Source: Stigmatella erecta (GTDB taxonomy: Bacteria; Myxococcota; Myxococcia; Myxococcales; Myxococcaceae). From it: a stretch of DNA of 64,000 bases. Positions within the stretch are counted from its first letter, which is position 1. Each line of letters opens with the position of its first letter. The stretch lies in the NCBI RefSeq assembly GCF_900111745.1, contig NZ_FOIJ01000001.1, positions 186,001 through 250,000 on the forward strand. The letters are read 5' to 3'. Shown here one piece after another: positions 1 to 64,000 of this stretch. The translations under genes and the position numbers were made by a program. The notes beneath the pieces were generated by a model. It had not been told where the DNA came from and made no database searches. It saw only the letters and a program-made list of their open reading frames with translations.

Positions 1-143
1 TGCTCCCGGCCATTGCGGCGGTCCTTGAAGACGACCGTGCGCAAGGTGCCCCGCTCCGTGGGGATGTCCGCCTCGGAGTAGCGCTCCAGGTGCTGGGAGG
101 GCTTACGGGCCGGGAGAACCTGGGGTGGACGTGTGTCGGACAT
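1..143 (-). CDS. ribA: GTP cyclohydrolase II, N-terminal fragment (runs off the window)
   Basis: Only the first 47 codons are present, from an ATG at 143 to the window edge. The visible protein contains SEADIPTERGTLRTVVFKDR followed by RNGRE. This is the first strand pattern of GTP cyclohydrolase II (basic, then PTxxGxFR, then FxDxxxGxEH). That enzyme opens GTP to the pyrimidine precursor in the first step of riboflavin synthesis. It lies 102 bases downstream of the moeA stop on the same strand, with a GGGAGA motif upstream of the ATG. No riboflavin riboswitch is evident in that short gap. The assignment rests on the N-terminus alone. A divergent RibA-like protein is possible, and the catalytic Cys residues lie outside the window. 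Confidence 0.7.
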   Translation of the reverse strand, partial: MSDTRPPQVLPARKPSQHLERYSEADIPTERGTLRTVVFKDRRNGRE

Positions 144-245
144 AGTGGAGCCAATCTCCCAAGAAGAAGTGCCCTTTTCAGGGGCCGGTGGGGGCCAAGT
201 CAAGCCGTGCTCAGGACTGAGATGTCGCAGCTTTTTACACGTTCT

Positions 246-1481
246 TCAAACGGTCCACGAGACGGGCAAGAGTTCCACATACGACCCATGAGACAGGCTG
301 GTCGCTTGCCGGGCGAAGTGAAGCAGGTGGGTGGCCGTGCTGGCCGAGCGCAAGGCGCCGGACGTCTGGGTGGCGAGCGGGCGGACCCACAGCTCCCCGT
401 CTCGCCAGGAGGCCTGCGTGCGGACGTAATGGGCCAGCCCCGCGGGCTTGCGCAGCTCGCCCTCCAGGCGGCCCGTCACCCGGGGCGGCTCCACGTCGGT
501 GAGCCCCAGCAGGCGCCGGAGCACCGGGCGCACGAACAGCTCGAACGTCACCAGGGAAGAGGTGGGGTTGCCGGGCAGGCCCATGTAGAGGGTGTGGCCC
601 TTGCGGCCCACGGCCAGCGGCTTGCCAGGCTTGATGGCCACGCGCCAGAAGTCCATCTCCACGCCTTGCTGCTCCAGCGCGGCTTTCACGAAATCCCGCT
701 CGCCCACGGAGACGCCCGCGCTGGTGAGTACCACGTCGAAGTCCCGCGCGTCCGCGAGCCGCGCGGACACTTCCTCCAGGGTGTCCCGGGCGATTCCCAG
801 GGGCGTGGGCACGCCCCCGGCCCGGGCCACCGCCAGGGCCAGGGTGGGGGCATTGGTGTCGACGATGCGGCCCTCGGCGGGCTCGTCCCCCCGGCACAGC
901 TCGTCTCCCGTGGAGAGGATGGCGACCCGGGGCCGGCGCGGCACGGGCACCGAGAACAGGCCCTGTCCGGCGATGAGCCCCAGCTCGGGAATGCCCAGCG
1001 GCGTGCCCCGGCCCAGCAGCAGCGCGCCCTGCTGGGCGTCCTCGCCCCTGGGGCGGACGAAGGTGCGGGGGGCCACCGCCTCCAGGATGTCCACGGCCGG
1101 GGGGCCCTCCGCCTCCGGCACCTTCCGGGTGCGCTCCTGCATCACCACCGCGTCGGCCCCGGCGGGAAGGGGCGCGCCCGTCATGATCCGGGCACAGGTG
1201 CCGGGGCGCAGCTCCACCCGGGGCGTCTGCCCGGCATGGATGGTCTCTCCGATGGTGAGCCGCACGGGCAGGGGGCCCGAGAGATCCGCCGCGCGCACCG
1301 CGTACCCATCCATGGCCGAGTTGTCCCAGGGGGGCAGCGTCCGCTGCGCCAGCAGATCCGCCGCCAGGGCGCGGCCCAGGGCCTCGTCGAGGCGCGCCCA
1401 CTCCATCGGCAGCGGGGAGACCTGGGCCAGCGTCCGGGCCCGCGCGTCTTCCACCGCCAGCAATTCCGTTCCCATGCTCAT
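246..1481 (-). CDS. moeA: Molybdopterin molybdenumtransferase MoeA
   Basis: MoeA inserts molybdate into adenylylated molybdopterin, the last step of molybdenum cofactor synthesis in the cytoplasm. The N-terminus (LLAVEDARARTLAQVSPLP, then LPPWDNSAMDGYAVRAADL) is diagnostic. The central MoCF_biosynth/MogA-like domain shows ILSTGDELC, GRIVDTNAPTL and the TSAGVSVGERDFVK loop. GLPGNPTSSLVTFELFVRPV follows, and then the C-terminal barrel. The length of about 411 aa is normal. I chose the ATG at 1481 (MSMGTELLAVEDA) because it matches the family start. An upstream ATG at 1544 would run into an inverted repeat and a promoter that serve the divergent gene. No other molybdenum-cofactor gene lies in the window. 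Confidence 0.95.
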   Translation of the reverse strand: MSMGTELLAVEDARARTLAQVSPLPMEWARLDEALGRALAADLLAQRTLPPWDNSAMDGYAVRAADLSGPLPVRLTIGETIHAGQTPRVELRPGTCARIMTGAPLPAGADAVVMQERTRKVPEAEGPPAVDILEAVAPRTFVRPRGEDAQQGALLLGRGTPLGIPELGLIAGQGLFSVPVPRRPRVAILSTGDELCRGDEPAEGRIVDTNAPTLALAVARAGGVPTPLGIARDTLEEVSARLADARDFDVVLTSAGVSVGERDFVKAALEQQGVEMDFWRVAIKPGKPLAVGRKGHTLYMGLPGNPTSSLVTFELFVRPVLRRLLGLTDVEPPRVTGRLEGELRKPAGLAHYVRTQASWRDGELWVRPLATQTSGALRSASTATHLLHFARQATSLSHGSYVELLPVSWTV

Positions 1482-1524
1482 GGGCGCACTGAGGTCGAAC
1501 TCCCTAGGAAATTCAAGACTTTGT

Positions 1525-1564
1525 TTGACAGGCCCGCTGATCACCGTTACAAGCTGCGGTGATC
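1525..1564 (+). promoter_or_regulatory. Sigma-70-type promoter with overlapping inverted repeat
   Basis: A perfect -35 (TTGACA, 1525-1530), a 17-base spacer and a -10 of TACAAG (1548-1553) point to the gene at 1640. The perfect inverted repeat GATCACCG (1539-1546) / CGGTGATC (1557-1564), with a 10-base gap, straddles the -10, where a repressor would sit. It also lies just upstream of the preferred moeA start on the other strand, so it could affect both genes. Functional role is inference. Confidence 0.5.
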
Positions 1565-1639
1565 GCGTGACACGCGTCCCAGCAAGGGCGATCCCGCCAA
1601 CCCGTTGAAATCAGACGGGAAACTGAGGAGACAGCGTCG

Positions 1640-3016
1640 ATGGCCAAGCCCAAGTCCGGGGCCAAGAAAGCGACCCCCGCCCCCAAGAAAGAAGACAGCG
1701 CGGCGAGGCTGGAGTTGCTCAAAAGCGCGAGTAAGCGGGTGGCGAAGGTGGCAACGAAAGTGGCCAAAGCCGTGAAAGACGTGAAGGACAAGGTGACCAA
1801 GTCCGCCAAGAGCAAGGCGCCCGCCAAGGCGTCCCCGGACAAGGCAGTCGAGAAGTCCGTGGACAAGCCCGCCAAGGGCGCCAGCGAGAAGGCCCCGGCC
1901 AAGGCGAAGACCGCCGTCGCCAAGGGCGCGGCCGCCAAGAGCGCCCCCGAGGCGCCCGCCAAGGCGAAGGGCACCGCGTCCAAGGGCGGCAAGGCCGCCG
2001 CGGCCCCCCAGCCCCCGCCTCAGGAGCGGCCGCGTCCCCGGGCCACGAAGCTGCCCCCCGTGGGCGAGCCCCTGACCAAGCGCGAGACGGAGCAGCTGCT
2101 CACGGCCGGAGAGGGCCGGGGCGTGATGGGCGAGGGCAGCCTCAAGGGCCGCCTGGTGGTGAGCGACGGCATGCCGCACCTCGTCGTGGTCGGCCGCGAC
2201 AAGCGCGAGCTGACCTTCCTGCTCCAGGGGCCGGATCAAGAGGTGCTCCCGGCCTATGTGGAGCACAAGGTCTCCGTCAGCGGGTTGATCCGCAAGCTGA
2301 CGAACTACGGCGGCACGGTGGATGTCCGCAAGTACTCGGCGAAGAAGAACGAGGCGGAGGTTCCCGTCGCCGCGCCCGTGGAGACCGAGGCCAAGCTGCG
2401 CTACCTGTCGCCCGGCGAGGTCTCCATGGTGACGAGCGCCGGCATGGGCTCGGGCATCAAGGGCTTCGCCTCGCTGCGCGGCAACCTGGAGATGACGGGC
2501 GAGGACTTCGTCCTGGTGCTCTCCAACGGGGGCACGCGCCAGCAGGTGTCCTTCCTGCTGGAGGGCAAGAACGCCAAGGGCATGCGCCGCCACGTGGGCC
2601 AGCTGCTCGTCGTCACCGGCGTCGTCGAGAAGGCGTCCGGCTGGGGCGGCAAGGTCATCGTGGAGAACTTCGAGCCCCGGCCCGCCGAGGCCCGCGTGTC
2701 CCGCGAGGACATGGAGATCGTCCACGTGGAGGGCGAGGTGCCCACCGCGGTGGACGTGAAGCTCAACCACGGGCTCACCGTGCGCCTGCAGGAGCAGCCG
2801 GGGTACACCTGGGCCATCGAGCCCACCCTGGCCAAGCGCGTGGGCCTGCGGGAAGCCCGCTACGAGCCGGGCTCCGACGAGACGGGGGCGACGCGGGAGT
2901 TCTTCTTCACCCCGCGCAACCCCGGCGTCAGCGAGGTGGAGTTCTTCCTCGCCAAGGCCCTCACGCCCGGCGTCGTCGAGCGCTCGTTCAAGATCAACGT
3001 GACGGTCAAACCTTGA
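1640..3016 (+). CDS. Histone-H1-like Lys/Ala-rich tail fused to duplicated domain and chagasin-like C-terminus
   Basis: A 458-residue protein of unusual layout. Residues 1 to about 130 are a low-complexity Lys/Ala/Pro tail (repeated AKSKAPAKA, AKGAAAKS) like histone H1 C-termini and probably binding nucleic acid. Two similar segments follow, about 167-233 and 278-346. Each runs from LKGRLVV or LRGNLEM through FLL[QE]G to V[ST]G and then YGGTVDV or WGGKVIV, which indicates an internal duplication of a small beta domain. Residues about 370-458 resemble the chagasin/I42 cysteine-protease-inhibitor fold, with GYTWAI near 392 and a late F...NPG region. There is no signal peptide, so it should be cytoplasmic. 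The start is supported by GAGGAGA eight bases upstream. Function is unknown; the I42 assignment is by motif only. Confidence 0.75.
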   Translation: MAKPKSGAKKATPAPKKEDSAARLELLKSASKRVAKVATKVAKAVKDVKDKVTKSAKSKAPAKASPDKAVEKSVDKPAKGASEKAPAKAKTAVAKGAAAKSAPEAPAKAKGTASKGGKAAAAPQPPPQERPRPRATKLPPVGEPLTKRETEQLLTAGEGRGVMGEGSLKGRLVVSDGMPHLVVVGRDKRELTFLLQGPDQEVLPAYVEHKVSVSGLIRKLTNYGGTVDVRKYSAKKNEAEVPVAAPVETEAKLRYLSPGEVSMVTSAGMGSGIKGFASLRGNLEMTGEDFVLVLSNGGTRQQVSFLLEGKNAKGMRRHVGQLLVVTGVVEKASGWGGKVIVENFEPRPAEARVSREDMEIVHVEGEVPTAVDVKLNHGLTVRLQEQPGYTWAIEPTLAKRVGLREARYEPGSDETGATREFFFTPRNPGVSEVEFFLAKALTPGVVERSFKINVTVKP

Positions 3017-3132
3017 GGGATTGGCGCGGACCCACGCCTGGCCAGGAGACATTCGTGGCCCGGGGGGGTTCCCGCCAAGGCTCGTCAGGCCTACCCGTTC
3101 TAGAGGCGGGAAGGCCCGCGCCGTGATCCTTC

Positions 3133-5841
3133 GTGAATCCAACCTCTGAGCAGATCAAACAGCTTCTCTCCGATGCCGATCACCCCTTGGGGGTGAAGGA
3201 ACTCCTTCGGCTCGCTGGCCTGCACCCCGGTCAACAGACCGAGCTCAAGCGCACCCTCCGGGAGATGGTCCGCGGCGGGCAAATCCTCAAGGAAGGCAAG
3301 CGCTTCCGGGTCGAAGAGCCCCGGCACGCCCACGCCACGTCCCGTCCTCACGGCGGCCCCCGGGGCCACGAGGAGCCGGGGCTGCTGGAGGGGGTTCTCC
3401 ACGTCCATCGCGATGGCTATGGGTTCGTTCATCCCTTGTCGGGAGAGGGGGACAACGTCTTCCTGCCGCCCGCCGAGGCGGGCCGTGCCCTGGACAATGA
3501 CCGGGTGCTGGTGGAGGTGATGGGCCGCCCGGGCCGCCTGGAGGGCCGCCTGGTCCGGGTGGTGCAGCGGCGCCGCCAGCTCGTGGTGGGGACTTATGAA
3601 GAGCGGGGCGGGCGGCATGCGGCGGTGTTGCCGCTCGATGCCAGCCTGCCCGGGCCCATCCGGGTGCCGCGCACCCAGATGGCGCGCGATGGGGACCTGG
3701 TGAAGGTCCGCCTGGGCGTGGGCTCGCAGGTGCTCGATGCGGAGGAGGGGCTCTTCGGTGAGGTGGCAGGCTCCTTGGGCCAGCGGGGAGACCCCAGCGC
3801 CGAGGTGCTCTCGATTGCCTACGGGCAGGGCTTCAATGACGAGTTCCCGCCGGAGGTGATGGACGAGGCGGACCGCGTGGGGCTTGCCGTCTCGGAGGAA
3901 GAGGCGCGCGGCGAGTCCCGGAAGGATCTGCGCTCCCTGCCGCTCATCACCATCGATGGCGAGGATGCGCGCGACTTCGATGACGCGGTGTACGCGGAGC
4001 CGCAGGGCAACGGCTGGCGGCTGGTGGTCGCCATCGCGGACGTGACGCACTACGTGCGCGAGGGCATGGCCCTGGACGCGGAGGCGCTGCGCCGGGCCAC
4101 CTCGGTGTACCTGCCGGACCGGGTGCTGCCCATGCTGCCGGAGCGGTTGAGCAACGGCATCTGCTCGCTGCGCCCCGAGGAGGACCGGCTGTGCATGGTG
4201 GCGGACATGGTGTTCGATGCCCGGGCCCACCTGCGCTCCTATGAGCTGTACCCGGGCGTGATGCGCAGCGTGGCCCGCTGCACCTACAACGAGGTGCAGG
4301 CGGTGCTGGACGGGGAGGACGTGCCCCACCGCAATACGCTGCGCCCCCTGTTCGAGCGGCTCCAGGCCGTGTCGCGCGCGCTGCGCAAGATGCGCCAGGG
4401 CCGCGGCGCCATCGACTTCGACTTGCCCGAGCACAAGGTGGTGATGGGGGAGGAGGGCCAGCCCGAGCGCATGGAGAAGCGCGAGCGCAAGGAGAGCCAC
4501 CGCCTCATCGAGGAGTGCATGCTCGCCGCCAACGAGGCGGTGGCGAAGTTCTTCCAGGACGAGGAGCTTCCTTCCGTCTACCGCTTCCACGGCGAGCCGG
4601 ACGAGCAGAAGCTGGCCTCCTTCGCCACGCTGGCGCAGGCCTATGGCTTCAAGCTCCGGATGGACGAGGGGCTGAGCTCGAAGGATCTGAACGCCTTCAT
4701 CTCCCAGCTGGAGGGCCACCCCGAGCAGCGCGCGCTGAACCAGCTGCTGCTGCGCTCGATGATGCAGGCCGTGTATTCGTCCACCCAGGTGGGCCACTAC
4801 GGCCTGGCGGCGGAGCACTACCTGCACTTCACCTCGCCCATCCGCCGCTACCCGGACCTGCTGGTGCACCGGCTGCTCAAGGCGCACTGGGCGCGCCGGG
4901 GCAAGCAGCGCTCCGCGGCGGGGGTGGAGCGGGAGGAGGAGCGGCTGGAGGCCATGGCGGAGCAGAGCTCCGAGCGCGAGCGCGCCGCCATGCTGGTGGA
5001 GCGCGAGGTCATCTCCTTCTACGCCACCCTGCTCATGAAGGACCGGGTGGGCGAGGAGTTCGACGCCACCATCTCCTCCGTCACCGACTTCGGCTTCTTC
5101 GTGGAGCTGGACACCGAGCACGTCGAGGGGCTGGTGAAGACCGACGCCCTGGGCTTCGGCGGCCGGTTGGACAAGCTGCTGCACGCGCTGGTGTACCCGG
5201 ATGGCCGGCGGATCCGCGTGGGCCAGAAGTGCCGGGTGCGCCTGGTGTCCGTGAGCCCCGAGCGGCGGCAGATGGACTTCGAGCCCCTGGAGCTCGACAG
5301 CCAGCCCGTGACCCGCCAGGAGCCGCGGCCCCGCCGTCCCTGGGAGCGGGAGGCGCCGTCCCCCGTCGCGGAGCCTCCCCGGCACCGCCGGTTCGTCCGC
5401 GAGGGGCAGCGCGAAGAGGCCGCCCCGAGCCGTTTCGAGAAGCGCCGCTCCACGCCCCGCGAGGCCCCCCGGCCTCCGGCCGCCGAGGAGCCGCGCCGCC
5501 GCCGGTTCGTGGTGCGTCCCGCCCTGGCTCCGGAGACGCCCCCGGAGGCCGAGGCGCCTTCCCGGTGGCAGCCTCCCGCCCGTGAGCCGGACGAAGGGGC
5601 CCCCGGGCAAGAGGCTCCCGCCAAATCGCCACACCCCGGCTTCGATCGCATCCGGGCACTGGCCGCCCAGAGCCACCGGGTGGCGCAGAGCCCGCGGATG
5701 GCGCCCGCGCACCCGGCGGCCCCGAGCGGCAAGAAGACCCACCGCGGCGAGGCGCCCGCGGGCAAGCGCAAGGGCGCCCCAGGCGGAGGTAAGCCCAGCG
5801 CGCCCAAGGCCCGGGGCAAGTTCAAGCCGGGGCGGCGCTAA
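3133..5841 (+). CDS. rnr: Ribonuclease R
   Basis: Processive 3'-to-5' exoribonuclease of the RNase II/R (RNB) family, which degrades structured RNA in the cytoplasm. Residues 1-60 form the RNase R winged helix (KELLRLAGLH). Cold-shock-like OB folds span about 75-240. The RNB catalytic domain runs about 255-600, with the metal-binding signature ITIDGEDARDFDDAV at 273-287 and FTSPIRRYPDLLVHRLL later. An S1 domain starts near 640 (FDATISSVTDFGFFVELD). The last 170 residues are a Pro/Arg/Lys-rich basic tail, longer than in most homologues. The start is GTG at 3133; no better in-frame ATG lies near the winged helix. It has a short convergent spacing with the next gene on the minus strand. Confidence 0.96.
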   Translation: MNPTSEQIKQLLSDADHPLGVKELLRLAGLHPGQQTELKRTLREMVRGGQILKEGKRFRVEEPRHAHATSRPHGGPRGHEEPGLLEGVLHVHRDGYGFVHPLSGEGDNVFLPPAEAGRALDNDRVLVEVMGRPGRLEGRLVRVVQRRRQLVVGTYEERGGRHAAVLPLDASLPGPIRVPRTQMARDGDLVKVRLGVGSQVLDAEEGLFGEVAGSLGQRGDPSAEVLSIAYGQGFNDEFPPEVMDEADRVGLAVSEEEARGESRKDLRSLPLITIDGEDARDFDDAVYAEPQGNGWRLVVAIADVTHYVREGMALDAEALRRATSVYLPDRVLPMLPERLSNGICSLRPEEDRLCMVADMVFDARAHLRSYELYPGVMRSVARCTYNEVQAVLDGEDVPHRNTLRPLFERLQAVSRALRKMRQGRGAIDFDLPEHKVVMGEEGQPERMEKRERKESHRLIEECMLAANEAVAKFFQDEELPSVYRFHGEPDEQKLASFATLAQAYGFKLRMDEGLSSKDLNAFISQLEGHPEQRALNQLLLRSMMQAVYSSTQVGHYGLAAEHYLHFTSPIRRYPDLLVHRLLKAHWARRGKQRSAAGVEREEERLEAMAEQSSERERAAMLVEREVISFYATLLMKDRVGEEFDATISSVTDFGFFVELDTEHVEGLVKTDALGFGGRLDKLLHALVYPDGRRIRVGQKCRVRLVSVSPERRQMDFEPLELDSQPVTRQEPRPRRPWEREAPSPVAEPPRHRRFVREGQREEAAPSRFEKRRSTPREAPRPPAAEEPRRRRFVVRPALAPETPPEAEAPSRWQPPAREPDEGAPGQEAPAKSPHPGFDRIRALAAQSHRVAQSPRMAPAHPAAPSGKKTHRGEAPAGKRKGAPGGGKPSAPKARGKFKPGRR

Positions 5842-5853
5842 CGGTGAGGTGGG

Positions 5854-5880
5854 CGGGGGCGGTGCCTCCCGCCGCCCCCG
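5854..5880. terminator. GC-rich hairpin between convergent genes
   Basis: CGGGGGCGG (5854-5862) and CCGCCCCCG (5872-5880) form a perfect 9-bp stem with a 9-base loop. It lies between the rnr stop and the stop of the convergent lipoprotein gene. No T-tract follows on either strand, so termination by this hairpin is plausible but not proven. Confidence 0.45.
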
Positions 5881-5885
5881 GCCGC

Positions 5886-6785
5886 TCAGTCCCGGAAGTT
5901 CGGGAAGAGGTGCAGGTAGTCCGACTGGCGCATGCGCGTGGAGAGGGGCCGGTAGCTCACGCCGTTGTAGGTGCACTGGTTGTAGAAGGGCGTCAGGAGC
6001 TCTCCCGAGCACCGCTGCCGGCACGAGCCGATGAACTGCAGGGGCTCGCACAGGGCGCCCGTCTCGCCACCTTCCATCTCGCCGCACGCCCGCGTGAGGT
6101 AGCTGGCCTCGTCGAACACCGTCTTGTCGATGCCGAAGTAGAGCCCCTCGCCGTTGAAGAGGTTCCCGAAGAAGCAGGCCTCGCGGACGTTGAACTGGGC
6201 CAGCTCGAGGACGCTGTAGGGGATGGGGTCTCCGTCCGCGGCGCGGCCCAGCACCGAGATGGTGACGTGCTCGCCGTACCGGTTCACATGGGCCAGCATG
6301 CACGCGGTGATGGTCTGCTGCTCGTTCAGGGTGGCGGGCTCCCCGCCGGCCCACGCGGGCGCCAGGCCCAGTCCTCCCGCCCATTTGTAGGTCTTCCCCG
6401 TGGGCGGGTAGGTGAACGCGCGCGTCTGCCCGGCCGGGACCGCGCAGCGCACCACGTAGGTCATCACCATGTTGGACAGGTCGGGATCATTCGAGAACCA
6501 GCCCGCGAAGGCCTCCGTGGACAGGCCGTTGGCGGACAGGCCGTTGGCCGACAGGCCGTTGGCCGACAGTCCATTGGCGGACAGACCGTTGGCCGACAGT
6601 CCATTGAAGGAGGAAAGTGCCGGGTGATGGGTGTTGAGCCCTGGCGCTTCCTCCTCCGGCACGTGAGGTCCACAATTCGATGCTGCCGCCCACACGAAGA
6701 CCATGGCGAGCCACACCCAGGCTTGTAGTCTTGCCTCCACCCCGGGGCGGGCCTGACGCTCTTCCGTTCTCGATGCGGCCGTCAT
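5886..6785 (-). CDS. Predicted lipoprotein with NGLSA tandem repeats
   Basis: A 299-residue exported protein of unknown function. The N-terminus has a hydrophobic segment (LQAWVWLAMVFVWAAASNCG) ending at a Cys, so a lipoprotein signal is likely, although Asn at -1 is atypical. A linker contains six tandem pentads NGLSA/NGLST. A compact C-terminal domain of about 190 residues follows, with several Cys (VVRCAVPAGQ, ACFFGNLFN, CRQRC) and many aromatics, suggesting a disulfide-stabilised extracellular fold. I preferred the ATG at 6785 because GAAAGGA precedes it at good spacing. An upstream in-frame ATG at 6851 also has a strong Shine-Dalgarno (AAAGGGGG) and would add 22 residues before the signal. 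It is divergent from the cyclase-ATPase gene at 7024. Similar NGL-repeat proteins are a myxobacterial speciality. Confidence 0.8.
   Translation of the reverse strand: MTAASRTEERQARPGVEARLQAWVWLAMVFVWAAASNCGPHVPEEEAPGLNTHHPALSSFNGLSANGLSANGLSANGLSANGLSANGLSTEAFAGWFSNDPDLSNMVMTYVVRCAVPAGQTRAFTYPPTGKTYKWAGGLGLAPAWAGGEPATLNEQQTITACMLAHVNRYGEHVTISVLGRAADGDPIPYSVLELAQFNVREACFFGNLFNGEGLYFGIDKTVFDEASYLTRACGEMEGGETGALCEPLQFIGSCRQRCSGELLTPFYNQCTYNGVSYRPLSTRMRQSDYLHLFPNFRD
6519..6608 (-). repeat. Six tandem 15-bp units encoding NGLSA pentads
   Basis: Six head-to-tail 15-bp units begin at 6519, 6534, 6549, 6564, 6579 and 6594. Within the core units, differences are confined to synonymous third positions (AAC/AAT, GGC/GGT/GGA, TCC/TCG). 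The pentapeptide is therefore conserved while the DNA has drifted. Confidence 0.9.
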
Positions 6786-7023
6786 GACGAGTCCTTTCTC
6801 TGTGCGAGGATGCCAATGCTTCCTGGTGTATGGAGAGCGCCTCCATTTCATGTGATCCCCCTTTGCGATTCCGAACGAAAGGGTCGTGCAGTGGTGGACA
6901 CCCCTTGGAAGATTCGTCTGTTTTTCAATGACAGGGGATGACCTTGGGCCAGGGATGACTCTCTTTGGCCAGAGGCTTGCGGCCCCGTCCGTTGGGGGCG
7001 GCTCCGCGAACTGACGCCGGCGC
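6786..7023. promoter_or_regulatory. Divergent intergenic region between lipoprotein and cyclase genes
   Basis: About 240 bases separate the two divergent starts. The stretch around 6840-6940 is AT-richer than its surroundings and contains a strong Shine-Dalgarno on the minus strand (AAAGGGGGATCAC before an ATG at 6851). I see no convincing consensus promoter, but both genes must be driven from here. Confidence 0.4.
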
Positions 7024-10000
7024 ATGAACGTTCTCGCACCCACCATGGAGGCGCCGTCCGGCACGGTCGCCCTCGTCTTCACCGACATTCAGGGGTCCAC
7101 CCTGTTGTGGGAGCGGTGCAGCACCGCCATGCGCATGGCGCTGGAATTGCATGACCGGATCCTGCGCACCCTGCTGGCCTCCAGCGGGGGGTACGAGGTG
7201 AAGACGCAGGGCGACTCGTTCATGGTGGCCTTCCCCTCGGCGCTGGAGGCGGTGCGCTGGTGCCTGGAGGTGCAGGAAGTCCTCCTGAGCGCGCCCTGGC
7301 CCCCGGAGCTGCTGGAGGAGCCCGAGGCGGCCGAGGTGGTGGGCCCCCACGGGCTGCTGTACCGGGGGCTGCGCGTGCGCATGGGCGTGCATGTGGGCGA
7401 GCCCGAGCTGCGCATCAACGCCCGCACGGGCCAGGTGGACTACATCGGCCGCATGGTGAACGTGGCGGCCCGCGTGTCGGAGGCGGGCCACGGTGGGCAG
7501 GTGCTGCTCAGCGGCATGGCCTGGGCGCAGGTGGCGGGCATGGTGGACCGCCTGGGGCGGCCCTCGGTGCGCGTGCTGGGCTCGTTCCGGCTCAAGGGCA
7601 TTGGTGATCCGCTGCCCCTGCTGGAGGTGCTGCCCCCGTCGCTGGCGGACCGGCGCTTCGAGTCCCTGCGCGTCCAGGAGGCCCGCCGGGGCAACCTCCC
7701 CGAGGAGCCCGGGGACATCATCGGCCGCGAGGAGGAGCTGGAGTGCCTGCGCCTGTGGCTGGTGGAGGGCTGCCGGCTCATCACCATCCTGGGGCCGGGC
7801 GGCATGGGCAAGACGCGGCTGGCCACCCACTTCGGCAGCCTCCAGATGGGGAGCCGGCAGTGGGAGGGCGGCGTCTGGTGGTGCGACTTGACCGAGGCGA
7901 AGACGCTGGAGGGCTTCTGCCACGCCGTGGGCCAGGCGCTCGGCGTGCAGCTGACCAGCGGCGGCGCGGAGGAGGCCCCGGTGGATCTGCTGGGCCGCGC
8001 GCTGGGCGGCCGGGGCGCGGCCCTGGTCATCCTCGACAACCTGGAGCACCTCACCCAGCTCATGCCCGCGACGCTCCGGCGGTGGCTGGCGATGGCGCCG
8101 CAGGTCCGCTTCCTCGTCACCTCCCAGGAGTCGCTGCGGATGGCGGGCGAGCGCATCCTGGACCTGGCCCCCATGGGGCTGCCCGACTACCGGGACACCT
8201 CGCTGGAGGCGGTGTCGCGCTCGGACGCGGTGCGCCTGTTCGTGCGGCGGGCCCAGACGGCCCGGGGCTCCTTCGAGCTGACCGCGGCGGATGCCCCCCT
8301 GGTGGCGGACATCGTGCGCCGGCTGGACGGCATCGCGCTGGCCATCGAGCTGGCCGCGGCGCGCACGGCCTTGCTGGGGATCCGCCAGCTCCGGGAGCGC
8401 CTCTCGCGGCGCTTCGAGCTGCTCAACAGCGGCATGCGCGACGCGGTGGCGCGGCAGGCCACGCTGCGCGGGGCGATCGACTGGTCGTGGAGCCTGCTGG
8501 ACATGACCGAGCAGGTGGTGCTGGCGCAGTGCTCGGTGTTCCGGGGGGGCTTCACCCTGGAGGCCGCCGAGGCGGTCATCGCCCTGCCGCACGGCGGGCC
8601 CGACGTGCTGGAGGTGGTGCAGGCGCTGCGCTCCAAGTCGCTGCTGCGCTCGGACGCCGCCGAGGGGCTGTCCGGCGAGCTGCGCCTGAGCATGTACGAG
8701 AGCATCCGCGAGTACGCCTCCGCCCGGCTGGACGAGACGGGGCTGGGCGCGGCGCTGGTGTCCCGCCATGCGGAGTACTACCTGTCGCTGGCCCGGGAGC
8801 TCCGGGGGCCCGCCAAGGGCGGGGGCGTGGAGGCCCTGCGCCGGCTGACGCTCGAGCGGGAGAACCTGCTGTCCGTCTGCGACTACGCCTTCAAGGAATG
8901 GTCTCCCACGCTGGAGTCGGTGCAGCGGGCGCTGGAGGCGCTGGTGCTGCTCGAGCCCGATGTCATCACCCGGGGGCCCCTGGGGCTCACGCTGTCGCGG
9001 CTGGACAAGGCGCTGGAGCAGGCCGCCACGCTGTCCGGGGAGTGGCTGCTGAGCGCCGAGGCCCTGGCGGTGCGGGGCCGCATCTACCTGGAGACGGGCC
9101 AGCTCGAAGCGGCCCGGAGGGATCTCGAGGCGGCGCGCAAGCCCTTCCAGCAGCTGGGGGAGGTGGCCCGGGAGAAGCGGCTGCTCGTGGATCTGTCGAT
9201 CGTCGCCCGGCACGAGGGGGACGTGGCCTCCGCGTGGGAGCTCATCCAGGAGGCGCGCCAGCTGCCCTCGGGCGGGGACCGCTGGCTGGACGCGTACGCG
9301 CTCGGCAACCTGGGCATCACCGAGCAGGTGCGCAGCGGGCCCGAGGCGGCCATCACGCACCTGCACGAGGCGCTGAAGCTGTTCCAGCTCGTCGGGGACG
9401 CGGCCTTCGAGGTGCTGTTCCTCAACAACCTGGCCTCCGCCATTGGCGAGTCCGGCAGGACGATGCAGGCGGTGGGCTTCCTGGAGGAGGCCTTCGCCAA
9501 GGCGCTGGGCTCGGGGAGCCGCGCGGGCCAGGCCTTCGCGCGGCTGAACCTGGGCTGCTACCTGCTGGAGGCGGACCGGCCCACCGAGGCGATTCAGCAC
9601 CTGGAGGCGGTGGTGGAGCTGGGGCGCCAGCTCGGCCTGCGCATCGTGGAAGGGTGTGCCCGGGGCGAGCTGGGCCGGGCGTGCCTCAGCGTGGGGGAGA
9701 CGGAGAGCGCGCGGGCCCACCTGATGAATGCCACCTCGCTCTTGACGGGCGTGTCCCGGTGGCACGCCCTGCGCTTCTCCCTGCACCTGGCGGCGGTGCA
9801 GGCCGCCCAGGGGCAACTGCTGGAGGCCCGGCGGGGCTTCGCGGCGCTGGGCGCCACGCAGGAGATCCGCAATGATCCCGTGCTGCGCGAGCTGGCGGGG
9901 CTGCTCTACGCCACGGTCGCGCTCGCCGAGCTGCGGGCGATGCCGGGCGGCCCGGAAGCCGAGCAGCGCCGGGCCAGCCTCCAGCAGCGCCTGGACCGGG

Positions 10001-10119
10001 CCCGGCTCGTGCCCCCGGAAGGGGCCTCGTCGGACCTACGGGGCTGGTGGCGGCTGCTGGACCGCGAGCTGGGCATGGACGGCCCCATGCTCGAAGTCCC
10101 CAGCACCCCGTGGGTGTAG
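7024..10119 (+). CDS. Class III adenylate cyclase fused to STAND-type ATPase and TPR domain
   Basis: A 1031-residue soluble signalling protein. The N-terminal cyclase homology domain has both metal Asp residues (D21 in FTDIQGS, D64 in GDSF), K60, D139 in DYIG, and N146/R150 in NVAAR. Lys plus Asp at the specificity positions predicts cAMP production. Residues from about 240 form a predicted-ATPase/NB-ARC-like module (GREEELECL, Walker A GPGGMGKTR at 258-266, VILDNLEH, RRLDGIALAIELAAAR), as in COG3903 regulators. From about 560 to the end there are helical TPR-like repeats. This layout is common for signal-integrating proteins in myxobacteria. The ATG at 7024 puts the cyclase motif at the expected distance. 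It may respond together with the divergent NGL-repeat lipoprotein; the link is inference. Confidence 0.93.
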   Translation: MNVLAPTMEAPSGTVALVFTDIQGSTLLWERCSTAMRMALELHDRILRTLLASSGGYEVKTQGDSFMVAFPSALEAVRWCLEVQEVLLSAPWPPELLEEPEAAEVVGPHGLLYRGLRVRMGVHVGEPELRINARTGQVDYIGRMVNVAARVSEAGHGGQVLLSGMAWAQVAGMVDRLGRPSVRVLGSFRLKGIGDPLPLLEVLPPSLADRRFESLRVQEARRGNLPEEPGDIIGREEELECLRLWLVEGCRLITILGPGGMGKTRLATHFGSLQMGSRQWEGGVWWCDLTEAKTLEGFCHAVGQALGVQLTSGGAEEAPVDLLGRALGGRGAALVILDNLEHLTQLMPATLRRWLAMAPQVRFLVTSQESLRMAGERILDLAPMGLPDYRDTSLEAVSRSDAVRLFVRRAQTARGSFELTAADAPLVADIVRRLDGIALAIELAAARTALLGIRQLRERLSRRFELLNSGMRDAVARQATLRGAIDWSWSLLDMTEQVVLAQCSVFRGGFTLEAAEAVIALPHGGPDVLEVVQALRSKSLLRSDAAEGLSGELRLSMYESIREYASARLDETGLGAALVSRHAEYYLSLARELRGPAKGGGVEALRRLTLERENLLSVCDYAFKEWSPTLESVQRALEALVLLEPDVITRGPLGLTLSRLDKALEQAATLSGEWLLSAEALAVRGRIYLETGQLEAARRDLEAARKPFQQLGEVAREKRLLVDLSIVARHEGDVASAWELIQEARQLPSGGDRWLDAYALGNLGITEQVRSGPEAAITHLHEALKLFQLVGDAAFEVLFLNNLASAIGESGRTMQAVGFLEEAFAKALGSGSRAGQAFARLNLGCYLLEADRPTEAIQHLEAVVELGRQLGLRIVEGCARGELGRACLSVGETESARAHLMNATSLLTGVSRWHALRFSLHLAAVQAAQGQLLEARRGFAALGATQEIRNDPVLRELAGLLYATVALAELRAMPGGPEAEQRRASLQQRLDRARLVPPEGASSDLRGWWRLLDRELGMDGPMLEVPSTPWV

Positions 10120-10122
10120 CGG

Positions 10123-10713
10123 CTACAGGAAGAGCGTGGGATCGAACTCGTCCACGCGCACCGGCAGCATCCGGGGCAGCGGGCGCTGGAACACCTTGGC
10201 GTTCAGCTCCAGGTCGATGATCTCCAGGCCCAGGGGGGTGAGCTCCCGGAAGCGCGAGCTGACGTGCTCGCGCAGGCCGAGGATCGCCACCTGCCGCTTC
10301 TCCTCGAGCAGGGGCTTCAGGGCCGCGGCGAAGTCCGCGCCATCGTGGCTGGCGAGCGCGACGGCGGCGCCGGGGCGCTGGGTGCGGATGGTCTCCAGCA
10401 GCTTGAGGATGCCCAGGTCGACCACTTTCTGGTCGCTCCGCCCGTGGAGGAGCGCCACCTCGCACCCGGCGGACTTCAGGGCCCGCACGAAGCCGATCAT
10501 CGCGTCCGGCAGCTGTTCGCCCCGGGCGTTGAGCACCACCACGCAGCGCACGGGGGTGGGGAAGTGGCTCTCACAGAAGGACACCAGCCGGTCGAACTGC
10601 ACCCGGTCCTGGGGTTCGGGCTTGCGTCCCACGACATTGGAGACCGCCCAATCGACGTTTTCGGCGTCGATGAGCACGTAGGAGGCAGCTTGAGGACGTC
10701 CGGAGGGAAGCAT
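10123..10713 (-). CDS. NYN (PIN-like) domain protein
   Basis: A 196-residue cytoplasmic protein that opens with YVLIDAENVDWAVSNVVGR. This is the first beta strand and acidic cluster of the NYN family of PIN-fold nucleases. Later acidic positions expected for metal binding are SDQKVVDLGILKLL and LASHDGADFAAAL. NYN proteins are usually RNases or RNA-processing factors. The protein is about the size of a single-domain member, with no added HTH or OST-HTH domain. It converges with the cyclase-ATPase gene (3-base gap) and lies just downstream of mutS2 on the same strand, 86 bases away. The substrate is unknown. Confidence 0.82.
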   Translation of the reverse strand: MLPSGRPQAASYVLIDAENVDWAVSNVVGRKPEPQDRVQFDRLVSFCESHFPTPVRCVVVLNARGEQLPDAMIGFVRALKSAGCEVALLHGRSDQKVVDLGILKLLETIRTQRPGAAVALASHDGADFAAALKPLLEEKRQVAILGLREHVSSRFRELTPLGLEIIDLELNAKVFQRPLPRMLPVRVDEFDPTLFL

Positions 10714-10722
10714 GGAGGGGGA

Positions 10723-10793
10723 CCATACCCGGAGCGGCTACCGCGTCCGGTCCTTTTTGAACCCCGGCGGGTGGGGGTGCACCCCGGGTATGG
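10723..10793. repeat. 10-bp inverted repeat between mutS2 and NYN gene
   Basis: CCATACCCGG (10723-10732) and CCGGGTATGG (10784-10793) are perfect inverted copies separated by 51 bases, filling most of the 86-base gap. They could base-pair in a readthrough transcript or form two half-sites. No T-tract is present. Confidence 0.5.
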
Positions 10794-10799
10794 CCCAAG

Positions 10800-13199
10800 T
10801 CATGCCCTCAGCGCGACGACGGTGACGCCGTCACCGCCCTCGTGGCTCTCCCCGGGCCGGAACATGCGCACATAGGGCGAGTTCGTCAGGTAGTCACGGA
10901 TGGCCTGCTTGAGGGCCCCGGTGCCGTGGCCGTGGATGATGAGGGCCGCCTCCTCGCCACTGCGCATGCCCTGGTCGAAGAAGCGCTCCATCTCCGACAG
11001 CGCATCATCGGCCCGCATGCCCCGCACATCGCAGCGGAAGTTCGTCGCCTGCACCTCGGCGGCGGCCGCCGCGGAGGCCTTCTTCAGCGCGGCTTCCTGG
11101 CGGTTGCGCTCCGGGAACTTCTGCTGGGGCTTCGCCGTGCGGGAGCCGGATAGCTCCGAGGTGGGCACGCGCATCTTGAGGATGCCCGCGGCCACCAGGG
11201 CCTCATCGCCGTTCAGCTCGAGGATCTCCACGTCCTTGTCGAACCCGGAGTGCCGCACCCAGGCGCCCACCTTGAGCGTCGGCGGGGCTGGGGCCACCAC
11301 CTGGTACAGCTCCGCCCGGGCCTCCTTGGCGCGCTTGCCAGCCTCCTCGGCCCGCTGCTGCAGTGCCACGCGCGCCTCCTGGGCCGCCTTCTCGTTGGAC
11401 TGGGCCCGCAGCTTCACCAGCAGCTCGCGCACCTCGGCCGCCGCGTGCTCGCTGGCCGCCTCGACGTCCTCGTTGAAGCGCATCATCTTCTCTTTGCGGT
11501 CACGCTCGAAGGCCTGCTTCTGCGCCTCCAGCTCCTTGCGCAGCTTCTCGGCCGCCTCGGCCGCCGCCTTCGCCCGGTCCAGCTCCTCGTTGAGCTTGCG
11601 CCGCTCCTCCTCGGCCGCCGCCAGGGCCTTGGCCAGGGGGCCGCCCGCGTTGAGGGACAAGTCCCGCGCGCGCTGGCAGATGCGCTCGGGCAGGCCCATG
11701 CGCGCCGCCATGTCGATGGCGGAGGAGGCTCCCGCCGCGCCGAGCTGCAGCCGGTACGTGGGCGCCATCCGCTTCGAGTCGAAGCCCACGCGCGCGTTCA
11801 GGAAGCGCGGATCCATGTGGGCCAGGGCCTTGAGCTCCTCCAGGTGCGTCGTCACCAGCACCACCGCGCCCTTGTCCAGCAGCTCCTCCAGCACGGCGAT
11901 GGCGATGGCCGCGCCCTCGCGCGGATCCGTGTCCGCGGCGATCTCGTCGATGAGGACCAGCGAGTCCTTGCCCACCGTCGCGGCGATGTCGCGCAGCATC
12001 ACCACGTGCGCGCTGAACGTGGAGAGGCCCTGGGACAGGTCCTGCGCGTCGCCCACCGTGGAGTGCACCGAGCGGGAGAGCGGCATCCGCGAGCCCTCGG
12101 CCACGGGGATGGGCAGGCCGCAGCGCAGCATCAGCGAGCACAGGCCTACCGCCGTCAGGGTGACCGTCTTGCCGCCCGCGTTGGGGCCGGAGATGACCAG
12201 GGCCCGGGCCTGGCCGGAGAGCACCACGTCATTGGGCACCACCTCCGTGCCCTTGAGCGCCAGCAGGGGGTGGCGCACCAGCCGCAGCGCCAGCTCCTCC
12301 ACGCCCGTGAACACCGGGGTGTGCGCGTCCAGGTCCGCGGCGAGCAGGGCCACCGCCTCGGCCTCGTCCAGCACCGCCACCGCGTCCAGGCCGTCCTGGA
12401 CCCGGGTGGCTTCCTTGCCAAGCTGGTTGGACAGCTCCTGGAGGATGCGCCGCTCCTCCTCGGCCACCACCGACTGGGCAATGGCCAGATCGTTGCCCAG
12501 GCTCACCATGGCCTGGGGCTCGATGAAGAGCGTCTGCCCCGTCTGGCTCGCGTTGTGGACGATGCCGGGCACCTCGCCGCGGTAGTTGGAGACCACGGGC
12601 ACCACGTACCGGCCGTTGCGCAGCGTGTAGTAGTTCTCGCGCAGCTTGGGCAGGAAGGCCTCGTCGTGCAGCAGCTCGTCTAGGCGGCTCTTGATGCGCC
12701 GGTGCAGGCCGCTGGCCCGGTCCCGGGCCTCCTTCAGGTCCGGGCTGGCCCGGTCGGAGATGGTCCCGTCGGGCTCGAAGCTGCGATCGATGCGGGAGGC
12801 CAGCGCCTCCAGCATGGGCAGCCTGCGCCCGAGCGTGGCCAGGATGGGGACGGCGTCCTCGCGCTCCTCCAGCGCATCGCGGGTGCGGGCGAAGGCGTAC
12901 AGGAGCTGGGCGGCGGCGATGAGATCCCTCGGCTCCAGCATTCCGCCCTTGGAGGCCCGGTTGACCGCCTCCCTCAGGTCGCTGACGCCTCCCAGGGGGA
13001 GGGAGAACTGCTCCTGGGCCAGGCGGCGGGCTTCCGCCACGAGCGCCAGGGCTTCCGCGACGCGCTCCTCGGTGTCCAGGAAGGGGCGGGCGAGGGCGCG
13101 TTCCTTGCCGGGCGTGGTCCGGCAGCGGTGGGCCAGGGCGCGGAGCACCTCCGCGAAGCCAAGATCCTCGAGTGTTCTTTGGGCAATCTGCACGGACAT
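10800..13199 (-). CDS. mutS2: Endonuclease MutS2 (MutS-like ATPase with Smr domain)
   Basis: MutS2 proteins bind branched DNA or collided ribosomes and lack the mismatch-recognition domain of MutS. The start MSVQIAQRTLEDLGFAEVLRAL is typical. Core and lever helices follow (NGRYVVPVVSNYRGEVPGIVHNAS). Walker A GPNAGGKT is near residue 337, and DEIAADTDPREGAAIAIAVLE is the Walker B/signature region. A long charged coiled coil spans about 500-610. The C-terminal Smr nuclease domain has CDVRGMRADDA and HGHGTGALKQAIRDYL. The length of about 799 aa fits the family. I used ATG 13199; in-frame ATGs at 13208 and 13229 are also possible and no Shine-Dalgarno decides between them. Confidence 0.96.
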   Translation of the reverse strand: MSVQIAQRTLEDLGFAEVLRALAHRCRTTPGKERALARPFLDTEERVAEALALVAEARRLAQEQFSLPLGGVSDLREAVNRASKGGMLEPRDLIAAAQLLYAFARTRDALEEREDAVPILATLGRRLPMLEALASRIDRSFEPDGTISDRASPDLKEARDRASGLHRRIKSRLDELLHDEAFLPKLRENYYTLRNGRYVVPVVSNYRGEVPGIVHNASQTGQTLFIEPQAMVSLGNDLAIAQSVVAEEERRILQELSNQLGKEATRVQDGLDAVAVLDEAEAVALLAADLDAHTPVFTGVEELALRLVRHPLLALKGTEVVPNDVVLSGQARALVISGPNAGGKTVTLTAVGLCSLMLRCGLPIPVAEGSRMPLSRSVHSTVGDAQDLSQGLSTFSAHVVMLRDIAATVGKDSLVLIDEIAADTDPREGAAIAIAVLEELLDKGAVVLVTTHLEELKALAHMDPRFLNARVGFDSKRMAPTYRLQLGAAGASSAIDMAARMGLPERICQRARDLSLNAGGPLAKALAAAEEERRKLNEELDRAKAAAEAAEKLRKELEAQKQAFERDRKEKMMRFNEDVEAASEHAAAEVRELLVKLRAQSNEKAAQEARVALQQRAEEAGKRAKEARAELYQVVAPAPPTLKVGAWVRHSGFDKDVEILELNGDEALVAAGILKMRVPTSELSGSRTAKPQQKFPERNRQEAALKKASAAAAAEVQATNFRCDVRGMRADDALSEMERFFDQGMRSGEEAALIIHGHGTGALKQAIRDYLTNSPYVRMFRPGESHEGGDGVTVVALRA

Positions 13200-13271
13200 G
13201 GGTTTCATTCGTGGCCACGTGGCCGTCAAGGGATGATTGAGGGGCAGGGCCCACTCTGTTATCAGCCGTCC

Positions 13272-13967
13272 ATGGTGTGGCTCCTCCTGGCCGGCATTCT
13301 CGCGGGTGCCTCGGACGTGCCCGCGAACAGGGGCCTGACGGAGGCCCTCGCCCGGGAAGAGGCGGGGGACTCCGCCGGGGCGCTGGCGGCTCTGGAGGCC
13401 CTCATCCTTAACGCCCCGCGCTGGGAGCTGCCCAGGCTAGAGGCGGCGCGGCTGCTCCTCAAGCTGGGAGGCGGGCTGGACCGGGCGGAAGCCCACCTGG
13501 ACGCCGTGGCCGCTCTGGCGCCGGAGAACCCCCGGGGCCACTACCTGTGGGGCCTGCTCTGGGAGGAGCGGGGGCAGCCCCTGCGGGCCGCGAAGTCCTA
13601 TGAGGAGGCGCTGCGCTACCGCCCCTCTTATGAGGATGCCCGGTTCCGGGTGGCGGGGCTCTGGTTCGCCCAGGGAGACTTGCTCAAGGCGGAGATGCAC
13701 TACCGCCTGCTCCTCAAGGCCCGGCCGGAGTGGGTGCAGGTGCGCATCCTCATGTCCCAGGTGCTGGAAGGGCAGGGGCGGTGGGAGGACGCGGAGCGCG
13801 AGCTGGAGGCGGCCCGCTCCTTCCAGCCGGACAGCGTTCCCTTGAAGCGGCGGCTGGCGGAGCTCTACGAGCGGACAGGCAGGCCCAAGCTCGCCGAGAA
13901 ACTGCGCGCCTCGCTCGCGCCGCCGCCCGCGAAGCGCATGCGCCCCCTGAAGCCCTCCCGGCGCTAG
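13272..13967 (+). CDS. Exported TPR-repeat protein
   Basis: A 231-residue protein beginning MVWLLLAGILAGASDVPANRG, a short hydrophobic export signal. About five helix-turn-helix TPR units follow, recognisable as AREEAGDSAGALAALEALI, GLLWEERGQPLRAAKSYEEA, GLWFAQGDLLKAEMHYRLLL and LEGQGRWEDAERELEAA. The tail is basic (KRMRPLKPSRR). TPR proteins are protein-interaction scaffolds, and the partner is not evident here. The start was placed at the ATG that yields the signal peptide; an upstream ATG at 13233 would bury it. It is divergent from mutS2 and 61 bases upstream of a cyclase gene on the same strand. Confidence 0.85.
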   Translation: MVWLLLAGILAGASDVPANRGLTEALAREEAGDSAGALAALEALILNAPRWELPRLEAARLLLKLGGGLDRAEAHLDAVAALAPENPRGHYLWGLLWEERGQPLRAAKSYEEALRYRPSYEDARFRVAGLWFAQGDLLKAEMHYRLLLKARPEWVQVRILMSQVLEGQGRWEDAERELEAARSFQPDSVPLKRRLAELYERTGRPKLAEKLRASLAPPPAKRMRPLKPSRR

Positions 13968-14028
13968 TTCCAGGGGCCAGGCCCACGGCGATTGCGCTGG
14001 GGACTCAGCCGCATACACTGCGCGTGCT

Positions 14029-15330
14029 TTGAAGACCGCCAACCTCGCCATTGTCTTCACCGACATCAAGGGCTTCACCGAGCGCACCAGCCGGCAGACC
14101 CACGAGCAGAACCAGCGCCTGCTCCAGACGCACAACGCGCTGTTGGCGCCCCTCTTCAAGGCCTTCGGGGGCCGCATCCTCAAGTCCATTGGCGATGCGT
14201 TCCTGGTCACCTTCGAGTCCCCCACCCAGGCGGTGCTCAGCGGCATCGCCATCCAGGACCGGCTCTGGCACTACAACCTCTCGGCCGAGGAGGACTCGCG
14301 GCTCCACGTGCGCGTGGCCGTCAACGTCGGGGAGGTGCGCGTCGAGTCCAGTGATGTCTTCGGCGAGCCGGTGAACATCGCCGCGCGCGTGGAGGGCATC
14401 ACCGAGGCGGGGGAGGTGTTCTTCACGGAGGCCGTCTACCTGGCGATGAACAAGGCGGAGGTGCCCTCCCAGGAGGTGGGCTCCTACGAGCTCAAGGGCA
14501 TTCCCGGGAAGATTCGCATCTTCCGCGTGCCCAAGGCGCCCTACCGCGTGGAGGCGCCGCTGCTGCCCGCCCCGCCCCCTGCGGAGCCCTCGGTCGAGGG
14601 GCCCCCCTTTGGCAACATCGCGCTCTCCCGGGTCCCGGAGACGGGCCCGGGGCAGGAGCTGGCCGCCACCGCCGCGGCCCTGGGCCAGCATGCCGCGGCG
14701 CTGGGCGGCCGCGCGAAGAGCCTGGGAGGGCAGCTCCTGGAAGTCGCGTCGCGCAGCTTCTCGCCCCTGAAGGCCCGCCTGAGCCCGGAGGGAAAGCTCC
14801 AGCTTCCCGCGGGGCTCACCCGGCGGCGCCTGGCCCTGGGGCTGGGGGGGCTGGCGGTGGTGCTGGGCGTGGGGGGGGTGGCCTTCCGGGGCAGTGCCGC
14901 GGAGCGGGCCATCTCCGACTTCGAGTCCGCGGAGCCCTCGGAGCGCAACGTCCTGGAGGCCAAGGCCCGCAGGCTGATCGAACAGGAGAAGAACGCCGGG
15001 GTGCAGAGCTACCTGTACGGGCGCCTGGAGGAGGCGGACGGCTCCTGGGACGGCGCCATCCGGCGCTACCGGACGGCCATCAAGGCGGGCGAGGGCGATG
15101 CCGAGGACCGGCTCATCGGCCTGCTGGAGCACCCCAAGTGCGTCGTGCGCACGGCGGCGGCGGAGATGGCCGGAGAGCTTCGGTTGAGCAGCGCACGGAG
15201 CGCGCTGAAGTCGCTGGCGGCCTCGGGCGGACCGGACGACAAGGGCGGCTCGGGGGCCTTGGGCCGTTTGTTCAACTGTGATTCCCGGCGCGCCGCGAAG
15301 AGCGCGCTGGAGCGCCTGAAGGATGGCTGA
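14029..15330 (+). CDS. Class III adenylate cyclase, membrane-anchored, with C-terminal helical region
   Basis: A 433-residue protein whose N-terminal cyclase domain is complete: FTDIKGFTERTS with D12, K52, D56 in GDAF, D109 in DVFG, and N116/R120 in VNIAAR. The K/D pair predicts ATP as substrate. A Pro-rich linker precedes a single membrane span at about 265-286 (LALGLGGLAVVLGVGGVAF). The cyclase therefore sits in the cytoplasm, and residues 287-433 lie beyond the membrane. That tail is helical and includes a HEAT-like piece (RLIGLLEHPKCVVRTAAAEMAGEL). The start must be TTG (14029), because no ATG or GTG precedes FTDIKG in frame. Confidence 0.88.
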   Translation: MKTANLAIVFTDIKGFTERTSRQTHEQNQRLLQTHNALLAPLFKAFGGRILKSIGDAFLVTFESPTQAVLSGIAIQDRLWHYNLSAEEDSRLHVRVAVNVGEVRVESSDVFGEPVNIAARVEGITEAGEVFFTEAVYLAMNKAEVPSQEVGSYELKGIPGKIRIFRVPKAPYRVEAPLLPAPPPAEPSVEGPPFGNIALSRVPETGPGQELAATAAALGQHAAALGGRAKSLGGQLLEVASRSFSPLKARLSPEGKLQLPAGLTRRRLALGLGGLAVVLGVGGVAFRGSAAERAISDFESAEPSERNVLEAKARRLIEQEKNAGVQSYLYGRLEEADGSWDGAIRRYRTAIKAGEGDAEDRLIGLLEHPKCVVRTAAAEMAGELRLSSARSALKSLAASGGPDDKGGSGALGRLFNCDSRRAAKSALERLKDG

Positions 15331-15360
15331 GGCAGTCCTTCCGGGAGGAAGAGGGCAACC

Positions 15361-16542
15361 GTGACGAAGGTGAAGACGGGACTGGACGTGTGGGTGGCGC
15401 AGGGGTTCTCCGCGCTCAAGGGGCGGCGCGTGGGGGCCATCGTGAACCCCACCAGCGTGGACGCACGCTTCCTCCACCTCGCGGACCTGCTGGGGCAAGC
15501 CTCCGGGGTGACGCTGGCGGCGCTCTTCGGTCCCGAGCACGGCATCCGGGGCGAGGCCCAGTACATGGTGGCGGTGGGCGAGGCGAAGGACCGCAAGACG
15601 GGCGTCCCGGTGCACAGCCTCTACGGCTCGACCTTCGAGTCGCTGTCGCCGCGCCCGGAGTGGCTCGCGGGCCTGGATGCCCTCGTCTTCGACATCCAGG
15701 ATGTGGGCAGCCGCTACTACACCTACGTCTACACCATGGCCCTGGCGATGAAGGTGGCCGCCCAGGCGCGCGTGCCCTTCTACGTGCTGGACCGGCCCAA
15801 CCCCCTGGGCGGCGTGGCCATCGAGGGCAACCTCGTGGGCGAGGGCTACCGCTCCTTCGTGGGGCTCTACCCGCTGCCCAACCGCCACGGCATGACGGCG
15901 GGGGAGCTGGCCCGGCTCTTCAACGCGGAGTTCGGCATCGGCTGTGAGCTGACGGTGGTGCCGTGCGAGGGCTGGCGCCGCGAGATGCACTGGTCCGACA
16001 CGGGGCTGCCCTTCCTGCCGCCCTCGCCCAACATGCCCACCCCCGACACGGCGCTCGTCTACCCGGGCATGTGCCTGGGCGAGGGCACCAACGTCTCCGA
16101 GGGTCGGGGCACGTGCCGGCCCTTCGAGCAGTTCGGCGCCCCGTGGCTGGACGCGGAGGCGCTGGTGGCCCGCCTGGAGAAGGAACGCCTGCCGGGCGTG
16201 GCCTTCCGGCCCGTGGGCTTCACCCCCACCTTCGACAAGTTCCGGGGCGAGTCCTGCAACGGCGCCTTCATCCACGTCACGGACCGGGCCACCTTCCAGC
16301 CCCTGCGCACGGGCGTCGCCATCTTCCAGGCGGTGCGCGAGGTGAGCGGCGGCCAGTTCGCCTGGCGGGCGGATGCCTACGAGTTCGTGGAGGATGTGCC
16401 CGCCTTTGACTTGCTCTGCGGCACGGATCAGGTGCGCCGGGGCATCGAGGCGGGCTGGCCCCTGGGCAAGCTCCTGGAGGGCTTCTCCGCCCAGGCGGAG
16501 CGCTTCGCGCAGCAACGCGCCCCCTACTTGCTGTACACTTGA
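15361..16542 (+). CDS. NamZ/DUF1343-type exo-beta-N-acetylmuramidase
   Basis: A 393-residue protein of the DUF1343 (PF07075) family. Characterised members (NamZ) remove terminal N-acetylmuramic acid from peptidoglycan fragments. Landmarks are GRRVGAIVNPTSVD, FGPEHGIRGEAQ, VHSLYGSTFESLSP, LVFDIQDVGSRYYTYVYTMALAM, LDRPNPLGG.EGN, and the late PSPNMPTPDTALVYPGMCLGEGTNVSEGRGT. There is no clear signal peptide, so it probably works on recycled or imported muropeptides, or is exported by another route. The GTG start at 15361 is preceded by GGGAGGAAGAG. It is followed 13 bases later by a phosphoesterase-like gene and nadD, probably one transcript. In a predatory bacterium it could recycle prey cell wall (inference). 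Confidence 0.9.
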   Translation: MTKVKTGLDVWVAQGFSALKGRRVGAIVNPTSVDARFLHLADLLGQASGVTLAALFGPEHGIRGEAQYMVAVGEAKDRKTGVPVHSLYGSTFESLSPRPEWLAGLDALVFDIQDVGSRYYTYVYTMALAMKVAAQARVPFYVLDRPNPLGGVAIEGNLVGEGYRSFVGLYPLPNRHGMTAGELARLFNAEFGIGCELTVVPCEGWRREMHWSDTGLPFLPPSPNMPTPDTALVYPGMCLGEGTNVSEGRGTCRPFEQFGAPWLDAEALVARLEKERLPGVAFRPVGFTPTFDKFRGESCNGAFIHVTDRATFQPLRTGVAIFQAVREVSGGQFAWRADAYEFVEDVPAFDLLCGTDQVRRGIEAGWPLGKLLEGFSAQAERFAQQRAPYLLYT

Positions 16543-16555
16543 GCGGGATTCTTCC

Positions 16556-17224
16556 GTGATTGGTGTGCTCTCCGACAGCCATGGCGATTTGGCGGCCCTC
16601 AACGCGGCGTACGAGCTGCTGCGGGGCAAGGGCGCCCGCCGCTTCCTGTTCGCGGGGGCGCGCTACGCGGACCTGGACGAGTGGGTCCTCAGCCGCCGGG
16701 AGAAGAGCCGGGGCGGCCGGGAGTACTCGGACATGGACTTCCTGGCGGATGTGAGCCAGTGGCTCGTCTCCCAGGATGCGCCGCCGCGCCCGCCGTCGCT
16801 GAAGGAGGCCCCCGCGGACTTCGCGTCCGAGGAGGACCGCCAGCTGGTGCTGGAGCGCTTCGCGCGGGTGCCCGAGCGTGACAGCCTCCAGTACCGGGAT
16901 CCGTCCGTTCCCCGGAAGCTGCTGGACATGGTGGGCGACGCGCTGTGCTGTCTGGTCCACGACAAGAACGACCTGACGCGCGAGGATCTGCTCAACGCCT
17001 CGGTCTTCATCCATGGCAAGGAGCCCGAGCCCAAGGTGGTGCAGATCGGCCCGCGCTACTTCCTGACGCCGGGACGGCTGGCCGGGGCGGCGGAGCAGAC
17101 GTGTGCCTTGCTGGAGAAGGTGGATCACCAGCTTCGCTTCACGGCCTTCCGGTTGGATGGGCACGTGGTGCTGGAGCCGCAGCTGCTGCAGATTGGACGT
17201 GGGACGAAGCTCTCGGTGAAGTGA
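16556..17224 (+). CDS. Degenerate calcineurin-like phosphoesterase
   Basis: A 222-residue protein starting at a GTG with MIGVLSDSHGDLAALNAAYELL, the first metal motif (DxH) of YfcE-type phosphodiesterases. The later metal motifs are altered. The usual GD becomes FAGARYADLDE, no GNHD/GNCD is present, and the GHTH position reads IHGKEPEPK, followed by a recognisable YFLTPGRL in place of LINPGS. A central insert of about 60 residues is unlike YfcE. The fold is probably retained while classical two-metal catalysis is lost, so this may be a pseudoenzyme or a binding protein. It is tightly linked to nadD (stop at 17224, next start 17226). Confidence 0.75.
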   Translation: MIGVLSDSHGDLAALNAAYELLRGKGARRFLFAGARYADLDEWVLSRREKSRGGREYSDMDFLADVSQWLVSQDAPPRPPSLKEAPADFASEEDRQLVLERFARVPERDSLQYRDPSVPRKLLDMVGDALCCLVHDKNDLTREDLLNASVFIHGKEPEPKVVQIGPRYFLTPGRLAGAAEQTCALLEKVDHQLRFTAFRLDGHVVLEPQLLQIGRGTKLSVK

Positions 17225-17225
17225 G

Positions 17226-17804
17226 GTGACCGTGAAAGTCGCGCTCCTCGGAGGGTCGTTCAATCCCCCGCACGTGGGCCACCTGCTGGCGGCGCTCTAC
17301 GTGCACGCCACGCAACAGGTGGATGAGGTGTGGCTGATGCCCGCCTACCAGCACCCGTTCGGCAAGGCGCTGGCGCCCTTCGAGCACCGCGTGCGGATGT
17401 GCGAGGTGATGTGCGAGGAGACCTCGGGCTGGCTGAAGACGAACTCCGTGGAGAAGGTGCTGGGGGAGCAGGGCGGAAGCGGGCGCACCGTGGACACCCT
17501 CAGCTTCCTGCGGGAGTGCAACCCGACGATTCGCTTCGCGCTGATCATCGGCTCGGACATCCTCAAGGACCTGCCGCACTGGAAGTCCTTTGACCGCATC
17601 GAGCGGATGGCGCAGGTGCTGGTGCTGTACCGGGCGGGATACCCGGCGCCGGGAACGCTGGGCCCGCCGCTGGCGGAGGTCTCCTCCACGCAGATCCGCG
17701 ACCTGCTGGCGCGCGGCGAGGAGCCCACGGAGCTGGTGCCCCGGGGGGTGCTCGACTACGCGCGCGAGATGGGCCTCTACGGCCTGAGCCCGCCGGTGGG
17801 CTGA
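17226..17804 (+). CDS. nadD: Nicotinate-nucleotide adenylyltransferase
   Basis: NadD converts nicotinate mononucleotide and ATP to deamido-NAD in NAD synthesis. The N-terminal nucleotidyltransferase signature is textbook: VALLGGSFNPPHVGHLLAALYV, with the HxGH motif. Downstream are VDEVWLMPAYQHPFGK, FALIIGSDILKDLPHWKSFDRI and the second signature VSSTQIRDLLARGE. The length of 192 aa matches the family. The GTG at 17226 almost touches the upstream stop, and a second GTG at 17232 (MKVALLGG) is equally reasonable. Translational coupling with the phosphoesterase-like gene is likely. It converges with the large outer-membrane lipoprotein gene. Confidence 0.96.
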   Translation: MTVKVALLGGSFNPPHVGHLLAALYVHATQQVDEVWLMPAYQHPFGKALAPFEHRVRMCEVMCEETSGWLKTNSVEKVLGEQGGSGRTVDTLSFLRECNPTIRFALIIGSDILKDLPHWKSFDRIERMAQVLVLYRAGYPAPGTLGPPLAEVSSTQIRDLLARGEEPTELVPRGVLDYAREMGLYGLSPPVG

Positions 17805-17812
17805 GGCCCCGC

Positions 17813-20800
17813 TCAGAAGCTCAGGCCCACGAAGTGCAGCGGCTGGCGGCCCGCGTCGAAGCGGTGCGCATACTGGTAGTAGATCGACACGGGGACCGTC
17901 TGCCCGAGCGTGAGCCGCAGCCGCGCCGCGCCCCCCGCCGAGCGGAAGTCGGCCTTCGCGTCCGTGCGTGCCCAGGCCCCGAAGCCCTCCAGCTCGAGCT
18001 GGCTGATGAAGAGCGAGGGGAACAGGTAGAGCAGCGAGGCCCATCCGTGATCGATGATGACGCGGTACCGGTACTGGGCATTGCCGATGACCACGTGGCG
18101 CGCCTGCACGGTGTAGTCCTCGTAGCCGCGCAGGTACTCGGAGAAGGAGAGCCCGGGCTGGTATTGCAGGGGGATGCCAGGCCCCTGGCCGCCCGTCTTT
18201 TCGGAGCGGTACAGCGTGTTGCCCACGGCCAGTCCGCCCACTTCGAGCAGCTCGCGGGGGGCTCCGGGCAGGAAGCGCCCGGCCACCGAGAGCGTGAGGT
18301 TGTCCCGTCCGAGGAAGGGCAGGCCGCCCAGGTACGTCTCCACCTCGGCGCGCACATCGCCCATCGTGGTCTCGGAGCCGAAGGACTTCGGGTAGACAGC
18401 CCCCGAGAGGGACAGCCCCAGCCCCCGCTGGGTGCCGCCGTACGAGGTGCCCTCACCCGCGAAGTAGGCGGTGGCGAACGAGGGCCCGAAGAGCGTGGTG
18501 AGGACGGCGGAGGTGGGAAGTTCCTCGTACTCGTACCGGCGCCTCAGGCCGATGAAGCCCAGCGACACGGGCGTCGTCCAGAAGCTCCGGGAGACGAAGA
18601 GGGTGGCCTGGAGCTCCTGCTGATCCAGCGTGAAGGTGCCGTTGCGGAACTCCTGTTCCTCCTCCGTCTGCGCATAGCCCACGCTCGTCGAAAGGTACCA
18701 GGGGGCGAGCAACGCGTTCCCATAGCTGAAGACGAGGCTGGGGGTGTTCTTGCCGGTGTCGAACGCGGCGTTGAGCGCATAGGCGTGGAAGCCCAGCCGG
18801 TCCTGCCCCGCCAGGGACACCAGGCCCGTGAGGTGCAGGTCCTCGGAGATCTCATCCTGATAGGCGAGCACCAGCGGGATGCGCAGCTCGGGAACCAGGA
18901 GCCCTTCGAGCGGCTGGTAGGGCCTGTCGGTCAGGACCTCCACCTCCCGTCCAGGGGCGGGAGGCGGCTCGAACAAGGGCTGGGTGGCCAGGGCCGGAGG
19001 TTCCTCGGCGCTCGGAACGTCCGGCGCGGGGGCTGCTTCGGCAGGGGGCTCCGCTTCGGCCACGGGGGCAGGCGGGGACGGAACCGGGGCGTCGATGGGG
19101 GCGAGGGGCGCCCGGTCGAGCGAGAAGTCGAAGCCATCCCGGTTGAGGAAGGCCACCTGCCCATTTCCCACGGGGTGGGCATCCATCACCAGGTGGGGCG
19201 CATCGGTGATGCGGACCATCTCCCCCGTGCCGGGATCCAAGGTGTGGGCTTGGAGCCGTCCCTCATGCTCGCGCAGGAACAGCACCCGGCCGTCATCCAC
19301 CCAGTGCGGTGAGTAGTTGAAGCGTCCATCGCGCGTCAGCCAGCGCACGTCGCCCGACGGCTCGCGCAGGGCGAGATCCCACCCGTCGGGCCCGCGCATC
19401 GGAAACACCACGCGCGCGCCATCCGGTGACACGGAAGGGGGCGCCAGCGAGAGGTGCCCCTCGAAGTGGGTGAGGGGCTCGGTCTGGCCCGACGCCAGAT
19501 CCAACCGCACGAGGTTCGAGGTATCGCCCTTCACGGCCACGAAGACGTACCCTGTGCCGTCCGGGGTGACGCTGCCCCCCATGCCGTCCTGGAGATCCCA
19601 GGTGCGCACCACGTCCCCCGTGCGGGCATCCACCCGCCACAGCCGGGAGAGGTACGCCCCCTGGCTGTCGATGTCGGCGGCCACCAGGTACAGCCAGGCG
19701 CCGTCCGGGGTGAAGGACAGGCCGCTCATGGCCGACGGATCGCTGCTGATCCACCTCCGGCCGGGAAGCAGCTGGGTGAGCCGGCGCGAGAAGCGAACCT
19801 TCCCGTCGCGCTCGTACACGGTGAGGTGCGGCGTCTCGGTGCGCCCCACCTGGAGGATGACGGTGGCGCCATCCCGGGGCGAGGAGGCCATGCGCGAGAA
19901 ATAGCCCACGCTGGGCACCTGCCTCACCTGCGAGGCGGGGCGCTCGCGGGGAACCAGCCCCTGCCGCACCGACCGGCTGAAGTCGTCGAACAGCCCGCCG
20001 ATGGTCTTCCCGTAGACCTTGCGGAAGCGCAGCGTGACGCCGAAGGGCGAGATCCAGGACGCGCCCTGCTCCTGGACGAGCTGCCAGAGCTTCTGCTCCC
20101 CGTGCGTCCGGGCCAGCCACGCCACGAAGTGGCTCCCGGTGAGGTAGTTGCCGCCAAACGGGTCCATCTGCCGGTTCTCGGGGGACAGGTGGCCCGGGTT
20201 CAGGTTCCCACCCCGGGCGTGCGCGGCGGCCTCGAACCAGCCGCGCCAGACGGGGCTGTGGGGGCGCCCGGTCTCCCGGTCGAAGTGGCCCTCGTAGTAG
20301 GTGGCCAGCCCCTCCAGGAACCAGGACTCGGTGAAGATGTTGGGCTGGAAGATGCCCCCGGTGGTGAAGTTCACCCCGTACCAGAGCCCCTCCACCTGCT
20401 GCATCTGCACGTAGTGGACGGCCTCGTGGCAGCCCACGTCCCCCAGCTCCGCGGCGCCCAGGTTCATGAGGTGGAACAGCTCCAGGCTCATGTGCGTGGG
20501 CATCACCATCTGCTGGGGCACGCTGGCGAAGTCCGACACCACGTAGGCGTTATTGAAGCCCGCGCTCGTCAGGTAGAGCAGGAGCTTGTCGCGGGGGCGC
20601 TTGCTCCGGGACAAGTCCCTGAGCCGGTCCACGCACATCTCCACCCTCGCCGCGATGCGCAATGCCACCGGCCGCAGGGGCTCCGGGTAGTACAGCTCCA
20701 GGGAGCGGGTGGTGAGCTTGCGCATGCCGTCCCGGACGAAGGACGCCTGAACCTCCTGGGAGAAGCGCGGGGCGACCGAGGCGCATCCGGAAGCCAGGAG

Positions 20801-20851
20801 CAGGCAAGCGAGGAGTACCCAACCCCCCTGCCAGTGGCGGCGCGTGGACAT
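17813..20851 (-). CDS. Lipoprotein with HExxH peptidase domain, beta-propeller and Omp85-like barrel
   Basis: A 1012-residue protein. The lipoprotein signal ends at C23 (LACLLLASGC). A metallopeptidase-like domain carries HEAVH at 142-146 and a candidate third zinc ligand E180 in WFLEGLATYYEG, the gluzincin pattern. About residues 310-590 contain TolB/WD40-like blades (SGLSFTPDGAWLYLVAAD, SVTPDGTGYVFVAVKG, PSVSPDGARVVFPM). After a Pro/Ala/Glu-rich linker (about 598-640), the last 370 residues look like an outer-membrane beta barrel of the surface-antigen/Omp85 type and end in Phe (HFVGLSF). Whether the barrel anchors the peptidase at the surface is inference. It is probably monocistronic, divergent from the 440-aa unknown. 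Confidence 0.85.
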   Translation of the reverse strand: MSTRRHWQGGWVLLACLLLASGCASVAPRFSQEVQASFVRDGMRKLTTRSLELYYPEPLRPVALRIAARVEMCVDRLRDLSRSKRPRDKLLLYLTSAGFNNAYVVSDFASVPQQMVMPTHMSLELFHLMNLGAAELGDVGCHEAVHYVQMQQVEGLWYGVNFTTGGIFQPNIFTESWFLEGLATYYEGHFDRETGRPHSPVWRGWFEAAAHARGGNLNPGHLSPENRQMDPFGGNYLTGSHFVAWLARTHGEQKLWQLVQEQGASWISPFGVTLRFRKVYGKTIGGLFDDFSRSVRQGLVPRERPASQVRQVPSVGYFSRMASSPRDGATVILQVGRTETPHLTVYERDGKVRFSRRLTQLLPGRRWISSDPSAMSGLSFTPDGAWLYLVAADIDSQGAYLSRLWRVDARTGDVVRTWDLQDGMGGSVTPDGTGYVFVAVKGDTSNLVRLDLASGQTEPLTHFEGHLSLAPPSVSPDGARVVFPMRGPDGWDLALREPSGDVRWLTRDGRFNYSPHWVDDGRVLFLREHEGRLQAHTLDPGTGEMVRITDAPHLVMDAHPVGNGQVAFLNRDGFDFSLDRAPLAPIDAPVPSPPAPVAEAEPPAEAAPAPDVPSAEEPPALATQPLFEPPPAPGREVEVLTDRPYQPLEGLLVPELRIPLVLAYQDEISEDLHLTGLVSLAGQDRLGFHAYALNAAFDTGKNTPSLVFSYGNALLAPWYLSTSVGYAQTEEEQEFRNGTFTLDQQELQATLFVSRSFWTTPVSLGFIGLRRRYEYEELPTSAVLTTLFGPSFATAYFAGEGTSYGGTQRGLGLSLSGAVYPKSFGSETTMGDVRAEVETYLGGLPFLGRDNLTLSVAGRFLPGAPRELLEVGGLAVGNTLYRSEKTGGQGPGIPLQYQPGLSFSEYLRGYEDYTVQARHVVIGNAQYRYRVIIDHGWASLLYLFPSLFISQLELEGFGAWARTDAKADFRSAGGAARLRLTLGQTVPVSIYYQYAHRFDAGRQPLHFVGLSF

Positions 20852-20941
20852 CCCTGCATCCTAGAGGCACAACACCGTGGCCAACGCCACGTTTTTCACG
20901 GTAAGGGGGACACCAGGCATTCCCCCTTCTAGGATTCGTTC

Positions 20942-22264
20942 ATGGCTCAACCCGCCCCGCAGGCGCATCCCGTTCCCCAGCACGTCTTCCAGGCCCAGTC
21001 CCAGCTCGCGGCCGCCCTCGCGCAGTCCGAGGGGCAGGCGTTCGATCTTCTCAAGGCGCCCTGGGCGGACGTGGAGAAGGCGGTCACCAAGCTGCTCGGC
21101 GGAGCGTTCCAGGTCAACCGCCAGGAGCACCAGGCGCTCGCGCTGGGCGTGGCCGGTGCCTTCGCGGCGCGCATGGCCGCGGAGCACCAGGCCTTCTGGT
21201 TTCCCAACCGGGACTCGCCCGAGGGCGCCACGCTCGGCTTTCCGGAGGCCATCATCATGCTGTCGCCCTTCGGCGCGGTGATGGACGCGATGGGCCAGGG
21301 GAAGCTGGCCCGGTTGGAGGATCTCGCCGCGGACATCCGCCGCTCGCTGGGCCAGGCGCGCTTCGGCGGCGCCAACGCCGGCGCGCCGCTCGGGCAGCCC
21401 AAGCTGGCCCCGGTGGATTACCAGCGGCTGTTCGATCCGGGCTTTCTCCAGTTCGTGGTGCTGGATCCCAACAAGACCAAGACGACGCTCGAGGCGAAGC
21501 CGGACGCACTTGCCCGCGACGTGAAGGATGCGCTCGGCCGCACCCAGCCGCCGCTGCCGCCGGAGGCCAAGCAGCAGTTCGAGGGGCAGATCGTCATGTC
21601 CCTGCAGCGGCTGGAGGCCACCAAGCCCCTGGCGGATCAGGTCGAGCGCGCGCCGCGGCTGGCGGAGCTGATCGCGCACATGGTGGCCACCGTGGGCGGC
21701 ACCGGCTGCGCGCCGGAGGAGTTCTGGCACGAGATCGTCCTGCCGCTGCTCTTCATCGGCGTGCCGCAGCAATTCCCGCCGCTGGATGAGGACGAGGTCC
21801 AGGCCTTCCAGCAGGGCGCCGAGCCGCTGGCGCTCTTCGTGGACGTGGTGCCGCACTCGCATCCGGCCCCCGAGGAGGGGCTGCTGGGCGCCTTCGAGAT
21901 GACGGAGATTGGCCTGGCGCACCCGGCGTTCGCCCGGGTGGGCGCGCTGCGGCTCATCCAGATCAACCCGGCGCGCCTCAAGCCGCTCCTGGAGCAGTTC
22001 GATCCGGACAAGACCGCGGACGTGGTGCGGCGCTTCACGAAGTACGTGGCCGAGAAGGCGGGCAAGCCCACCGAGGAGACGCCTCAGGGCAAGGAGATGC
22101 TGCAGGCGGCGCTGATGCTGCTGTCGGATCTCAAGCGCGCGGCTACCACCGTGCAGGGCGGCCAGCTGTGCCTGCGCCGGCTCACCGAGGCCGAGGCGGC
22201 CTCCGAGCAGGCCCTGGCGCTCGTGCGCCGCGCCCTCCAGGGCGGCCGCATCATCCTCACCTAG
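20942..22264 (+). CDS. Unknown protein, 440 aa
   Basis: I do not recognise a family. The protein is soluble, with no signal peptide or membrane segment. It is mainly helical and rich in Ala, Leu, Gln and Glu, with a Pro-rich first 15 residues (MAQPAPQAHPVPQHVF). Distinct stretches are FWFPNRDSPEGATLGFPEAIIMLSPFG, LQFVVLDPNKTKTTLEAKPDAL and GCAPEEFWHEIVLPLLFIGVP. The base composition matches the neighbours, so it looks native. It lies between the divergent peptidase-barrel lipoprotein and the convergent histidine kinase (3-base gap). It could be a cytoplasmic regulator or scaffold; no function is proposed. Confidence 0.8.
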   Translation: MAQPAPQAHPVPQHVFQAQSQLAAALAQSEGQAFDLLKAPWADVEKAVTKLLGGAFQVNRQEHQALALGVAGAFAARMAAEHQAFWFPNRDSPEGATLGFPEAIIMLSPFGAVMDAMGQGKLARLEDLAADIRRSLGQARFGGANAGAPLGQPKLAPVDYQRLFDPGFLQFVVLDPNKTKTTLEAKPDALARDVKDALGRTQPPLPPEAKQQFEGQIVMSLQRLEATKPLADQVERAPRLAELIAHMVATVGGTGCAPEEFWHEIVLPLLFIGVPQQFPPLDEDEVQAFQQGAEPLALFVDVVPHSHPAPEEGLLGAFEMTEIGLAHPAFARVGALRLIQINPARLKPLLEQFDPDKTADVVRRFTKYVAEKAGKPTEETPQGKEMLQAALMLLSDLKRAATTVQGGQLCLRRLTEAEAASEQALALVRRALQGGRIILT

Positions 22265-22267
22265 GCT

Positions 22268-24982
22268 TCAGTGGCGCGGCTCCTCCTCTTCGTCATCGAA
22301 GAGGGGAAGCCGCACGGTGAACGTGGTGCCCTGGCCCGGCTCGCTCTGCACCTCGATGCGGCCCTGGTGCCGGCGGATGATGGTGTCGCAGATGGTCAGC
22401 CCCAGGCCAGTGCCCTGGCCCGCGGGCTTGGTGGTGAAGAACGGGGTGAAGATGCGCGCCCGTGTCTTCGCGTCCATGCCCCGGCCCGTGTCGCGGATCC
22501 GCACCACGATGTCGGTCTCTTCCTGCTGGACGGTGACGTAGATCTGCCCCCGCTGCTCGATGGCCTGGGCGGCGTTGAGCAGCAGGTTCATGAACACCTG
22601 GTTGAGCTGGGTGGGAAAGCAGCGCAGCAGGGGCAGGGGCGCGAAGTCGCAGATGACATCGCAGCGGTCCTTGAACTCGTGGCGCAGCATGCGCAGCGTC
22701 ATGCGCAGGCCCTTGTTGATGTCCGCCAGCTGCGGCACATCGGACTCTTCGCGCACGAACGTCTTGAGGTTCAGCACGAACTCGCGGATGCGCGCCAGCC
22801 CCTCCCGCGTGTCGGCGAGCACCTCGTCGAGATCCATCAGGTGCTCGCCCAGGTGCTCCTGCTCCCGGAGCGTGAGGGCCTCCTCCAGCAGCCGGGCCAC
22901 GGGGGCCGGGGGCGGGGTGCCCAGGGCCTTCTCCACCTCCTGGTAGAGCTCCAGCAGCCGCCGCGAGAGCGAGGCATAGGAGGCCAGGGTGGAGACGTTG
23001 CTGGAGACGTAGCCCACGGGGTTGTTGAGCTCGTGGGCGATGCTGGCCGCCATCTGGCCCAGGGAGGCCAGCTTCTCGGACTGGATGAGCTGGGCCTGGC
23101 GCGCCTCCAGCTCCCGGGTGATGTGGCTCACCTGCTCGGACAGCCGCTCGGATTGGCGCCGCTGGTGCTCCTCGGCGATCTTCCGCTCGGTGATGTTGCG
23201 CACGATGCTGGTGACTTCGTCCACGCCGCTGTGGACGAGGCGCGCTTCGAAGTACAGCAGCCCCTCGGGCGTCTCCATGGGGTAGTCGTAGATCTCCAGG
23301 GGGCTGCCCTGGAGCAACTGCGTGATCGCCAACCGGGTGGGCTCGAAGATGTTCTTCAGCGCGGGCAGCTCGTAGACCTTGCGGCCAATGAACTCCGTGG
23401 GAGGCAGCGCCGCCGAGGCGTTGGTGGCAGGCTTGAAGTCCATGAGCGTCCCATCCGCCTTCATCCGGAAGATCATGTCCGGGATGGCGCGGATGAAGGC
23501 GCGCAGCCGCTCCTCGGCCTGCTTGCGCGAGGTGATGTTCGAGTTGGTGCCCACCACCCGCAGCGGCCGCCCATCGCTGGTGTAGGACACGGCCTTTCCG
23601 CGGCTCAGCACCCAGATCTCCCGCCCGTCGCGGTGCCGCATCCGGTGCTCGAACTCATACATGGGGGTGCGGCCCGTCAGGTGCTCGGCCATCCTCCGCT
23701 CGGCCTCGGCCAGATCCTCGGGGTGGCAGAGGTGCTCCCGCCAGTGGCGGTAGCTGGTCTCCCCCGAGCCGTCGTCCCCGACGCCCAGCATGCTCATCCA
23801 CCGGGGGCTGACCGTGAGGTGGCCCGTGGTGAGATCCAGATCCCACAGCCCATCCTCGGTGCTCTCCAGCGCCAGCCGGAGCCGCTCCTCGCTCCGGGCC
23901 AGCTGCTGCTCCAGGTGCCGGCGTGCGCTGACGTCGTTCTCGATGGAGACGAACTGGACGAGCCGCCCATGCTCATCGCGCACCGGCTGGATGTCCGCAT
24001 GGTTCCAGTAAGGCTGGCCGTCCTTGCGGTAGTTGAGCATCTCGGCGGTGCTGCCCTCGCCGCGCTGGATGGCCTGACGGATGGCCCTGGTGACGGAGGG
24101 ATCCGTGTCCGGCCCGTACAGCAGCTCCCCGGGCTCGCGGTTGACCGCATCTTCCAGCGTGTAGCCGGTGATGCGGGTGAACCCCTCGTTCACCCACTCG
24201 ATGACCCCGGCGGGGCTGGTGATGATGACGGCGTTGTGGGTACGGGCCGCCACCAGGGCCAGCTTCTTCACCTGCTGCTGCTGCGCCTGGAGCGCCTGCT
24301 CGGACCGGCGGTGGTGCTCGTCGTTGCGCCAGGCGTGCAGCAGGGTGCCGCAGGTGGTGAGCAGGGGCTGAAGGAACTCGATGATCTCGGCGTCGTACCC
24401 ACCGGGCCTGTTGGCGAGGACCACCCGGCCCACGGGCTTGTCGGCCACGGCGAAGGGCAGCACGAGAAAATCGTTCAGCGCGGGAATGCTGGAGGCGGGG
24501 TTGCCCTCCACGAGAATCCGGGTGGGCGCCTCCAGCCACCGGGGCTCCTCCGAGGTGAGCACGGCCTCGAACAGGGCGCTGGCCTCAGGGGGGCTGTCCG
24601 GCGTGGGGCGATGCGACACCCGGTACCCATGCAGCGCCTCCGTCCAGTCCAGGGGGAAGATGGCGTAGGGCCGGAGGGAGGCGGTGTTTCCGGGGGCGCA
24701 GACCACCTCGCTGATGAACCCCAGCTCGCTCTGCGTGAGCTCCAGCGCGAGGGCCAGCAGGCGCTGCAAGAGGGCCCGGTGCTCGCCCCAGACGATGAAC
24801 TCGGCATGCGCCTGGGTGAGCGCCTGGAGCATGTGCTGGGTGGCCGCCAGCCTGTCCGCCAGACGCGGCTTGGCCTTGCGCGGGGGCGTTCGGCGGGGAG
24901 AGGGAGCCGCCTTCTGCGCTGGCGATGTCTTGCGATGCAACGGGTTTTTTTTGCGCACGCGGTGCCGGGGAGTGTATCCCAA
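22268..24982 (-). CDS. GAF/PAS sensor histidine kinase
   Basis: A 904-residue cytoplasmic sensor kinase with no membrane span. A basic N-terminus is followed by a GAF domain (about 52-200, LALALELTQSELGFISEV). Three PAS domains follow: about 240-360 with GVIEWVNEGFTRITGYTLED, about 370-495 with STEDGLWDLDLTTG, and about 500-620 with IPDMIFRMKADGTL. A short coiled coil leads to HisKA, with the phosphorylated H650 in SIAHELNNPVGYVSSN, and then HATPase_c (FPTQLNQVFMNLLLNAAQAI, DTGRGM, FFTTKPAGQGTGLGL). No receiver domain is attached and no response regulator lies beside it, so it is an orphan kinase. The long basic start (RKKNPLHRK) may be over-extended, but no better start is visible. Confidence 0.94.
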   Translation of the reverse strand: MGYTPRHRVRKKNPLHRKTSPAQKAAPSPRRTPPRKAKPRLADRLAATQHMLQALTQAHAEFIVWGEHRALLQRLLALALELTQSELGFISEVVCAPGNTASLRPYAIFPLDWTEALHGYRVSHRPTPDSPPEASALFEAVLTSEEPRWLEAPTRILVEGNPASSIPALNDFLVLPFAVADKPVGRVVLANRPGGYDAEIIEFLQPLLTTCGTLLHAWRNDEHHRRSEQALQAQQQQVKKLALVAARTHNAVIITSPAGVIEWVNEGFTRITGYTLEDAVNREPGELLYGPDTDPSVTRAIRQAIQRGEGSTAEMLNYRKDGQPYWNHADIQPVRDEHGRLVQFVSIENDVSARRHLEQQLARSEERLRLALESTEDGLWDLDLTTGHLTVSPRWMSMLGVGDDGSGETSYRHWREHLCHPEDLAEAERRMAEHLTGRTPMYEFEHRMRHRDGREIWVLSRGKAVSYTSDGRPLRVVGTNSNITSRKQAEERLRAFIRAIPDMIFRMKADGTLMDFKPATNASAALPPTEFIGRKVYELPALKNIFEPTRLAITQLLQGSPLEIYDYPMETPEGLLYFEARLVHSGVDEVTSIVRNITERKIAEEHQRRQSERLSEQVSHITRELEARQAQLIQSEKLASLGQMAASIAHELNNPVGYVSSNVSTLASYASLSRRLLELYQEVEKALGTPPPAPVARLLEEALTLREQEHLGEHLMDLDEVLADTREGLARIREFVLNLKTFVREESDVPQLADINKGLRMTLRMLRHEFKDRCDVICDFAPLPLLRCFPTQLNQVFMNLLLNAAQAIEQRGQIYVTVQQEETDIVVRIRDTGRGMDAKTRARIFTPFFTTKPAGQGTGLGLTICDTIIRRHQGRIEVQSEPGQGTTFTVRLPLFDDEEEEPRH

Positions 24983-25002
24983 CTGGGAGGATTGTTCGGC
25001 CG

Positions 25003-25656
25003 CTATCCTCCGTGCCGCTGGAGCGCTCCCGAGGAGACGGTCTGGACGCCGGGAGGGGGCTGCCGGACGAGGGCCACGAGGGCGCGCGCCACGGTCCGCC
25101 CCTCGATAGGACGTGAGGCGAAGGGTCTCAGCAGGGGACTCAGCACGTGGGCCACCACGGTGGCCACCTTCTCCCCGGGGCGGTGCTCGTTGCGCTCGCC
25201 GAGCAGCAGGGAGGGGTGGGCGATGATCAAGGAATCGAAGCCCTGCGCCTGGAGGGCTTCTTCCACCTCGCCCTTCACCCGGTTGTAGAAGATGCGCGAG
25301 CGGGGGTTGGCCCCCATCGCCGTCACCACCGCGAACCGCCGGACGCCGGCTTTCCGGGCGGCCTTCGCGAAGTTCAGCACGGCGTCGTGATCCACCGCAC
25401 GGAACGCCTCCTGGCTGCCGGCCTTCTTGAGGGTGGTTCCCAGGCAGCAGAAGGCGTCATCGGCGGCGGGGAGCGGCGTCCCGTCCAGCCGGGCGAAGTC
25501 CACGGTCTGCTGGACGAGCCGGGGATGCTGCCGGGGCAGGGGGCGGCGCCCCAGGGAGTACACCTGCTGATACAGGGGGTTCTCCAGCAGTACATCCAGG
25601 AGGTGGCCTCCGACGAGGCCGCTGGCCCCGGCGATCAGGGCGGTGCGCGTGTCCAT
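25003..25656 (-). CDS. NAD(P)-binding Rossmann oxidoreductase (HTATIP2/TIP30-like)
   Basis: A 217-residue atypical short-chain-dehydrogenase-like protein. The dinucleotide motif is at the start (TALIAGASGLVGGHLLDVLL). It is followed by VYSLGRRPLP, AFCCLGTTLKKAGSQEAFRAVDHD, RFAVVTAMGANPRSRIFYNRVKGEVEEAL with the YxxxK-like pair, and LIIAHPSLLLGER. This pattern matches bacterial homologues of HTATIP2 and YwnB-type NAD(P)H-binding proteins. The substrate is unknown. It sits just upstream of the histidine kinase on the same strand (20-base gap), so the two may be cotranscribed. It is divergent from the ASCH-like gene. Confidence 0.88.
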   Translation of the reverse strand: MDTRTALIAGASGLVGGHLLDVLLENPLYQQVYSLGRRPLPRQHPRLVQQTVDFARLDGTPLPAADDAFCCLGTTLKKAGSQEAFRAVDHDAVLNFAKAARKAGVRRFAVVTAMGANPRSRIFYNRVKGEVEEALQAQGFDSLIIAHPSLLLGERNEHRPGEKVATVVAHVLSPLLRPFASRPIEGRTVARALVALVRQPPPGVQTVSSGALQRHGG

Positions 25657-25745
25657 GGCGGGATGCTCAGCACACTCCCGCAGGGGAGGGAAGCGCGGCC
25701 TGAAACAGGCGCACGACAGTGTCCGCCCGTAACATGGGCGGCGGT

Positions 25746-26309
25746 ATGTCTGCCATCTTCCAGCTCACGCTGTCCCGCCCGTGGCCCTGGGCCATCCTGG
25801 GGCGTGGCTGCCGTGTCCTCTTCCCCTCCACCACGGATGGCCAGGGCCGCACCCATGCCGTGCGTCCCCCCTCCGCGGCGGTGGGCCAGTACCTGGCGCT
25901 TCACGCGGGCCGGGGGTGGGATGTCGAGGGGGCGGCCTTCATGGAGCGCCGGTTGGGCCTCTATGTCCCCAGCGACGATGGGCTCCCGGACGGTGCCGTC
26001 TTCGCGGTGGCGCGGCTGTCCCAGGTGTCCACCGTCTGCAACGACTCGCGCGCCTTTGGCCGGCCGCCCGAGCCGTGGTGGCGGGGCTCCATCGCCTGGT
26101 GGCTGGAGGAAGTGCTCGCCGTGGAGCCCCTGGAGTGCCCGGAGGTGTCCTTTCTCACCCCGCTGTCCCAGGACTTCCTTCCCGAGCTGAGGGAGCGCTT
26201 CTCCCTGGCCCGGGACGGCCTCTGGCGGCCCACCCAGGCACGGAAGCGGGAGGCAGGGGTGTCCCTGGCCTCCAGCAGCACCTCGGGGCAGTTCGGCCTC
26301 GGCCTGTAG
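25746..26309 (+). CDS. ASCH/PUA-like domain protein
   Basis: A 187-residue protein starting MSAIFQLTLSRPWPWAILGRGCRV. The pattern LxLxxPWxxAIxxGxK, then YLALHAGRGWD, resembles ASCH-type PUA-like proteins (LSLWQPWA..., AIHAGKRWD), a fold usually linked with RNA or modified bases. The middle (DGLPDGAVFAVARLSQV) fits the G-x-[IV]-[IV]-G strand of that fold. The Lys usual in this motif is replaced and the C-terminus is Ser-rich. I chose the ATG at 25746, at the start of the domain; in-frame GTG 25719 and ATG 25734 lie upstream. The family call rests on motifs and is moderate. Confidence 0.68.
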   Translation: MSAIFQLTLSRPWPWAILGRGCRVLFPSTTDGQGRTHAVRPPSAAVGQYLALHAGRGWDVEGAAFMERRLGLYVPSDDGLPDGAVFAVARLSQVSTVCNDSRAFGRPPEPWWRGSIAWWLEEVLAVEPLECPEVSFLTPLSQDFLPELRERFSLARDGLWRPTQARKREAGVSLASSSTSGQFGLGL

Positions 26310-26345
26310 GCCTCCTGACCCCGGGAAGGGGGCGGGAAGGACGGC

Positions 26346-28397
26346 TCAGGGGCCCACGCTGATGCCGTCCACCCAGGCCTTGGCGCGGCTGACGGTGGAG
26401 CTAAGGTCCTTGGCGGTGACGATGAACTTCAGCGTGACGGTCTTGTTCGCGTACGCGGACAGGTCCAGGTTGGCCCGCTGGGTCCAGGCGGATTCGGTGA
26501 CGGTGCCCAGGCCCTTGGTGACGGAGTCCACCACCGTGTCGGTGCCATCGTTGACGACGACCTGGAAGCTCACCGACGCGGAGGTGTTGGCGCCCGAGAG
26601 GTCCAGCTTGCGCCAGTAGGTCAGGCGCGGGCTGGCGGTGAGCTTCACGGTGACGCTGGCGGTCCGCGTGACGGTGTTGAAGGCGGGCACGGCCGCGCCG
26701 GCCAGGGACTTGCTGGAGGACGCGCCCGTCTGGTCGCTGGGATCCAGGGTCCACTCGCCCAGGTTCCAGCCTGGGTTGTCGGGGCCATTCTGGGAGAAGG
26801 TCTCCGTGAAGCGCTCGGCCGCCGCGTTCACCGTCACGCTCACGGAGGAGGACAGGGCGCTGTTGCCGGCGGCATCGAAGGCCCGGGCGGCGACGGTATG
26901 GGTCCCCGTGCTGACGGTGGCGGTGTTCCAGGGGAAGGTGTACGTGCTGCCCGACGGTGTGCCCTGTCCCACGACGGTGCCATCGACGAGGAAGTCCACG
27001 CGGCTCACGCCGATGTTGTCCGACGCGGTGGCCGTGAGGTTCACGGAGCCGAAGAGGGTAGCCCCCGAAGCAGGGGAGGTGAGGGCCACGGTGGGGGCGG
27101 TGGTGTCCGAGACACCGCCGGACACGGTGACGGAGATGGGGCTGGAGGCCGTGCTGTTGCCGGCGGCATCGAAGGCCCGGGCCACGAGCGCGTGCGTGCC
27201 ATTGGCCGCGGCGGCGCTGTTCCAGGTGGCCTCGTAAGGCGGCGTGGTGTCGGTGCCCACGGGCGTGCCGTCGACGAGGAATTGCACCTGGGCCACCCCC
27301 ACGTTGTCCGTGGCGCTGGCGGTGAGTCTCACCCCGCCGCTGACGCTGGCCCCATTGGCGGGCGCGGTGAGGCTCACGGTGGGCGCGACGGTGTCGGAGT
27401 TGTCGAGCCCGAAGAAGCGCGCCACGTACCAGGTGGAGCAAATGTTCGTGTCCAGCACGTAAGCGCCCGCGGTGCCGCAGGCGGCGGTGGTCCCGGGGAA
27501 CTTCACCGCCGGGTCGATGGCGGTGCCATGGCCCATGCCGGTGAGATCGTACGTCTCCACCAGGGCCGTGCCCGCGCTGTCCTTGTAGACCTTGTGGGGG
27601 TAGCCCTCCACGGTGTCACTGACGTCCGGCGTCTGGTCGATGCCGTGCACCGCGGTCCACTGCTCCATGCCCTCGTTCTGGTTGCTGTTCTTCACGGTGT
27701 AGTCGGACGTGCCGTGCCAGAAGGACATCTTGGGATAGGGGCCGCTGTAGCCCGAGTAGGCGCCGCGCACGAGGCTTGCCCACTGCGCGGGCGTCTTGTC
27801 CGAGCCGGGGCTCATGCACGAGAAGCCGCTGGTCATGCTGGTGGCGCACTTGTAGGGGATGCCCGCCATCACCGCGCCGCCCGCGAAGACGTCCGGGTAG
27901 ACCGCGGCCATGACATGCGTCATCGCGGCGCCGGCGGACAGGCCGGTGACGAAGACACGGCCGCCGTCGACGGAGTGGTCCGCCTTCATCTTGTCCACCA
28001 TCTGCTTGATGGACAGCGCCTCGCCCTGGCCCCGCGCCGTGTCTCCCGGCTCGAACCAATTGAAACAATTGGTTTGATTGTTGGAGCTCGATTGCTCGGG
28101 ATAGACGACGTAGAACTTGAGGTGCTCGGCCAGGGCATTCCACCCCGCCTGGGTGTAGGCACTGGCCGTCTGGGTGCAGCCGTGCATGGCCACCACGAGG
28201 GGGGCATTGGCGGGCATGTTGGCGGGCACGTGCTTCCACATCTTCAGGTTGCCCGGGTTGCTTCCAAAGCCCGTCACCTGGGTCAACGCGCTCGTCACTT
28301 CTCCCAGGGAAGGTGTTTCCTCCGAGGAGGAACTCCCTCCACATCCGAGCAGCGCCAGCACCGCGCCTACAGCTCCCACGAAACGTCGCTTCGACAT
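26346..28397 (-). CDS. PHB-depolymerase-family esterase lipoprotein with Ig-like repeats
   Basis: A 683-residue secreted lipoprotein (signal to C19, AVLALLGC). The catalytic domain is of the extracellular PHB depolymerase/feruloyl esterase type: oxyanion region VVAMHGCTQTASAY, nucleophile S154 in GLSAG, D232 in HGTSDYTV, H290 in GMGHG. Such enzymes cut polyesters or ester-linked plant polymers; the substrate here is not certain. Two near-identical Ig-like modules follow (about 338-425 and 430-525), each with VSLTAPANGASV or VALTSPASGATL and a VDGT/AFDAAGNS core. A C-terminal jelly-roll-like domain (about 530-683) may bind polymer. The gene is probably monocistronic; the upstream minus-strand MFS gene ends 33 bases before its start. 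Confidence 0.9.
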   Translation of the reverse strand: MSKRRFVGAVGAVLALLGCGGSSSSEETPSLGEVTSALTQVTGFGSNPGNLKMWKHVPANMPANAPLVVAMHGCTQTASAYTQAGWNALAEHLKFYVVYPEQSSSNNQTNCFNWFEPGDTARGQGEALSIKQMVDKMKADHSVDGGRVFVTGLSAGAAMTHVMAAVYPDVFAGGAVMAGIPYKCATSMTSGFSCMSPGSDKTPAQWASLVRGAYSGYSGPYPKMSFWHGTSDYTVKNSNQNEGMEQWTAVHGIDQTPDVSDTVEGYPHKVYKDSAGTALVETYDLTGMGHGTAIDPAVKFPGTTAACGTAGAYVLDTNICSTWYVARFFGLDNSDTVAPTVSLTAPANGASVSGGVRLTASATDNVGVAQVQFLVDGTPVGTDTTPPYEATWNSAAAANGTHALVARAFDAAGNSTASSPISVTVSGGVSDTTAPTVALTSPASGATLFGSVNLTATASDNIGVSRVDFLVDGTVVGQGTPSGSTYTFPWNTATVSTGTHTVAARAFDAAGNSALSSSVSVTVNAAAERFTETFSQNGPDNPGWNLGEWTLDPSDQTGASSSKSLAGAAVPAFNTVTRTASVTVKLTASPRLTYWRKLDLSGANTSASVSFQVVVNDGTDTVVDSVTKGLGTVTESAWTQRANLDLSAYANKTVTLKFIVTAKDLSSTVSRAKAWVDGISVGP

Positions 28398-28430
28398 GTG
28401 TCCTCCGGTGAATCCGGGAGCCTTTGTCTG

Positions 28431-29765
28431 TCACCCGTGTTTTTGGATCGAATCCGTCGTTTCGAGCGTCTCGCGGAAGGTCTCCGCGGACAGGTACACC
28501 GACACGATCGTGATGAGGGCAAGCCCCACCATGTAGAGCGACACGGACCAGGGCTCATTGCCGGTGGCCTGGAGCAGGGCGGTGGCCACCAGGGGGGAGA
28601 GCCCTCCCGCGAACACGGAGGCGAGCTGGTAGCCGAGAGAGGCGCCGCTGTAGCGCACGCGGGTGCCGAACAGCTCGGAGAAGAAGCTGGCCTGGGGCCC
28701 GTACATGGCGGCGTGGGCGACGATGCCCATGGAGATGGCCAGCCAGATGGCGCCCGTCTGCTTCGTGTCGATGAGCCAGAAGAAGGGGAAGGCCAGCAGC
28801 GCGCACCCCACGGCGCCCCCCAGGTACACCGGGCGGCGGCCGAGCACATCCGAGAGGGCGCCGAAGCTGGGAATGGCCACCAGGTGGACGCACGTGGCCA
28901 CGAGCACGGCCTGGAGCATGGCCGAGCGCTCCATGCCAATGCTGGTGCCGTAAGCGAGCACGAACGTGGTGACGATGTAGAAGAAGCCGTTCTCCGCGAA
29001 GCGGGCCCCCATGGCCAGGAGGATCTGCTTGGGGTAGGTGCGCAGCACTTCGATGACGGGCAGCCCCCGGGGCTCGGGGGACTTCTGCTGGTGGGCGGCG
29101 CGGAAGGCCGGGGACTCGGCGACGCCCAGGCGGATGAAGACGCCAATGCCGATGAGCAGCGCGCTGAAGAGGAAGGGCACGCGCCAGCCCCAGGACAGGA
29201 ACTGGTCCTCGGGCAGGCTGGAGAACAGCGAGAACACGGCGTTGGCGACGAGCAGGCCCGCGGGGGCGCCCATCTGCGGCCAGCTTCCGTAGAAACCCCG
29301 GCGGTGCGCGGGGGCGCTCTCCACCGCCATGAGCACCGCGCCGCCCCATTCTCCGCCCAGGCCGAAGCCCTGGAAGATGCGCAGGAGCACCAGGAGGATG
29401 GGCGCCCAGACGCCCACGCTCGCGTAGGTGGGCAACAGCCCGATGGCGAACGTCGCCACGCCCATGATGAGCAGCGTGGCGCTCAGCATGGACTTGCGCC
29501 CGAGCTTGTCGCCGAAGTGGCCGAAGATGATGCCCCCGAGCGGCCGCGCGATGAAGCCCACCGCGAAGGTGCCGAACGCGGCGAGCGTGCCCATCAGCGG
29601 ATTGAACGACGGAAAGAACAGGCGGTTGAAGACGAGCGCCGCCGCGGTTCCATACAGAAAGAAGTCGTACCACTCGACCGCCGTGCCGATGAAGCTGGCG
29701 GCGGCCACCTTCCAGATGGCGGTAGAGGGCTCGGGGGTGGGGGGCGAAGAAGCGGATTGCGTCAC
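28431..29765 (-). CDS. MFS transporter, metabolite:H+ symporter (MHS) family
   Basis: A 444-residue protein with twelve predicted membrane spans. The N-terminus (VAAASFIGTAVEWYDFFLYGTAAALVF) and GHFGDKLGRKSML between helices 2 and 3 are signatures of the MHS branch of the MFS (ProP, shikimate, citrate and related proton symporters). GLGGEWGGAVLMAVE is the conserved helix-5 region. The substrate cannot be told from sequence but is probably a small organic acid or betaine. The start is GTG at 29765, preceded by GAGGGAAC. It lies between the esterase lipoprotein and another MFS gene on the same strand, 85 bases downstream of the latter. Confidence 0.92.
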   Translation of the reverse strand: MTQSASSPPTPEPSTAIWKVAAASFIGTAVEWYDFFLYGTAAALVFNRLFFPSFNPLMGTLAAFGTFAVGFIARPLGGIIFGHFGDKLGRKSMLSATLLIMGVATFAIGLLPTYASVGVWAPILLVLLRIFQGFGLGGEWGGAVLMAVESAPAHRRGFYGSWPQMGAPAGLLVANAVFSLFSSLPEDQFLSWGWRVPFLFSALLIGIGVFIRLGVAESPAFRAAHQQKSPEPRGLPVIEVLRTYPKQILLAMGARFAENGFFYIVTTFVLAYGTSIGMERSAMLQAVLVATCVHLVAIPSFGALSDVLGRRPVYLGGAVGCALLAFPFFWLIDTKQTGAIWLAISMGIVAHAAMYGPQASFFSELFGTRVRYSGASLGYQLASVFAGGLSPLVATALLQATGNEPWSVSLYMVGLALITIVSVYLSAETFRETLETTDSIQKHG

Positions 29766-29850
29766 GTCGTGTTCCCTCGGCGCGGCCAGGCAGGCCCTGG
29801 AGACTTCTTAGTCGGCGCCGGGGGCCGCGTCTTGACGTATCTTGCGAGGA

Positions 29851-31110
29851 TTACTCCACGGCGAGCGCGGGACGGGGGCTGCGTCCGATGCGCAGGACCA
29901 GCAGCGAGGCGGCGATGCAGATGAAGCCGGCCACGACCCAGGCGGGGGTGTACGTCTCCAAGGCCGTGCGCACCACCCCCGCGCCCAGCGCACCGGCCCC
30001 CGCGCCCACCTGGTGGGCGGCGACCACCCAGCCGAACGCAATGGGCCCATCCGCGGCCCCCACGGTCTGCGTCGTGAGGCGGACCGTCGGAGGCACCGTG
30101 GCGATCCAGTCGAGCCCGTAGAAGATCGCGAACACGGGAAGGCCGAAGACCGAGAGCTCGAACGCGGAAGGCAGGTAGAGCAGCGCGAGCCCACGCAACC
30201 CGTAGTACCAGAAGAGCAGCCAGCGGTTGTCGAAGCGGTCCGACAACCAGCCGCTCGCGGTGGTCCCCAGCAGATCGCAGATGCCCATCAGCGCCAGGAG
30301 CCCCGCCGCCCGCACCTCGGGAATCCCATGGTCCAGACACGCGGGGACGAGGTGCGTTCCCACCAGCCCATTCGTCGTCGCCCCACAGATGAAGAAGCTC
30401 CCGGCCAGCAGCCAGAAGTCCCGGTGCCGGGACGCCCGCCCCAACGCGCCGATCGCATTCGCCAGGGGGTTGATGGGGGCCGCCACCTCGTCCTTGGTCC
30501 CGGGCGGCGCCCCATAGGGCCGCTCGCCAACATCCGAGGGCCGGTCGCGGACAATGAGCGCGACAAGAGGGATGACGAGCGCGACGGTGACGGCGACCCC
30601 CAGGGAGACGGTGCGCCAGCCATGGCGCTCGACCATCGCCGCGAGGATGGGCAGAAACACGAGCTGGCCCGTGGCCGTGCTGGCGGTGAGAATGCCCATG
30701 ACGAGGCCGCGCCGGGTGGCGAACCACCGGTGCACGACGGTTGCCCCGAGCACCATGGCGGTCGTGCCCGTGCCAAGCCCGACGAGCACTCCCCAGAAAG
30801 CGAAGAGCTGCCACGGAGTGCTCATGAGGTTCGTCAGCGCGACGCCCAGGGCGATGATGACCAGGGAGATGAGCATCGTGCGGCGAATGCCGAAGGCCTG
30901 CATGACCGCGGCGGCGAACGGGCCCACCAGCCCGTAGAGCACGAGGTTCACGGACACCGCTCCCGAGATGAGGGCGCGGCTCCACCCGAACTCCCGTTCC
31001 AGCGGGACGATGAAGACGCTGGGGGTTGCGCGCACGCCCGCGGCACAGAGCAGCACGACGAACACGGCGGCGGCGACCACCCACGCATAGTGAATCTTGC
31101 GGTTGCTCAC
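29851..31110 (-). CDS. MFS transporter, monocarboxylate/oxalate-formate antiporter-like
   Basis: A 419-residue twelve-span carrier. It starts IHYAWVVAAAVFVVLLCAAGVRATPSVFIVPLEREFGWSRALIS, typical of the OFA/monocarboxylate MFS subgroup (GWxRxxIS after helix 1). It continues with GLVGPFAAAVMQAFGIRRTML and HRWFATRRGLVMGILTAS. The ligand is unknown, but organic anions are usual for this subgroup. The start is GTG at 31110, with a perfect AAGGAGGT seven bases upstream. It is divergently oriented from a marR gene with a 122-base shared region containing an inverted repeat. Control by that MarR protein is therefore likely. Confidence 0.93.
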   Translation of the reverse strand: MSNRKIHYAWVVAAAVFVVLLCAAGVRATPSVFIVPLEREFGWSRALISGAVSVNLVLYGLVGPFAAAVMQAFGIRRTMLISLVIIALGVALTNLMSTPWQLFAFWGVLVGLGTGTTAMVLGATVVHRWFATRRGLVMGILTASTATGQLVFLPILAAMVERHGWRTVSLGVAVTVALVIPLVALIVRDRPSDVGERPYGAPPGTKDEVAAPINPLANAIGALGRASRHRDFWLLAGSFFICGATTNGLVGTHLVPACLDHGIPEVRAAGLLALMGICDLLGTTASGWLSDRFDNRWLLFWYYGLRGLALLYLPSAFELSVFGLPVFAIFYGLDWIATVPPTVRLTTQTVGAADGPIAFGWVVAAHQVGAGAGALGAGVVRTALETYTPAWVVAGFICIAASLLVLRIGRSPRPALAVE

Positions 31111-31192
31111 GGCAGGACCTCCTTGAAGCGGACAGCCAGGCGCGAGGGCAGGTTCCGGAGCAGCCCCGCGGTGGGAACGGTTACACTCGCAT

Positions 31193-31221
31193 GCGGAACG
31201 GTCATCCCGCCCACGTTCCGC
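31193..31221. promoter_or_regulatory. Operator-like inverted repeat upstream of marR
   Basis: GCGGAACG (31193-31200) and CGTTCCGC (31214-31221) are perfect 8-bp inverted arms with a 13-base spacer, ending 11 bases before the marR ATG. A further GGAACGG lies about 20 bases upstream (31174-31180). The position suits autoregulation and control of the divergent MFS gene. Protein binding is not shown. Confidence 0.5.
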
Positions 31222-31232
31222 CTGGATTGACG

Positions 31233-31697
31233 ATGTCTCAAGACGAAGACCTCTCTCGAACGCTGTGCAACTGCCTGGCCCTGCGCCAGGCGTCGCGCCA
31301 CGTCACCCAGATGTATGATCAGGCGCTCGCGCCCAGTGGCATCCGGACGACGCAGTACTCGATCCTTCAGCGTGTTCATCAGCACGGCCCCAGGACGGTG
31401 AACGAGCTGGCGGAACAGCTCGTCATGGATCCGTCGACCCTCACGCACAACCTCCGGCCGCTGCTGAAAGAGGGCCTCGTCGTTCTGGAGGTCGGCACGG
31501 ACCGGCGCCGGCGCGTCGTGGTGCTCACGCCGGAAGGGAAGGCCACGCATCGGCGTGCTCGCGCGCTCTGGTTGCAGGCCCAGGCCGATTTCGAGCGTGC
31601 CTTCGGAAGCGATGAGGCCGCTGCGTTGCGTGAGCTGATGTTCAAGGTGATTCGCTCGGGACTGCCGTCTGGGGAGGCTCCCCGGCGTAAGCCATGA
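31233..31697 (+). CDS. MarR-family transcriptional regulator
   Basis: A 154-residue winged-helix regulator. Landmarks are ALAPSGIRTTQYSILQRVHQHGPRTVNELAEQLVMDPSTLTHNLRPLLKEGLV (recognition helix region) and the wing VGTDRRRRVVVLTPEGKA. MarR proteins act as dimers on palindromic sites and usually release DNA on binding a phenolic or other small ligand. I chose ATG 31233 because it gives the family length; longer in-frame forms have no homologous N-terminus. The gene is divergent from an MFS carrier. Its last 56 bases overlap, in antisense, the end of the hydrolase gene, which itself has a striking palindrome in its promoter. Confidence 0.94.
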   Translation: MSQDEDLSRTLCNCLALRQASRHVTQMYDQALAPSGIRTTQYSILQRVHQHGPRTVNELAEQLVMDPSTLTHNLRPLLKEGLVVLEVGTDRRRRVVVLTPEGKATHRRARALWLQAQADFERAFGSDEAAALRELMFKVIRSGLPSGEAPRRKP

Positions 31698-32799
31698 AGG
31701 CCGCGACGTGCTCCGCCCATTGCTCCGGGTGGGCCTGGGTGAAGTGGCCGAAGGACGCTTCATGTCCCTGCTGAAGCACGAAACGTCCTCGCTTCACCCG
31801 CGGCATGAGCTGCTCCAGGGTGCCCAGCGAGACGGGGTTGAACTCGTCATCCGTGAAGTTGAGCGCGAACACCTTCGCCTTGATCGCACCGAGCGCGGGC
31901 TCCGGATCATAGTCCGCCGATGACTCGAGCGCGTACAGGATGTCATTCGCATCGAACCGGGCCGCTTGAGCGATGGCCTCCTGGACGAAGGCGTCGGCCG
32001 CGGGCACATCCGGGAGCGTGGCCTGGAGGTGAGGCACTCCATCGAGGAGCATGCGGAAGACCGGGAACGCTTCGAGCCAGCCCCGGGGCGGGTTCGTGTA
32101 CTCGCCGCCGCTCCACTCCGGATCATTCCGGATCTGATGGGAGACGAAGCGGCGCCAGAGCAGGTTGCGGCCCGAGATGCGCGCCGGGAGCGAGACGATC
32201 GGCATCACGGCCTGCACGCTGTCCGGATACAGCTCGCTCCAGAGCCAGGCGTTCATCCCGCCCATCGAGAGGCCCACGATCGCGTGGAGGCGGGGGATAC
32301 CGAGCGTCTCCGTGACGACGCGGTGCTGGAGTTCGACCATGTCCTGGTAGCCGTAAGCCGGGAACCGGGCCCGGAGACCGTCACTGGGCTTGCTGGAGCG
32401 CCCATGGCCAATGCTGTCAGGGAAGATGAGGAAATACTTCGCCGCGTCGAGCGGCTTGCCGGGGGCGAACAGCGCATCGGCGAAGGGCTTGCTTCGAAGT
32501 ACCTCGCCGCTCGAACCCGTCCAATGCAGGAGCAGCACCGCGTTCGTCACGGCGCCCGTTGCGTCCCGCCGAGGTGTCCCAGCCGTCGCGTAGTGGATGC
32601 GGACCTCCGGCAGCGTCGTCCCATCGCGGAACCGGTGGTTCGCGAACGTCGCATCCGCTGAGTGCACCGCCAACGCGGAGGCCGCGCTGAACGGCGCTGC
32701 CGTCGAGATGCCAGCCGTGGGCGCTGCGAGGGGCGGCCGTGTGGAGGCACACCCCATCATCAGCAGGCTGGCGCCCAGGCACAGGGCCCGGCGCTGCAT
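31642..32799 (-). CDS. MetX-like alpha/beta-hydrolase lipoprotein
   Basis: A 385-residue exported protein. The lipoprotein signal is MQRRALCLGASLLMMGCAS. The body belongs to the homoserine O-acetyltransferase-like branch of alpha/beta hydrolases: LPEVRIHYATAGT, VLLLHWTGSSGE, FPDSIGHGRSSKPSDGLRARFPAYGYQDMV, nucleophile elbow GLSMGGMNAWLW, acid in NFTDDEFNP, His in GHEASFGHF. Cytoplasmic MetX makes methionine precursor, but an exported lipoprotein form is more likely an esterase or acyltransferase of unknown substrate. Start ATG 32799 was chosen for the signal peptide. ATG 32829 would be nearly leaderless from the promoter seen at 32837-32864. The 3' end overlaps marR by 56 bases, antisense. 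Confidence 0.88.
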   Translation of the reverse strand: MQRRALCLGASLLMMGCASTRPPLAAPTAGISTAAPFSAASALAVHSADATFANHRFRDGTTLPEVRIHYATAGTPRRDATGAVTNAVLLLHWTGSSGEVLRSKPFADALFAPGKPLDAAKYFLIFPDSIGHGRSSKPSDGLRARFPAYGYQDMVELQHRVVTETLGIPRLHAIVGLSMGGMNAWLWSELYPDSVQAVMPIVSLPARISGRNLLWRRFVSHQIRNDPEWSGGEYTNPPRGWLEAFPVFRMLLDGVPHLQATLPDVPAADAFVQEAIAQAARFDANDILYALESSADYDPEPALGAIKAKVFALNFTDDEFNPVSLGTLEQLMPRVKRGRFVLQQGHEASFGHFTQAHPEQWAEHVAAFMAYAGEPPQTAVPSESP

Positions 32800-32836
32800 C
32801 AGAAAGTTCCAGGGAGCGGTGATGGGCATGTCCGCC

Positions 32837-32864
32837 AACATACCTGCATATGCAGGTAATTCAA
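32837..32864 (-). promoter_or_regulatory. Promoter with an 18-bp perfect palindrome in its spacer
   Basis: On the minus strand a -35 of TTGAAT (32864-32859) and a -10 of TATGTT (32842-32837) are separated by 16 bases. That spacer is almost wholly the perfect palindrome TACCTGCATATGCAGGTA (32841-32858). A dimeric repressor bound there would block RNA polymerase. The neighbouring MarR protein is the obvious candidate. The promoter boxes are each 4/6 matches; the palindrome is exact. Confidence 0.65.
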
Positions 32865-33066
32865 GGCGGCGACCGGGGCCGAAGCCCGATGACGCGACGC
32901 GTTGGGCGGTCCATGACGCGACAGGGCATTCTGAAAAGCGGGCGAAAAGTGTCTGGGCCGTGAAAATGCTTTAACCCGAAAGATGGGAAGCCCGCCTCTC
33001 TACCCCGGCTTCACCCCCCATGGGCGCAATGACTCACGTCGCCCCATGTCTGACCAAGGCGGACTC

Positions 33067-36000
33067 ATGCTTCATTTCAAACGTTCCAAGCGATTGCTGC
33101 GTGCCCCCTGCGCGGTTTTGTTCCTCACGAGCGCGTGTGCCCCGGCGGGCGGTCCGCCGGAGGGCCAATCCCTGGCGCCATCGGGCATGGCGGACACCGC
33201 GCAGCGCGTGTCCATCGCGGCGGTTGTGCTGTCCGCGGGCAAGCCGGCCTCGGCCAGCAGCAGCAATGCCCCCTACACGCCGAACAACCTCACCGACGGC
33301 AACGCGGGCTCCTATTGGGAGTCGGCCAACGGTGCTTTCCCCCAGTGGGCCCAGATCGACCTGGGCTCGGCCGCGACCGTCGAGGACATCGTCCTGCGGC
33401 TCCCGGCGGGCTGGGAAACGCGCCAGCAGGGCCTGACCGTCCAGTCTTCCTCCGACGGCGCCTCCTTCACCACCCTCAAGGCGAACGCCGCCTACACGTT
33501 CAATCCGTCCACGGGCAACACCGTGACGATCGACGTTCCGGACACCTCCGCGCGGTACGTGCGCGTGACCCTCACCTCCAACACGGGCTGGGGGGCTGGC
33601 CAGCTCTCTGAGTTCGAGGTGCGCGGCACCGCCAGCAACCCGCCGACGGATCCGCCGCCCAATCCGCCCACCGGCAGCAACCTGGCCGTTGGCAAGCCCA
33701 TCGTGGGCTCCTCGACGGAATGGACGTTCGTGGCCACCAACGCCAATGACGGCAACGCCGACACGTACTGGGAGGGCGCGGGCGGCCAGTATCCGAGCCA
33801 CCTGACGGTCTCGCTCGGCACGAACGTCGACCTCACGGGCATCGTCGTCAAGGTTCCCCCGTCCTCCGCCTGGGGCAGCCGCACCCAGACCTTCGAGGTT
33901 CAGGGCCGTGGCCAGTCGGCCAGCGCGTGGAGCACGCTCAAGGCCTCCGCGGCGTACACGTTCAACCCGGCGACCGGCAACTCGGTCACCGTGCCGTTCA
34001 CCGGCACCGCCTCGGATGTCCGGGTTGTCTTCACGGGCAACACGGGCTCCGGCAACGGCCAGGTCTCCGAGCTCCAGATCTACGGCGCCCCCTCGGCCAA
34101 CCCGGACCTCACGGTCACCGCGGTGACCGCGACGCCGGGCTCGCCCGTCGAAACGGACACCATCACCCTGACGGCCACGGTGAAGAACATCGGCACCAAG
34201 CCGGCCGCGGCGACGGCCATCGATCTCACGGTCGATGGCGCCGAGGCGGCCACCGCCTCCGTGGCCAGTCTCGCGGCCGGTGCGTCCACGACCGTGTCGG
34301 CACCGATCGGGAAGAAGGCCGCTGGCTCGTACACGATCGGCGCCATCGTCGATCCGGACCGCACGGTCGTCGAGCAGAACGAGGGCAACAACTCCTTCAG
34401 CAACCCGTCCAAGCTCACGGTGTCGGAGGCGCCTGGACCTGACCTGCAGGTGCTGAGCATCACCCCGAACCCCGCGAACCCGGCGGTCGGGTCGGCGGTC
34501 AAGTTCAGCGTGGCGGTGAAGAACCGGGGCACCACGGCGGTCAGCGCGGCCACGGTCACCCGGGTCGTGGTGGGCGGCAGCACGCTCGACACCAGCACCC
34601 CGGCCATCGCCTCGGGGGCGACCGTCACCGTGACCACCAGCGGCAGCTGGACCGCCACGAGCGGGGGCGCCACCGTCACGGCCACGGCCGACGCGACCGG
34701 CGCCGTCGCCGAGACCAACGAGAACAACAACACGGCCACGCAGTCCATCGTGGTCGGCCGCGGGGCGGCGGTGCCCTGGGTCTCCTACGAGGCCGAGGCG
34801 GGCCGCTACCAGGGCACCTTGCTGGAGGCGGACCGGCTGCGCACCTTCGGGCACACCAACTTCGCCACCGAGTCCTCGGGCCGGAAGTCCGTGCGCCTGA
34901 ACAGCACCGGCCAGTACGTCGAGTTCACCTCGACCAGCCCGGCGAACGCGATCGTCGTGCGCAACTCCATCCCGGACGCACCGAACGGCGGCGGCCAGGA
35001 GGCCACGATCAGCCTGTACGCCAACGGGACCTTCGTCCGGAAGGTGACCCTCTCGTCGCGGCACAGCTGGCTGTATGGGAACGTGGACGGTCCGGAGGCG
35101 CTGACCAACACGCCCCAGACCGACGCCCGGCGGTTGTTCGACGAGTCGAACGCGCTGCTCGCGCAGACCTACCCGGCCGGGACCGTGTTCCGCCTGCAGC
35201 GGGACGCGTCGGACACGGCGTCCTTCTACATCATCGACCTGGTCGATCTGGAGCTGGTGGCGCCCGCGGCGAGCAAGCCCACCGAGTGCACGTCCATCAC
35301 CAACTATGGCGCGGTGCCGAACGATGGCATCGACGACACGGACGCGATTCAGCGCGCGGTGACGGACGACCAGAACGGCGTCATCAGCTGCGTGTGGATC
35401 CCCGCTGGCCAGTGGCGGCAGGAGAAGAAGATCCTCACCGATGACCCGCTCAACCGCGGGATGTGGAACCAGGTGGGCATCCGGAACGTGACGATCCGCG
35501 GCGCGGGCATGTGGCACTCGCAGCTCTACACTACCATCGAGCCGCACAACCAGACGGGCAGCATCAACCACCCACACGAGGGCAACTTCGGCTTCGACAT
35601 CGACGACAACGTCCAGATCTCCGACATCGCGATCTTCGGCTCGGGCCGGATCCGCGGCGGCGACGGCAACGCCGAGGGCGGCGTCGGCCTGAACGGCCGG
35701 TTCGGCAAGAACACGAAGATCACCAACGTGTGGATCGAGCACGCCAACGTGGCGGTGTGGGTGGGCCGTGACTACGACAACATCCCCGATCTGTGGGGCC
35801 CGGCCGACGGCCTGCAGTTCAGCGGGATGCGCATCCGCAACACCTACGCGGACGGCATCAACTTCAGCAACGGCACGCGCAACTCGCGGGTGTTCAACTC
35901 GTCGTTCCGCACCACCGGTGACGACTCCCTGGCGGTCTGGGCCAACCCCTACGTCAAGGACCGGTCGGTGGACATCGCCCACGACAACCGCTTCCTCAAC

Positions 36001-36507
36001 AACACGATTCAGCTGCCCTGGCGGGCCAACGGCATCGCCATCTACGGCGGCTACGGCAACACGGTCGAGAACAACCTCATCTACGACACGATGAACTACC
36101 CCGGCATCATGCTGGCGACGGACCACGATCCCTTGCCCTTCTCGGGGACGACGCTGATCGCCAACAACGGGCTCTACCGGACCGGTGGCGCGTTCTGGAA
36201 CGAGGACCAGGAGTTCGGGGCGATCACCCTGTTCCCGTCGACGCGGGACATCGTTGGCGTCACCATCCGGGACACCGACATCTATGACTCGACCTACGAC
36301 GGCATCCAGTTCAAGAACGGCGGCGGCAACATGCCGGATGTCGCGATCACCAACGTGCGGATCAGCAACTCGCTCAACGGGTCCGGCATCCTGGCCATGG
36401 CGGGCGCCCGTGGCAACGCGGTGCTGACCAACGTCACCATCACCGGCTCGGCCGAAGGCAACGTCGACAAGGAGCCGGGCTCGCAGTTCGTCATCACCGG
36501 CCAGTAA
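33067..36507 (+). CDS. GH87-type alpha-1,3-glucanase (mutanase/mycodextranase), multidomain lipoprotein
   Basis: A 1146-residue secreted enzyme. The lipoprotein-like signal ends LFLTSAC. Two discoidin/F5-8C-like carbohydrate-binding domains lie at about 45-190 and 204-340 (DGNAGSYWES, DGNADTYWEG). Two CARDB beta-sandwiches follow at about 345-450 and 457-555. A CBM35/6-like domain (VSYEAEAGRYQG, from about 572) comes next. From about 741 there is a right-handed beta-helix (NYGAVPNDGIDDTDAIQRAV) of glycoside hydrolase family 87. Candidate catalytic Asp residues are D929 (YADGINF) and the pair D952-D953 (TGDDSLAVW). Family 87 enzymes hydrolyse alpha-1,3-glucan of fungal walls and dental-type biofilm. 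Start ATG 33067 follows AAGGCGG and gives the signal; ATG 33046 is less suitable. Confidence 0.9.
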   Translation: MLHFKRSKRLLRAPCAVLFLTSACAPAGGPPEGQSLAPSGMADTAQRVSIAAVVLSAGKPASASSSNAPYTPNNLTDGNAGSYWESANGAFPQWAQIDLGSAATVEDIVLRLPAGWETRQQGLTVQSSSDGASFTTLKANAAYTFNPSTGNTVTIDVPDTSARYVRVTLTSNTGWGAGQLSEFEVRGTASNPPTDPPPNPPTGSNLAVGKPIVGSSTEWTFVATNANDGNADTYWEGAGGQYPSHLTVSLGTNVDLTGIVVKVPPSSAWGSRTQTFEVQGRGQSASAWSTLKASAAYTFNPATGNSVTVPFTGTASDVRVVFTGNTGSGNGQVSELQIYGAPSANPDLTVTAVTATPGSPVETDTITLTATVKNIGTKPAAATAIDLTVDGAEAATASVASLAAGASTTVSAPIGKKAAGSYTIGAIVDPDRTVVEQNEGNNSFSNPSKLTVSEAPGPDLQVLSITPNPANPAVGSAVKFSVAVKNRGTTAVSAATVTRVVVGGSTLDTSTPAIASGATVTVTTSGSWTATSGGATVTATADATGAVAETNENNNTATQSIVVGRGAAVPWVSYEAEAGRYQGTLLEADRLRTFGHTNFATESSGRKSVRLNSTGQYVEFTSTSPANAIVVRNSIPDAPNGGGQEATISLYANGTFVRKVTLSSRHSWLYGNVDGPEALTNTPQTDARRLFDESNALLAQTYPAGTVFRLQRDASDTASFYIIDLVDLELVAPAASKPTECTSITNYGAVPNDGIDDTDAIQRAVTDDQNGVISCVWIPAGQWRQEKKILTDDPLNRGMWNQVGIRNVTIRGAGMWHSQLYTTIEPHNQTGSINHPHEGNFGFDIDDNVQISDIAIFGSGRIRGGDGNAEGGVGLNGRFGKNTKITNVWIEHANVAVWVGRDYDNIPDLWGPADGLQFSGMRIRNTYADGINFSNGTRNSRVFNSSFRTTGDDSLAVWANPYVKDRSVDIAHDNRFLNNTIQLPWRANGIAIYGGYGNTVENNLIYDTMNYPGIMLATDHDPLPFSGTTLIANNGLYRTGGAFWNEDQEFGAITLFPSTRDIVGVTIRDTDIYDSTYDGIQFKNGGGNMPDVAITNVRISNSLNGSGILAMAGARGNAVLTNVTITGSAEGNVDKEPGSQFVITGQ

Positions 36508-36520
36508 CAACCGTTGTGAA

Positions 36521-36556
36521 CCGCCGGCGCGTGGAGCGTTTTCCACGCGCCGGTGG
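36521..36556 (+). terminator. Strong hairpin after the GH87 gene
   Basis: CCGGCGCGTGGA (36524-36535) pairs perfectly with TCCACGCGCCGG (36542-36553) around a 6-base loop. The stem can extend outward by three pairs, one of them G-T. It starts 14 bases after the GH87 stop. There is no T-tract, as often in high-GC bacteria. Confidence 0.6.
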
Positions 36557-36744
36557 GCGTACCGCTGACGTGTCAACGCTCTGGACCGGCACGTCAAACC
36601 CTCCGCGAGCGAGGTCCTTTCCTTGCCCTGAAGGCCTGAAGTGGCCTGCCAGAGCACTCCAACCGCTGGCACGTGAATTGGATTGAGACGGAGCCGCCGC
36701 TGCTGCGTGGCGGGCTGTTTCCATCATTCCGGAGATCCAGCGTC

Positions 36745-37431
36745 ATGACACATCTTGCCTTCATTCTCCTGTTCACGGCGGCGGGAGCACAGGCCGCGGT
36801 GCCGCTCGCGACAGACAAAGAGCGGGACAGCTATACCCTGGGCCAGGACGTCGCGGATTCGATCAGGCGGAACGAGATCGACCTGGACATCAACGCCTTG
36901 GTGCAAGGCATCCGGGACAATCTGGAGGGAAAGCCCTCGCTCTTGAATGGGGCGGAGCTCACCAAGGCCCGGGATCGGGCCCAGAACTCGATGCTCCAGA
37001 ACCGGCAGAAGAAGCTCGCGGCGGACGCGGCGAAGTACGGCGCCGCGGGCCAGGAGTTCCTGGCGAAGAACAAGACCCAGAAGGGCGTCGTCACCACCGC
37101 GAGCGGTCTCCAGTACCAGGTCCTGACCGCCACGCCACCGGGCCCGCGCCCGGGGCCCGCGAACCGCGTGGTGTTCGAGTTCAAGGGCACGGTCGTTGGG
37201 GGCAATGGCGTGGAGTTCGACAGCTCCGCGGCCCGCGGCAAGGTGTCTGTCATGGGCGTCAGCGATGGCATCAAGGGCTGGGCGGAGGCCTTCCAGCTCA
37301 TGACGCTGGGCAGCACGTACCGCTTCGCCATTCCTCCGCAGCTGGCCTATGGCGAGCAAGGGCTCCCCGGCAAGGTCCCTCCGAACGCGACGTTGATCTA
37401 CGAGATCACCCTGCGCGAAGTGGCGAAGTGA
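36745..37431 (+). CDS. FKBP-type peptidyl-prolyl isomerase, periplasmic (FkpA/Mip-like)
   Basis: A 228-residue exported isomerase that catalyses proline cis-trans isomerisation during folding of secreted proteins. The signal is MTHLAFILLFTAAGAQA. The N-terminal dimerisation-type region (DKERDSYTLGQDVADSI, VQGIRDNL) matches FkpA/Mip proteins. The FKBP core follows: SGLQYQVL, FDSSAARGK, IKGWAEAFQLMTLGSTYRFAIPPQLAYGEQG, PPNATLIYEI. The usual HYTG tyrosine strand reads FEFKG, a mild active-site variation. Start ATG 36745 has GGAG twelve bases upstream. The next gene (lipase) begins within 20 bases of its stop, so the pair is probably cotranscribed and the isomerase may help fold the secreted enzymes. 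Confidence 0.93.
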   Translation: MTHLAFILLFTAAGAQAAVPLATDKERDSYTLGQDVADSIRRNEIDLDINALVQGIRDNLEGKPSLLNGAELTKARDRAQNSMLQNRQKKLAADAAKYGAAGQEFLAKNKTQKGVVTTASGLQYQVLTATPPGPRPGPANRVVFEFKGTVVGGNGVEFDSSAARGKVSVMGVSDGIKGWAEAFQLMTLGSTYRFAIPPQLAYGEQGLPGKVPPNATLIYEITLREVAK

Positions 37432-37448
37432 AAGGCCAGGGACATTCC

Positions 37449-39119
37449 ATGACCTTCCTGTCCAAGCGTCATGCGGTGCTGGCCACCGCGATTCTGTTGA
37501 TGGGCTCCTCCGCGGTGGCACAGGGGACCCTGGAGTGCCAGACCGTCCAGTCGCGGGCGCCCATCTCGGGCCTTGCCCCCAATCCGAAGGCGGTGGCCAC
37601 CGTTCCCTTCGACAAGCAGGGCCAGGGCTACGTCCGGGTGGGCGGCGGGTGTGAGGTGTCCCGCTTCGGTTTCGAGTCCGTTCACGCCGCGGTGATGGTG
37701 CAGAACTCACCGGACGGGGAGTTTGGCTGGCGGTGCAAGGGCGCGGATCCGGCCCTGGTCTCCAACCCGGCCTGGGCCAAGGCGTCGGTCACCTTCTGCC
37801 GCGCCACCGACGCGAGTGGCGCCAACCTGCCGCTGCAATGCACGACGCTCACCAAGAAGACGGGCTTGCTGCGCAACCCGGCCGTCGAGGTGACGCTGAC
37901 CCCGGACCAGATTGCCGGTGGCTACACCGTGGTCTCCGGAGGCTGTGACACCTCGCACTTCGGCAGTGGCTCCGTGCATGCCGAGAACGTGGTCATCTCC
38001 CGGCCCACGCCGGGAGGGCAGGGCTGGTACTGCCAGGCAGCGGATCCGCCGAACCATGCGCAGGATGCCTCGGTCGAAGCCTCGCTCGTGGCCTGCCGGG
38101 TGGCGCCCACGGCCGTCACCCCGAAGCCCACCCTCCAGTGCAGCGTGACTCAGGGTACTCCGGGCACGGGGGCCTATCCCAAGTCGATCGCGAAGGGAGC
38201 GGCGAAGGCGCTGGGCGGAGGCTGCGAGCTGTCCTATGCCGGCCATGGCTCGGCTCACGCCGAGTTCATGGTGCAGCAGGGGCCCCAGCTTGCGGATGGT
38301 TCCTGGGCCTGCCTGGCGGCGGATCCGCCGTTGATGTCCAACCCTGGCAGCGCGAAGGCCAGCGTGGTGAGCTGCAATCTCACCACCGCCGCCGTCCCTC
38401 CCCCCGTCATTGCACCGGTGACGCGGAAGAACCCGGTCCTCATCGTGGGTGGCACCTTGGCCAGTGAGATCCTCTATTGGACCCTGGAGGCCCGTCTCCG
38501 GGCGGATGGCTACTACGTCGAGTTCTTCGAGCTGCCCGGGAGTGGATTGATCGACATCCACCAAGGCGCGCAGCAGCTCAACGCCCGGGTGGCGGAGGTG
38601 TTGCTGAAGACGGGCGCGGAGAAGGTCAACCTGATTGGCCACAGCCAGGGGGGCATCACGGCCCGGACGTACGTCCACGACTACGGCCACCGCCTGGTCG
38701 AGAGCCTCATCAGCCTCGGGACGCCCCACAAGGGTACGGACGTCGATCCCCTCCTGGCGGTGCTGCTGGTGGGGTGCCTGGGACAGCCCACGGACAAGCA
38801 GATCTGCCACCAGCTGCGTCCGGGCCCTTTCCTGGTGGAGATCAACCAGCGGGCCCCGGATGACGCCATCTTCTACACGAACATCAACACCCGGAAGCCG
38901 TACGACGTGTTCACGGACGCGGCCACCAACGGGCGCATGGACAACTGCGATCGTGTCAACGCGAAGGGGCAGGCACTCAAGTGCAACGTGACCGTCCAGG
39001 ACAACTGCCCGCTCAACATGGTCGAGCACATCGGGCTGGCGTCGAACGGCGCCGTCTACAGCGGGGTTCGTCAAGCCTTGGCCCATGAGCCCATCGCGCT
39101 CAATTGCCTGGAGCTTTGA
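37449..39119 (+). CDS. Secreted lipase with three N-terminal Cys-containing repeats
   Basis: A 556-residue exported protein (signal MTFLSKRHAVLATAILLMGSSAVAQ). Residues about 60-118, 158-217 and 252-310 are three copies of a module with GGGC or SGGC, then S.HA and W.C...ADP, ending in a final Cys, so disulfides are expected. The C-terminal part is a family-I-like alpha/beta-hydrolase lipase: NPVLIVGGTLAS, nucleophile S399 in GHSQGG, LGTPHKGTD, and a late His in MVEHIGLASNG. It likely hydrolyses triacylglycerol or related esters outside the cell. ATG 37449 gives the signal; a GTG at 37428 overlapping the upstream stop is possible. A hairpin at 39177 follows. Confidence 0.9.
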   Translation: MTFLSKRHAVLATAILLMGSSAVAQGTLECQTVQSRAPISGLAPNPKAVATVPFDKQGQGYVRVGGGCEVSRFGFESVHAAVMVQNSPDGEFGWRCKGADPALVSNPAWAKASVTFCRATDASGANLPLQCTTLTKKTGLLRNPAVEVTLTPDQIAGGYTVVSGGCDTSHFGSGSVHAENVVISRPTPGGQGWYCQAADPPNHAQDASVEASLVACRVAPTAVTPKPTLQCSVTQGTPGTGAYPKSIAKGAAKALGGGCELSYAGHGSAHAEFMVQQGPQLADGSWACLAADPPLMSNPGSAKASVVSCNLTTAAVPPPVIAPVTRKNPVLIVGGTLASEILYWTLEARLRADGYYVEFFELPGSGLIDIHQGAQQLNARVAEVLLKTGAEKVNLIGHSQGGITARTYVHDYGHRLVESLISLGTPHKGTDVDPLLAVLLVGCLGQPTDKQICHQLRPGPFLVEINQRAPDDAIFYTNINTRKPYDVFTDAATNGRMDNCDRVNAKGQALKCNVTVQDNCPLNMVEHIGLASNGAVYSGVRQALAHEPIALNCLEL

Positions 39120-39176
39120 GCCCATCGGGAAAGAAGGGGGCGCATCGTGGGGGGGCCGCGAAATGAAGGGAAAAAT

Positions 39177-39200
39177 CGCGGGCGTGTAACCACGCCCGCG
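39177..39200 (+). terminator. Perfect hairpin after the lipase gene
   Basis: CGCGGGCGTG (39177-39186) and CACGCCCGCG (39191-39200) form a 10-bp stem with a TAAC loop, about 57 bases after the lipase stop. The run of A residues just before it would give a T-tract on the minus strand. It therefore could act in both directions, although no minus-strand gene ends here. Confidence 0.6.
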
Positions 39201-39253
39201 GTCTTGCGTAGAACCCTTGTTCGCAGCGCGGCCCGTGCCGCAGGGAATCCGAC

Positions 39254-39886
39254 ATGTCCGTCCGCTCCGCCGTTCTGATGCTCGCCGCCGTGCTTCCACT
39301 GGCCGCGAACGCCCAAGCCATGCCCCCGGCTTCGGCCCAGACGTTCATCTTCAACGACGGACTCCACCGCGACACGGTCTCCTTCATGCTGGATGCCCCG
39401 CTGGAGGTCATCAACGGGCTGTCCAACCACATCCAGGGGGAGGTGGTGGTGCGGAATGGCAAGGCCACCGGGAAGTTCTCCGTGCCGGTCAAGTCGATCA
39501 AGACCGGCAACGAGACCCGGGATGGACACCTGCAAAATGACCGCTGGCTGGACGCGGCCAAGTACCCGGACATTGTCTTCGAGTTCAAGGACGTGGCGCT
39601 CCCGGGCGCGTTCGAGCCGGGCAAGTCCTTGAAGGTGCAGACGAAGGGCACGTTCACCGTCCACGGCGTGACGCGCGAGGAGCCCGTCGAGGTCTCCGCC
39701 TTCCTGTTCAAGGAGAGCGCCGAGACGAAACACCGGGCGCCAGGAGATCTGCTGCGCGTCCGCGCGAAGTTCCGCATTCCGCTCGAGTCCTACGGCATCA
39801 AGCGGACGGAGGCGTTGCTCCTCAAGGTTGGCGAGACCGCCGAGGTCTCCGTTGACGCCTGGGGATCCACGCAGTTCAAGCCGTAG
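39254..39886 (+). CDS. YceI-family periplasmic protein
   Basis: A 210-residue exported protein with signal MSVRSAVLMLAAVLPLAANAQA. YceI proteins are lipocalin-like beta barrels that bind polyisoprenoids or quinones. The family pattern is visible: DTVSFMLDAPLEVINGLSNHIQGEVVV, SIKTGNETRDGHLQNDRWLDAAKYPDIVFEFKDV, GTFTVHGVTREEPVEV, and a late IPLESYGI. The start ATG 39254 directly precedes the signal. A tiny Cys-rich lipoprotein gene starts 49 bases downstream on the same strand, probably on the same transcript. Role is inferred from the family only. Confidence 0.93.
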   Translation: MSVRSAVLMLAAVLPLAANAQAMPPASAQTFIFNDGLHRDTVSFMLDAPLEVINGLSNHIQGEVVVRNGKATGKFSVPVKSIKTGNETRDGHLQNDRWLDAAKYPDIVFEFKDVALPGAFEPGKSLKVQTKGTFTVHGVTREEPVEVSAFLFKESAETKHRAPGDLLRVRAKFRIPLESYGIKRTEALLLKVGETAEVSVDAWGSTQFKP

Positions 39887-39935
39887 TCCCCCCTCCATCG
39901 AAGTCACTTCAACGCAGTCTCGAAAGGAAACACCC

Positions 39936-40166
39936 ATGAACGTCAAAGCGCTGGCCACCCTCGTTGGAGCCCTCTCTCTCGGCTCGCTCGCCACCGGCTG
40001 TGCCTCCAGCAAGGCCGCGGGCAATCCGGGAGCAGAGTCCGCCGCCAAGGGGGCCGAGGCCTCTTGCAAGGGGGCTGAATCCACCTGCAAGGGCACGAAG
40101 GCCGCCGAGACTCCGGCGAAGGGCGCCGAGGGCCAGTGTGGTGAGGGCACCTGCGGCAATAAGTAG
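39936..40166 (+). CDS. Small Cys-rich lipoprotein with EGxCGEGxCG tail (bufferin/HvfA-like candidate)
   Basis: A 76-residue low-complexity protein. The lipoprotein signal is strong (LGSLATGC, lipid Cys C22). The mature part is Ala/Gly/Lys/Glu-rich with four further Cys: C44 and C51 in SCKG and TCKG, and C68 and C73 in the terminal EGQCGEGTCGNK. The tail matches the EGxCGEGxCG pattern known from HvfA-type metal-binding peptides, whose Cys can be modified by DUF692/MNIO enzymes. No such enzyme lies in this window. AAGGAAA precedes the ATG. It follows the YceI gene by 49 bases. It could also be a simple Cys-rich metal or redox buffer without modification. Confidence 0.8.
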   Translation: MNVKALATLVGALSLGSLATGCASSKAAGNPGAESAAKGAEASCKGAESTCKGTKAAETPAKGAEGQCGEGTCGNK

Positions 40167-40283
40167 CCTGGTGCTGTTCTCCTGCCCTGATGCAGGGCTC
40201 CACCCGGGGCGCTCGCCCGCGAGGGCATCTTCCCCTCGCCATACTGAGTCCGCACGGGGCGGGAGCGCCCTAGAGTAGGGATC

Positions 40284-41468
40284 GTGCCGAAGACGATTCC
40301 TCCCGCAGTCAAGGTGCCTGCCGAGCAGGCACGCGCGTTTCTTCTCAGCCAGCACGCCCTTGCCGCATCCGTGCATCCCCCGGGCGCCGAGGGTGTGCGC
40401 GCGCTCCTGCGCCAGCTGCGCCATATCCAGCTCGATCCGCTCGATGCCATCGGCACCAACGCGGACCTGGTGGCGCTCGCGCGAGTCGATGGCCTGGTGC
40501 GAGGCGACGTGTACCGTCACCTCTACCCCGGGCATGCCTTCGAGCATTGGGCCAAGGAGCGCTGCTTGCTGCCCGCCGATGCTTTCGCCCACTACCGCGA
40601 GCGGTCCCTGGAGGCCCCCTGGTGGCGCCATGCCACGCGGATCCAGCGGTTGCCCGCCGCCGTGCTGCGGGCCGTCCTGGAGGAGGTAGAGGCTCACGGC
40701 CCCTTGTCGGCCGCGGAGCTGACCGACCACGGTGCGGTGGAGCCCCTCGACTGGAGCGGGTGGAAGGGCACCGCGAAGGCCACCTCCATGGCCCTGGAAG
40801 TGCTGTGGACGCGCTGTGACATCGTCGTGTGCGGCCGGGGCGCTGGGGGCAAGCGGTATGACGTGCCGCACCGGGCCCTGCCGGAGGTGGCCCGGGTCTC
40901 CCCGGGGTACACCACCGAGGAAGGCTTCTTGCGATGGGCGCTCAGGGAGCGGGTGGAAGCGGCAGGACTCTTGTCACGCGGCGCCGGGGCACACTGGTCC
41001 ATGCTGTCCCCGGTGCGCGGCTCCGAGCTGCCGGACACGCTGGTGGCGGAAGGCCTGCTGGAGGAGGTGGTGTTGCCGGGAGCGTCCCGGCGTTACCTGG
41101 CTCCAGCAGGATTCCGCTCCCGGCCCGTGATGGCGCCGGACGCGCGGATGCGGATCCTCGGCCCGTTGGATCCCCTGCTGTGGGACCGCGCGCTGGTGAA
41201 ACAGCTCTTTGGCTTCGAGTACGTCTGGGAGGTGTACAAGCCCGAAGCGCAGCGGCGCTGGGGCTGGTACGTGTGCCCCTTGCTGCACAGGGGCCAGCTC
41301 GTGGGCAGGCTGGAGGCGCGCGTGAAGGAAGAGGTCCTGCACGTGGAGAAGCTGTGGCGGGAAAAGGGCGTGAAGTGGGATGACGCGGCGCTCGACGAGG
41401 CCCTGGCCCGGCATGCCAAGGCCTGTGGCGCGCGGAAGGTGCGCCGGCCCCGCGCCCGGGTAGGGTGA
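40284..41468 (+). CDS. YcaQ/AlkX-type winged-helix DNA glycosylase
   Basis: A 394-residue cytoplasmic protein of the HTH_42 (PF06224) family. Characterised members unhook interstrand crosslinks or excise bulky alkylpurines. The N-terminal motif QLRHIQLDPLDAIGTNADLVALARV contains the Q-x-D/Q catalytic region. YRHLYPGHAFEHWAKERCLLP and the downstream winged helices (GPLSAAELTDHG, WSGWKGTAKATSMALEVLWTRCDIVV) are typical. So is the final LGPLDPLLWDRALVKQLFGFEYVWEVYKPEAQRRWGWYVCPLL. The start is a GTG at 40284. It converges with the DUF3052-like gene (13-base gap). The exact lesion specificity is unknown. Confidence 0.92.
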   Translation: MPKTIPPAVKVPAEQARAFLLSQHALAASVHPPGAEGVRALLRQLRHIQLDPLDAIGTNADLVALARVDGLVRGDVYRHLYPGHAFEHWAKERCLLPADAFAHYRERSLEAPWWRHATRIQRLPAAVLRAVLEEVEAHGPLSAAELTDHGAVEPLDWSGWKGTAKATSMALEVLWTRCDIVVCGRGAGGKRYDVPHRALPEVARVSPGYTTEEGFLRWALRERVEAAGLLSRGAGAHWSMLSPVRGSELPDTLVAEGLLEEVVLPGASRRYLAPAGFRSRPVMAPDARMRILGPLDPLLWDRALVKQLFGFEYVWEVYKPEAQRRWGWYVCPLLHRGQLVGRLEARVKEEVLHVEKLWREKGVKWDDAALDEALARHAKACGARKVRRPRARVG

Positions 41469-41481
41469 ACGGGGCTCAGGC

Positions 41482-41796
41482 TCACTTCCCTGGGCGGAAG
41501 CGCATGGCGCTCCAGACGGTGTCGATCGCCACCTGGCGAATCCCCTGGATGCCTTGTTTCTCCAGGTGCTTCCAGAGCACGTCCCGGTTGAGATCCGTGC
41601 CCAGTTGCCCTGCCTTGGGGTAGGCCACCCAGGCGAGGCGGTCCTCCTTCGCGGCCTCGATGAGGGGGGCGCACTTCGCGTCCACCTCGGCGAGCGTCTT
41701 GACGAAGACGAGGAGGGCCTCCGCCTTGACGGAGGCCGTGACCGCGACGTCATCCAGGTCAACGTCCGGGGGCTTGCCCACGGCGCGGACCTTCAT
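41482..41796 (-). CDS. DUF3052-like protein, 5' end probably truncated
   Basis: A 104-residue product from ATG 41796. The C-terminal part matches DUF3052: ALLVFVKTLAEV, LAWVAYPKAGQLGTDLNRDVLWKHL, RQVAIDTVWSAMRFRPGK. The family consensus starts earlier (xLxLKxGMxV), and that sequence is present upstream of the ATG in the same frame as RRKLNLKDG. However, no ATG, GTG or TTG exists before a stop at 41851-41853. The high-GC reading frame ends near 41825, exactly where low-GC DNA begins. The true start seems to have been lost at the junction; a non-standard CTG start is the alternative. Function of the family is unknown. Confidence 0.7.
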   Translation of the reverse strand: MKVRAVGKPPDVDLDDVAVTASVKAEALLVFVKTLAEVDAKCAPLIEAAKEDRLAWVAYPKAGQLGTDLNRDVLWKHLEKQGIQGIRQVAIDTVWSAMRFRPGK

Positions 41797-41926
41797 GCCG
41801 TCCTTGAGGTTCAGTTTTCGGCGGAAAACAAGAAATACCAGTAGGTCTTTTTAAGAAAGTGAACAATCCCCTGCATAGCTCTCTTCTGGTGAGTCTCCTT
41901 TATCGAGGACATATCTGGGAGGCGGC

Positions 41927-42697
41927 ATGCAAAGTCGGATGTGGATGAGTGCGATGGTGGTACTCGTTTCAGCATGTGGCGGAGAAGTGACGCAGGAAGA
42001 GTTGGAACTCGGTTCCTTGAAACAGCGGTTAGAGCTGTTCCAATACAATGCCACTGAGACGAATACTGCTAGCAACACCAACTCGGCCACTCAGCCAATT
42101 GAGTTGGGTGTCAACGAAACAGTGATGATCGGCACTTGTGGGCTCAATGGTGCGGCTTCAGATCCCACGAACAACAATGTCGTCCGCCTCAAGAACCCAG
42201 CGGGTGTCGAGGTCACTTCTTGGGGAGTCTTCTCAAGCGGGTGCACCTCTTTTTCGCGTGTTTCTTACACGGCACCAGCCGCTGGAGTCTATTCTATCTG
42301 GGCAGGATGTTCTTCTTCGCAATCCTGCTCAGGAACTGTCAGCGTTTCCAAGCGTAAGGGACAAGTCACTTACAGCGCGCTCAATACGAATGGAGCTTTG
42401 CTGAACACCTACAACAAGCAGTATTTTTTCGATGGGGGCGATGTCATTCGCGTGAGTACCTGCACAAATAGCTCCTACGGTGCGTCGGTGACAAGTGGTG
42501 ACACCTTTCTGCGGCTCTTCAAACAGACAAGCACGAGCACTGGTTATACAGAGGTCGCCCTCAGCGATAATGCTGCGGGGTGTGGCACTGCATCGGAGCT
42601 GACCTACCTAGTTCCCTCGGCGGGTTACTATCAAATCCGGGCGGGGTGTGCAGGTAACTCTAGCTGCAACGCGACTTTCGTCGTCTATAAAGAGTAA
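41927..42697 (+). CDS. Lipoprotein with two tandem PPC-like beta-sandwich domains
   Basis: A 256-residue secreted lipoprotein of unknown function. The signal ends SAMVVLVSAC. Two homologous domains follow at about 52-145 and 160-255. Each runs from V[MI][IR][VI][GS]TC through [VF][VL]RL and SGC or AGC to SYTAP.AGVYSIWAGC or TYLVPSAGYYQIRAGC, and ends with a SC.[GA]T strand. This resembles pre-peptidase C-terminal (PPC) or related extracellular beta-sandwich domains, with extra conserved Cys that probably form disulfides. No catalytic part is present. Codon use is AT-richer than in the flanking chromosome. The ATG at 41927 is preceded by GAGGCGGC. Confidence 0.82.
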   Translation: MQSRMWMSAMVVLVSACGGEVTQEELELGSLKQRLELFQYNATETNTASNTNSATQPIELGVNETVMIGTCGLNGAASDPTNNNVVRLKNPAGVEVTSWGVFSSGCTSFSRVSYTAPAAGVYSIWAGCSSSQSCSGTVSVSKRKGQVTYSALNTNGALLNTYNKQYFFDGGDVIRVSTCTNSSYGASVTSGDTFLRLFKQTSTSTGYTEVALSDNAAGCGTASELTYLVPSAGYYQIRAGCAGNSSCNATFVVYKE

Positions 42698-42929
42698 AGG
42701 CTTTGCCTGAAACCTGTTCAGGTAAATAGCATTGCCATCTCCATGCTTGGAGAAAGGCACGTCAAGAAGGGCTCTTGCCGGACAGCCTCTTGGGCGGTGG
42801 AGCGTTCAGGGATAAGGGAATAGCCGAAGAGCAAAGCCTCGCATCCCTGCTGCGATGTGGGGCTGCTCGCAGAGCCTTTATCACCTTCTTGCCACATGTG
42901 GATAACAGAGCGCTTGGGAGAAAATTTTC
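42698..42929 (+). promoter_or_regulatory. Intergenic region within the island
   Basis: About 230 bases without a gene. A small hairpin (CCTGAA/TTCAGG around a 5-base loop, near 42709-42725) follows the upstream stop and may slow transcription. The segment 42890-42929 is AT-rich (TGTGGATAAC, GAAAATTTTC) and lies directly before the next start, so a promoter is likely there. No consensus boxes are convincing. Confidence 0.35.
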
Positions 42930-44408
42930 ATGAAACAGCTAGGATTGAGTGCTGTTGTAGGAATGGTAATGAGCCTATTGGGGGCATGCGGGTTGCCAGC
43001 CGAACCCCTTGTGCCGCAAGATACTCAGCTCCATTCGTCAAAGCAGCAGGTATTGGCAGACTGCCCCTACACGACGCCTGTCATCAACATGGACAAGGAA
43101 CTGGTCATCAAGGATCTCTCAGTCGTCAATGATCCTTGCAGGACGCAATTTAACGGATCAGGCTCTACCGCGTGCGTGGCTGCCATGAGAGGACACTGGT
43201 CCTTCGGCTATCTGGTTTCTCAGCTGGCAGGTAACAAAGGTCCAGCGGAGACATCCGTCTTCGTGCTCAATTGGTTGCGCACATGGGAAGTTGACCAGAC
43301 TGTGAACAACTTCTCGCTTCCAGCACGTCCAGGGATCACCTCGCTTGTTATTAATCCGTGGCGGCTCAAGAGCGGGTGCACCGAGACGGGGCCATGTACT
43401 TTAGACTTCAACCAAGCGCCTTTTCGGCTTCTAGCCATTGTTAACCGCATTGATCTTTCGGGTCCTTCTGATTTTTATTCTCCAAATACAGCCAGTCCTG
43501 GTGAGGTGCGCTTCGTCTTCGGCTTCCTCAATCCAGACAAGGTGACGGATAACGCCAGTGGCCAAGGTAAGCTCAATGCTACCGTCATCTTCGAATACAA
43601 GTTGTCTCCCACCCGGACGACTTTCAGTTGGGCGTCCAAATGGCACGCGTTGGGCGCGCTCTCTCTTAATACCGAAGCCTACAACCAAGCGCTTCAGTCC
43701 ATCACGGACACCATGGTGAGCTTTAATACTTTAGTGAATCCCAATGGCACTGCTATCAGCCAAGTGCGAACCAATGAGTCTGCCTTTGATACGGTTGTGC
43801 CTAAAAAGTGGGAGCTTCGTGAGCAGAAGCTGGCGTGCAGTGGCGGTAACTGCTCTCTTGTGCCGGATACCGTCAAGCTGACGCCTCAAAACAGCATCAA
43901 CCAAACTGTGGATCTGGATACTTACTTGCTTACTAACGCCTCTGCCATTGCGCGTGAGGATTTCAGCAAGATGCCCTCTCATTGGCTTGGCGGTGCTTCT
44001 CACTCATTTCCTATTCCTCAGGGCGCTCACATCTGGGATATGACGGGTGGTAGCTCTAACTCTAACTACACGCTCAATGGCGGTAATTTTGACCCGCTCA
44101 ATCGCCATTTATTTGCACTGTCCACATGCAATGGTTGTCACTATGCTGAAACGTTTACCTCGAACTTTCACATTCCGCCACGCTCGTTGAATGTTCCTAC
44201 CGCGCCGTCCAGCTTTGTAGGGGGGTCCTCGGCCTTGGAGCCCTCAACGGCAGCTCCCAATCAACCTGCCAATTATGCTTCACTCTCGGACCCTTCGGAA
44301 ACCACGAGCACGCGCGAATATAATGATGCATGGCGCCGTAAGTGCGAGTTGCAGCGCTTGCTGCATAACGTCTCGAATCCGTTGTTCCGCCAGAGCGGAG
44401 CACATTGA
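42930..44408 (+). CDS. Monoheme-type (CxxCH) lipoprotein of unknown function
   Basis: A 492-residue secreted lipoprotein (signal VVGMVMSLLGAC). It has no obvious enzyme domain. One c-type heme motif, CNGCH, lies at residues 400-404, followed by YAETFTSNFHIPPRS. Earlier conserved-looking stretches are VFVLNWLRTWEVDQTVN, PFRLLAIVNRIDL and EVRFVFGFLNP, then the VIFEYKL and WASKWHALGALSL region. Similar large lipoproteins with a single CxxCH recur in myxobacteria, but their role is unknown to me. It could be an electron-transfer or binding protein. Codon use is low-GC, as in the rest of the island. Another CxxCH lipoprotein lies 2 kb downstream on the opposite strand. Confidence 0.85.
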   Translation: MKQLGLSAVVGMVMSLLGACGLPAEPLVPQDTQLHSSKQQVLADCPYTTPVINMDKELVIKDLSVVNDPCRTQFNGSGSTACVAAMRGHWSFGYLVSQLAGNKGPAETSVFVLNWLRTWEVDQTVNNFSLPARPGITSLVINPWRLKSGCTETGPCTLDFNQAPFRLLAIVNRIDLSGPSDFYSPNTASPGEVRFVFGFLNPDKVTDNASGQGKLNATVIFEYKLSPTRTTFSWASKWHALGALSLNTEAYNQALQSITDTMVSFNTLVNPNGTAISQVRTNESAFDTVVPKKWELREQKLACSGGNCSLVPDTVKLTPQNSINQTVDLDTYLLTNASAIAREDFSKMPSHWLGGASHSFPIPQGAHIWDMTGGSSNSNYTLNGGNFDPLNRHLFALSTCNGCHYAETFTSNFHIPPRSLNVPTAPSSFVGGSSALEPSTAAPNQPANYASLSDPSETTSTREYNDAWRRKCELQRLLHNVSNPLFRQSGAH

Positions 44409-44471
44409 TTTATCGGCTGTCAGTGGTGGGTGCTAAGCGAGTGATTGACGGGTGTCTCTGAGGGATTGGGT

Positions 44472-46109
44472 ATGGGAAAAAATTCTAGATGTGAAATGCG
44501 CGGAATGTTGATGCTGCTCACGGGGGTGATGACGGCGTGCGTGGCAGGAGAGAGCGAGGTGGGGGGCATGGCCGTGACAGTGATGCCTCAGCAGGAAGTT
44601 CAATTGTCTCAAAGTGCGAGCAGTAACTACTTTCTTGCTACGGATAGCAGCACCTACTCGGCAGGTTCAGCCATCAATGTTGCTTGGTTCGCGCCAGCAA
44701 CTCATTCTGGAAGTGACTGGGTAGGACTTTTCAAGGTAGGCGATCCTGATTCAGCATACTTGTCCAAGAAGTACGTACCTAGTGGACAGTCGGGCCTGCT
44801 GACGTTTTCGGTGCCATCGCAGGGGGGCAATTACGAGTTGCGTTATCTGCCGCACCCCTCCACCCAAAGTATCAGCATCAGCAATGCCTTTGTGGTGAGC
44901 GCAACGGCGGGCACTGTTTTCCTGTTTAGCAATTATGAGGGTGGCACCTATAATCTTGTGGTGGATCAAAATCTGCCGAACATTCAGATTGGCATTGCTA
45001 CGTTCAAGCCTTCGAATATCACGCTCTCTGGTTCCTTTGTCGGCAATGTGAGTGCTGTTCGAGTCGTAGGCTACTACGCCAATCAATCAACGGTGCAAGG
45101 AGTGGATGCAAGCAAAGTGAAACTGGTTTCTTCTCCTGAACCCGTTTCACACAAGCAACCCTACGCCGACAATACGCGGCTCGTTTACTCCACTGGTGAT
45201 CGCGTCTTGTCGTGGATGTCGAAGGGCAGCAATTCGATGACTCAAGTCGAAGAGTACTTCATGTCGAAGTTTGGAGAGGTCTCTGTCCTGTCGCACATGA
45301 GCCGCTATGCTGCGTTCAGTGGAAACATCCCGTTTTCGGCTGCCAGGCTGAACATGGTGGTGGTCCGGGATACGGTAAATCTCGATTTAGCTGCGGCGGT
45401 GGGCCGTCCTTCGGGGGCAGTCACTCTCTCTGTAGACGTGAACGCCACCGTAGGGGCTACCTCGGCGCTTACTCCTGCGCTCACGACGGGCTCGCTCGCT
45501 GCGGGCTCCACCGTGCGCATCAATAATTACGCGAGCATTGTGGGGGCGGGAGGCGCGGGAGGTTCGGGTGGCAATGGTGGTAGTGGCGGCTGGCCTCGCG
45601 CCTGTGGCCGCAATGGCCTTGCAGGTGGAACAGCTCTCTTCCTGACGGTACCGGCTACCATCTCCAACCGCGGCAGTATCTGGGGAGGCGGCGGTGGGGG
45701 AGGGGGGGGCTCTGGCTGTAACAGCAACGCAGGTGGAGGCGGCGGCGCTGGCCATGTCGGAGGGGGGGGCGGAGCTGGCTTTAGCCAATTCAGCAATGCG
45801 GAGGAGCTGGCTTTCTGTGGTCAGGACAATGGTGTCCGCAGCGGTGTCCCGGGGGAGGCTGGTGGCACGGCTGGCGGGGGGGGCGGTAAGGAGGATGACT
45901 ACGACGGATATCGTTCCTACGACATGATTGGAGGTGACGGTGGCGGTTATGGGCAGCCGGGTCAACCGGCTGGTGCTTGTGGAAGCCTCGCTCCTTCTTC
46001 CGGAGGCTCAGCCGGCGCAGCCATCAAACGAAATGGCCATGTGGTGAACGTGCCCGACGGAATCTACGATACCGGAGCGGGACGCATCCGTGGTCCAGTA
46101 GGCTCATAG
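44472..46109 (+). CDS. Lipoprotein with polyglycine, phage-adhesin-like C-terminal domain
   Basis: A 545-residue secreted lipoprotein (signal LLTGVMTAC). Residues about 50-140 form a beta-sandwich with YSAGSAINVAWFAPATHSGSDWVGLF and FSVPSQGGNYELRY, as in SKICH-like domains. The central region is unassigned. Residues about 357-510 are Gly-rich runs (GGAGGSGGNGGSGG, a run of nine Gly, GGGGGAGHVGGGGGAGF) interspersed with ISNRGSIWG. This strongly resembles the polyglycine sandwich of phage tail-tip adhesins such as T-even Gp38. Those domains pack as polyglycine-II helices and present receptor-binding loops. The start ATG 44472 follows GAGGGATTGGG. A strong terminator follows at 46118. Confidence 0.82.
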   Translation: MGKNSRCEMRGMLMLLTGVMTACVAGESEVGGMAVTVMPQQEVQLSQSASSNYFLATDSSTYSAGSAINVAWFAPATHSGSDWVGLFKVGDPDSAYLSKKYVPSGQSGLLTFSVPSQGGNYELRYLPHPSTQSISISNAFVVSATAGTVFLFSNYEGGTYNLVVDQNLPNIQIGIATFKPSNITLSGSFVGNVSAVRVVGYYANQSTVQGVDASKVKLVSSPEPVSHKQPYADNTRLVYSTGDRVLSWMSKGSNSMTQVEEYFMSKFGEVSVLSHMSRYAAFSGNIPFSAARLNMVVVRDTVNLDLAAAVGRPSGAVTLSVDVNATVGATSALTPALTTGSLAAGSTVRINNYASIVGAGGAGGSGGNGGSGGWPRACGRNGLAGGTALFLTVPATISNRGSIWGGGGGGGGGSGCNSNAGGGGGAGHVGGGGGAGFSQFSNAEELAFCGQDNGVRSGVPGEAGGTAGGGGGKEDDYDGYRSYDMIGGDGGGYGQPGQPAGACGSLAPSSGGSAGAAIKRNGHVVNVPDGIYDTGAGRIRGPVGS

Positions 46110-46117
46110 GGGGTATA

Positions 46118-46149
46118 CGGAAGCGAGAACCTTCCTCGCTTCCGTTTTT
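46118..46149 (+). terminator. Intrinsic terminator at the end of the island's last gene
   Basis: CGGAAGCGAG (46118-46127) pairs perfectly with CTCGCTTCCG (46135-46144) around a 7-base loop and is followed by TTTTT (46145-46149). It lies 9 bases after the lipoprotein stop. This is the clearest rho-independent terminator in the window. Confidence 0.92.
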
Positions 46150-46284
46150 ACCGCTGGTTCAAATCCTGCCAGATCCCGGGTGATGGCGGCTTGGGCATTC
46201 CAGGGGAAGAGGGCGCTCAGCACGTCTGCATGCAGAACCAGAGCCAATCCCCCTCACCTGGATGTTTATGGCCGTCCGTCCTCG

Positions 46285-47298
46285 TCAGTTGTTGAGAGCG
46301 CCGCCGAGAATCCACGAGCGGATGAGGATCAGCTGGCCCGGGTTGTTATCGAAGTGAGCGGAGTTGGCGCCGCGCGGCATGCGGTTGCCGCAGGTGGTGC
46401 CTTCCAGCTTGCGGATCAGCGCCGAATTATCCGGATCATTGGGCAGCACCCGCTTGAGCGTGTTGCAGGCCGCGTTTCGATTGTCGACATTGACCAGGGC
46501 GGCGTAGCTGCTGCCCGCCGCGAGGCTCAGTCCGCCGGAGCTCCCGTGACATCCGGTGCAGAGGGTATTGGCGCTCCACACATTCTGCACGTCACTGTAT
46601 GCCGGCACGGTCACAGGCACGTTCACGGTGCGGACCACGGGGGCGGCCTTGCCGTCGGAGACGGACACCTCGAAAGTGAAGGACGTCTCCGTTCCCACTT
46701 GCGGAGAGAACCACTTCGCGCTCGTGCCCGTGGTGCCGCCCACGAAGGTGCCCTGCTGGGCGGGGGCCTTCTGCGTCCAGGTATAGGTGAGCGTGTCACC
46801 CTCCGGATCGGTCGCGGTGATGGAGAGGTCTCCCGTCGTGCCCGCCTTCAGCGTCGAGGGCGCGGTGATGGTGGTGGCCACCTCGGGCGGCAGGTTCTCC
46901 GGGACCACCGGAGCCACGGTGACGGTGACGGTGCCCTGCACGCTGCCGCCGTTTCCATCCGAGACGGTGACGCGCAGCGTGAAGGCGGTGCTGGCGGTCA
47001 CCGTGGGCGCCGTCCAGGTGGGGTTGGAGGCGGTGGTGCTGCTGAAAGTGCCCACGGGAGAGGCAGGCGACGTCTGCTCCCACGCATGGGTGAGCGTGTC
47101 CCCCTCTGGATCCGAGGCGGTCACCGACAGCGTCACGGCCGCGCCGGAGGAGACCTGGGTGGACTGAGCCGTGGGGCCGGTGAGGGTGGGGCTCTTGTTC
47201 TCAGCGGGAGGGGTGGGATCGTCTTCCCCACCGCAGCCAAACCCCAGCGAACCGGCCAGAACGACAAATGAGACAAGTGACAACAAACGACGATGCAT
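46285..47298 (-). CDS. Ig-domain lipoprotein with CxxCH heme motif
   Basis: A 337-residue secreted lipoprotein (signal LVSFVVLAGSLGFGC). Two Ig/PKD-like beta-sandwich repeats follow, each with a SVTASDPEGDTLTHAW or SITATDPEGDTLTYTW core and a F[TS].[RE]V.VSDG end. A C-terminal cytochrome-like domain carries CTGCH, followed by GSSGGLSL and a late MPRGANS stretch, which may supply the axial Met. It resembles the PSCyt-like single-heme domains common in myxobacterial and planctomycete surface proteins. It may move electrons or bind heme at the cell surface. ATG 47298 has GGAGGTT upstream. Composition is the usual high GC. Confidence 0.88.
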   Translation of the reverse strand: MHRRLLSLVSFVVLAGSLGFGCGGEDDPTPPAENKSPTLTGPTAQSTQVSSGAAVTLSVTASDPEGDTLTHAWEQTSPASPVGTFSSTTASNPTWTAPTVTASTAFTLRVTVSDGNGGSVQGTVTVTVAPVVPENLPPEVATTITAPSTLKAGTTGDLSITATDPEGDTLTYTWTQKAPAQQGTFVGGTTGTSAKWFSPQVGTETSFTFEVSVSDGKAAPVVRTVNVPVTVPAYSDVQNVWSANTLCTGCHGSSGGLSLAAGSSYAALVNVDNRNAACNTLKRVLPNDPDNSALIRKLEGTTCGNRMPRGANSAHFDNNPGQLILIRSWILGGALNN

Positions 47299-47447
47299 GG
47301 AACCTCCGAAAAACGGGCGGCGGCACCCTAAGCGCAGGTTCCAGGAAATTGAAGAAGAGTGAACACTTCCTGCTGCGAACCGGTGCCGCCACGCACGGAT
47401 TGCAACGTCCCATGTGTCGTTTTGCTGTCTCACTGGACGTGTAGGCG

Positions 47448-47481
47448 AAAATGCCTTGAGTCGTTTCACCTCAAGGCATTT
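47448..47481 (-). terminator. Intrinsic terminator of the RICIN/heme lipoprotein gene
   Basis: On the minus strand AAATGCCTTGAG (47481-47470) pairs perfectly with CTCAAGGCATTT (47460-47449) around a 9-base loop. The 3' arm runs into one further T, giving TTTT. It begins 26 bases beyond the stop at 47508. The 12-bp perfect stem makes it convincing. Confidence 0.82.
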
Positions 47482-47507
47482 CGGACGGTGTGTCGGTCCT
47501 GCCTGGC

Positions 47508-50500
47508 TCAAGGCCAGAGACGTTGCGTCCAGGCCCTCCACTGCTCGAGGCGCTGCGGCTCGCCTCCCATCTGAGCGACCTTCCAGAGGCCATACTGGTG
47601 GAGCTGTTCGGCCGTCGCCCGGCCATTCACCACGTTCATCACGTAATTGCCCGAGCTGGGCTGCGCGAGCGGCTTCTTGGTGGCGTCCACGCAGAAGGAG
47701 AACCCGGCGTAAGGCTCGCTCTCGCCCAGGTCCATGTTGGCGGGGTCGCACCGCCGCCACTTCTCGGGGGCCGTGCCGGTGAACAGGATGTTGAACTGAT
47801 TCATGGCCCCGTTGACCACCTTCAAGTGCAGGCCTGGCTGGAGCTGATCGAGCTGGCCGAAGCGGGACCTGCTGGTGCCCTGCGTCGTCGCCCGGTCGAT
47901 GAAGTTGACCGGCGTCAGGTGTTTCATGGCCTGGGCCCGGCTGAAGCGGCCGCGGTTGTTGATGAGGTTGCCGGTGTCGGTTGCCACGTAGAGGGGGATG
48001 TCGTTGTTGACGAACTGGGCCCCCTTGATGCGGGCCTGCAGCAGCCGGATGTGGCTCAGGAAGGCCGCATTCGCATGCGCTGGTGTCGAGGTGCCCACGG
48101 CGTCCGCCAGGACTTCGTCGAACCCGGTCAAGTAAGGCCAGTCCACCGAGAAGTTCACCCAGTCGCTCTGGGCTCCCGGGTTGATGGTGACCTGCATCTG
48201 GTACCAGATGTTGGTCCGGTAGTAGGAGCCCACGGTATTGGAGCGCTCCCAGGCCAGGTACCACTCCCGGGTGACCTGTCCCGAGGCGGTCTCGTCGGCC
48301 TGGTAGAGCATGTGCGGCGCCAGGAAGAACACGCTCACGGTGTTGAAGGGCCAGCCGCGCACTTCGCCCCGTCCCTTCCAGGTCTGGGTGGCGGAGTCGA
48401 AGGCGCCGATGAACCATTGCTGGTTGCCCTCGAGCCCGTACGTGTGGGCCCACTCCCACTGCTTGATGGCGTTCCAGTGCAGCATGCTCATGACGGCCCG
48501 CTCGATGAACGCGTTGACCGTGAAGGAGCCCGGATCGCCGGACGTCGTGCTGGAGGAGGCGCGCTGGGCCAGGAGGCGGGCGCCGGCCTGCGCGCCGTAC
48601 TCACCGGATTTGGCGACGTGGTTGCCGCGGCCGCCGCCCAGGAAGTTGTAGGCCTCCCAGCCCGAGGACTGGAAGTAGCCCTGGATCTGATTGCGCTCGG
48701 CCGGCGTCAGGTGGCTCCAATCGCCGTACTGGCCGTTGGGGTTCAGGTGGGCCTTGAGCCACGTGTCGATCCTGCGGGCGCTGGCAAGCGGGTCATGGCG
48801 GTTGCCCTGCGTCCACTGGGCTCCCGTCTCGAAGGAACCCCGGCTGTCGGCGCCGGTAGGCCACACGTCGAGCGGATGGAGGGTGGGCAGCCACGCGTTC
48901 CAATCCGGGTATTGCAGCGGCATGGCGCCTTCGCGGGCGTTCAGGGTGGCGTTGGCGTTCATCACCGCGTCGATGTCGGCCTGGCTCAGATTGAGGGGCT
49001 GGCCATCCAGGGGCTTGCCGAAGAGGGCCTTGACGGCCAGGGCGGGGCTTTCGAGCACGGCGCTCAAGCCGGCCCCCGCCGCCCACTCGATGATGGGCTT
49101 GCCATCCAGCCCCGGGCCGGGCTGGTAAGGCGGATTCCACGGCGCGGCCTGGGCCACGTGGGGGACGTTTCTCTGGCCGTAGCGCAGGTAGGCGGCGATT
49201 TGCTGGCCCTGCGCTTCGGTCAGGCCGTGGAAGCGCGAGCGCTGCACGATGGCGTTGTTGGAGTAGTTGAAATACTGCAGGTCGCGTCCATCGGTGGCGT
49301 GGCAAGACGCGCAGGCGGCTTTGATGGGGCGGTTGACGATGCTGGATTTGAGGAGCTTGCCCTGGCCGTGCCAGAGCGCCTCGCCGGCCGTGACGTCGGC
49401 ACTCCAGGTCCTGCCGGCCTGTTTCTCGGCCAGGATGTCGGCGTACTGCGAGGGATTGCTGGACTGAAGGGTGCCCTGGGCGTCTTGCAGCTGGAGCGCG
49501 AGGACGCGGTAGCCGTTGGACTCACCGTCGGTGCCGTTGAAGCGGAACTGGATGAGGTTGGACTGAGGGGCGGCCACGAGCCTCGCCTTGGCCGCGGCGT
49601 CGAGCACGAGGCTCATTCGGGTGGTATAGAACCCGCCGTGCGTCAGGCCGCCCTGGACCCGTTCGGCGTCGGCCAGCTTGACGGTGGCGTCGGTGATGTC
49701 GACCCAGGGGATGTTGCCGGCCTGGGAGGGGCTGACGCCGCCGAGCACGCGCACGCTGGCCTTGATCTTCACGGGCGGCTGGCTCGTCGCTTCGAACTCG
49801 GGGGCACCGAAGAAGGCACAGCGGTGGCATTGCCACCAGAGCTGGCTCACGCTGCTGAGCCTGCTGGCGTCCACCTGGAGACTTGCTTCCGCGATCTTGG
49901 GGGCCAGCGGGGAGCCATCGCTCAGGAGCTCGAGCGGGAGCCTCAGCGGGGGGCCTGACGGGGTGGGCGGGGGAGGGGGCTCCGATGCCGGTACCAGCCG
50001 CCATTGCTGGTTGGGCTGACCGTTGCCGCTGCAGTCCCACTGGTGAATCCCCCCGCCCACCTGGGTGCTGATGTCCTTCACGTCCATGCATTTGCCGCTG
50101 TGCACGGCCTTGAGCAGGTAGGCGTCGCCCACGGCGGATGCCGTGAAGCGCTGGTGGGCTCCCCCTGCGTAGGCCCACTGCTGGAGCAGGGCGCCGCTGG
50201 CCGTGGACTCAGCGGTCACGTCCAGGGTCAGGCCGCTGTGGAGGCTCTGAAGCTGGTAGGAGCCATTCGCCGCGGGCAGCACCTCGAAGCGCTGGTGGTT
50301 TTCGTTGGTACAGGTGCCTTGCTGGGCCTTGGCCCCTGCGGCCGCGCTGGCGCCCTCGATCTCCAGACACAGGCCGGAGTGCACCGGCCGCAGGCTGTAC
50401 TGGCCCAGCGCGAGGGCGCCGCGGCTGGTGCCACTCTGGGGATAGAGCAGGAACTGCTGCGCCGGCTGGCCGTCACAGGTGGCCTGTTGCAAGCCCGCGC

Positions 50501-51029
50501 CCGCCGCGGTGGAGCTCCCGGCGATGATCACGCACTTGTTGCTGCCTGCATTGACCAGGCTGTAGCGATTGCCCTGGCTGCGCCGCAGGAGGAAGCGTTG
50601 CGCGATGGAGCTGTTGTCGCTCCATTGCTGGATGACGGCACCGTCCGCGGTGGAGCCTCCATTCAGGTCGAGCGCGCGGCCTGTCCCCACGATCAGGAAT
50701 TTGTAGCCTCGGTCGGCGTCCAGGGTCACATCGAAGGTCTGGTTCGCGCCGTTGTTGCAGAGGGCCTGCTGCACCTTCCCGCCGTCGGCGGTGCCAGGGA
50801 CGGCATCCACGCAGTGGCCACTCAGGACACTGACGAGCACGTAGCGGCCAGCGGCCAGCGGCGGGTTGGCACTGGCGGCGAAAGGCATGACCTGGATGCC
50901 TTCCGCACTCGCTCCGTCCGGACTGTCATTGCCTCCACAGGCGGCCAGCAAGCCCATGAAAGTCAGCGCGGCCGTCGCGCACCAAGGGCGGAAGCCGCCC
51001 ACTCCTGGGTTTGATACCGAGGTTCTCAT
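47508..51029 (-). CDS. Large lipoprotein with two RICIN-type lectin repeats and CxxCH heme motif
   Basis: A 1173-residue secreted lipoprotein (signal LTFMGLLAAC). Residues about 58-345 carry ricin-B-type beta-trefoil repeats, recognisable by recurring LNGGSTADGAVIQQW, GLTLDVTAESTASGALLQQW, CMDVKD..QVGGGIHQWDC and QRF or QQW ends. These usually bind galactose-type sugars. A Pro-rich linker (SEPPPPPTPS) follows. The remaining 800 residues are unassigned, with a WWQCHRC cluster near 400 and a c-heme motif CASCH near 571, followed by ATDGRDLQYFNYSN. The closing part contains FTGTAPEKWRRCDP. A carbohydrate-targeted redox or heme protein is plausible; the reaction is unknown. Confidence 0.85.
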   Translation of the reverse strand: MRTSVSNPGVGGFRPWCATAALTFMGLLAACGGNDSPDGASAEGIQVMPFAASANPPLAAGRYVLVSVLSGHCVDAVPGTADGGKVQQALCNNGANQTFDVTLDADRGYKFLIVGTGRALDLNGGSTADGAVIQQWSDNSSIAQRFLLRRSQGNRYSLVNAGSNKCVIIAGSSTAAGAGLQQATCDGQPAQQFLLYPQSGTSRGALALGQYSLRPVHSGLCLEIEGASAAAGAKAQQGTCTNENHQRFEVLPAANGSYQLQSLHSGLTLDVTAESTASGALLQQWAYAGGAHQRFTASAVGDAYLLKAVHSGKCMDVKDISTQVGGGIHQWDCSGNGQPNQQWRLVPASEPPPPPTPSGPPLRLPLELLSDGSPLAPKIAEASLQVDASRLSSVSQLWWQCHRCAFFGAPEFEATSQPPVKIKASVRVLGGVSPSQAGNIPWVDITDATVKLADAERVQGGLTHGGFYTTRMSLVLDAAAKARLVAAPQSNLIQFRFNGTDGESNGYRVLALQLQDAQGTLQSSNPSQYADILAEKQAGRTWSADVTAGEALWHGQGKLLKSSIVNRPIKAACASCHATDGRDLQYFNYSNNAIVQRSRFHGLTEAQGQQIAAYLRYGQRNVPHVAQAAPWNPPYQPGPGLDGKPIIEWAAGAGLSAVLESPALAVKALFGKPLDGQPLNLSQADIDAVMNANATLNAREGAMPLQYPDWNAWLPTLHPLDVWPTGADSRGSFETGAQWTQGNRHDPLASARRIDTWLKAHLNPNGQYGDWSHLTPAERNQIQGYFQSSGWEAYNFLGGGRGNHVAKSGEYGAQAGARLLAQRASSSTTSGDPGSFTVNAFIERAVMSMLHWNAIKQWEWAHTYGLEGNQQWFIGAFDSATQTWKGRGEVRGWPFNTVSVFFLAPHMLYQADETASGQVTREWYLAWERSNTVGSYYRTNIWYQMQVTINPGAQSDWVNFSVDWPYLTGFDEVLADAVGTSTPAHANAAFLSHIRLLQARIKGAQFVNNDIPLYVATDTGNLINNRGRFSRAQAMKHLTPVNFIDRATTQGTSRSRFGQLDQLQPGLHLKVVNGAMNQFNILFTGTAPEKWRRCDPANMDLGESEPYAGFSFCVDATKKPLAQPSSGNYVMNVVNGRATAEQLHQYGLWKVAQMGGEPQRLEQWRAWTQRLWP

Positions 51030-51069
51030 GCTGCTGTCTCCCGGAAGTCTGAATTGAATTTCATCAGGA

Positions 51070-52608
51070 CTAAGGATGGGTATGAGTCACACTGTAAAAC
51101 GTGGCCTGCACGTAATCGGACGCAGAGCCAGTGTTGTTTTGATTGTAGACCCCTGCCTTGAAATACATGCTTGCGTTGTTGTACCCGGACTCCAAGGTGA
51201 AGGTCTTGGTGACGGCCGCGCGGCCTTGCGGTGTCACCTTGACCGTCATGGATTGTCCAACGACCTTGATTTCGTAGCTCCAGGTCTCGCCAAGCAGTAC
51301 TCCGTTCGAGGGGTTCAACTGGTTCGGCTCTCCAATGATGGGATAGTAGGTGGTGCTGTTCGAGGGGGTGTCGTGAGCGAAATAAATCGCTCCCCGCGAG
51401 TCGGAAGGGCGCTTGTGGAAGTACAGCCGGATGGGCTCGCTGTCCGGACCATGGATCTGACCGACGATCACCCGGCCGATTTTTCCACTCTCCCCGGTGG
51501 TGGAGACATGGTCCACCGTGAGCGTGGCCCTGAGCGTTCCATCCACGCCGCCCGCGGCGGCCTTGGCGGATGACGAGGACGTCGACATCACCCAATTGTT
51601 GGCGGGCGCGCTCGCGCTTCCCGAAGGAGCGAGCATCTCGCGCAGCTCTGTCCGGGAGTAATTGGAGTTGCTGGTCGTGTCGGCGATGTTGGGGCAGCGG
51701 AAGACCATGCCGCCCGTCACTGGGTCCGTGTAGAACGTGTCCTCCAGTTCGTAGCCGCGGCTCAGCGTGGACGCGCTGACCTCGCTGGCATCTGGAAGCG
51801 TGATCTTCCAATGCGAGAGATCGAAGTTGCCACTCGGAGGCGCTGAAGGATCGAGGCTCCCCGCTCCAATCACATACGTGCCAGTTTGCACTGGGCTGGG
51901 CGACAGGCTGCTCTGGTATGCGATTGCCTTCAACGTGGCCGTCGTGCGGAGTGTGAGGGGGCCAGTGTAGAGAATGCCGGTGGTGACGGTGGGAGTGCTG
52001 CCATCGGTGGTGTACCGGATCGAGGCTCCGGCGGTGGTGGAGCCGAGGATAACGGTCTGCGCGCTGGAGTAGGTGCCGGGAGGAGGGCTGAAGGTGGGCG
52101 CCGCTACCTGGTCAACCGTGCCGGTCTGGCCCCACAGCTCGGTCTCGGTGATGCTGTTCCAACCGTTTCCGGAGCTGTTGCCGTGTCCCACGATCCGGAT
52201 GTATCGGGCGTTGGTATCGGCGAAATCATAGGTTTCGAGCTGGGTGGTGGTTCCGCTGCTGATGCGGCGGTTGAGCAAAGCCGTCCAGGGGCCACTCGTG
52301 GAGGCACCGGCGAGCACGTCGAAGACCGTCGTGCGGTTGTTGCCCTGGTACCAGGCGATCTTGATGAAGTGAACGCTCTGCGGGGTACCGAGATCGAAGG
52401 TGATGTGAGCCCCATCGTCCTTGCCTGCCCAGCGCGTGGACAGCTCCTCATCGACCGCGTTGGCAGGAATGGCGTTGTTCGTCACGTCATAGGTGCTGGC
52501 GGTGACCGCGGAGCCCGGAACAGAGAGTTTCGAGGCCTGCTGAGCAAAGGCCTCGGCGGTTGCGAGGAACGAGAAGGCGAGCGAGGGCAGTACGCGCTTG
52601 AGGTTCAT
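51070..52608 (-). CDS. Alginate lyase, polysaccharide lyase family 7
   Basis: A 512-residue secreted enzyme (signal MNLKRVLPSLAFSFLATAEAFAQ). A discoidin/F5-8C-like domain (about 30-165, AVDEELSTRWAGKDDGAHITFDLG) is followed by a chitobiase-C-terminal-like module (about 170-245, PPPGTYSSAQTVILGSTTAG). The catalytic PL7 jelly roll (about 260-510) shows all three signature motifs: RTELREM near 318, QIH near 384, and YFKAGVYNQ near 481. PL7 enzymes cut alginate by beta-elimination, so the protein probably attacks bacterial or algal alginate, for instance biofilm of pseudomonad prey. It lies 41 bases downstream of the RICIN/heme lipoprotein start, on the same strand, so it is transcribed first. 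Confidence 0.95.
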   Translation of the reverse strand: MNLKRVLPSLAFSFLATAEAFAQQASKLSVPGSAVTASTYDVTNNAIPANAVDEELSTRWAGKDDGAHITFDLGTPQSVHFIKIAWYQGNNRTTVFDVLAGASTSGPWTALLNRRISSGTTTQLETYDFADTNARYIRIVGHGNSSGNGWNSITETELWGQTGTVDQVAAPTFSPPPGTYSSAQTVILGSTTAGASIRYTTDGSTPTVTTGILYTGPLTLRTTATLKAIAYQSSLSPSPVQTGTYVIGAGSLDPSAPPSGNFDLSHWKITLPDASEVSASTLSRGYELEDTFYTDPVTGGMVFRCPNIADTTSNSNYSRTELREMLAPSGSASAPANNWVMSTSSSSAKAAAGGVDGTLRATLTVDHVSTTGESGKIGRVIVGQIHGPDSEPIRLYFHKRPSDSRGAIYFAHDTPSNSTTYYPIIGEPNQLNPSNGVLLGETWSYEIKVVGQSMTVKVTPQGRAAVTKTFTLESGYNNASMYFKAGVYNQNNTGSASDYVQATFYSVTHTHP

Positions 52609-52649
52609 GCCCCCGGATTATACTGTAATTCCAGCAATACGGGTGAGCG

Positions 52650-53840
52650 TTAGCGCAGCGTGTCCAGTCCGGCGAAGAACCGGTCGAGATCCTCGGACGT
52701 GTTGTAGTGCAGCAGCGAGGCCCGGACAGCCCCATCGGGCATGAGCCCCAGCGCTTGTGCGGCCAGGGTGGCGTAGTAGTGGCCCGCCGCCACCGCGACG
52801 CCATTCTGGCCGAGGTGCTCTGCCACCGCGCGAGGGGAGACGCCTGGGATGTTGAAGCAGAAGGTGGCCACCCGCCCCTGGGGCTCCCGGGGGCCATACA
52901 GCTGGATGCGCGGATGGCGCAGCAGGCGCTCCAGCGTGGACTCCAGCAGAGGACGCTCCAGGCTCTCGATGCGGCGATAGGCCTGCTCCAGCCCGGCCCG
53001 TCCGGTCATCCCGTCACCCAGTACCTCGTACAGGTAGCGCAAGGCGCCCAACCAGCCCGCGAGGCCTTCGTGGTTGGCGGTGCCGGGCTCGAACTTCTGG
53101 GGGCTGTCGTCGGGGACGAACCACAGCTTGTCCGCCGGGAGGCGCGGCAGCAGCTCCTGGCGGATGTACATGCAGCCCAGATGGGGGCCGAAGACCTTGT
53201 AGGGCGAGAACACCGCGAAGTCCGCGTCCCATGCCTTCACATCGGGCAGCAGGTGAGGGCTGGAGTGCACCGCATCGAGGATGATCCAGGCCCCCACGGA
53301 GTGCGCGAGCCGCGCGGCCTCGGCGGTCTCCGGGGTGGTGCCCACCGAGTTGGCGGCGGCCGTCAGGGCCACCAGCCGGGTCAGGGGCGTGAGCAGCGCC
53401 CGCAGGTCCGCGAGCTCCAGCCGGCCCTCGGGCCAGCGGGCCTTCCAGAGCTTCACCTCCACCCCTTGCGCCTCCAGGGCTCGCCACGGGCTGGCGTTGG
53501 ACTCGTGCTCCAGCTCGGAGACGATGATGTGGTCTCCCGGCTGGAACAACCGGCTGAAGGCCCGCCCGAGCTGGAAGGTGAGGGAGGTGGCGCTGGTGCC
53601 GAGGATGACTTCCCCAGGCTCGCAGTTCAGGAAGTGGGCGGTGGCGGCGCGGGCCTGGGCCTTCAGCTCGGTGGCCACCCGGGACGCTGGATAGGGTTGG
53701 CCGACATTGCAGCTTCCCTGGGACAGGAATTGGGAGATGGCCTCGATGGCATGCGTGGGCACCTGCGCTCCCGCGGCGTTGTCGAGGTAGCTGAAGCCGG
53801 ACCGCAAAGCGGGAAAGTGCTGGGAGAACGTGAAAGTCAT
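52650..53840 (-). CDS. Class V aminotransferase, cysteine-desulfurase-like
   Basis: A 396-residue PLP enzyme of the SufS/CsdA-like branch. Features are YLDNAAGAQVPTHAIEAISQFL, GTSATSLTFQLGRAFSRLF, IIVSELEHESNASPWRALE, AWIILDAVHSSPHLLPDVKAWDADFAVFSPYKVFGPHLG (the Lys in SPYK is the PLP ligand), and a C-terminal domain ending with PGVSPRAVAEHLGQNGVAVAAGHYYATL. The usual active-site Cys loop before the C-terminus is not evident. Desulfurase activity is therefore uncertain, and a selenocysteine-lyase-like or other lyase role is possible. The start ATG 53840 gives a normal N-terminus; an upstream in-frame ATG (53855) adds five residues. It is divergent from a TonB receptor gene. Confidence 0.9.
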   Translation of the reverse strand: MTFTFSQHFPALRSGFSYLDNAAGAQVPTHAIEAISQFLSQGSCNVGQPYPASRVATELKAQARAATAHFLNCEPGEVILGTSATSLTFQLGRAFSRLFQPGDHIIVSELEHESNASPWRALEAQGVEVKLWKARWPEGRLELADLRALLTPLTRLVALTAAANSVGTTPETAEAARLAHSVGAWIILDAVHSSPHLLPDVKAWDADFAVFSPYKVFGPHLGCMYIRQELLPRLPADKLWFVPDDSPQKFEPGTANHEGLAGWLGALRYLYEVLGDGMTGRAGLEQAYRRIESLERPLLESTLERLLRHPRIQLYGPREPQGRVATFCFNIPGVSPRAVAEHLGQNGVAVAAGHYYATLAAQALGLMPDGAVRASLLHYNTSEDLDRFFAGLDTLR

Positions 53841-53901
53841 GTCGCGCGGAAGCATAGCGGCACGGCGCTTGTGACGGCGCGATGACGCGCGTTGCGGGCC
53901 C

Positions 53902-53921
53902 TTGACGCAATTGATCGTCAA
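53902..53921. promoter_or_regulatory. Inverted repeat in the shared promoter region of the TonB receptor
   Basis: TTGACG (53902-53907) and CGTCAA (53916-53921) are inverted arms around an 8-base AT-rich centre. The left arm doubles as a possible -35. It lies about 80 bases upstream of the receptor ATG and is shared with the divergent aminotransferase. A further hairpin (CGCCCCA/TGGGGCG, 53969-53987) sits just before the receptor start. Regulator unknown. Confidence 0.4.
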
Positions 53922-54000
53922 CTGTGACGACCCCACGGCGGGTGGATCGACAGACTGTGCCCCGTTTTCGCCCCACCTGTTGGGGCGGCTTCGAGGACAC

Positions 54001-56715
54001 ATGGTTCGCTCCACGTTTTCGCTGGTCATCGCCGCCTTCGCAGGCACCGCGGCCGCTCAGGGCGGCTCCGGAATCCGCGGCAAGCTCACGGACGCCAAGA
54101 CGGGTGAGCCCCTGCTGGTATGCCCCATCTCGGTCATCTCCGGGGGTAACACTTTCGTCGAGACGAACCTGGAAGGGTTCTACGAATTGGCCCTGCCGCC
54201 GGGTACCTATGACGTCCGCTTCTGGTGCGACCAGTACGAGGGCGTGGATGTGAAGGGCATGCGGGTCGCCGAGGGCTTCGTGGATCGCGATCTCGCGCTC
54301 AAGCCGGTGGAGGGCGCCTTCACCGAGGAAGTCGTCGTCATCGGCACCGTGGACACCAAGAGCGAGAGCGGCTTGCTGCTCCAGCGCAAGCTCGCGAACA
54401 CCGTCCAGGATTCGATTGGCAGCGAGCAGATCTCCCGCTCCCCGGACTCCAACGCCGGGGATGCGGTCAAGCGGGTGACCTCGGCCACGGTGGTGGGCCG
54501 GAACGTGTTCCTGCGGGGGTTGGGCGGGCGCTATGCCGCCACCACCGTCAACGGCGTCTCCCTGCCCAGCACGGACCCCGACGGCCACCAGGCTCCCCTG
54601 GACCTCTTCCCCAACTCGCTCCTGTCCACCCTGACGGTGCAGAAGACCTTCTCGGCGGAGATGGGCGGCGCCTTCGCGGGTGGCGTCCTCGGCATCGAGA
54701 CCAACTCCTATCCCGCCACCCTGCAGACCCGGCTGCGCCTGTCGCTGGGCGCCAACTCCGAGTCCACCTTCCGCTCCCGCCGGACGTACTCCGGTGGCAG
54801 CCTGGACTTCCTGGGCATCGATGATGGCACCCGCTCGCTGCCCTCCAGCGTTCCCGGGGACCGGCCGCTGACGGCGCGCGATGCGCAGGCGGAGCAGGTG
54901 AGTGAGAGCTTCTCCAACACCTGGTCGAGCCGGACCTCCAGTGGCCTGCCCAACGGCAGCCTGAGCTTCTCGGTCGGTAACACCCACTCCTGGGGCGATG
55001 GACGGGCCTTCGGCTATCTGGCGAGCGCCCTCTACTCCCGGAGCGACGCGGTCACCAACGCCGACGCCCAGACGTTCCGCATCAATGACCAGGACCTGAT
55101 TCCCAAGGATCTCTACCGCTCGGAGTTCGGCGCCACGAACACGAACCTGGGGGCCCTGTTCAACGCGGGCTACCAGCTGGACTCGCTGAACGATGTGAGC
55201 GTGCTGTCCCTCGTGAGCAGCTCCACCGAGGACTCGGCCCAAGTGTTGCGCGGCTTCTCCGACACCGACAACGCGGACTTCGATGCCACGCGCCTGAAGT
55301 TCTCGCAGCGTTTCCTGAACTTCAACCAGCTCCGGGGCACCCACCGCTTCGGCGCGGAAGATGCCCTCACGCTGCGCTGGCAGGCGAACGTGTCGGTGAC
55401 GCAGGCCAAGGAGCCGGACACCCGGGACCTGCTCTATCTCGACACCAACGGTGTGCGCCGCTTCCGCCAGGCCGCCAACAGCGGCGAGCGCTTCTTCTCC
55501 TCGCTGGGCGATACGAGCGGCGGCGGCAGCGTGTCCCTCCGCTTCCCGCTGGGCGCCGTGGAGATGAACGTGGGCGCGTCCGCGCAGCTGTCCCAGCGCC
55601 GCTTCGACGCGCGCCGCTTCTCCTTCCTCTTCATCGGAGAGGACCCGGAGATGCTGGGGTTGCCCGCGGAGGAGATGTTCTCCGGCGACAACATCGGCCC
55701 CTCGTTCCTCGCCGAGGAGCGGACGTTCCTGACCGACAGCTACGACGGCTTCCAGTCCATCTACGCTGGCTTCATCAGCGCGGAGTTCAGCCCCCTGGAG
55801 CGGCTGCGCCTCATCGCGGGCGCGCGCGTGGAGGCCTTCACCCAGCGCCTGGAGTCCGGCAGCAGCTTCGCCCAGGGCCAGGCGCCCGCGTCCACGGACA
55901 ACACCACGGTCAACCCCATGCCGTCGCTCAACGCGGTCTACGCCGTGACGGACAAGGCGAACCTGCGTGCCGGTTACAGCTTCACGGTGGCCCGGCCCCA
56001 GTTCCGTGAGGTGGCCCCGTTCCTCTATTACGACGCCATCCGCCGCCGCAGCGTGAGCGGCAATCCGGAGCTGGTCTCCTCGCGCATCCACAACGCCGAC
56101 CTGCGGTGGGAGCTCTTCCCCACCGAGGGCGAGCTCCTCTCGGTGGGCGGCTTCTTCAAGCGCTTCATCGATCCCATCGAGCAGGTGGTGGTCAGCTCCA
56201 TCCAGGGCGATGTCGGCTACCGCAACGCCCAGGGGGCCACCGCGCTGGGGCTCGAGCTGGAGGGCCGCGTCTCCCTGGGCCGCTTCAGCCCGGTGCTGAG
56301 CCCCCTGCGCGTCGGGGCCAACCTGAGCCTCATCCACTCCCGCGTGAGCCTGGGCCAGGGCCAGCAGATCAGCACCAGCGAGAGCCGCCCGCTCCAGGGC
56401 CAGTCGCCCTACGTGGCCAACGTGAACGCCACCTACACGCGGGAGAGCTCGGGCACCGAGGTGACGGTGCTCTACAACGTGTTCGGCAAGCGCATCTCGG
56501 AGGTCGGCTTCAACCGGCTGCCGGATACGTATGAGCAGCCGTTCCACCGCGTGGACCTGACCGTGTCCCAGCGGCTCACGGAGGACGTGCGGCTGAAGCT
56601 GACGGGCACCAACCTGCTCAATCAGTCCTCCAACTTCCAGCAGATCGGTACCGACGTGTTCCGCTACCAGCCCGGCGTCACCGCCGTGGCCCAGGTGGAG
56701 TGGAGCCCGTTCTGA
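54001..56715 (+). CDS. TonB-dependent outer-membrane receptor
   Basis: A 904-residue outer membrane protein (signal MVRSTFSLVIAAFAGTAAAQ). A carboxypeptidase-regulatory-like domain comes first (GIRGKLTDAKTGEPL, TNLEGFYELALPPGTYDV). A TonB-box-like EEVVVIGTVD is next. The plug domain follows (ISRSPDSNAGDAVKRV, NVFLRGLGGRYAATTVNGV, GAFAGGVLGIETNS), and then a 22-strand-type barrel ending VAQVEWSPF with the terminal Phe typical of outer-membrane proteins. It imports an unknown large nutrient using energy from TonB. ATG 54001 is set by the signal peptide. The lipoprotein gene 36 bases downstream is probably its surface partner. Confidence 0.94.
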   Translation: MVRSTFSLVIAAFAGTAAAQGGSGIRGKLTDAKTGEPLLVCPISVISGGNTFVETNLEGFYELALPPGTYDVRFWCDQYEGVDVKGMRVAEGFVDRDLALKPVEGAFTEEVVVIGTVDTKSESGLLLQRKLANTVQDSIGSEQISRSPDSNAGDAVKRVTSATVVGRNVFLRGLGGRYAATTVNGVSLPSTDPDGHQAPLDLFPNSLLSTLTVQKTFSAEMGGAFAGGVLGIETNSYPATLQTRLRLSLGANSESTFRSRRTYSGGSLDFLGIDDGTRSLPSSVPGDRPLTARDAQAEQVSESFSNTWSSRTSSGLPNGSLSFSVGNTHSWGDGRAFGYLASALYSRSDAVTNADAQTFRINDQDLIPKDLYRSEFGATNTNLGALFNAGYQLDSLNDVSVLSLVSSSTEDSAQVLRGFSDTDNADFDATRLKFSQRFLNFNQLRGTHRFGAEDALTLRWQANVSVTQAKEPDTRDLLYLDTNGVRRFRQAANSGERFFSSLGDTSGGGSVSLRFPLGAVEMNVGASAQLSQRRFDARRFSFLFIGEDPEMLGLPAEEMFSGDNIGPSFLAEERTFLTDSYDGFQSIYAGFISAEFSPLERLRLIAGARVEAFTQRLESGSSFAQGQAPASTDNTTVNPMPSLNAVYAVTDKANLRAGYSFTVARPQFREVAPFLYYDAIRRRSVSGNPELVSSRIHNADLRWELFPTEGELLSVGGFFKRFIDPIEQVVVSSIQGDVGYRNAQGATALGLELEGRVSLGRFSPVLSPLRVGANLSLIHSRVSLGQGQQISTSESRPLQGQSPYVANVNATYTRESSGTEVTVLYNVFGKRISEVGFNRLPDTYEQPFHRVDLTVSQRLTEDVRLKLTGTNLLNQSSNFQQIGTDVFRYQPGVTAVAQVEWSPF

Positions 56716-56750
56716 GCAATTCCCCTCGAATCACACCCAACGGAGAAGTC

Positions 56751-58106
56751 ATGAAATCGATGCGGACGTGGGCCAGCGTGTGCGCCCTTGCGGTACTTCC
56801 GGCGTGTGGCGATGACTCGGACGAGAACGTGGTGCCCCCGCCTCCGGCCAGCAGCGCGTGCGCGGAAGGCCAAGCGGTGTGCGAGGTCTCCCAGAACATC
56901 ACGGAGGACACCACCTGGACGAAGGACCACACCTATGTCCTCACGACGAACGTGTTCGTCGAGAAGGGGACGCTGACGATCGAGGCTGGCACGGTCATCC
57001 AGGGCCGGCTGAACTCCTCGCTGGCCATCACCCGGAACGCGCGGCTGGAGGCCCGCGGCACAGCGGCGGCGCCCATCGTGTTCACCAGCGCGGTGGACAA
57101 GGGCTCCCGTCAGGCGGGCAACTGGGGCGGGCTCGTCCTGCTGGGCAAGGCGCCCATCAACGTCCAGGGCGGCGAGGACAACATCGAGGGCTACCCGGAG
57201 AGCGAGAACACCCGCTACGGCGGCTCGGACGCGGCGCACAACTGCGGCACCCTCCAGTACGCGCGTATCGAGTTCGCGGGCTTCCGGCTGGGCGGCAACA
57301 ACGAGCTGAACGGCCTGACGCTGGGTGCCTGTGGCACGGCGACCACCGTCGACTACGTGCAGGTGCACCGCGGCCTGGATGACGGCGTCGAGATGTTCGG
57401 AGGCACCGCCAACCTCAAGCACATCGTTGTCACCCTGGCGGATGACGACGGGCTGGACTGGGATCAGGGCTGGCAGGGCAAGGCCCAGTTCGTCGCCGTT
57501 CAGCTCAGCCGCCTGGCGGGCAACAACGGCATCGAGGCGGACAACAGCTCCGCCTCGCCGAATGCCACCCCGCGCTCGTCTCCCACGCTGTGGAACGTGA
57601 CGCTCGTGGGTGCGGACCGTGCCACGGGCGCTTCGGCCCAGACCCAGGGCGGCGCCATCCTGCGCGTGGGCTCCGCGGGCAGCATCAACAACTCCATCAT
57701 CGCCTACTTCAATGACTTCGCCCTCGACGTCGCGGGGCCGGACTCCATCGCCGAGGCCAACGCGGGCCGGCTGCAGGTGAACAACAGCACCTTCTGGTCG
57801 GCCAAGGTGGCCTATGGCGAGACGACCTTCGTGGTGAAGTCCAGCAGCGATGGCAGCGACTTCAGCGAGTACAGCGCCTTCCTCGGTGAATCGGGACGGG
57901 GCAACAAGGTGGCGGACCCGAAGCTGGGCAAGGCCCTCTACAAGGATCCGACCCCGGAGGTTCCGGGCCCCAGCTTCAAGCCCGAGGTGGCCATTCCCGG
58001 CGGCACGCCGCCCAACGACGGCTTCTTCGACACCAGCGCGGGCTTCCAGGGCGCCGTGGGAGAGACCGATTGGACGGCCGGCTGGACGGCGTACCCGGCG
58101 AGCTAA
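56751..58106 (+). CDS. Beta-helix-type lipoprotein, partner of the TonB receptor
   Basis: A 451-residue secreted lipoprotein (signal [11 protein letters not shown]). After an Asp/Pro-rich spacer, the body has repeated beta-strand turns with [73 protein letters not shown] and [14 protein letters not shown]. This is a right-handed parallel beta-helix pattern as in pectate-lyase-like surface proteins. No catalytic site is recognised. It is cotranscribed with the TonB receptor (36-base gap; GGAGAAGTC before the ATG), like other receptor/lipoprotein pairs, so it may capture the ligand. A terminator hairpin follows at 58125. Confidence 0.86.
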
Positions 58107-58124
58107 ACCGGCCGTTTTCCCCTG

Positions 58125-58156
58125 CCGCCCCGTCCGGATCCTACCGGATGGGGCGG
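58125..58156 (+). terminator. Hairpin after the TonB/lipoprotein pair
   Basis: CCGCCCCGTCCGG (58125-58137) and CCGGATGGGGCGG (58144-58156) form a 13-bp stem with one G-T pair and a 6-base loop, 19 bases after the stop. It is followed by TGCCGTTT, a weak T-tract. Confidence 0.7.
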
Positions 58157-58331
58157 TGCCGTTTCGGGTTGAGGCCTTCGGGACCCGGCGGATCCGACAT
58201 TTGCTGAAACACTGTCCCCCACGATGTCATGGCCAAATGCTACATGATGGCCCTATGTCCTCTCGTGCCGCGCCCGGGGTGCCCGCTGAACCGCTGATGC
58301 CTCAGCCCTGGCCCCTCTGCGTCTGAGCGGC

Positions 58332-59945
58332 ATGGTGGGACGTCTCCGATGGCTCTGTGGGCTTCTTCTCCTGTTGCTGGCCAGCGTCAGCCTGGCCCAG
58401 GAGGCGGAGCAGCGCCGCGAACCGCTCGTCTTCAGCGGCAATGTCGTGTTGTCCGACGAGCTGTACCTCGCGATGCTCGATCTGCCGTCGGACTTCAAGG
58501 TCAGCGACGCCGAGGCGGGGCGGATCCGGGACCGGCTGCTCTCGTTCCTGCTACAGGCGGGCTATGAGCTGGCCCGGGTGGATGCGGAGGTGCAGGGCGA
58601 GCGCATCCTCGTGGACATCGATGAAGGGCAGGTCGAGAAGGTCATTCTTCGCGGCCAGGGCTCGCTGCGCACGGTGCAGCTGATCATTGGCCTGGGGCTT
58701 CCCCACAACGTCTTCAACCGGCCCTACCTCCAGCGTCAGTTCACCCAGCTGCGCGAGCGGAACGGGGTGGAGGTGGAGCGGTATGATCTCGTGCGGAGGG
58801 ATGATGTGTCCCACGTCGGGCCCCAGGTGGACACCCTCGAGCCCATTCCCCTCATCGACACCCGGAGCTGGTCGACGAACCATCCCCTGCTTCCGCCGCG
58901 GGATGACTACCAGCTGCACATCCTCGTCCATCGCCGGGAGTGGGTGACGGGACTGGGCGTCATCGCGGGGCTCAACGGGGTGGACGGCCTGCTGCTGGGG
59001 GTCGAGTACAAGGGCGCGGATCTCCTGCTGAACACCGACCGGTGGCGCGCCTGGACGCAGCTCGGGGGGAAGATCCGTTCGGCCGTGGTCGACATGCACA
59101 ACTATCTGGCGCTCACCCGGGTCAGCACCGAGGTGCAGTGGCTCGCGCCGCGCCTGCACCTGGGCATCCGGCCCGCCCTGGCGCTCCGGGGGGAGCTCAC
59201 GAGCCGCCAGCGGCCCGATGTCGGTCTGGAGAGCTACTTCGCCACCCGGGCGCAGCTGGCGCTGGGGCTCCTCTACGATCGCATCCCTGGAATGCTCTTC
59301 GCGCTGGGGCTGGGGGCCGAGAAGCTCGACGTCTTCTCGCTCCGCCGTGTGGAGGGGACAGGGGCCCGCGAGGGCATCGAGTCGAGTTCGACGTTCCAGC
59401 CCTACCTGGGGGGCACGGCGCAGATGATCTTCGACACCGATGAGATCCGCAGGGACCGCCGCCACGAGATCGCCATCCTGGGCCAGTACTCTCCGGACTC
59501 CACCGGGCGCAGCTACGGACAGCTGAGCTACCGCTATCAAAAGGTCTGCGAGATCGGCTGGCACGATGTGTGGGTCACCAGCAAGGGCGCCTACCTCTGG
59601 GGCAAGATGCCCTTCTCCGAGGAGCAGCCGGTGGGCGGGCCTCACGTCCGGGGCGTGTTCGATGACCGCTTCTTCACCCGCAGCGTCCTCAGCACGGGCC
59701 TGGAGGGGCGCTTCTCGCTCGTCCGGGATCTCTACAAGGTCGGTCTCTTCACCGACATGGCGCTGTTCGGAGAGCGGGACCGCGCGGCGGGGACGTCGAA
59801 GCCGCGGCTGGTGGGCGCCGTGGGTCCCAGCGTTCACCTGCTGCTCGCCGATACCTTCCAGTTCGATCTCTATTACAGCGTGGGGCTGGCCCGCGGGGGC
59901 GAGGTCGAGAGCGGCTTCTCGGCCACGCTCAAGCAGGCCTTTTGA
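58332..59945 (+). CDS. Omp85/BamA-superfamily outer-membrane protein with a POTRA-like domain
   Basis: A 537-residue outer membrane protein. The signal is LCGLLLLLLASVSLAQ. Residues about 30-105 (LVFSGNVVLSDELYLAMLDLP, LLSFLLQAGYELARVDAEVQGERILVDIDEGQVEKVILRG) have the POTRA beta-alpha-alpha-beta-beta pattern. A beta barrel of about 16 strands follows and ends in LKQAF, a typical C-terminal Phe. Only one POTRA is seen, against five in BamA. Translocation of a lipoprotein or polymer is more likely than general outer-membrane assembly. It starts 225 bases after the beta-helix lipoprotein gene. Its last 17 bases overlap the convergent DUF2520 gene. Confidence 0.86.
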   Translation: MVGRLRWLCGLLLLLLASVSLAQEAEQRREPLVFSGNVVLSDELYLAMLDLPSDFKVSDAEAGRIRDRLLSFLLQAGYELARVDAEVQGERILVDIDEGQVEKVILRGQGSLRTVQLIIGLGLPHNVFNRPYLQRQFTQLRERNGVEVERYDLVRRDDVSHVGPQVDTLEPIPLIDTRSWSTNHPLLPPRDDYQLHILVHRREWVTGLGVIAGLNGVDGLLLGVEYKGADLLLNTDRWRAWTQLGGKIRSAVVDMHNYLALTRVSTEVQWLAPRLHLGIRPALALRGELTSRQRPDVGLESYFATRAQLALGLLYDRIPGMLFALGLGAEKLDVFSLRRVEGTGAREGIESSSTFQPYLGGTAQMIFDTDEIRRDRRHEIAILGQYSPDSTGRSYGQLSYRYQKVCEIGWHDVWVTSKGAYLWGKMPFSEEQPVGGPHVRGVFDDRFFTRSVLSTGLEGRFSLVRDLYKVGLFTDMALFGERDRAAGTSKPRLVGAVGPSVHLLLADTFQFDLYYSVGLARGGEVESGFSATLKQAF

Positions 59946-60807
59946 CGGAGCCTGGGGCCGCGAGCCACGTGGCCAGGGCCGCGCGCGCGTCCTCCGGAAG
60001 GCGAGGCCCGGCCAACACCAGGGCGCGCTGGGACAGCTGGCGGTAGAGCTCCGCGACGTCCGGTGGCAGCGCCGCCAGGTGGCGGGCCACGATCTCCGCG
60101 TCTCCCCGGGCGATGGGGCCCGTGAGGCCTCCGGCCAGCCCGCGGGCTTCCATGCCGCGTACCGCCGAGCGGGTCAGCGGCAGCAGGGCCGTGAGGGCCT
60201 CCTGAGGGGCAATGCCCGCGCAGCCCAGCGCCTCCACCGCCGCGGACAGGAGCGCCACCACGCAGCCCGCGCTGAGCACCGCCCCCGCGTGGTAGGCGGC
60301 CCGCTGGGATTCGGGCACCTCCAGGACGTGCAGGTCCAGCGCGTCCGCCATCCGGCGAAGCACCGCCTTCAGGGTGCGTGAGCGGGTGCTGAGGGCCACC
60401 GAGTGGCCGGCCAGCACATCCCTCGGATCCGAGACCGCGCAGAGCGGATGGAACGAGCCGAGCGGACGTCCCTGGGGAGCACCCAGCGCGTCCAGGGACA
60501 GCGCTCCCGCGCAGTGCACCAGGGCCGCGCCCCGTCCCAGCTGGCGATCCAGCTCCCGGGCCATCCCGGGGATGGCGGAATCAGGAACGCAGAGCAAGCA
60601 CACGCGGGCCTGACGCACGTCCTGGTCCGTGGCGGGCTTCAGCCCGAGCGCCTTCACCCGGGCGCGTCCGGCTTCCGTCCGGCTCAGCACGCGCACGGGC
60701 CAGCGCCGGGCGGACAGGGACAGCGCCAGGGCGCCGCCCAGCCTTCCCGCACCGGCGATGAGGAGGGGGGGACGCCGGGACGGAGGAGGGGAGGAGCGGG
60801 AGGCCAC
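59929..60807 (-). CDS. Rossmann-fold DUF2520 protein
   Basis: A 292-residue cytoplasmic protein. The N-terminal dinucleotide-binding fold is clear (LLIAGAGRLGGALALSLSARRWPVRVLSRTEAGR, VCLLCVPDSAIPGMARELD). The DUF2520 helical domain follows (GSFHPLCAVSDP, AYHAGAVLSAGCVVALLSAAVEAL, GPIARGDAEIVARHL). This pairing is found in proteins annotated next to pantothenate genes and as F420/NADP-type oxidoreductase relatives; the reaction is undefined. It is followed upstream on the same strand by the Clp-like ATPase gene (14-base gap), so the two are probably cotranscribed. The start ATG 60807 gives a normal N-terminus. Confidence 0.9.
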   Translation of the reverse strand: MASRSSPPPSRRPPLLIAGAGRLGGALALSLSARRWPVRVLSRTEAGRARVKALGLKPATDQDVRQARVCLLCVPDSAIPGMARELDRQLGRGAALVHCAGALSLDALGAPQGRPLGSFHPLCAVSDPRDVLAGHSVALSTRSRTLKAVLRRMADALDLHVLEVPESQRAAYHAGAVLSAGCVVALLSAAVEALGCAGIAPQEALTALLPLTRSAVRGMEARGLAGGLTGPIARGDAEIVARHLAALPPDVAELYRQLSQRALVLAGPRLPEDARAALATWLAAPGSVKRPA

Positions 60808-60821
60808 GGAGGGGAGGGCGG

Positions 60822-63353
60822 TCAGACCGTGTCGAGCTGGAAGGCGAGCTGGCTGTTGCGCACCGCGACCCGGACCCGGTCGCCCGCGACGAACTCGCCC
60901 GCGAGGATCCGCTCGGCCAGGGGGGCCTCCACCAGGCGCTGCACCACCTGGCGCATGGGCCGCGCGCCCAGCTGCGGATCGAACCCGCCCGACTTCAGCA
61001 GGTGGCCCACCACATCCTCGCCCGCCACGTACTCGATGCCCCGCTCGGTCCCCAGGCGCTTGCTGCTCTCGTTCAGCAGCAGCGTGGCGATCTTCGCGAC
61101 CTCCACCTCCTTGAGGGGGTGGAACGGCAGCCGCTCATCGATGCGGTTCCACAGCTCCGGGGGCAGGGCCTTGCGGGCCGCAGCGCTCGCCGCGTCCGTG
61201 TCGGACCGGGCACCCGTCTGCGCGTCCGAGCCGAAGCCCAGCGGCCTGCCCACGCGCGAGAAAGCCTCCGCGCCCAGGTTCGTCGTCATCACGATGACCG
61301 TGTTCGAGAAGTCGATGTGCCGGCCCTTGCCGTCCGTCAGCCGGCCCTCCTCCAGCACCTGGAGGAGCAGCATCTGCACCTCGCGGTGCGCCTTCTCGAT
61401 TTCATCCAGCACCACCACGGACGAGGGCTTGCGGCGGATGGGCTCGGTGAGCTGGCCTCCCTCGCCATAGCCCACGTAGCCCGCGGGCGAGCCGATGAGG
61501 CGGGAGACGCCATGCGACTCGGCCATCTCGCTCATGTCCAGCCGCACCAACGCCTCGCGGTTGCCGAAGAGCACCTCCGCCAGCGCCCGCGCCATCTCCG
61601 TCTTGCCCACGCCCGTGGGGCCCAGGAACAGGAACGAGCCCATGGGCCGCCGCGAGGCAAAGCCCGCGTAGTTGCGGCGGATGACCCGGGCAATGCGCGT
61701 CACGGCCTCCTCGTGGCCGATGACCCGCTGGCCCAGGTCCGCCTCCAGGCTCAGCAGCCGCTCCGAGTCCTTGAGCAACAGCCGCTCCTCGGGCACCCCG
61801 GCCAGCTTGGCCACCACGCGTGCCACGTCCGCGGGCTCCACCGACGTCTTGCCCTCGCGATGGCAGCGCGAGCCGGCCAGGTCCGCCACCGAGATGGCCT
61901 TGTCCGGCATGAACCGGTCCGTCACGTACCGGGAGGCCAGCGAGGCGGCCGCCACCAGGGACTCTGGCGAGTAGCGCAGCCCGTGGTGCTCCTCGTACCG
62001 GCCGATGACGCCCTTGAGGATCTCCACCGTGTCCGGCACCGACGGCTCGTTCACCACCACGGGCGTGAAGCGGCGCTCCAGCGCCGGGTCCGCCGTGATG
62101 AACTTCCGGAACTCGTCGTGGGTGGTGGCGCCAATGCAGGGGAACTCCCCGCGCGCCATCGCCGTCTTCAGCTCGTTGGACGCGTCCTGGGGCCCCTCGC
62201 CCGTGGAGCCCGCGCCCACCAGCGTGTGGATCTCGTCGATGAAGACCACCACGCGCCCGTCGGCCCGCCGCACCTCGTCCTTCAGCGCGTTCAGCTTCTC
62301 CGAGAAGGCGCCGCGCAGCTGCGTGCCCGCCACCAGGCTCGCCATGTCCAGCTCGATGAGCACCTTGGAGGACAGGGTGCCGCGCAGGCTCACCAGCTGC
62401 TGGGCCACCCCTTCCACCACCGCCGTCTTGCCCACCCCGGCTTCGCCGAGCAGGCAGGGGTTGTTGGTGCGGCGCTTGCCCAGCACGTCGATGACTTCTT
62501 CGATCTCCTTGGCGCGGCCCACCACGGGGTCCAGCTTGCCTTCGTGGGCCAGCAGGCTCAGGTTCCGGCCAATGGAGGACAGCAGGGGAAAGGTCTTGGG
62601 ATCCAGCGTCAGCGGGACCGCGCGCGCCGCCGGGAGCGGCGCCGCTGCGGGCGCGGGGCGCGGCGGAGGCACGGGCAGGGGCGCGGCCTTCGCGAGGGGC
62701 GCCGCCGGGGCAGGGGAAGGAAGCTCGGTGGCGGCCGGGGCCGCCACCTCGTCATGGCCTTCGTCCGCGTCGATCAGCTCTCGGGGCGAGAGGGCGGGCA
62801 GCGAGGGCCGGGAAGGGGCGGCGGGCCGGGGGAGGCTGACCGCGATGGCGGACTGGGGCAGCGGCGAGGGCGGCGCGCCCAGGGGCCGGCCGATGGGGTA
62901 CCGCCCTCCGGCGGAGGGAGAGGACATCGGCGCGCGGCTGGCCTGAAGCTTGCGCGGCATGCGGCCGCTCGTGAAATACGAGAAGGCGACGGTGCCCAGC
63001 TTGAGCAAGTCCACCCCCGAGCGGGCCAGCAGATCATTGGCGGCGCAGCGCACCCGCGAGAAGGCGATGAGCAGGTGCAGGCAGTCGGCTTCCCGCGAAT
63101 CGCACTGCTGCGCGATGGCCCGGGCCCGCTCGCAGAGGTTGCGGACGAGGAATTCCTCCTCGGCCGGCGCCTCGGTCATCAGCTCGAGGAGGGTGTCCTC
63201 GCTGATGCCCTTCTCCTTGAGAAGGACCTGCGCGGGGTTGTCCACCGTGTAGAGCGCCAGCAAAACGTGGGCCGAGCTGAGCTTCTGTGTGACGCTCTGG
63301 GCAATGTCCTTCGCCTCGGTGAGAACCTGCGCGAGATCGCTGCTGTCGACCAT
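60822..63353 (-). CDS. ClpA/ClpC-type AAA+ ATPase (two AAA modules)
   Basis: An 843-residue Hsp100 unfoldase. The Clp N-domain (about 1-130, SSAHVLLALYTVDNPAQVLL) is followed by an Ala/Pro-rich linker (about 150-255). AAA-1 (Walker A GEAGVGKTA near 302, IDEIHTLVGAGST) and AAA-2 (GPTGVGKTE near 578, VVLDEIEKAHREVQ, TTNLGAEAFSR) follow. The loop after AAA-2 contains PLGFGSDAQ. An LGF tripeptide at this place is compatible with docking to ClpP, as in ClpA/ClpX/ClpC and unlike ClpB. No UVR or M-domain coiled coil is seen, so it is ClpA-like. The linker is longer than usual. No clpP or clpS lies in the window. The start has GGAG upstream. Confidence 0.93.
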   Translation of the reverse strand: MVDSSDLAQVLTEAKDIAQSVTQKLSSAHVLLALYTVDNPAQVLLKEKGISEDTLLELMTEAPAEEEFLVRNLCERARAIAQQCDSREADCLHLLIAFSRVRCAANDLLARSGVDLLKLGTVAFSYFTSGRMPRKLQASRAPMSSPSAGGRYPIGRPLGAPPSPLPQSAIAVSLPRPAAPSRPSLPALSPRELIDADEGHDEVAAPAATELPSPAPAAPLAKAAPLPVPPPRPAPAAAPLPAARAVPLTLDPKTFPLLSSIGRNLSLLAHEGKLDPVVGRAKEIEEVIDVLGKRRTNNPCLLGEAGVGKTAVVEGVAQQLVSLRGTLSSKVLIELDMASLVAGTQLRGAFSEKLNALKDEVRRADGRVVVFIDEIHTLVGAGSTGEGPQDASNELKTAMARGEFPCIGATTHDEFRKFITADPALERRFTPVVVNEPSVPDTVEILKGVIGRYEEHHGLRYSPESLVAAASLASRYVTDRFMPDKAISVADLAGSRCHREGKTSVEPADVARVVAKLAGVPEERLLLKDSERLLSLEADLGQRVIGHEEAVTRIARVIRRNYAGFASRRPMGSFLFLGPTGVGKTEMARALAEVLFGNREALVRLDMSEMAESHGVSRLIGSPAGYVGYGEGGQLTEPIRRKPSSVVVLDEIEKAHREVQMLLLQVLEEGRLTDGKGRHIDFSNTVIVMTTNLGAEAFSRVGRPLGFGSDAQTGARSDTDAASAAARKALPPELWNRIDERLPFHPLKEVEVAKIATLLLNESSKRLGTERGIEYVAGEDVVGHLLKSGGFDPQLGARPMRQVVQRLVEAPLAERILAGEFVAGDRVRVAVRNSQLAFQLDTV

Positions 63354-63414
63354 TGGAACTCCGGCAAGCAGCCGAGCAAATACACCCTTCGGATCGTACG
63401 GGCAAAATTTCCAC

Positions 63415-63439
63415 TACAGGCTGCTACAGGACTGCTGTA
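63415..63439. repeat. CTACAGG repeats upstream of the Clp-like gene
   Basis: CTACAGG occurs at 63414-63420 and again at 63424-63430, and TACAG (63425-63429) is inverted by CTGTA (63435-63439) with a 5-base centre. The cluster lies about 65-85 bases upstream of the Clp-like start. It may be a stress-response operator, but it does not match a consensus I can name. Confidence 0.4.
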
Positions 63440-63561
63440 ACCCCCCTGAATCCTGGGGAATTCGCGCCCCCCTTCGCTGTTCGCTTCCCCAACGCCCAGG
63501 GTTCCAGGCAATACCCCGGGCTTCTCGTCGTAGAGTGACCGACACCTCTCGACCCTCTCTT

Positions 63562-64000
63562 ATGACTTCTCTTGCTCAACCTGCTCGCGTTCTCGTCGAT
63601 CCCATTGACGGAATGGGGGCTGCCATCGAAGCGCGCCGCTGGGGCTGGCCCCTGGTGTTGCTGTGCCTGTGCGTGTCCCTGTCCGGGACCGCGTTCGCCG
63701 TGAAGTGGGATGCGGCCGCGGCGACCGTTCAGCAGTTGCAGATGGGCGGTGAGCTGGGCGGGCTCTCGGAGAGCGAGATCGCCGACAAGATCCAGATCGC
63801 CTCGCGCAAGGGGCTGGTGGGGGGCATCGCCAAGGGCGTCTTCGTCATGCCGGTGATGGTGCTGCTGCTGTCCGCGGTGCTGTGGTTCAGCGCGTGGCTC
63901 TTCGGCGTGAGGGCCCCCTTCGGCCGGATGATGGCCGTGGCGGCCATCGCGATGATGCCCATCGCGCTCTACCACCTGCTCTTCGCCGTGTGTGTCTCCG
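63562..64000 (+). CDS. Yip1-like multi-span membrane protein, N-terminal part
   Basis: An open reading frame from ATG 63562 that continues beyond the window (146 codons seen). It has a soluble N-terminus, a first membrane span (WPLVLLCLCVSLSGTAFAV), a periplasmic or loop segment (VKWDAAAATVQQLQMGGELGG), and two more spans (VMPVMVLLLSAVLWFSAWLF and MAVAAIAMMPIALYHLLFAV). This arrangement, with an AF.K.D loop, resembles the Yip1-domain family of bacterial integral membrane proteins. Function is unknown. It is divergent from the Clp-like gene with a 208-base gap. The family call is moderate because the C-terminus is missing. Confidence 0.62.
   Translation, partial: MTSLAQPARVLVDPIDGMGAAIEARRWGWPLVLLCLCVSLSGTAFAVKWDAAAATVQQLQMGGELGGLSESEIADKIQIASRKGLVGGIAKGVFVMPVMVLLLSAVLWFSAWLFGVRAPFGRMMAVAAIAMMPIALYHLLFAVCVS

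Follow-up and report, generated by a model that had tools for sequence, protein, structure and literature searches.

The gene discussed here raises the question of whether a bufferin-like lipoprotein encoded apart from any MNIO gene can still be the substrate of such an enzyme. It lies in a stretch of 64 kb, hereafter the window, of a 9.2-Mb genome (G000; contigs are cited as C1, C3, C24, and C25). The best explanation, to which we assign a probability of about two in three, is that it encodes a lipidated bufferin/oxazolin-type RiPP precursor, the maturase of which is encoded elsewhere in the genome. On this best reading of the sequence, the peptide would be modified in trans and would buffer metal as part of an ECF stress response. 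The features needed for the argument are as follows:

39186..39210, forward strand: candidate ECF-type promoter GTAACC-N15-CGTA, from an alignment of the region 5' of the YceI gene, 43 bp from the YceI start codon
39254..39886, forward strand: YceI-family periplasmic protein of 210 residues with a signal peptide (Pfam PF04264, 79.6 bits, cut-off 23.7)
39913..39929, forward strand: conserved CGCAGTCTCGAAAGGAA block including the ribosome-binding site, identical 5' of the MNIO-linked sister gene
39936..40166, forward strand: putative stand-alone bufferin/oxazolin-like lipoprotein precursor of 76 residues, ATG start
39936..40001, forward strand: lipoprotein signal peptide up to the lipobox Cys22, candidate RiPP leader (identity comparison over 27 loci)
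40065..40088, forward strand: the two CKG cysteines C44 and C51, present in all three orthologues
40128..40163, forward strand: EGQCGEGTCGNK tail with C68 and C73, an exact double motif and putative modified core

The first-pass annotation had described the gene at 39936-40166 as encoding a 76-residue lipoprotein with an EGxCGEGxCG tail and two further cysteines in CKG repeats, and its open reading frame, lipobox Cys22, tail, and C44 and C51 were all verified. The protein reads MNVKALATLVGALSLGSLATGC...CKGAESTCKG...EGQCGEGTCGNK, and its remaining cysteines, C68 and C73, belong to the EGxCG motifs. It displays the basic N-region, hydrophobic core, and lipobox (LATGC, residues 18-22) of bacterial lipoproteins, the signal peptide having been called by eye, and it looks disordered. 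Profile analysis of the peptide returns no Pfam family, and the HvfA check proposed for it gives 11.7 bits with the curated model NF050188 (cut-off 95), so it is not a curated HvfA. Chance occurrence of the double EGxCG motif was rejected: with two mismatches allowed, the 9.2-Mb genome contains 8 matches versus 1 for the reversed pattern. The exact motif has 3 matches at two loci only, the window gene and an MNIO-linked sister gene. A tandem EGxCE-like repeat, differing from the EGxCG pattern at two positions, is found at C24:92768-92811 (loci L012/L013). The CKG cysteines, first taken as mere extras, prove to be more than that: KGxExSC motifs are seen repeatedly across the family, and in a relative the gene for a KGSEKSCKG-repeat peptide adjoins an MNIO gene.

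The annotation had noted that no MNIO gene lies beside the lipoprotein and had called for a genome-wide search for DUF692 and DUF2063 genes. A PF05114 profile search of the genome reports two matches only, C3:514395-515180 and C1:256971-257723, both outside the 64-kb window, which itself contains none. The search found the expected enzymes on C3, where a lipoprotein of 85 residues is followed by an MNIO of 290 residues and a DUF2063 partner. The MNIO passes the NCBIfam model MNIO_BufB, the bufferin maturase (317.6 bits, cut-off 310; 343 bits with PF05114), and the partner passes PF09836 (46.2 bits, cut-off 27.2) but remains below the HvfC equivalog model (43.4 versus 142). The sister lipoprotein, with the tail EGTCGEGQCGEGQCG, also given as EGTCGEGQCGEGQCGKKK, is likewise below its model NF050137 (14.1 bits, cut-off 19.5). 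It shares 51% identity with the window lipoprotein (E 7e-17), and the stretch containing the ribosome-binding site is identical in both genes, but the mature regions are very different. The window copy possesses two EGxCG motifs, whereas the sister copies, here and in close relatives, have three or four, and it has mid-region KGxExSC motifs that are absent from the C3 copy, the latter being richer in tail repeats. In many relatives, a 361-residue protein devoid of any Pfam match is encoded 5' of the lipoprotein-MNIO cluster (L003 9571-10656), and the stop of this L003 gene overlaps the lipoprotein start codon. The match on C1 (L004 6770-8530) is a divergent MNIO-like protein, 7 kb beyond the window end, scoring 110-113 bits with PF05114.

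Within the window, 49 bp separate the YceI stop from the lipoprotein ATG. An AlkZ-like gene follows from 40284, and lipase-like and FKBP-type genes lie 5' of the YceI gene. The adjacency to YceI first reported is correct, but the two genes are not incidental neighbours, as they belong to a YceI-lipoprotein-MNIO-DUF2063 unit in relatives. A search of 96 family genomes with the peptide matched 66 of them at E 0.01, and leaving out seven weak matches (E above 0.002) yielded 77 loci in 64 genomes, the homologues in these many relatives being of similar length. An MNIO gene is located directly 3' in 69 of the 77 loci, one locus is truncated by the end of its contig, and seven are stand-alone. Besides the window gene, the stand-alone set comprises the G036 and G038 orthologues and single loci in G041, G004, G007, and G080, and each of these seven genomes contains an MNIO-linked copy as well. 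Of the 96 genomes, 28 have a close orthologue of YceI. It is followed in each by the lipoprotein gene, after which comes an MNIO gene in 24 genomes, the end of the contig in one (G019), and no MNIO gene in three (G000, G036, and G038). YceI, lipoprotein, MNIO, and DUF2063 partner thus form one unit in 24 relatives, found intact on named contigs including those of Hyalangium versicolor, Pyxidicoccus, Citreicoccus, and Corallococcus, and the window YceI-lipoprotein pair is therefore read as a piece split off from it. In G000, G036, G037, and G038, the MNIO cluster retains its usual flanks (XRE-type and serC-like genes) and lacks YceI; on C3, the MNIO-DUF2063 pair and sister lipoprotein occupy the site held by the whole unit in relatives.

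The genes flanking the YceI-lipoprotein pair in G000 are not those flanking it in G036/G038. The pair is absent from the close relative G037, in which the lipase and AlkZ genes adjoin, and is therefore dispensable. The homologous block extends from just 5' of the promoter to approximately the lipoprotein stop codon. We infer that one lipoprotein copy moved away from the MNIO site together with YceI and the promoter. Plasmid-borne spread was rejected, with no match in the plasmid collection. The window copy is probably more ancestral in form than the C3 copy, because it keeps the KGxExSC motifs found family-wide, which the C3 copy lacks while carrying more tail repeats. A peptide with four KGSExSCKG repeats (L193 2031-2426), resembling the window CKG region, is encoded next to MNIO, DUF2063, NrsF-like, and ECF sigma genes. 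In L189-L192, Cys-rich peptides of the CKGKG or CKGQ type adjoin MNIO genes, the same sigma/NrsF pair being encoded close by, and in L189 the Cys-rich peptide gene is preceded by a GTAACT-N16-CGTA motif.

The GTAACC-N15/16-CGTA promoter 5' of YceI is conserved in relatives. Using the pattern GTAAC[CGT]-N-CGT[A/T], with a spacer of 14-17 and within 800 nt 5' of the lipoprotein, the motif is found in 27 of 28 YceI-bearing loci, the sole miss being at a contig edge: all three YceI-bearing stand-alone loci and 24 of the 25 others. Of the other stand-alone loci, 3 of 4 contain it, as do 21 of the 45 remaining MNIO loci. It occurs once in the window, at 39186..39210. The strict motif is not enriched genome-wide (4 matches versus 9 for the reversed pattern), and its weight therefore rests on its conserved position. 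One of these four strict matches is located directly 5' of msrP, itself followed by msrQ. Among 30 msrP loci fetched, 17 were readable, the 13 without the N-terminal string used for picking being left out, and in 17/17 the motif (CGTA or CGTT) precedes msrP, with 16 scoring at least 9/10. The C3 cluster did not return the motif in a one-mismatch search of 500 nt or in a search for strict forms up to 3.5 kb upstream, and enzyme and substrate may therefore not be co-expressed. The -35 element of the window promoter is embedded in a 10-bp inverted repeat, CGCGGGCGTG-TAAC-CACGCCCGCG (39177-39200), that G036 and G038 do not have.

A candidate regulator is the ECF sigma factor whose gene, C25:15897-16511, precedes that of an NrsF-like protein (26.1-27 bits, cut-off 26.8); no such motif was found at the promoter of the sigma gene itself. 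Genomes with a close orthologue of this sigma factor have the promoter motif in 49 of 54 cases, versus 0 of 9 evaluable genomes without it, an association that may mainly follow one clade rather than nine independent losses, so the count itself carries little weight. The sigma orthologue and NrsF-like gene of six relatives are located within ~2 kb of an MNIO gene. In Caulobacter, sigma-F is reported to act through GTAACC-N16-CGAA at two DUF2282-DUF692-DUF2063 operons and yedY (PMC3511200); compared with this sequence, the window promoter has an identical -35, the -10 CGTA, and a spacer of N15. CorE, a sigma factor responding to copper, was weighed as another possible regulator. The main text of the CorE paper gives AAC in the -35 and includes no GTAAC or CGTA string.

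The window gene is under purifying selection: among the three orthologues of G000, G036, and G038, dN/dS is 0.08-0.11, and all five cysteines and the EGxCGEGxCG tail are kept. Over the 27 YceI-bearing full-length loci, mean pairwise identity of the lipoprotein is 0.89 in the signal peptide versus 0.53 in the mature part. YceI from the same loci follows the reverse pattern (0.51 versus 0.80, one of the 27 signal peptides, L037, being spurious owing to a wrong start at a contig edge), and a second control lipoprotein family from the same genomes gives 0.27 versus 0.56 (n=9). Residues K4, G11, S14, L18, G21, and C22 are invariant in 76/76 full-length loci, and K4, G11, and S14 go beyond what the lipobox requires. 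Such conservation would be expected if the signal peptide also served as a RiPP leader read by the maturase. Antoine et al. suspect such reading of the signal peptide by the maturase for Buf1 (PMC12452194). The leader argument is weakened by FonBC, for which every single Ala change preceding the core is reported to be tolerated (PMC13097082).

The proposed mechanism would start in the cytoplasm, where the C3 MNIO-partner complex would recognize the common signal peptide as a leader. This complex is the most likely modifier of the EGxCG cysteines of both lipoproteins, which, perhaps together with the CKG ones, would be oxidized before Sec export, probably to 5-thiooxazoles, an assignment backed for oxazolin by PMC13419390 and PMC13097082. 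In vitro, two EGKCG repeats are reported to suffice for FonBC, which tolerates Ala, Arg, or Thr at motif position three (PMC13097082). The CKG cysteines may stay unmodified, because FonBC did not accept cores in which the Cys is followed by a charged residue. Once exported by Sec, the peptide would be anchored by Cys22 through the action of Lgt and signal peptidase II, and at the membrane it could chelate or buffer copper or another soft metal of this kind. NedA, a lipidated EGKCG peptide, is reported to be produced and modified (PMC12636315). A sigma-F/NrsF-type ECF sigma factor would drive YceI and the lipoprotein alongside the methionine sulfoxide repair operon msrPQ. The membrane-anchored substrate of a distant MNIO first suggested is thus supported in part: its main refuting condition, a genome devoid of MNIO enzymes, does not apply, as an MNIO and a DUF2063 partner are encoded beside a sister lipoprotein, but the roles given to YceI and the CKG repeats needed correction, and the peptide is not a curated HvfA. 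More tentatively, one MNIO-DUF2063 pair may serve two dispersed lipoprotein precursors via the signal-peptide leader, with the regulation of enzyme and substrate uncoupled and YceI a conserved accessory of lipidated bufferins. If so, a stress-induced substrate would be supplied to an enzyme under other control, the ECF promoter having been kept by the window precursor only.

The separation from the enzyme might also mean that the window lipoprotein is no longer part of the MNIO system and, without being modified, acts with YceI in metal binding or redox chemistry through free thiols. The missing adjacent enzyme, the reduction to two EGxCG motifs from the three or four of sister copies, the very different mature region, and a C3 cluster devoid of the common promoter are all compatible with this idea. 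We nonetheless consider it unlikely, since dN/dS is near 0.1 and none of the three orthologues has lost the tail, the invariant K4, G11, and S14 of the 76 full-length loci are not needed for the lipobox, and no genome has a stand-alone copy without an MNIO-linked one. Modification in trans by a different enzyme, for example the divergent MNIO-like protein on C1, 31 kb downstream, appears very improbable. Although this protein matches PF05114 (112.8 bits), it is below all NCBIfam MNIO cut-offs, its best score of 95.7 versus 310 being the reason for which it was rejected as the main enzyme, and no DUF2063-like gene or Cys-rich peptide was noticed alongside in the filtered ORF list of a 14-kb stretch.

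Hardly credible is a functionless, decaying duplicate. In its favour, the gene is absent from G037, where the lipase and AlkZ genes are adjacent, but a dN/dS of 0.08-0.11, the lack of stops, and the retention of all cysteines, promoter, and ribosome-binding site in three genomes despite differing neighbours argue for a working gene.

Sigma-F control has already been published, as have stand-alone precursors and EGKCG peptides with a lipid anchor. What is new here is the myxobacterial lipoprotein family, its separation from a unit that includes YceI, and the evidence on the promoter. A term search finds no 'Myxococc' in the main text of PMC12452194. The records of our literature search include no paper joining YceI with MNIO, DUF692, DUF2063, or EGKCG; a few YceI records carried only words beginning like 'bufferin', such as 'buffering'. 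The locus offers a natural test case, with one BufB-type enzyme, two precursors sharing a signal peptide, and a close relative without the second precursor, and it makes the doubling of a lipoprotein signal peptide as a RiPP leader a testable claim.

The window gene resembles the oxazolin/HvfA and Buf_EGKCG family (HvfABC, FonABC, NedABC) in its signal-peptide precursor with EGxCG repeats and in the presence of an MNIO and a DUF2063 partner in the same genome, and, like NedA, its product is a lipoprotein. Unlike these systems, it lies apart from the enzyme, travels with YceI, is below the curated HvfA cut-offs, and has added KGxExSCKG motifs. The third EGxCG position, typically Lys in HvfA and Buf_EGKCG, is Gln or Thr in the window (EGQCG and EGTCG) and Lys or Ser in the G036/G038 orthologues (EGKCG and EGSCG). 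The DAG-RiPPs DybA and lipo-NedA share the signal peptidase II lipobox on a RiPP precursor, but their genes are clustered with those of their enzymes. Closest in arrangement are the stand-alone bufferin precursors of Antoine et al. 2025, also devoid of an MNIO neighbour in genomes with an MNIO elsewhere; in the text on these precursors, their modification by distant enzymes is left open (PMC12452194). Regarding regulation, the locus is similar to the Caulobacter sigma-F/NrsF bufferins (CC3254-CC3257, CC2907-CC2905) in its candidate GTAACC-type ECF promoter, found likewise at msrP/yedY, and in the putative NrsF-type anti-sigma tied to MNIO genes in relatives. It differs from them in that the precursor is not a DUF2282 protein, the -10 is CGTA/CGTT instead of CGAA, and the promoter in this genome is located at the YceI-lipoprotein pair and not at the enzyme. 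The present reading, if correct, would carry sigma-F-type control of bufferins and msrPQ beyond Caulobacter into the myxobacteria.

Follow-up and report, generated by a model that had tools for sequence, protein, structure and literature searches.

A low-GC islet of three predicted lipoprotein genes gained by insertion in a predatory myxobacterium

The window that we analysed, a stretch of 64 kb, is part of contig C1 of a 9.2-Mb myxobacterial genome (G000). Between two resident genes on the minus strand lies a block of DNA of low GC content that carries three genes and an intrinsic terminator, all on the plus strand. The features are given below in coordinates of the window; L065 denotes the corresponding locus in G003, another genome of the same genus.

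41482..41796, minus strand: resident small conserved gene; its native start, MSLSK, is removed and the frame is left from an internal ATG
41811..41816, plus strand: TCAGTT in the native flank at the left border; the same 6 bp recur at the right border, which may reflect microhomology
41818..46284, no strand: acquired low-GC islet, in place of 58 bp (L065 8237-8294) of the G003 empty site
41927..42697, plus strand: gene 1, predicted lipoprotein of 256 aa with two similar Cys-containing halves, PPC-like
42930..44408, plus strand: gene 2, predicted lipoprotein of 492 aa with CNGCH at residues 400-404, from a multi-phylum family without a Pfam model
44472..46109, plus strand: gene 3, predicted lipoprotein with a beta-sandwich N-terminal part and a Gly-rich, tail-fibre-like C-terminus (a longer frame starts at 44445)
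46117..46145, plus strand: intrinsic terminator after gene 3 (11-bp stem, -26.5 kcal/mol, z -4.4)
46285..46290, plus strand: TCAGTT at the right border (native flank), including the stop codon of the next gene
46285..47331, minus strand: resident PKD/Big_9 lipoprotein gene with CTGCH, the right neighbour, which adjoins the small gene in G003

Composition and borders of the islet

The islet, 4,467 bp long and 54.7% GC, differs substantially from the DNA around it. GC content calculated per kb drops from ~69% to 52-54% between 41.8 and 45.4 kb. The mean GC of the islet is 0.547, but is 0.691 ± 0.027 for a background of 3,405 windows of equal size from 864 kb of contig C1 (z about -5.4), and its tetranucleotide distance (0.274) is greater than that of each of 1,704 background windows from the same 864 kb. 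The original prediction had placed a low-GC region at 41824-46280; indeed, its composition is extreme by both measures, all three ORFs are open, and those limits lie no more than 6 bp from the borders (41817/41818 and 46284/46285) that we set from the empty site in G003. DNA of about 70% GC had also been claimed for both sides, which agrees with the ~69% background, but the right flank has only 63-66% GC for its first 2 kb.

The AT-ending codons ascribed to the three genes are likewise evident, with a GC3 of 0.582, 0.579 and 0.588 for genes 1, 2 and 3, respectively, compared to 0.84-0.91 for the neighbouring genes. That the three genes have this GC3 in common suggests one source and one event. 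The higher overall GC of gene 3 comes only from its glycine-rich C-terminal half; GC3 does not differ between its two halves. Contig C1 holds two more low-GC islets of similar depth (~54-56% GC), at 651.5-655 kb (L195) and 668-673 kb (L196), and thus such islets are not rare here; one of these two encodes a kinase/ATPase-type protein, a cargo different from that of the islet at 41818-46284.

An empty site in G003 and the polarity of the event

The 4,467 bp of the islet correspond to only 58 bp in G003. On both sides of it, the DNA of the two genomes is 90-94% identical, with window positions 41476-41817 aligned to L065 7895-8236 and 46285-47372 to L065 8295-9387. The left junction falls inside codon 5 of the small conserved minus-strand gene, whose MSLSK has been replaced by islet DNA, while the right junction coincides with the stop codon of the PKD/Big_9 lipoprotein gene. 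The N-terminus SL[AS]KKLNLK of the small gene is present in all 24 other homologues, from several genera, and is missing only in the window. Since the junction clips the start of a conserved gene, the islet was gained here and not lost in G003.

Nor do the same genes occur throughout the genus, the pattern that had been named beforehand as contrary to acquisition. Among six other genomes of the genus, including G003, G005 and G006, gene 3 is found in none, and genes 1 and 2 are represented by distant paralogues only, in loci of about 65-72% GC. The empty site, the clipped start of the neighbour and the single foreign composition together support the proposal of an acquired cassette of surface proteins, and we are highly confident that the low-GC block was gained here by insertion.

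A variable zone extends beyond the islet, from 39126 to 53230 of the window, and synteny with G003 resumes near 53.2 kb. A YceI gene and a small lipoprotein gene (39254-40166) are missing in G003, where a 1-kb gene (L065 6848-7867) separates alkZ from the small conserved gene; in place of the lectin gene, G003 has other genes, IS66 and the end of a contig. Clustered between 42930 and 51029 are three predicted lipoproteins that each have a CxxCH and belong to unrelated families: gene 2 (CNGCH), the PKD protein (CTGCH) and a ricin-type lectin protein at 47508-51029 (CASCH).

Three predicted lipoproteins

The products of genes 1, 2 and 3 carry the lipobox-like motifs VSAC, LGAC and MTAC, respectively, and at the level of motifs all three are lipoproteins, as had been proposed; MTAC is atypical, and gene 3 orthologues have LLAC, ALAC and LAGC. 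The three products would be lipidated and are most likely located at the surface. The strong terminator described at the end of the cargo is also real, with its 11-bp stem at about 46117-46145.

Gene 1 is similar to beta-sandwich domains of the PPC type, although its match to the PPC domain PF04151 (16 bits, E 0.022) is below the curated Pfam cut-off of 25.9. Short full-length orthologues with 42-59% identity are found in several genera, some of them in low-GC patches with a GC3 of 0.64-0.72 and others with a GC3 of 0.81-0.90; no relatives were found in viral contigs.

The C-terminus of gene 3 is 40% glycine over residues 366-510. Residues 317-551 match the tail-fibre family phrog_11439 with an E-value of 2.4e-23, a score that glycine-rich sequence can inflate, and there is a weak match (E 0.049) to gp38 of phage S16, in which the polyglycine sandwich is believed to form the tip that binds the receptor (PMC6851490). 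The AlphaFold2 model of gene 3 is modest overall, with pLDDT under 50 in the C-terminus, and the Ig/FnIII-type matches that Foldseek reported are valid for the N-terminal beta-sandwich part only. Full-length orthologues (52-64% identity) are present in three genomes (G126, G108 and G017), and fragments of the C-terminal module are found in other genomes; among 50,697 phage records there was no match. Gene 3 shares with S16 gp38 and the tail-fibre adhesins of phrog_11439 the many Gly-rich motifs of its C-terminus and the profile match, but differs in being a bacterial lipoprotein with beta-sandwich domains; it has a lipobox, and the islet around it has no phage genes. Gene 3 would probably project a Gly-rich adhesive tip in the manner of a tail-fibre adhesin.

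In G108, a genome from the genus of Corallococcus terminator, relatives of genes 1 and 3 stand side by side in a further region of reduced GC. This arrangement suggests that the pair travels from genus to genus as a unit and that gene 2 is a separate passenger. As genes 1 and 3 are next to each other outside this islet too, gene 1 is likely to encode a binding partner of the beta-sandwich kind.

Gene 2 had no match in Pfam or PHROG, and nothing near a cut-off in NCBIfam, yet it belongs to a large family. Full-length relatives with 48-51% identity are found in Archangium lansinium, Corallococcus terminator and G116, and relatives with 32-39% identity in Planctomycetota, Verrucomicrobiota, Acidobacteria, Bacteroidota and Gammaproteobacteria, mostly in metagenome-assembled genomes. 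A scan of genome contigs with the gene 2 sequence alone returned nothing, but the same scan with the gene 2 alignment returned 245 relatives. The family (loci L211-L290) has four copies in G000. No relatives were found in plasmids, and one, of 33% identity, was found in viral contigs (L210, IMGVR_UViG_3300000976_000137); that contig might represent bacterial DNA that was binned as viral.

A single CxxCH is present in each of the 80 gene 2 homologues that we collected, and its residues C400, C403 and H404 do not vary among the 35 homologues that were aligned. A CxxCH in an exported protein is the mark of c-type heme proteins, and gene 2 has both the lipobox and the invariant motif; we predict from its sequence that gene 2 is a mono-heme c-type protein. 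The claim that there is no enzyme among the three products is thereby made doubtful. As a passenger, gene 2 would carry one covalent heme for redox or small-ligand chemistry.

The fold of gene 2 gave weaker indications. Its AlphaFold2 model (pLDDT 80, pTM 0.85) had nothing at E ≤0.1 in a Foldseek search of the PDB. With a structural aligner (VIA), the top ranks were cytochrome c'-beta (Z 3.9) and cytochrome P460 (Z 3.6), both low Z. An hhalign comparison with 13 P460 members (PF16694) gave a probability of 5.8% and aligned the CxxCH stretch only, which does not support P460 kinship. A match of the gene 2 profile to cytochrome c555 among sequences of solved structures (E 1.5e-5) is likewise taken to reflect the CxxCH only, as no single stretch passes on its own. 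Gene 2 is like the c-type cytochromes and the P460/c'-beta superfamily in its one CxxCH near the C-terminus and its weak top structural rank, but unlike them it has no Pfam match, and the profile alignment covers the CxxCH stretch alone. The P460/c'-beta likeness is a weak, model-based lead only.

Route of arrival, competing readings and function

We find no integrase or transposase at the islet and no tRNA in the 64-kb window (ARAGORN); the nearest tyrosine integrase on the contig is about 293 kb away. The absence of mobility genes had been correctly foreseen, as had the absence of repeats at the ends, at least for long or att-like border repeats. The integrase, tRNA target and att repeats of integrase-borne genomic islands are accordingly all lacking. 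The 6-bp TCAGTT found at each edge would be consistent with microhomology-type recombination, but a match of this length is no proof and may be due to chance. The islet did not match the IS66 genes near the G003 site. A tRNA-like motif, GGTTCAAATCC, near 46154 was rejected, as ARAGORN reported no tRNA in the window or at the sole similar place in G005. The 33 bp at 46154-46186, at the right end of the islet, are 88% like the 3' end of a short G005 gene (L322) that looks like a lanthipeptide precursor, and this likeness is possibly due to chance.

We infer both the type of donor and the route of recombination as follows. The 4.47-kb islet, which is species- or strain-specific, would have come in a single event and in one piece from a donor whose GC is clearly lower. 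No donor of matching composition was found; the closest homologues share 50-65% identity and are situated in DNA of higher GC. The DNA would have arrived by uptake or transduction and then been joined by illegitimate (microhomology-type) recombination, which is probable given that there is no mobility gene or att site. In the process, the 58 bp between two minus-strand genes were replaced and the 5' end of one of them was clipped.

The three genes might instead be old residents of relaxed composition, deleted in G003 and in the other relatives; in favour of this, there are homologues across the family, some with lowered GC3 too. However, a deletion in G003 could not recreate the SL[AS]KKLNLK start that G003 shares with 23 other homologues, and the genus is without a close homologue of the islet genes. 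The junction in the conserved gene excludes this history unless G003 regained an intact gene by recombination, and of the readings considered we give it the least credence. A more serious competitor, although still unlikely at about one chance in four, is that the islet is the remnant or cargo of a mobile element, whether a phage-like moron, an integrative element or a plasmid, that has lost its mobility genes, with gene 3 as a captured part of a tail fibre. The tail-fibre match of gene 3 speaks for such an origin, as do the variability of the adjoining zone and the IS66 genes and contig end close by in G003. Opposed to it are the lack of any integrase, transposase, tRNA or att repeat, the failure of gene 3 to match any of the phage records and of gene 2 to match plasmids, and the fact that gene 3 encodes a complete lipoprotein and has orthologues in myxobacteria.

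A group of lipoprotein genes in DNA that varies between strains also recalls the SitBAI cassettes of myxobacteria, in which the SitA toxins, lipoproteins of the outer membrane, are disseminated by mobile DNA (PMC5562445), and the islet might be a toxin cassette directed at kin or competitors through outer-membrane exchange. All three genes do have a type II signal sequence with a lipobox, at motif level only. However, we found none of the C-terminal toxin domains, mostly nucleases, of those systems (Pfam, NCBIfam and PHROGs, in which distant toxins can be missed), no downstream immunity gene lacking an export signal and no sitB-sitA-sitI layout; instead, three products with export signals are followed by a terminator. 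We consider this reading highly improbable, if slightly less so than that of old residents.

We return to the reading that a foreign block was inserted and brought with it an adhesive pair and a heme protein, which, taken as a whole with both its history and its function, has a probability of roughly 0.55. The functional part on its own is tentative, at about one chance in three: genes 1 and 3 would form an adhesive pair, accompanied by a heme protein. A role in contact with prey or kin, as the original prediction suggested, is possible and is pointed to only by the adhesin-like C-terminus of gene 3. More speculatively, and with little probability, genes 1 and 3 could together be a mobile surface adhesin of two parts, in which a beta-sandwich lipoprotein is joined by a lipoprotein whose polyglycine tip was domesticated from a tail fibre. 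Such an adhesin would spread from one myxobacterial genus to another out of a low-GC reservoir and alter the range of cells or prey to which the host binds, while gene 2 would contribute a heme protein at the surface, from a large family not yet described and with perhaps a distant likeness to P460.

The islet is a polarised example of an already known kind, as such gene islets are common in these bacteria. It shares low GC, sharp borders, an empty site in a sister genome and the lack of an integrase with other small strain-specific islets without mobility genes, but differs from them in that a conserved neighbour is clipped, which fixes the polarity, and in a cargo of lipoproteins only. It is thus a clean case, with both an empty site and a polarity, of gene gain without a mobility gene in a predatory myxobacterium. 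It also brings to light two little-known kinds of protein, a lipoprotein of bacteria whose Gly-rich end resembles a phage adhesin, and a family with CxxCH that is found in many phyla and is absent from Pfam. If the surface role is true, gains of this type would be one way in which the cell-surface repertoires of sister species diverge.
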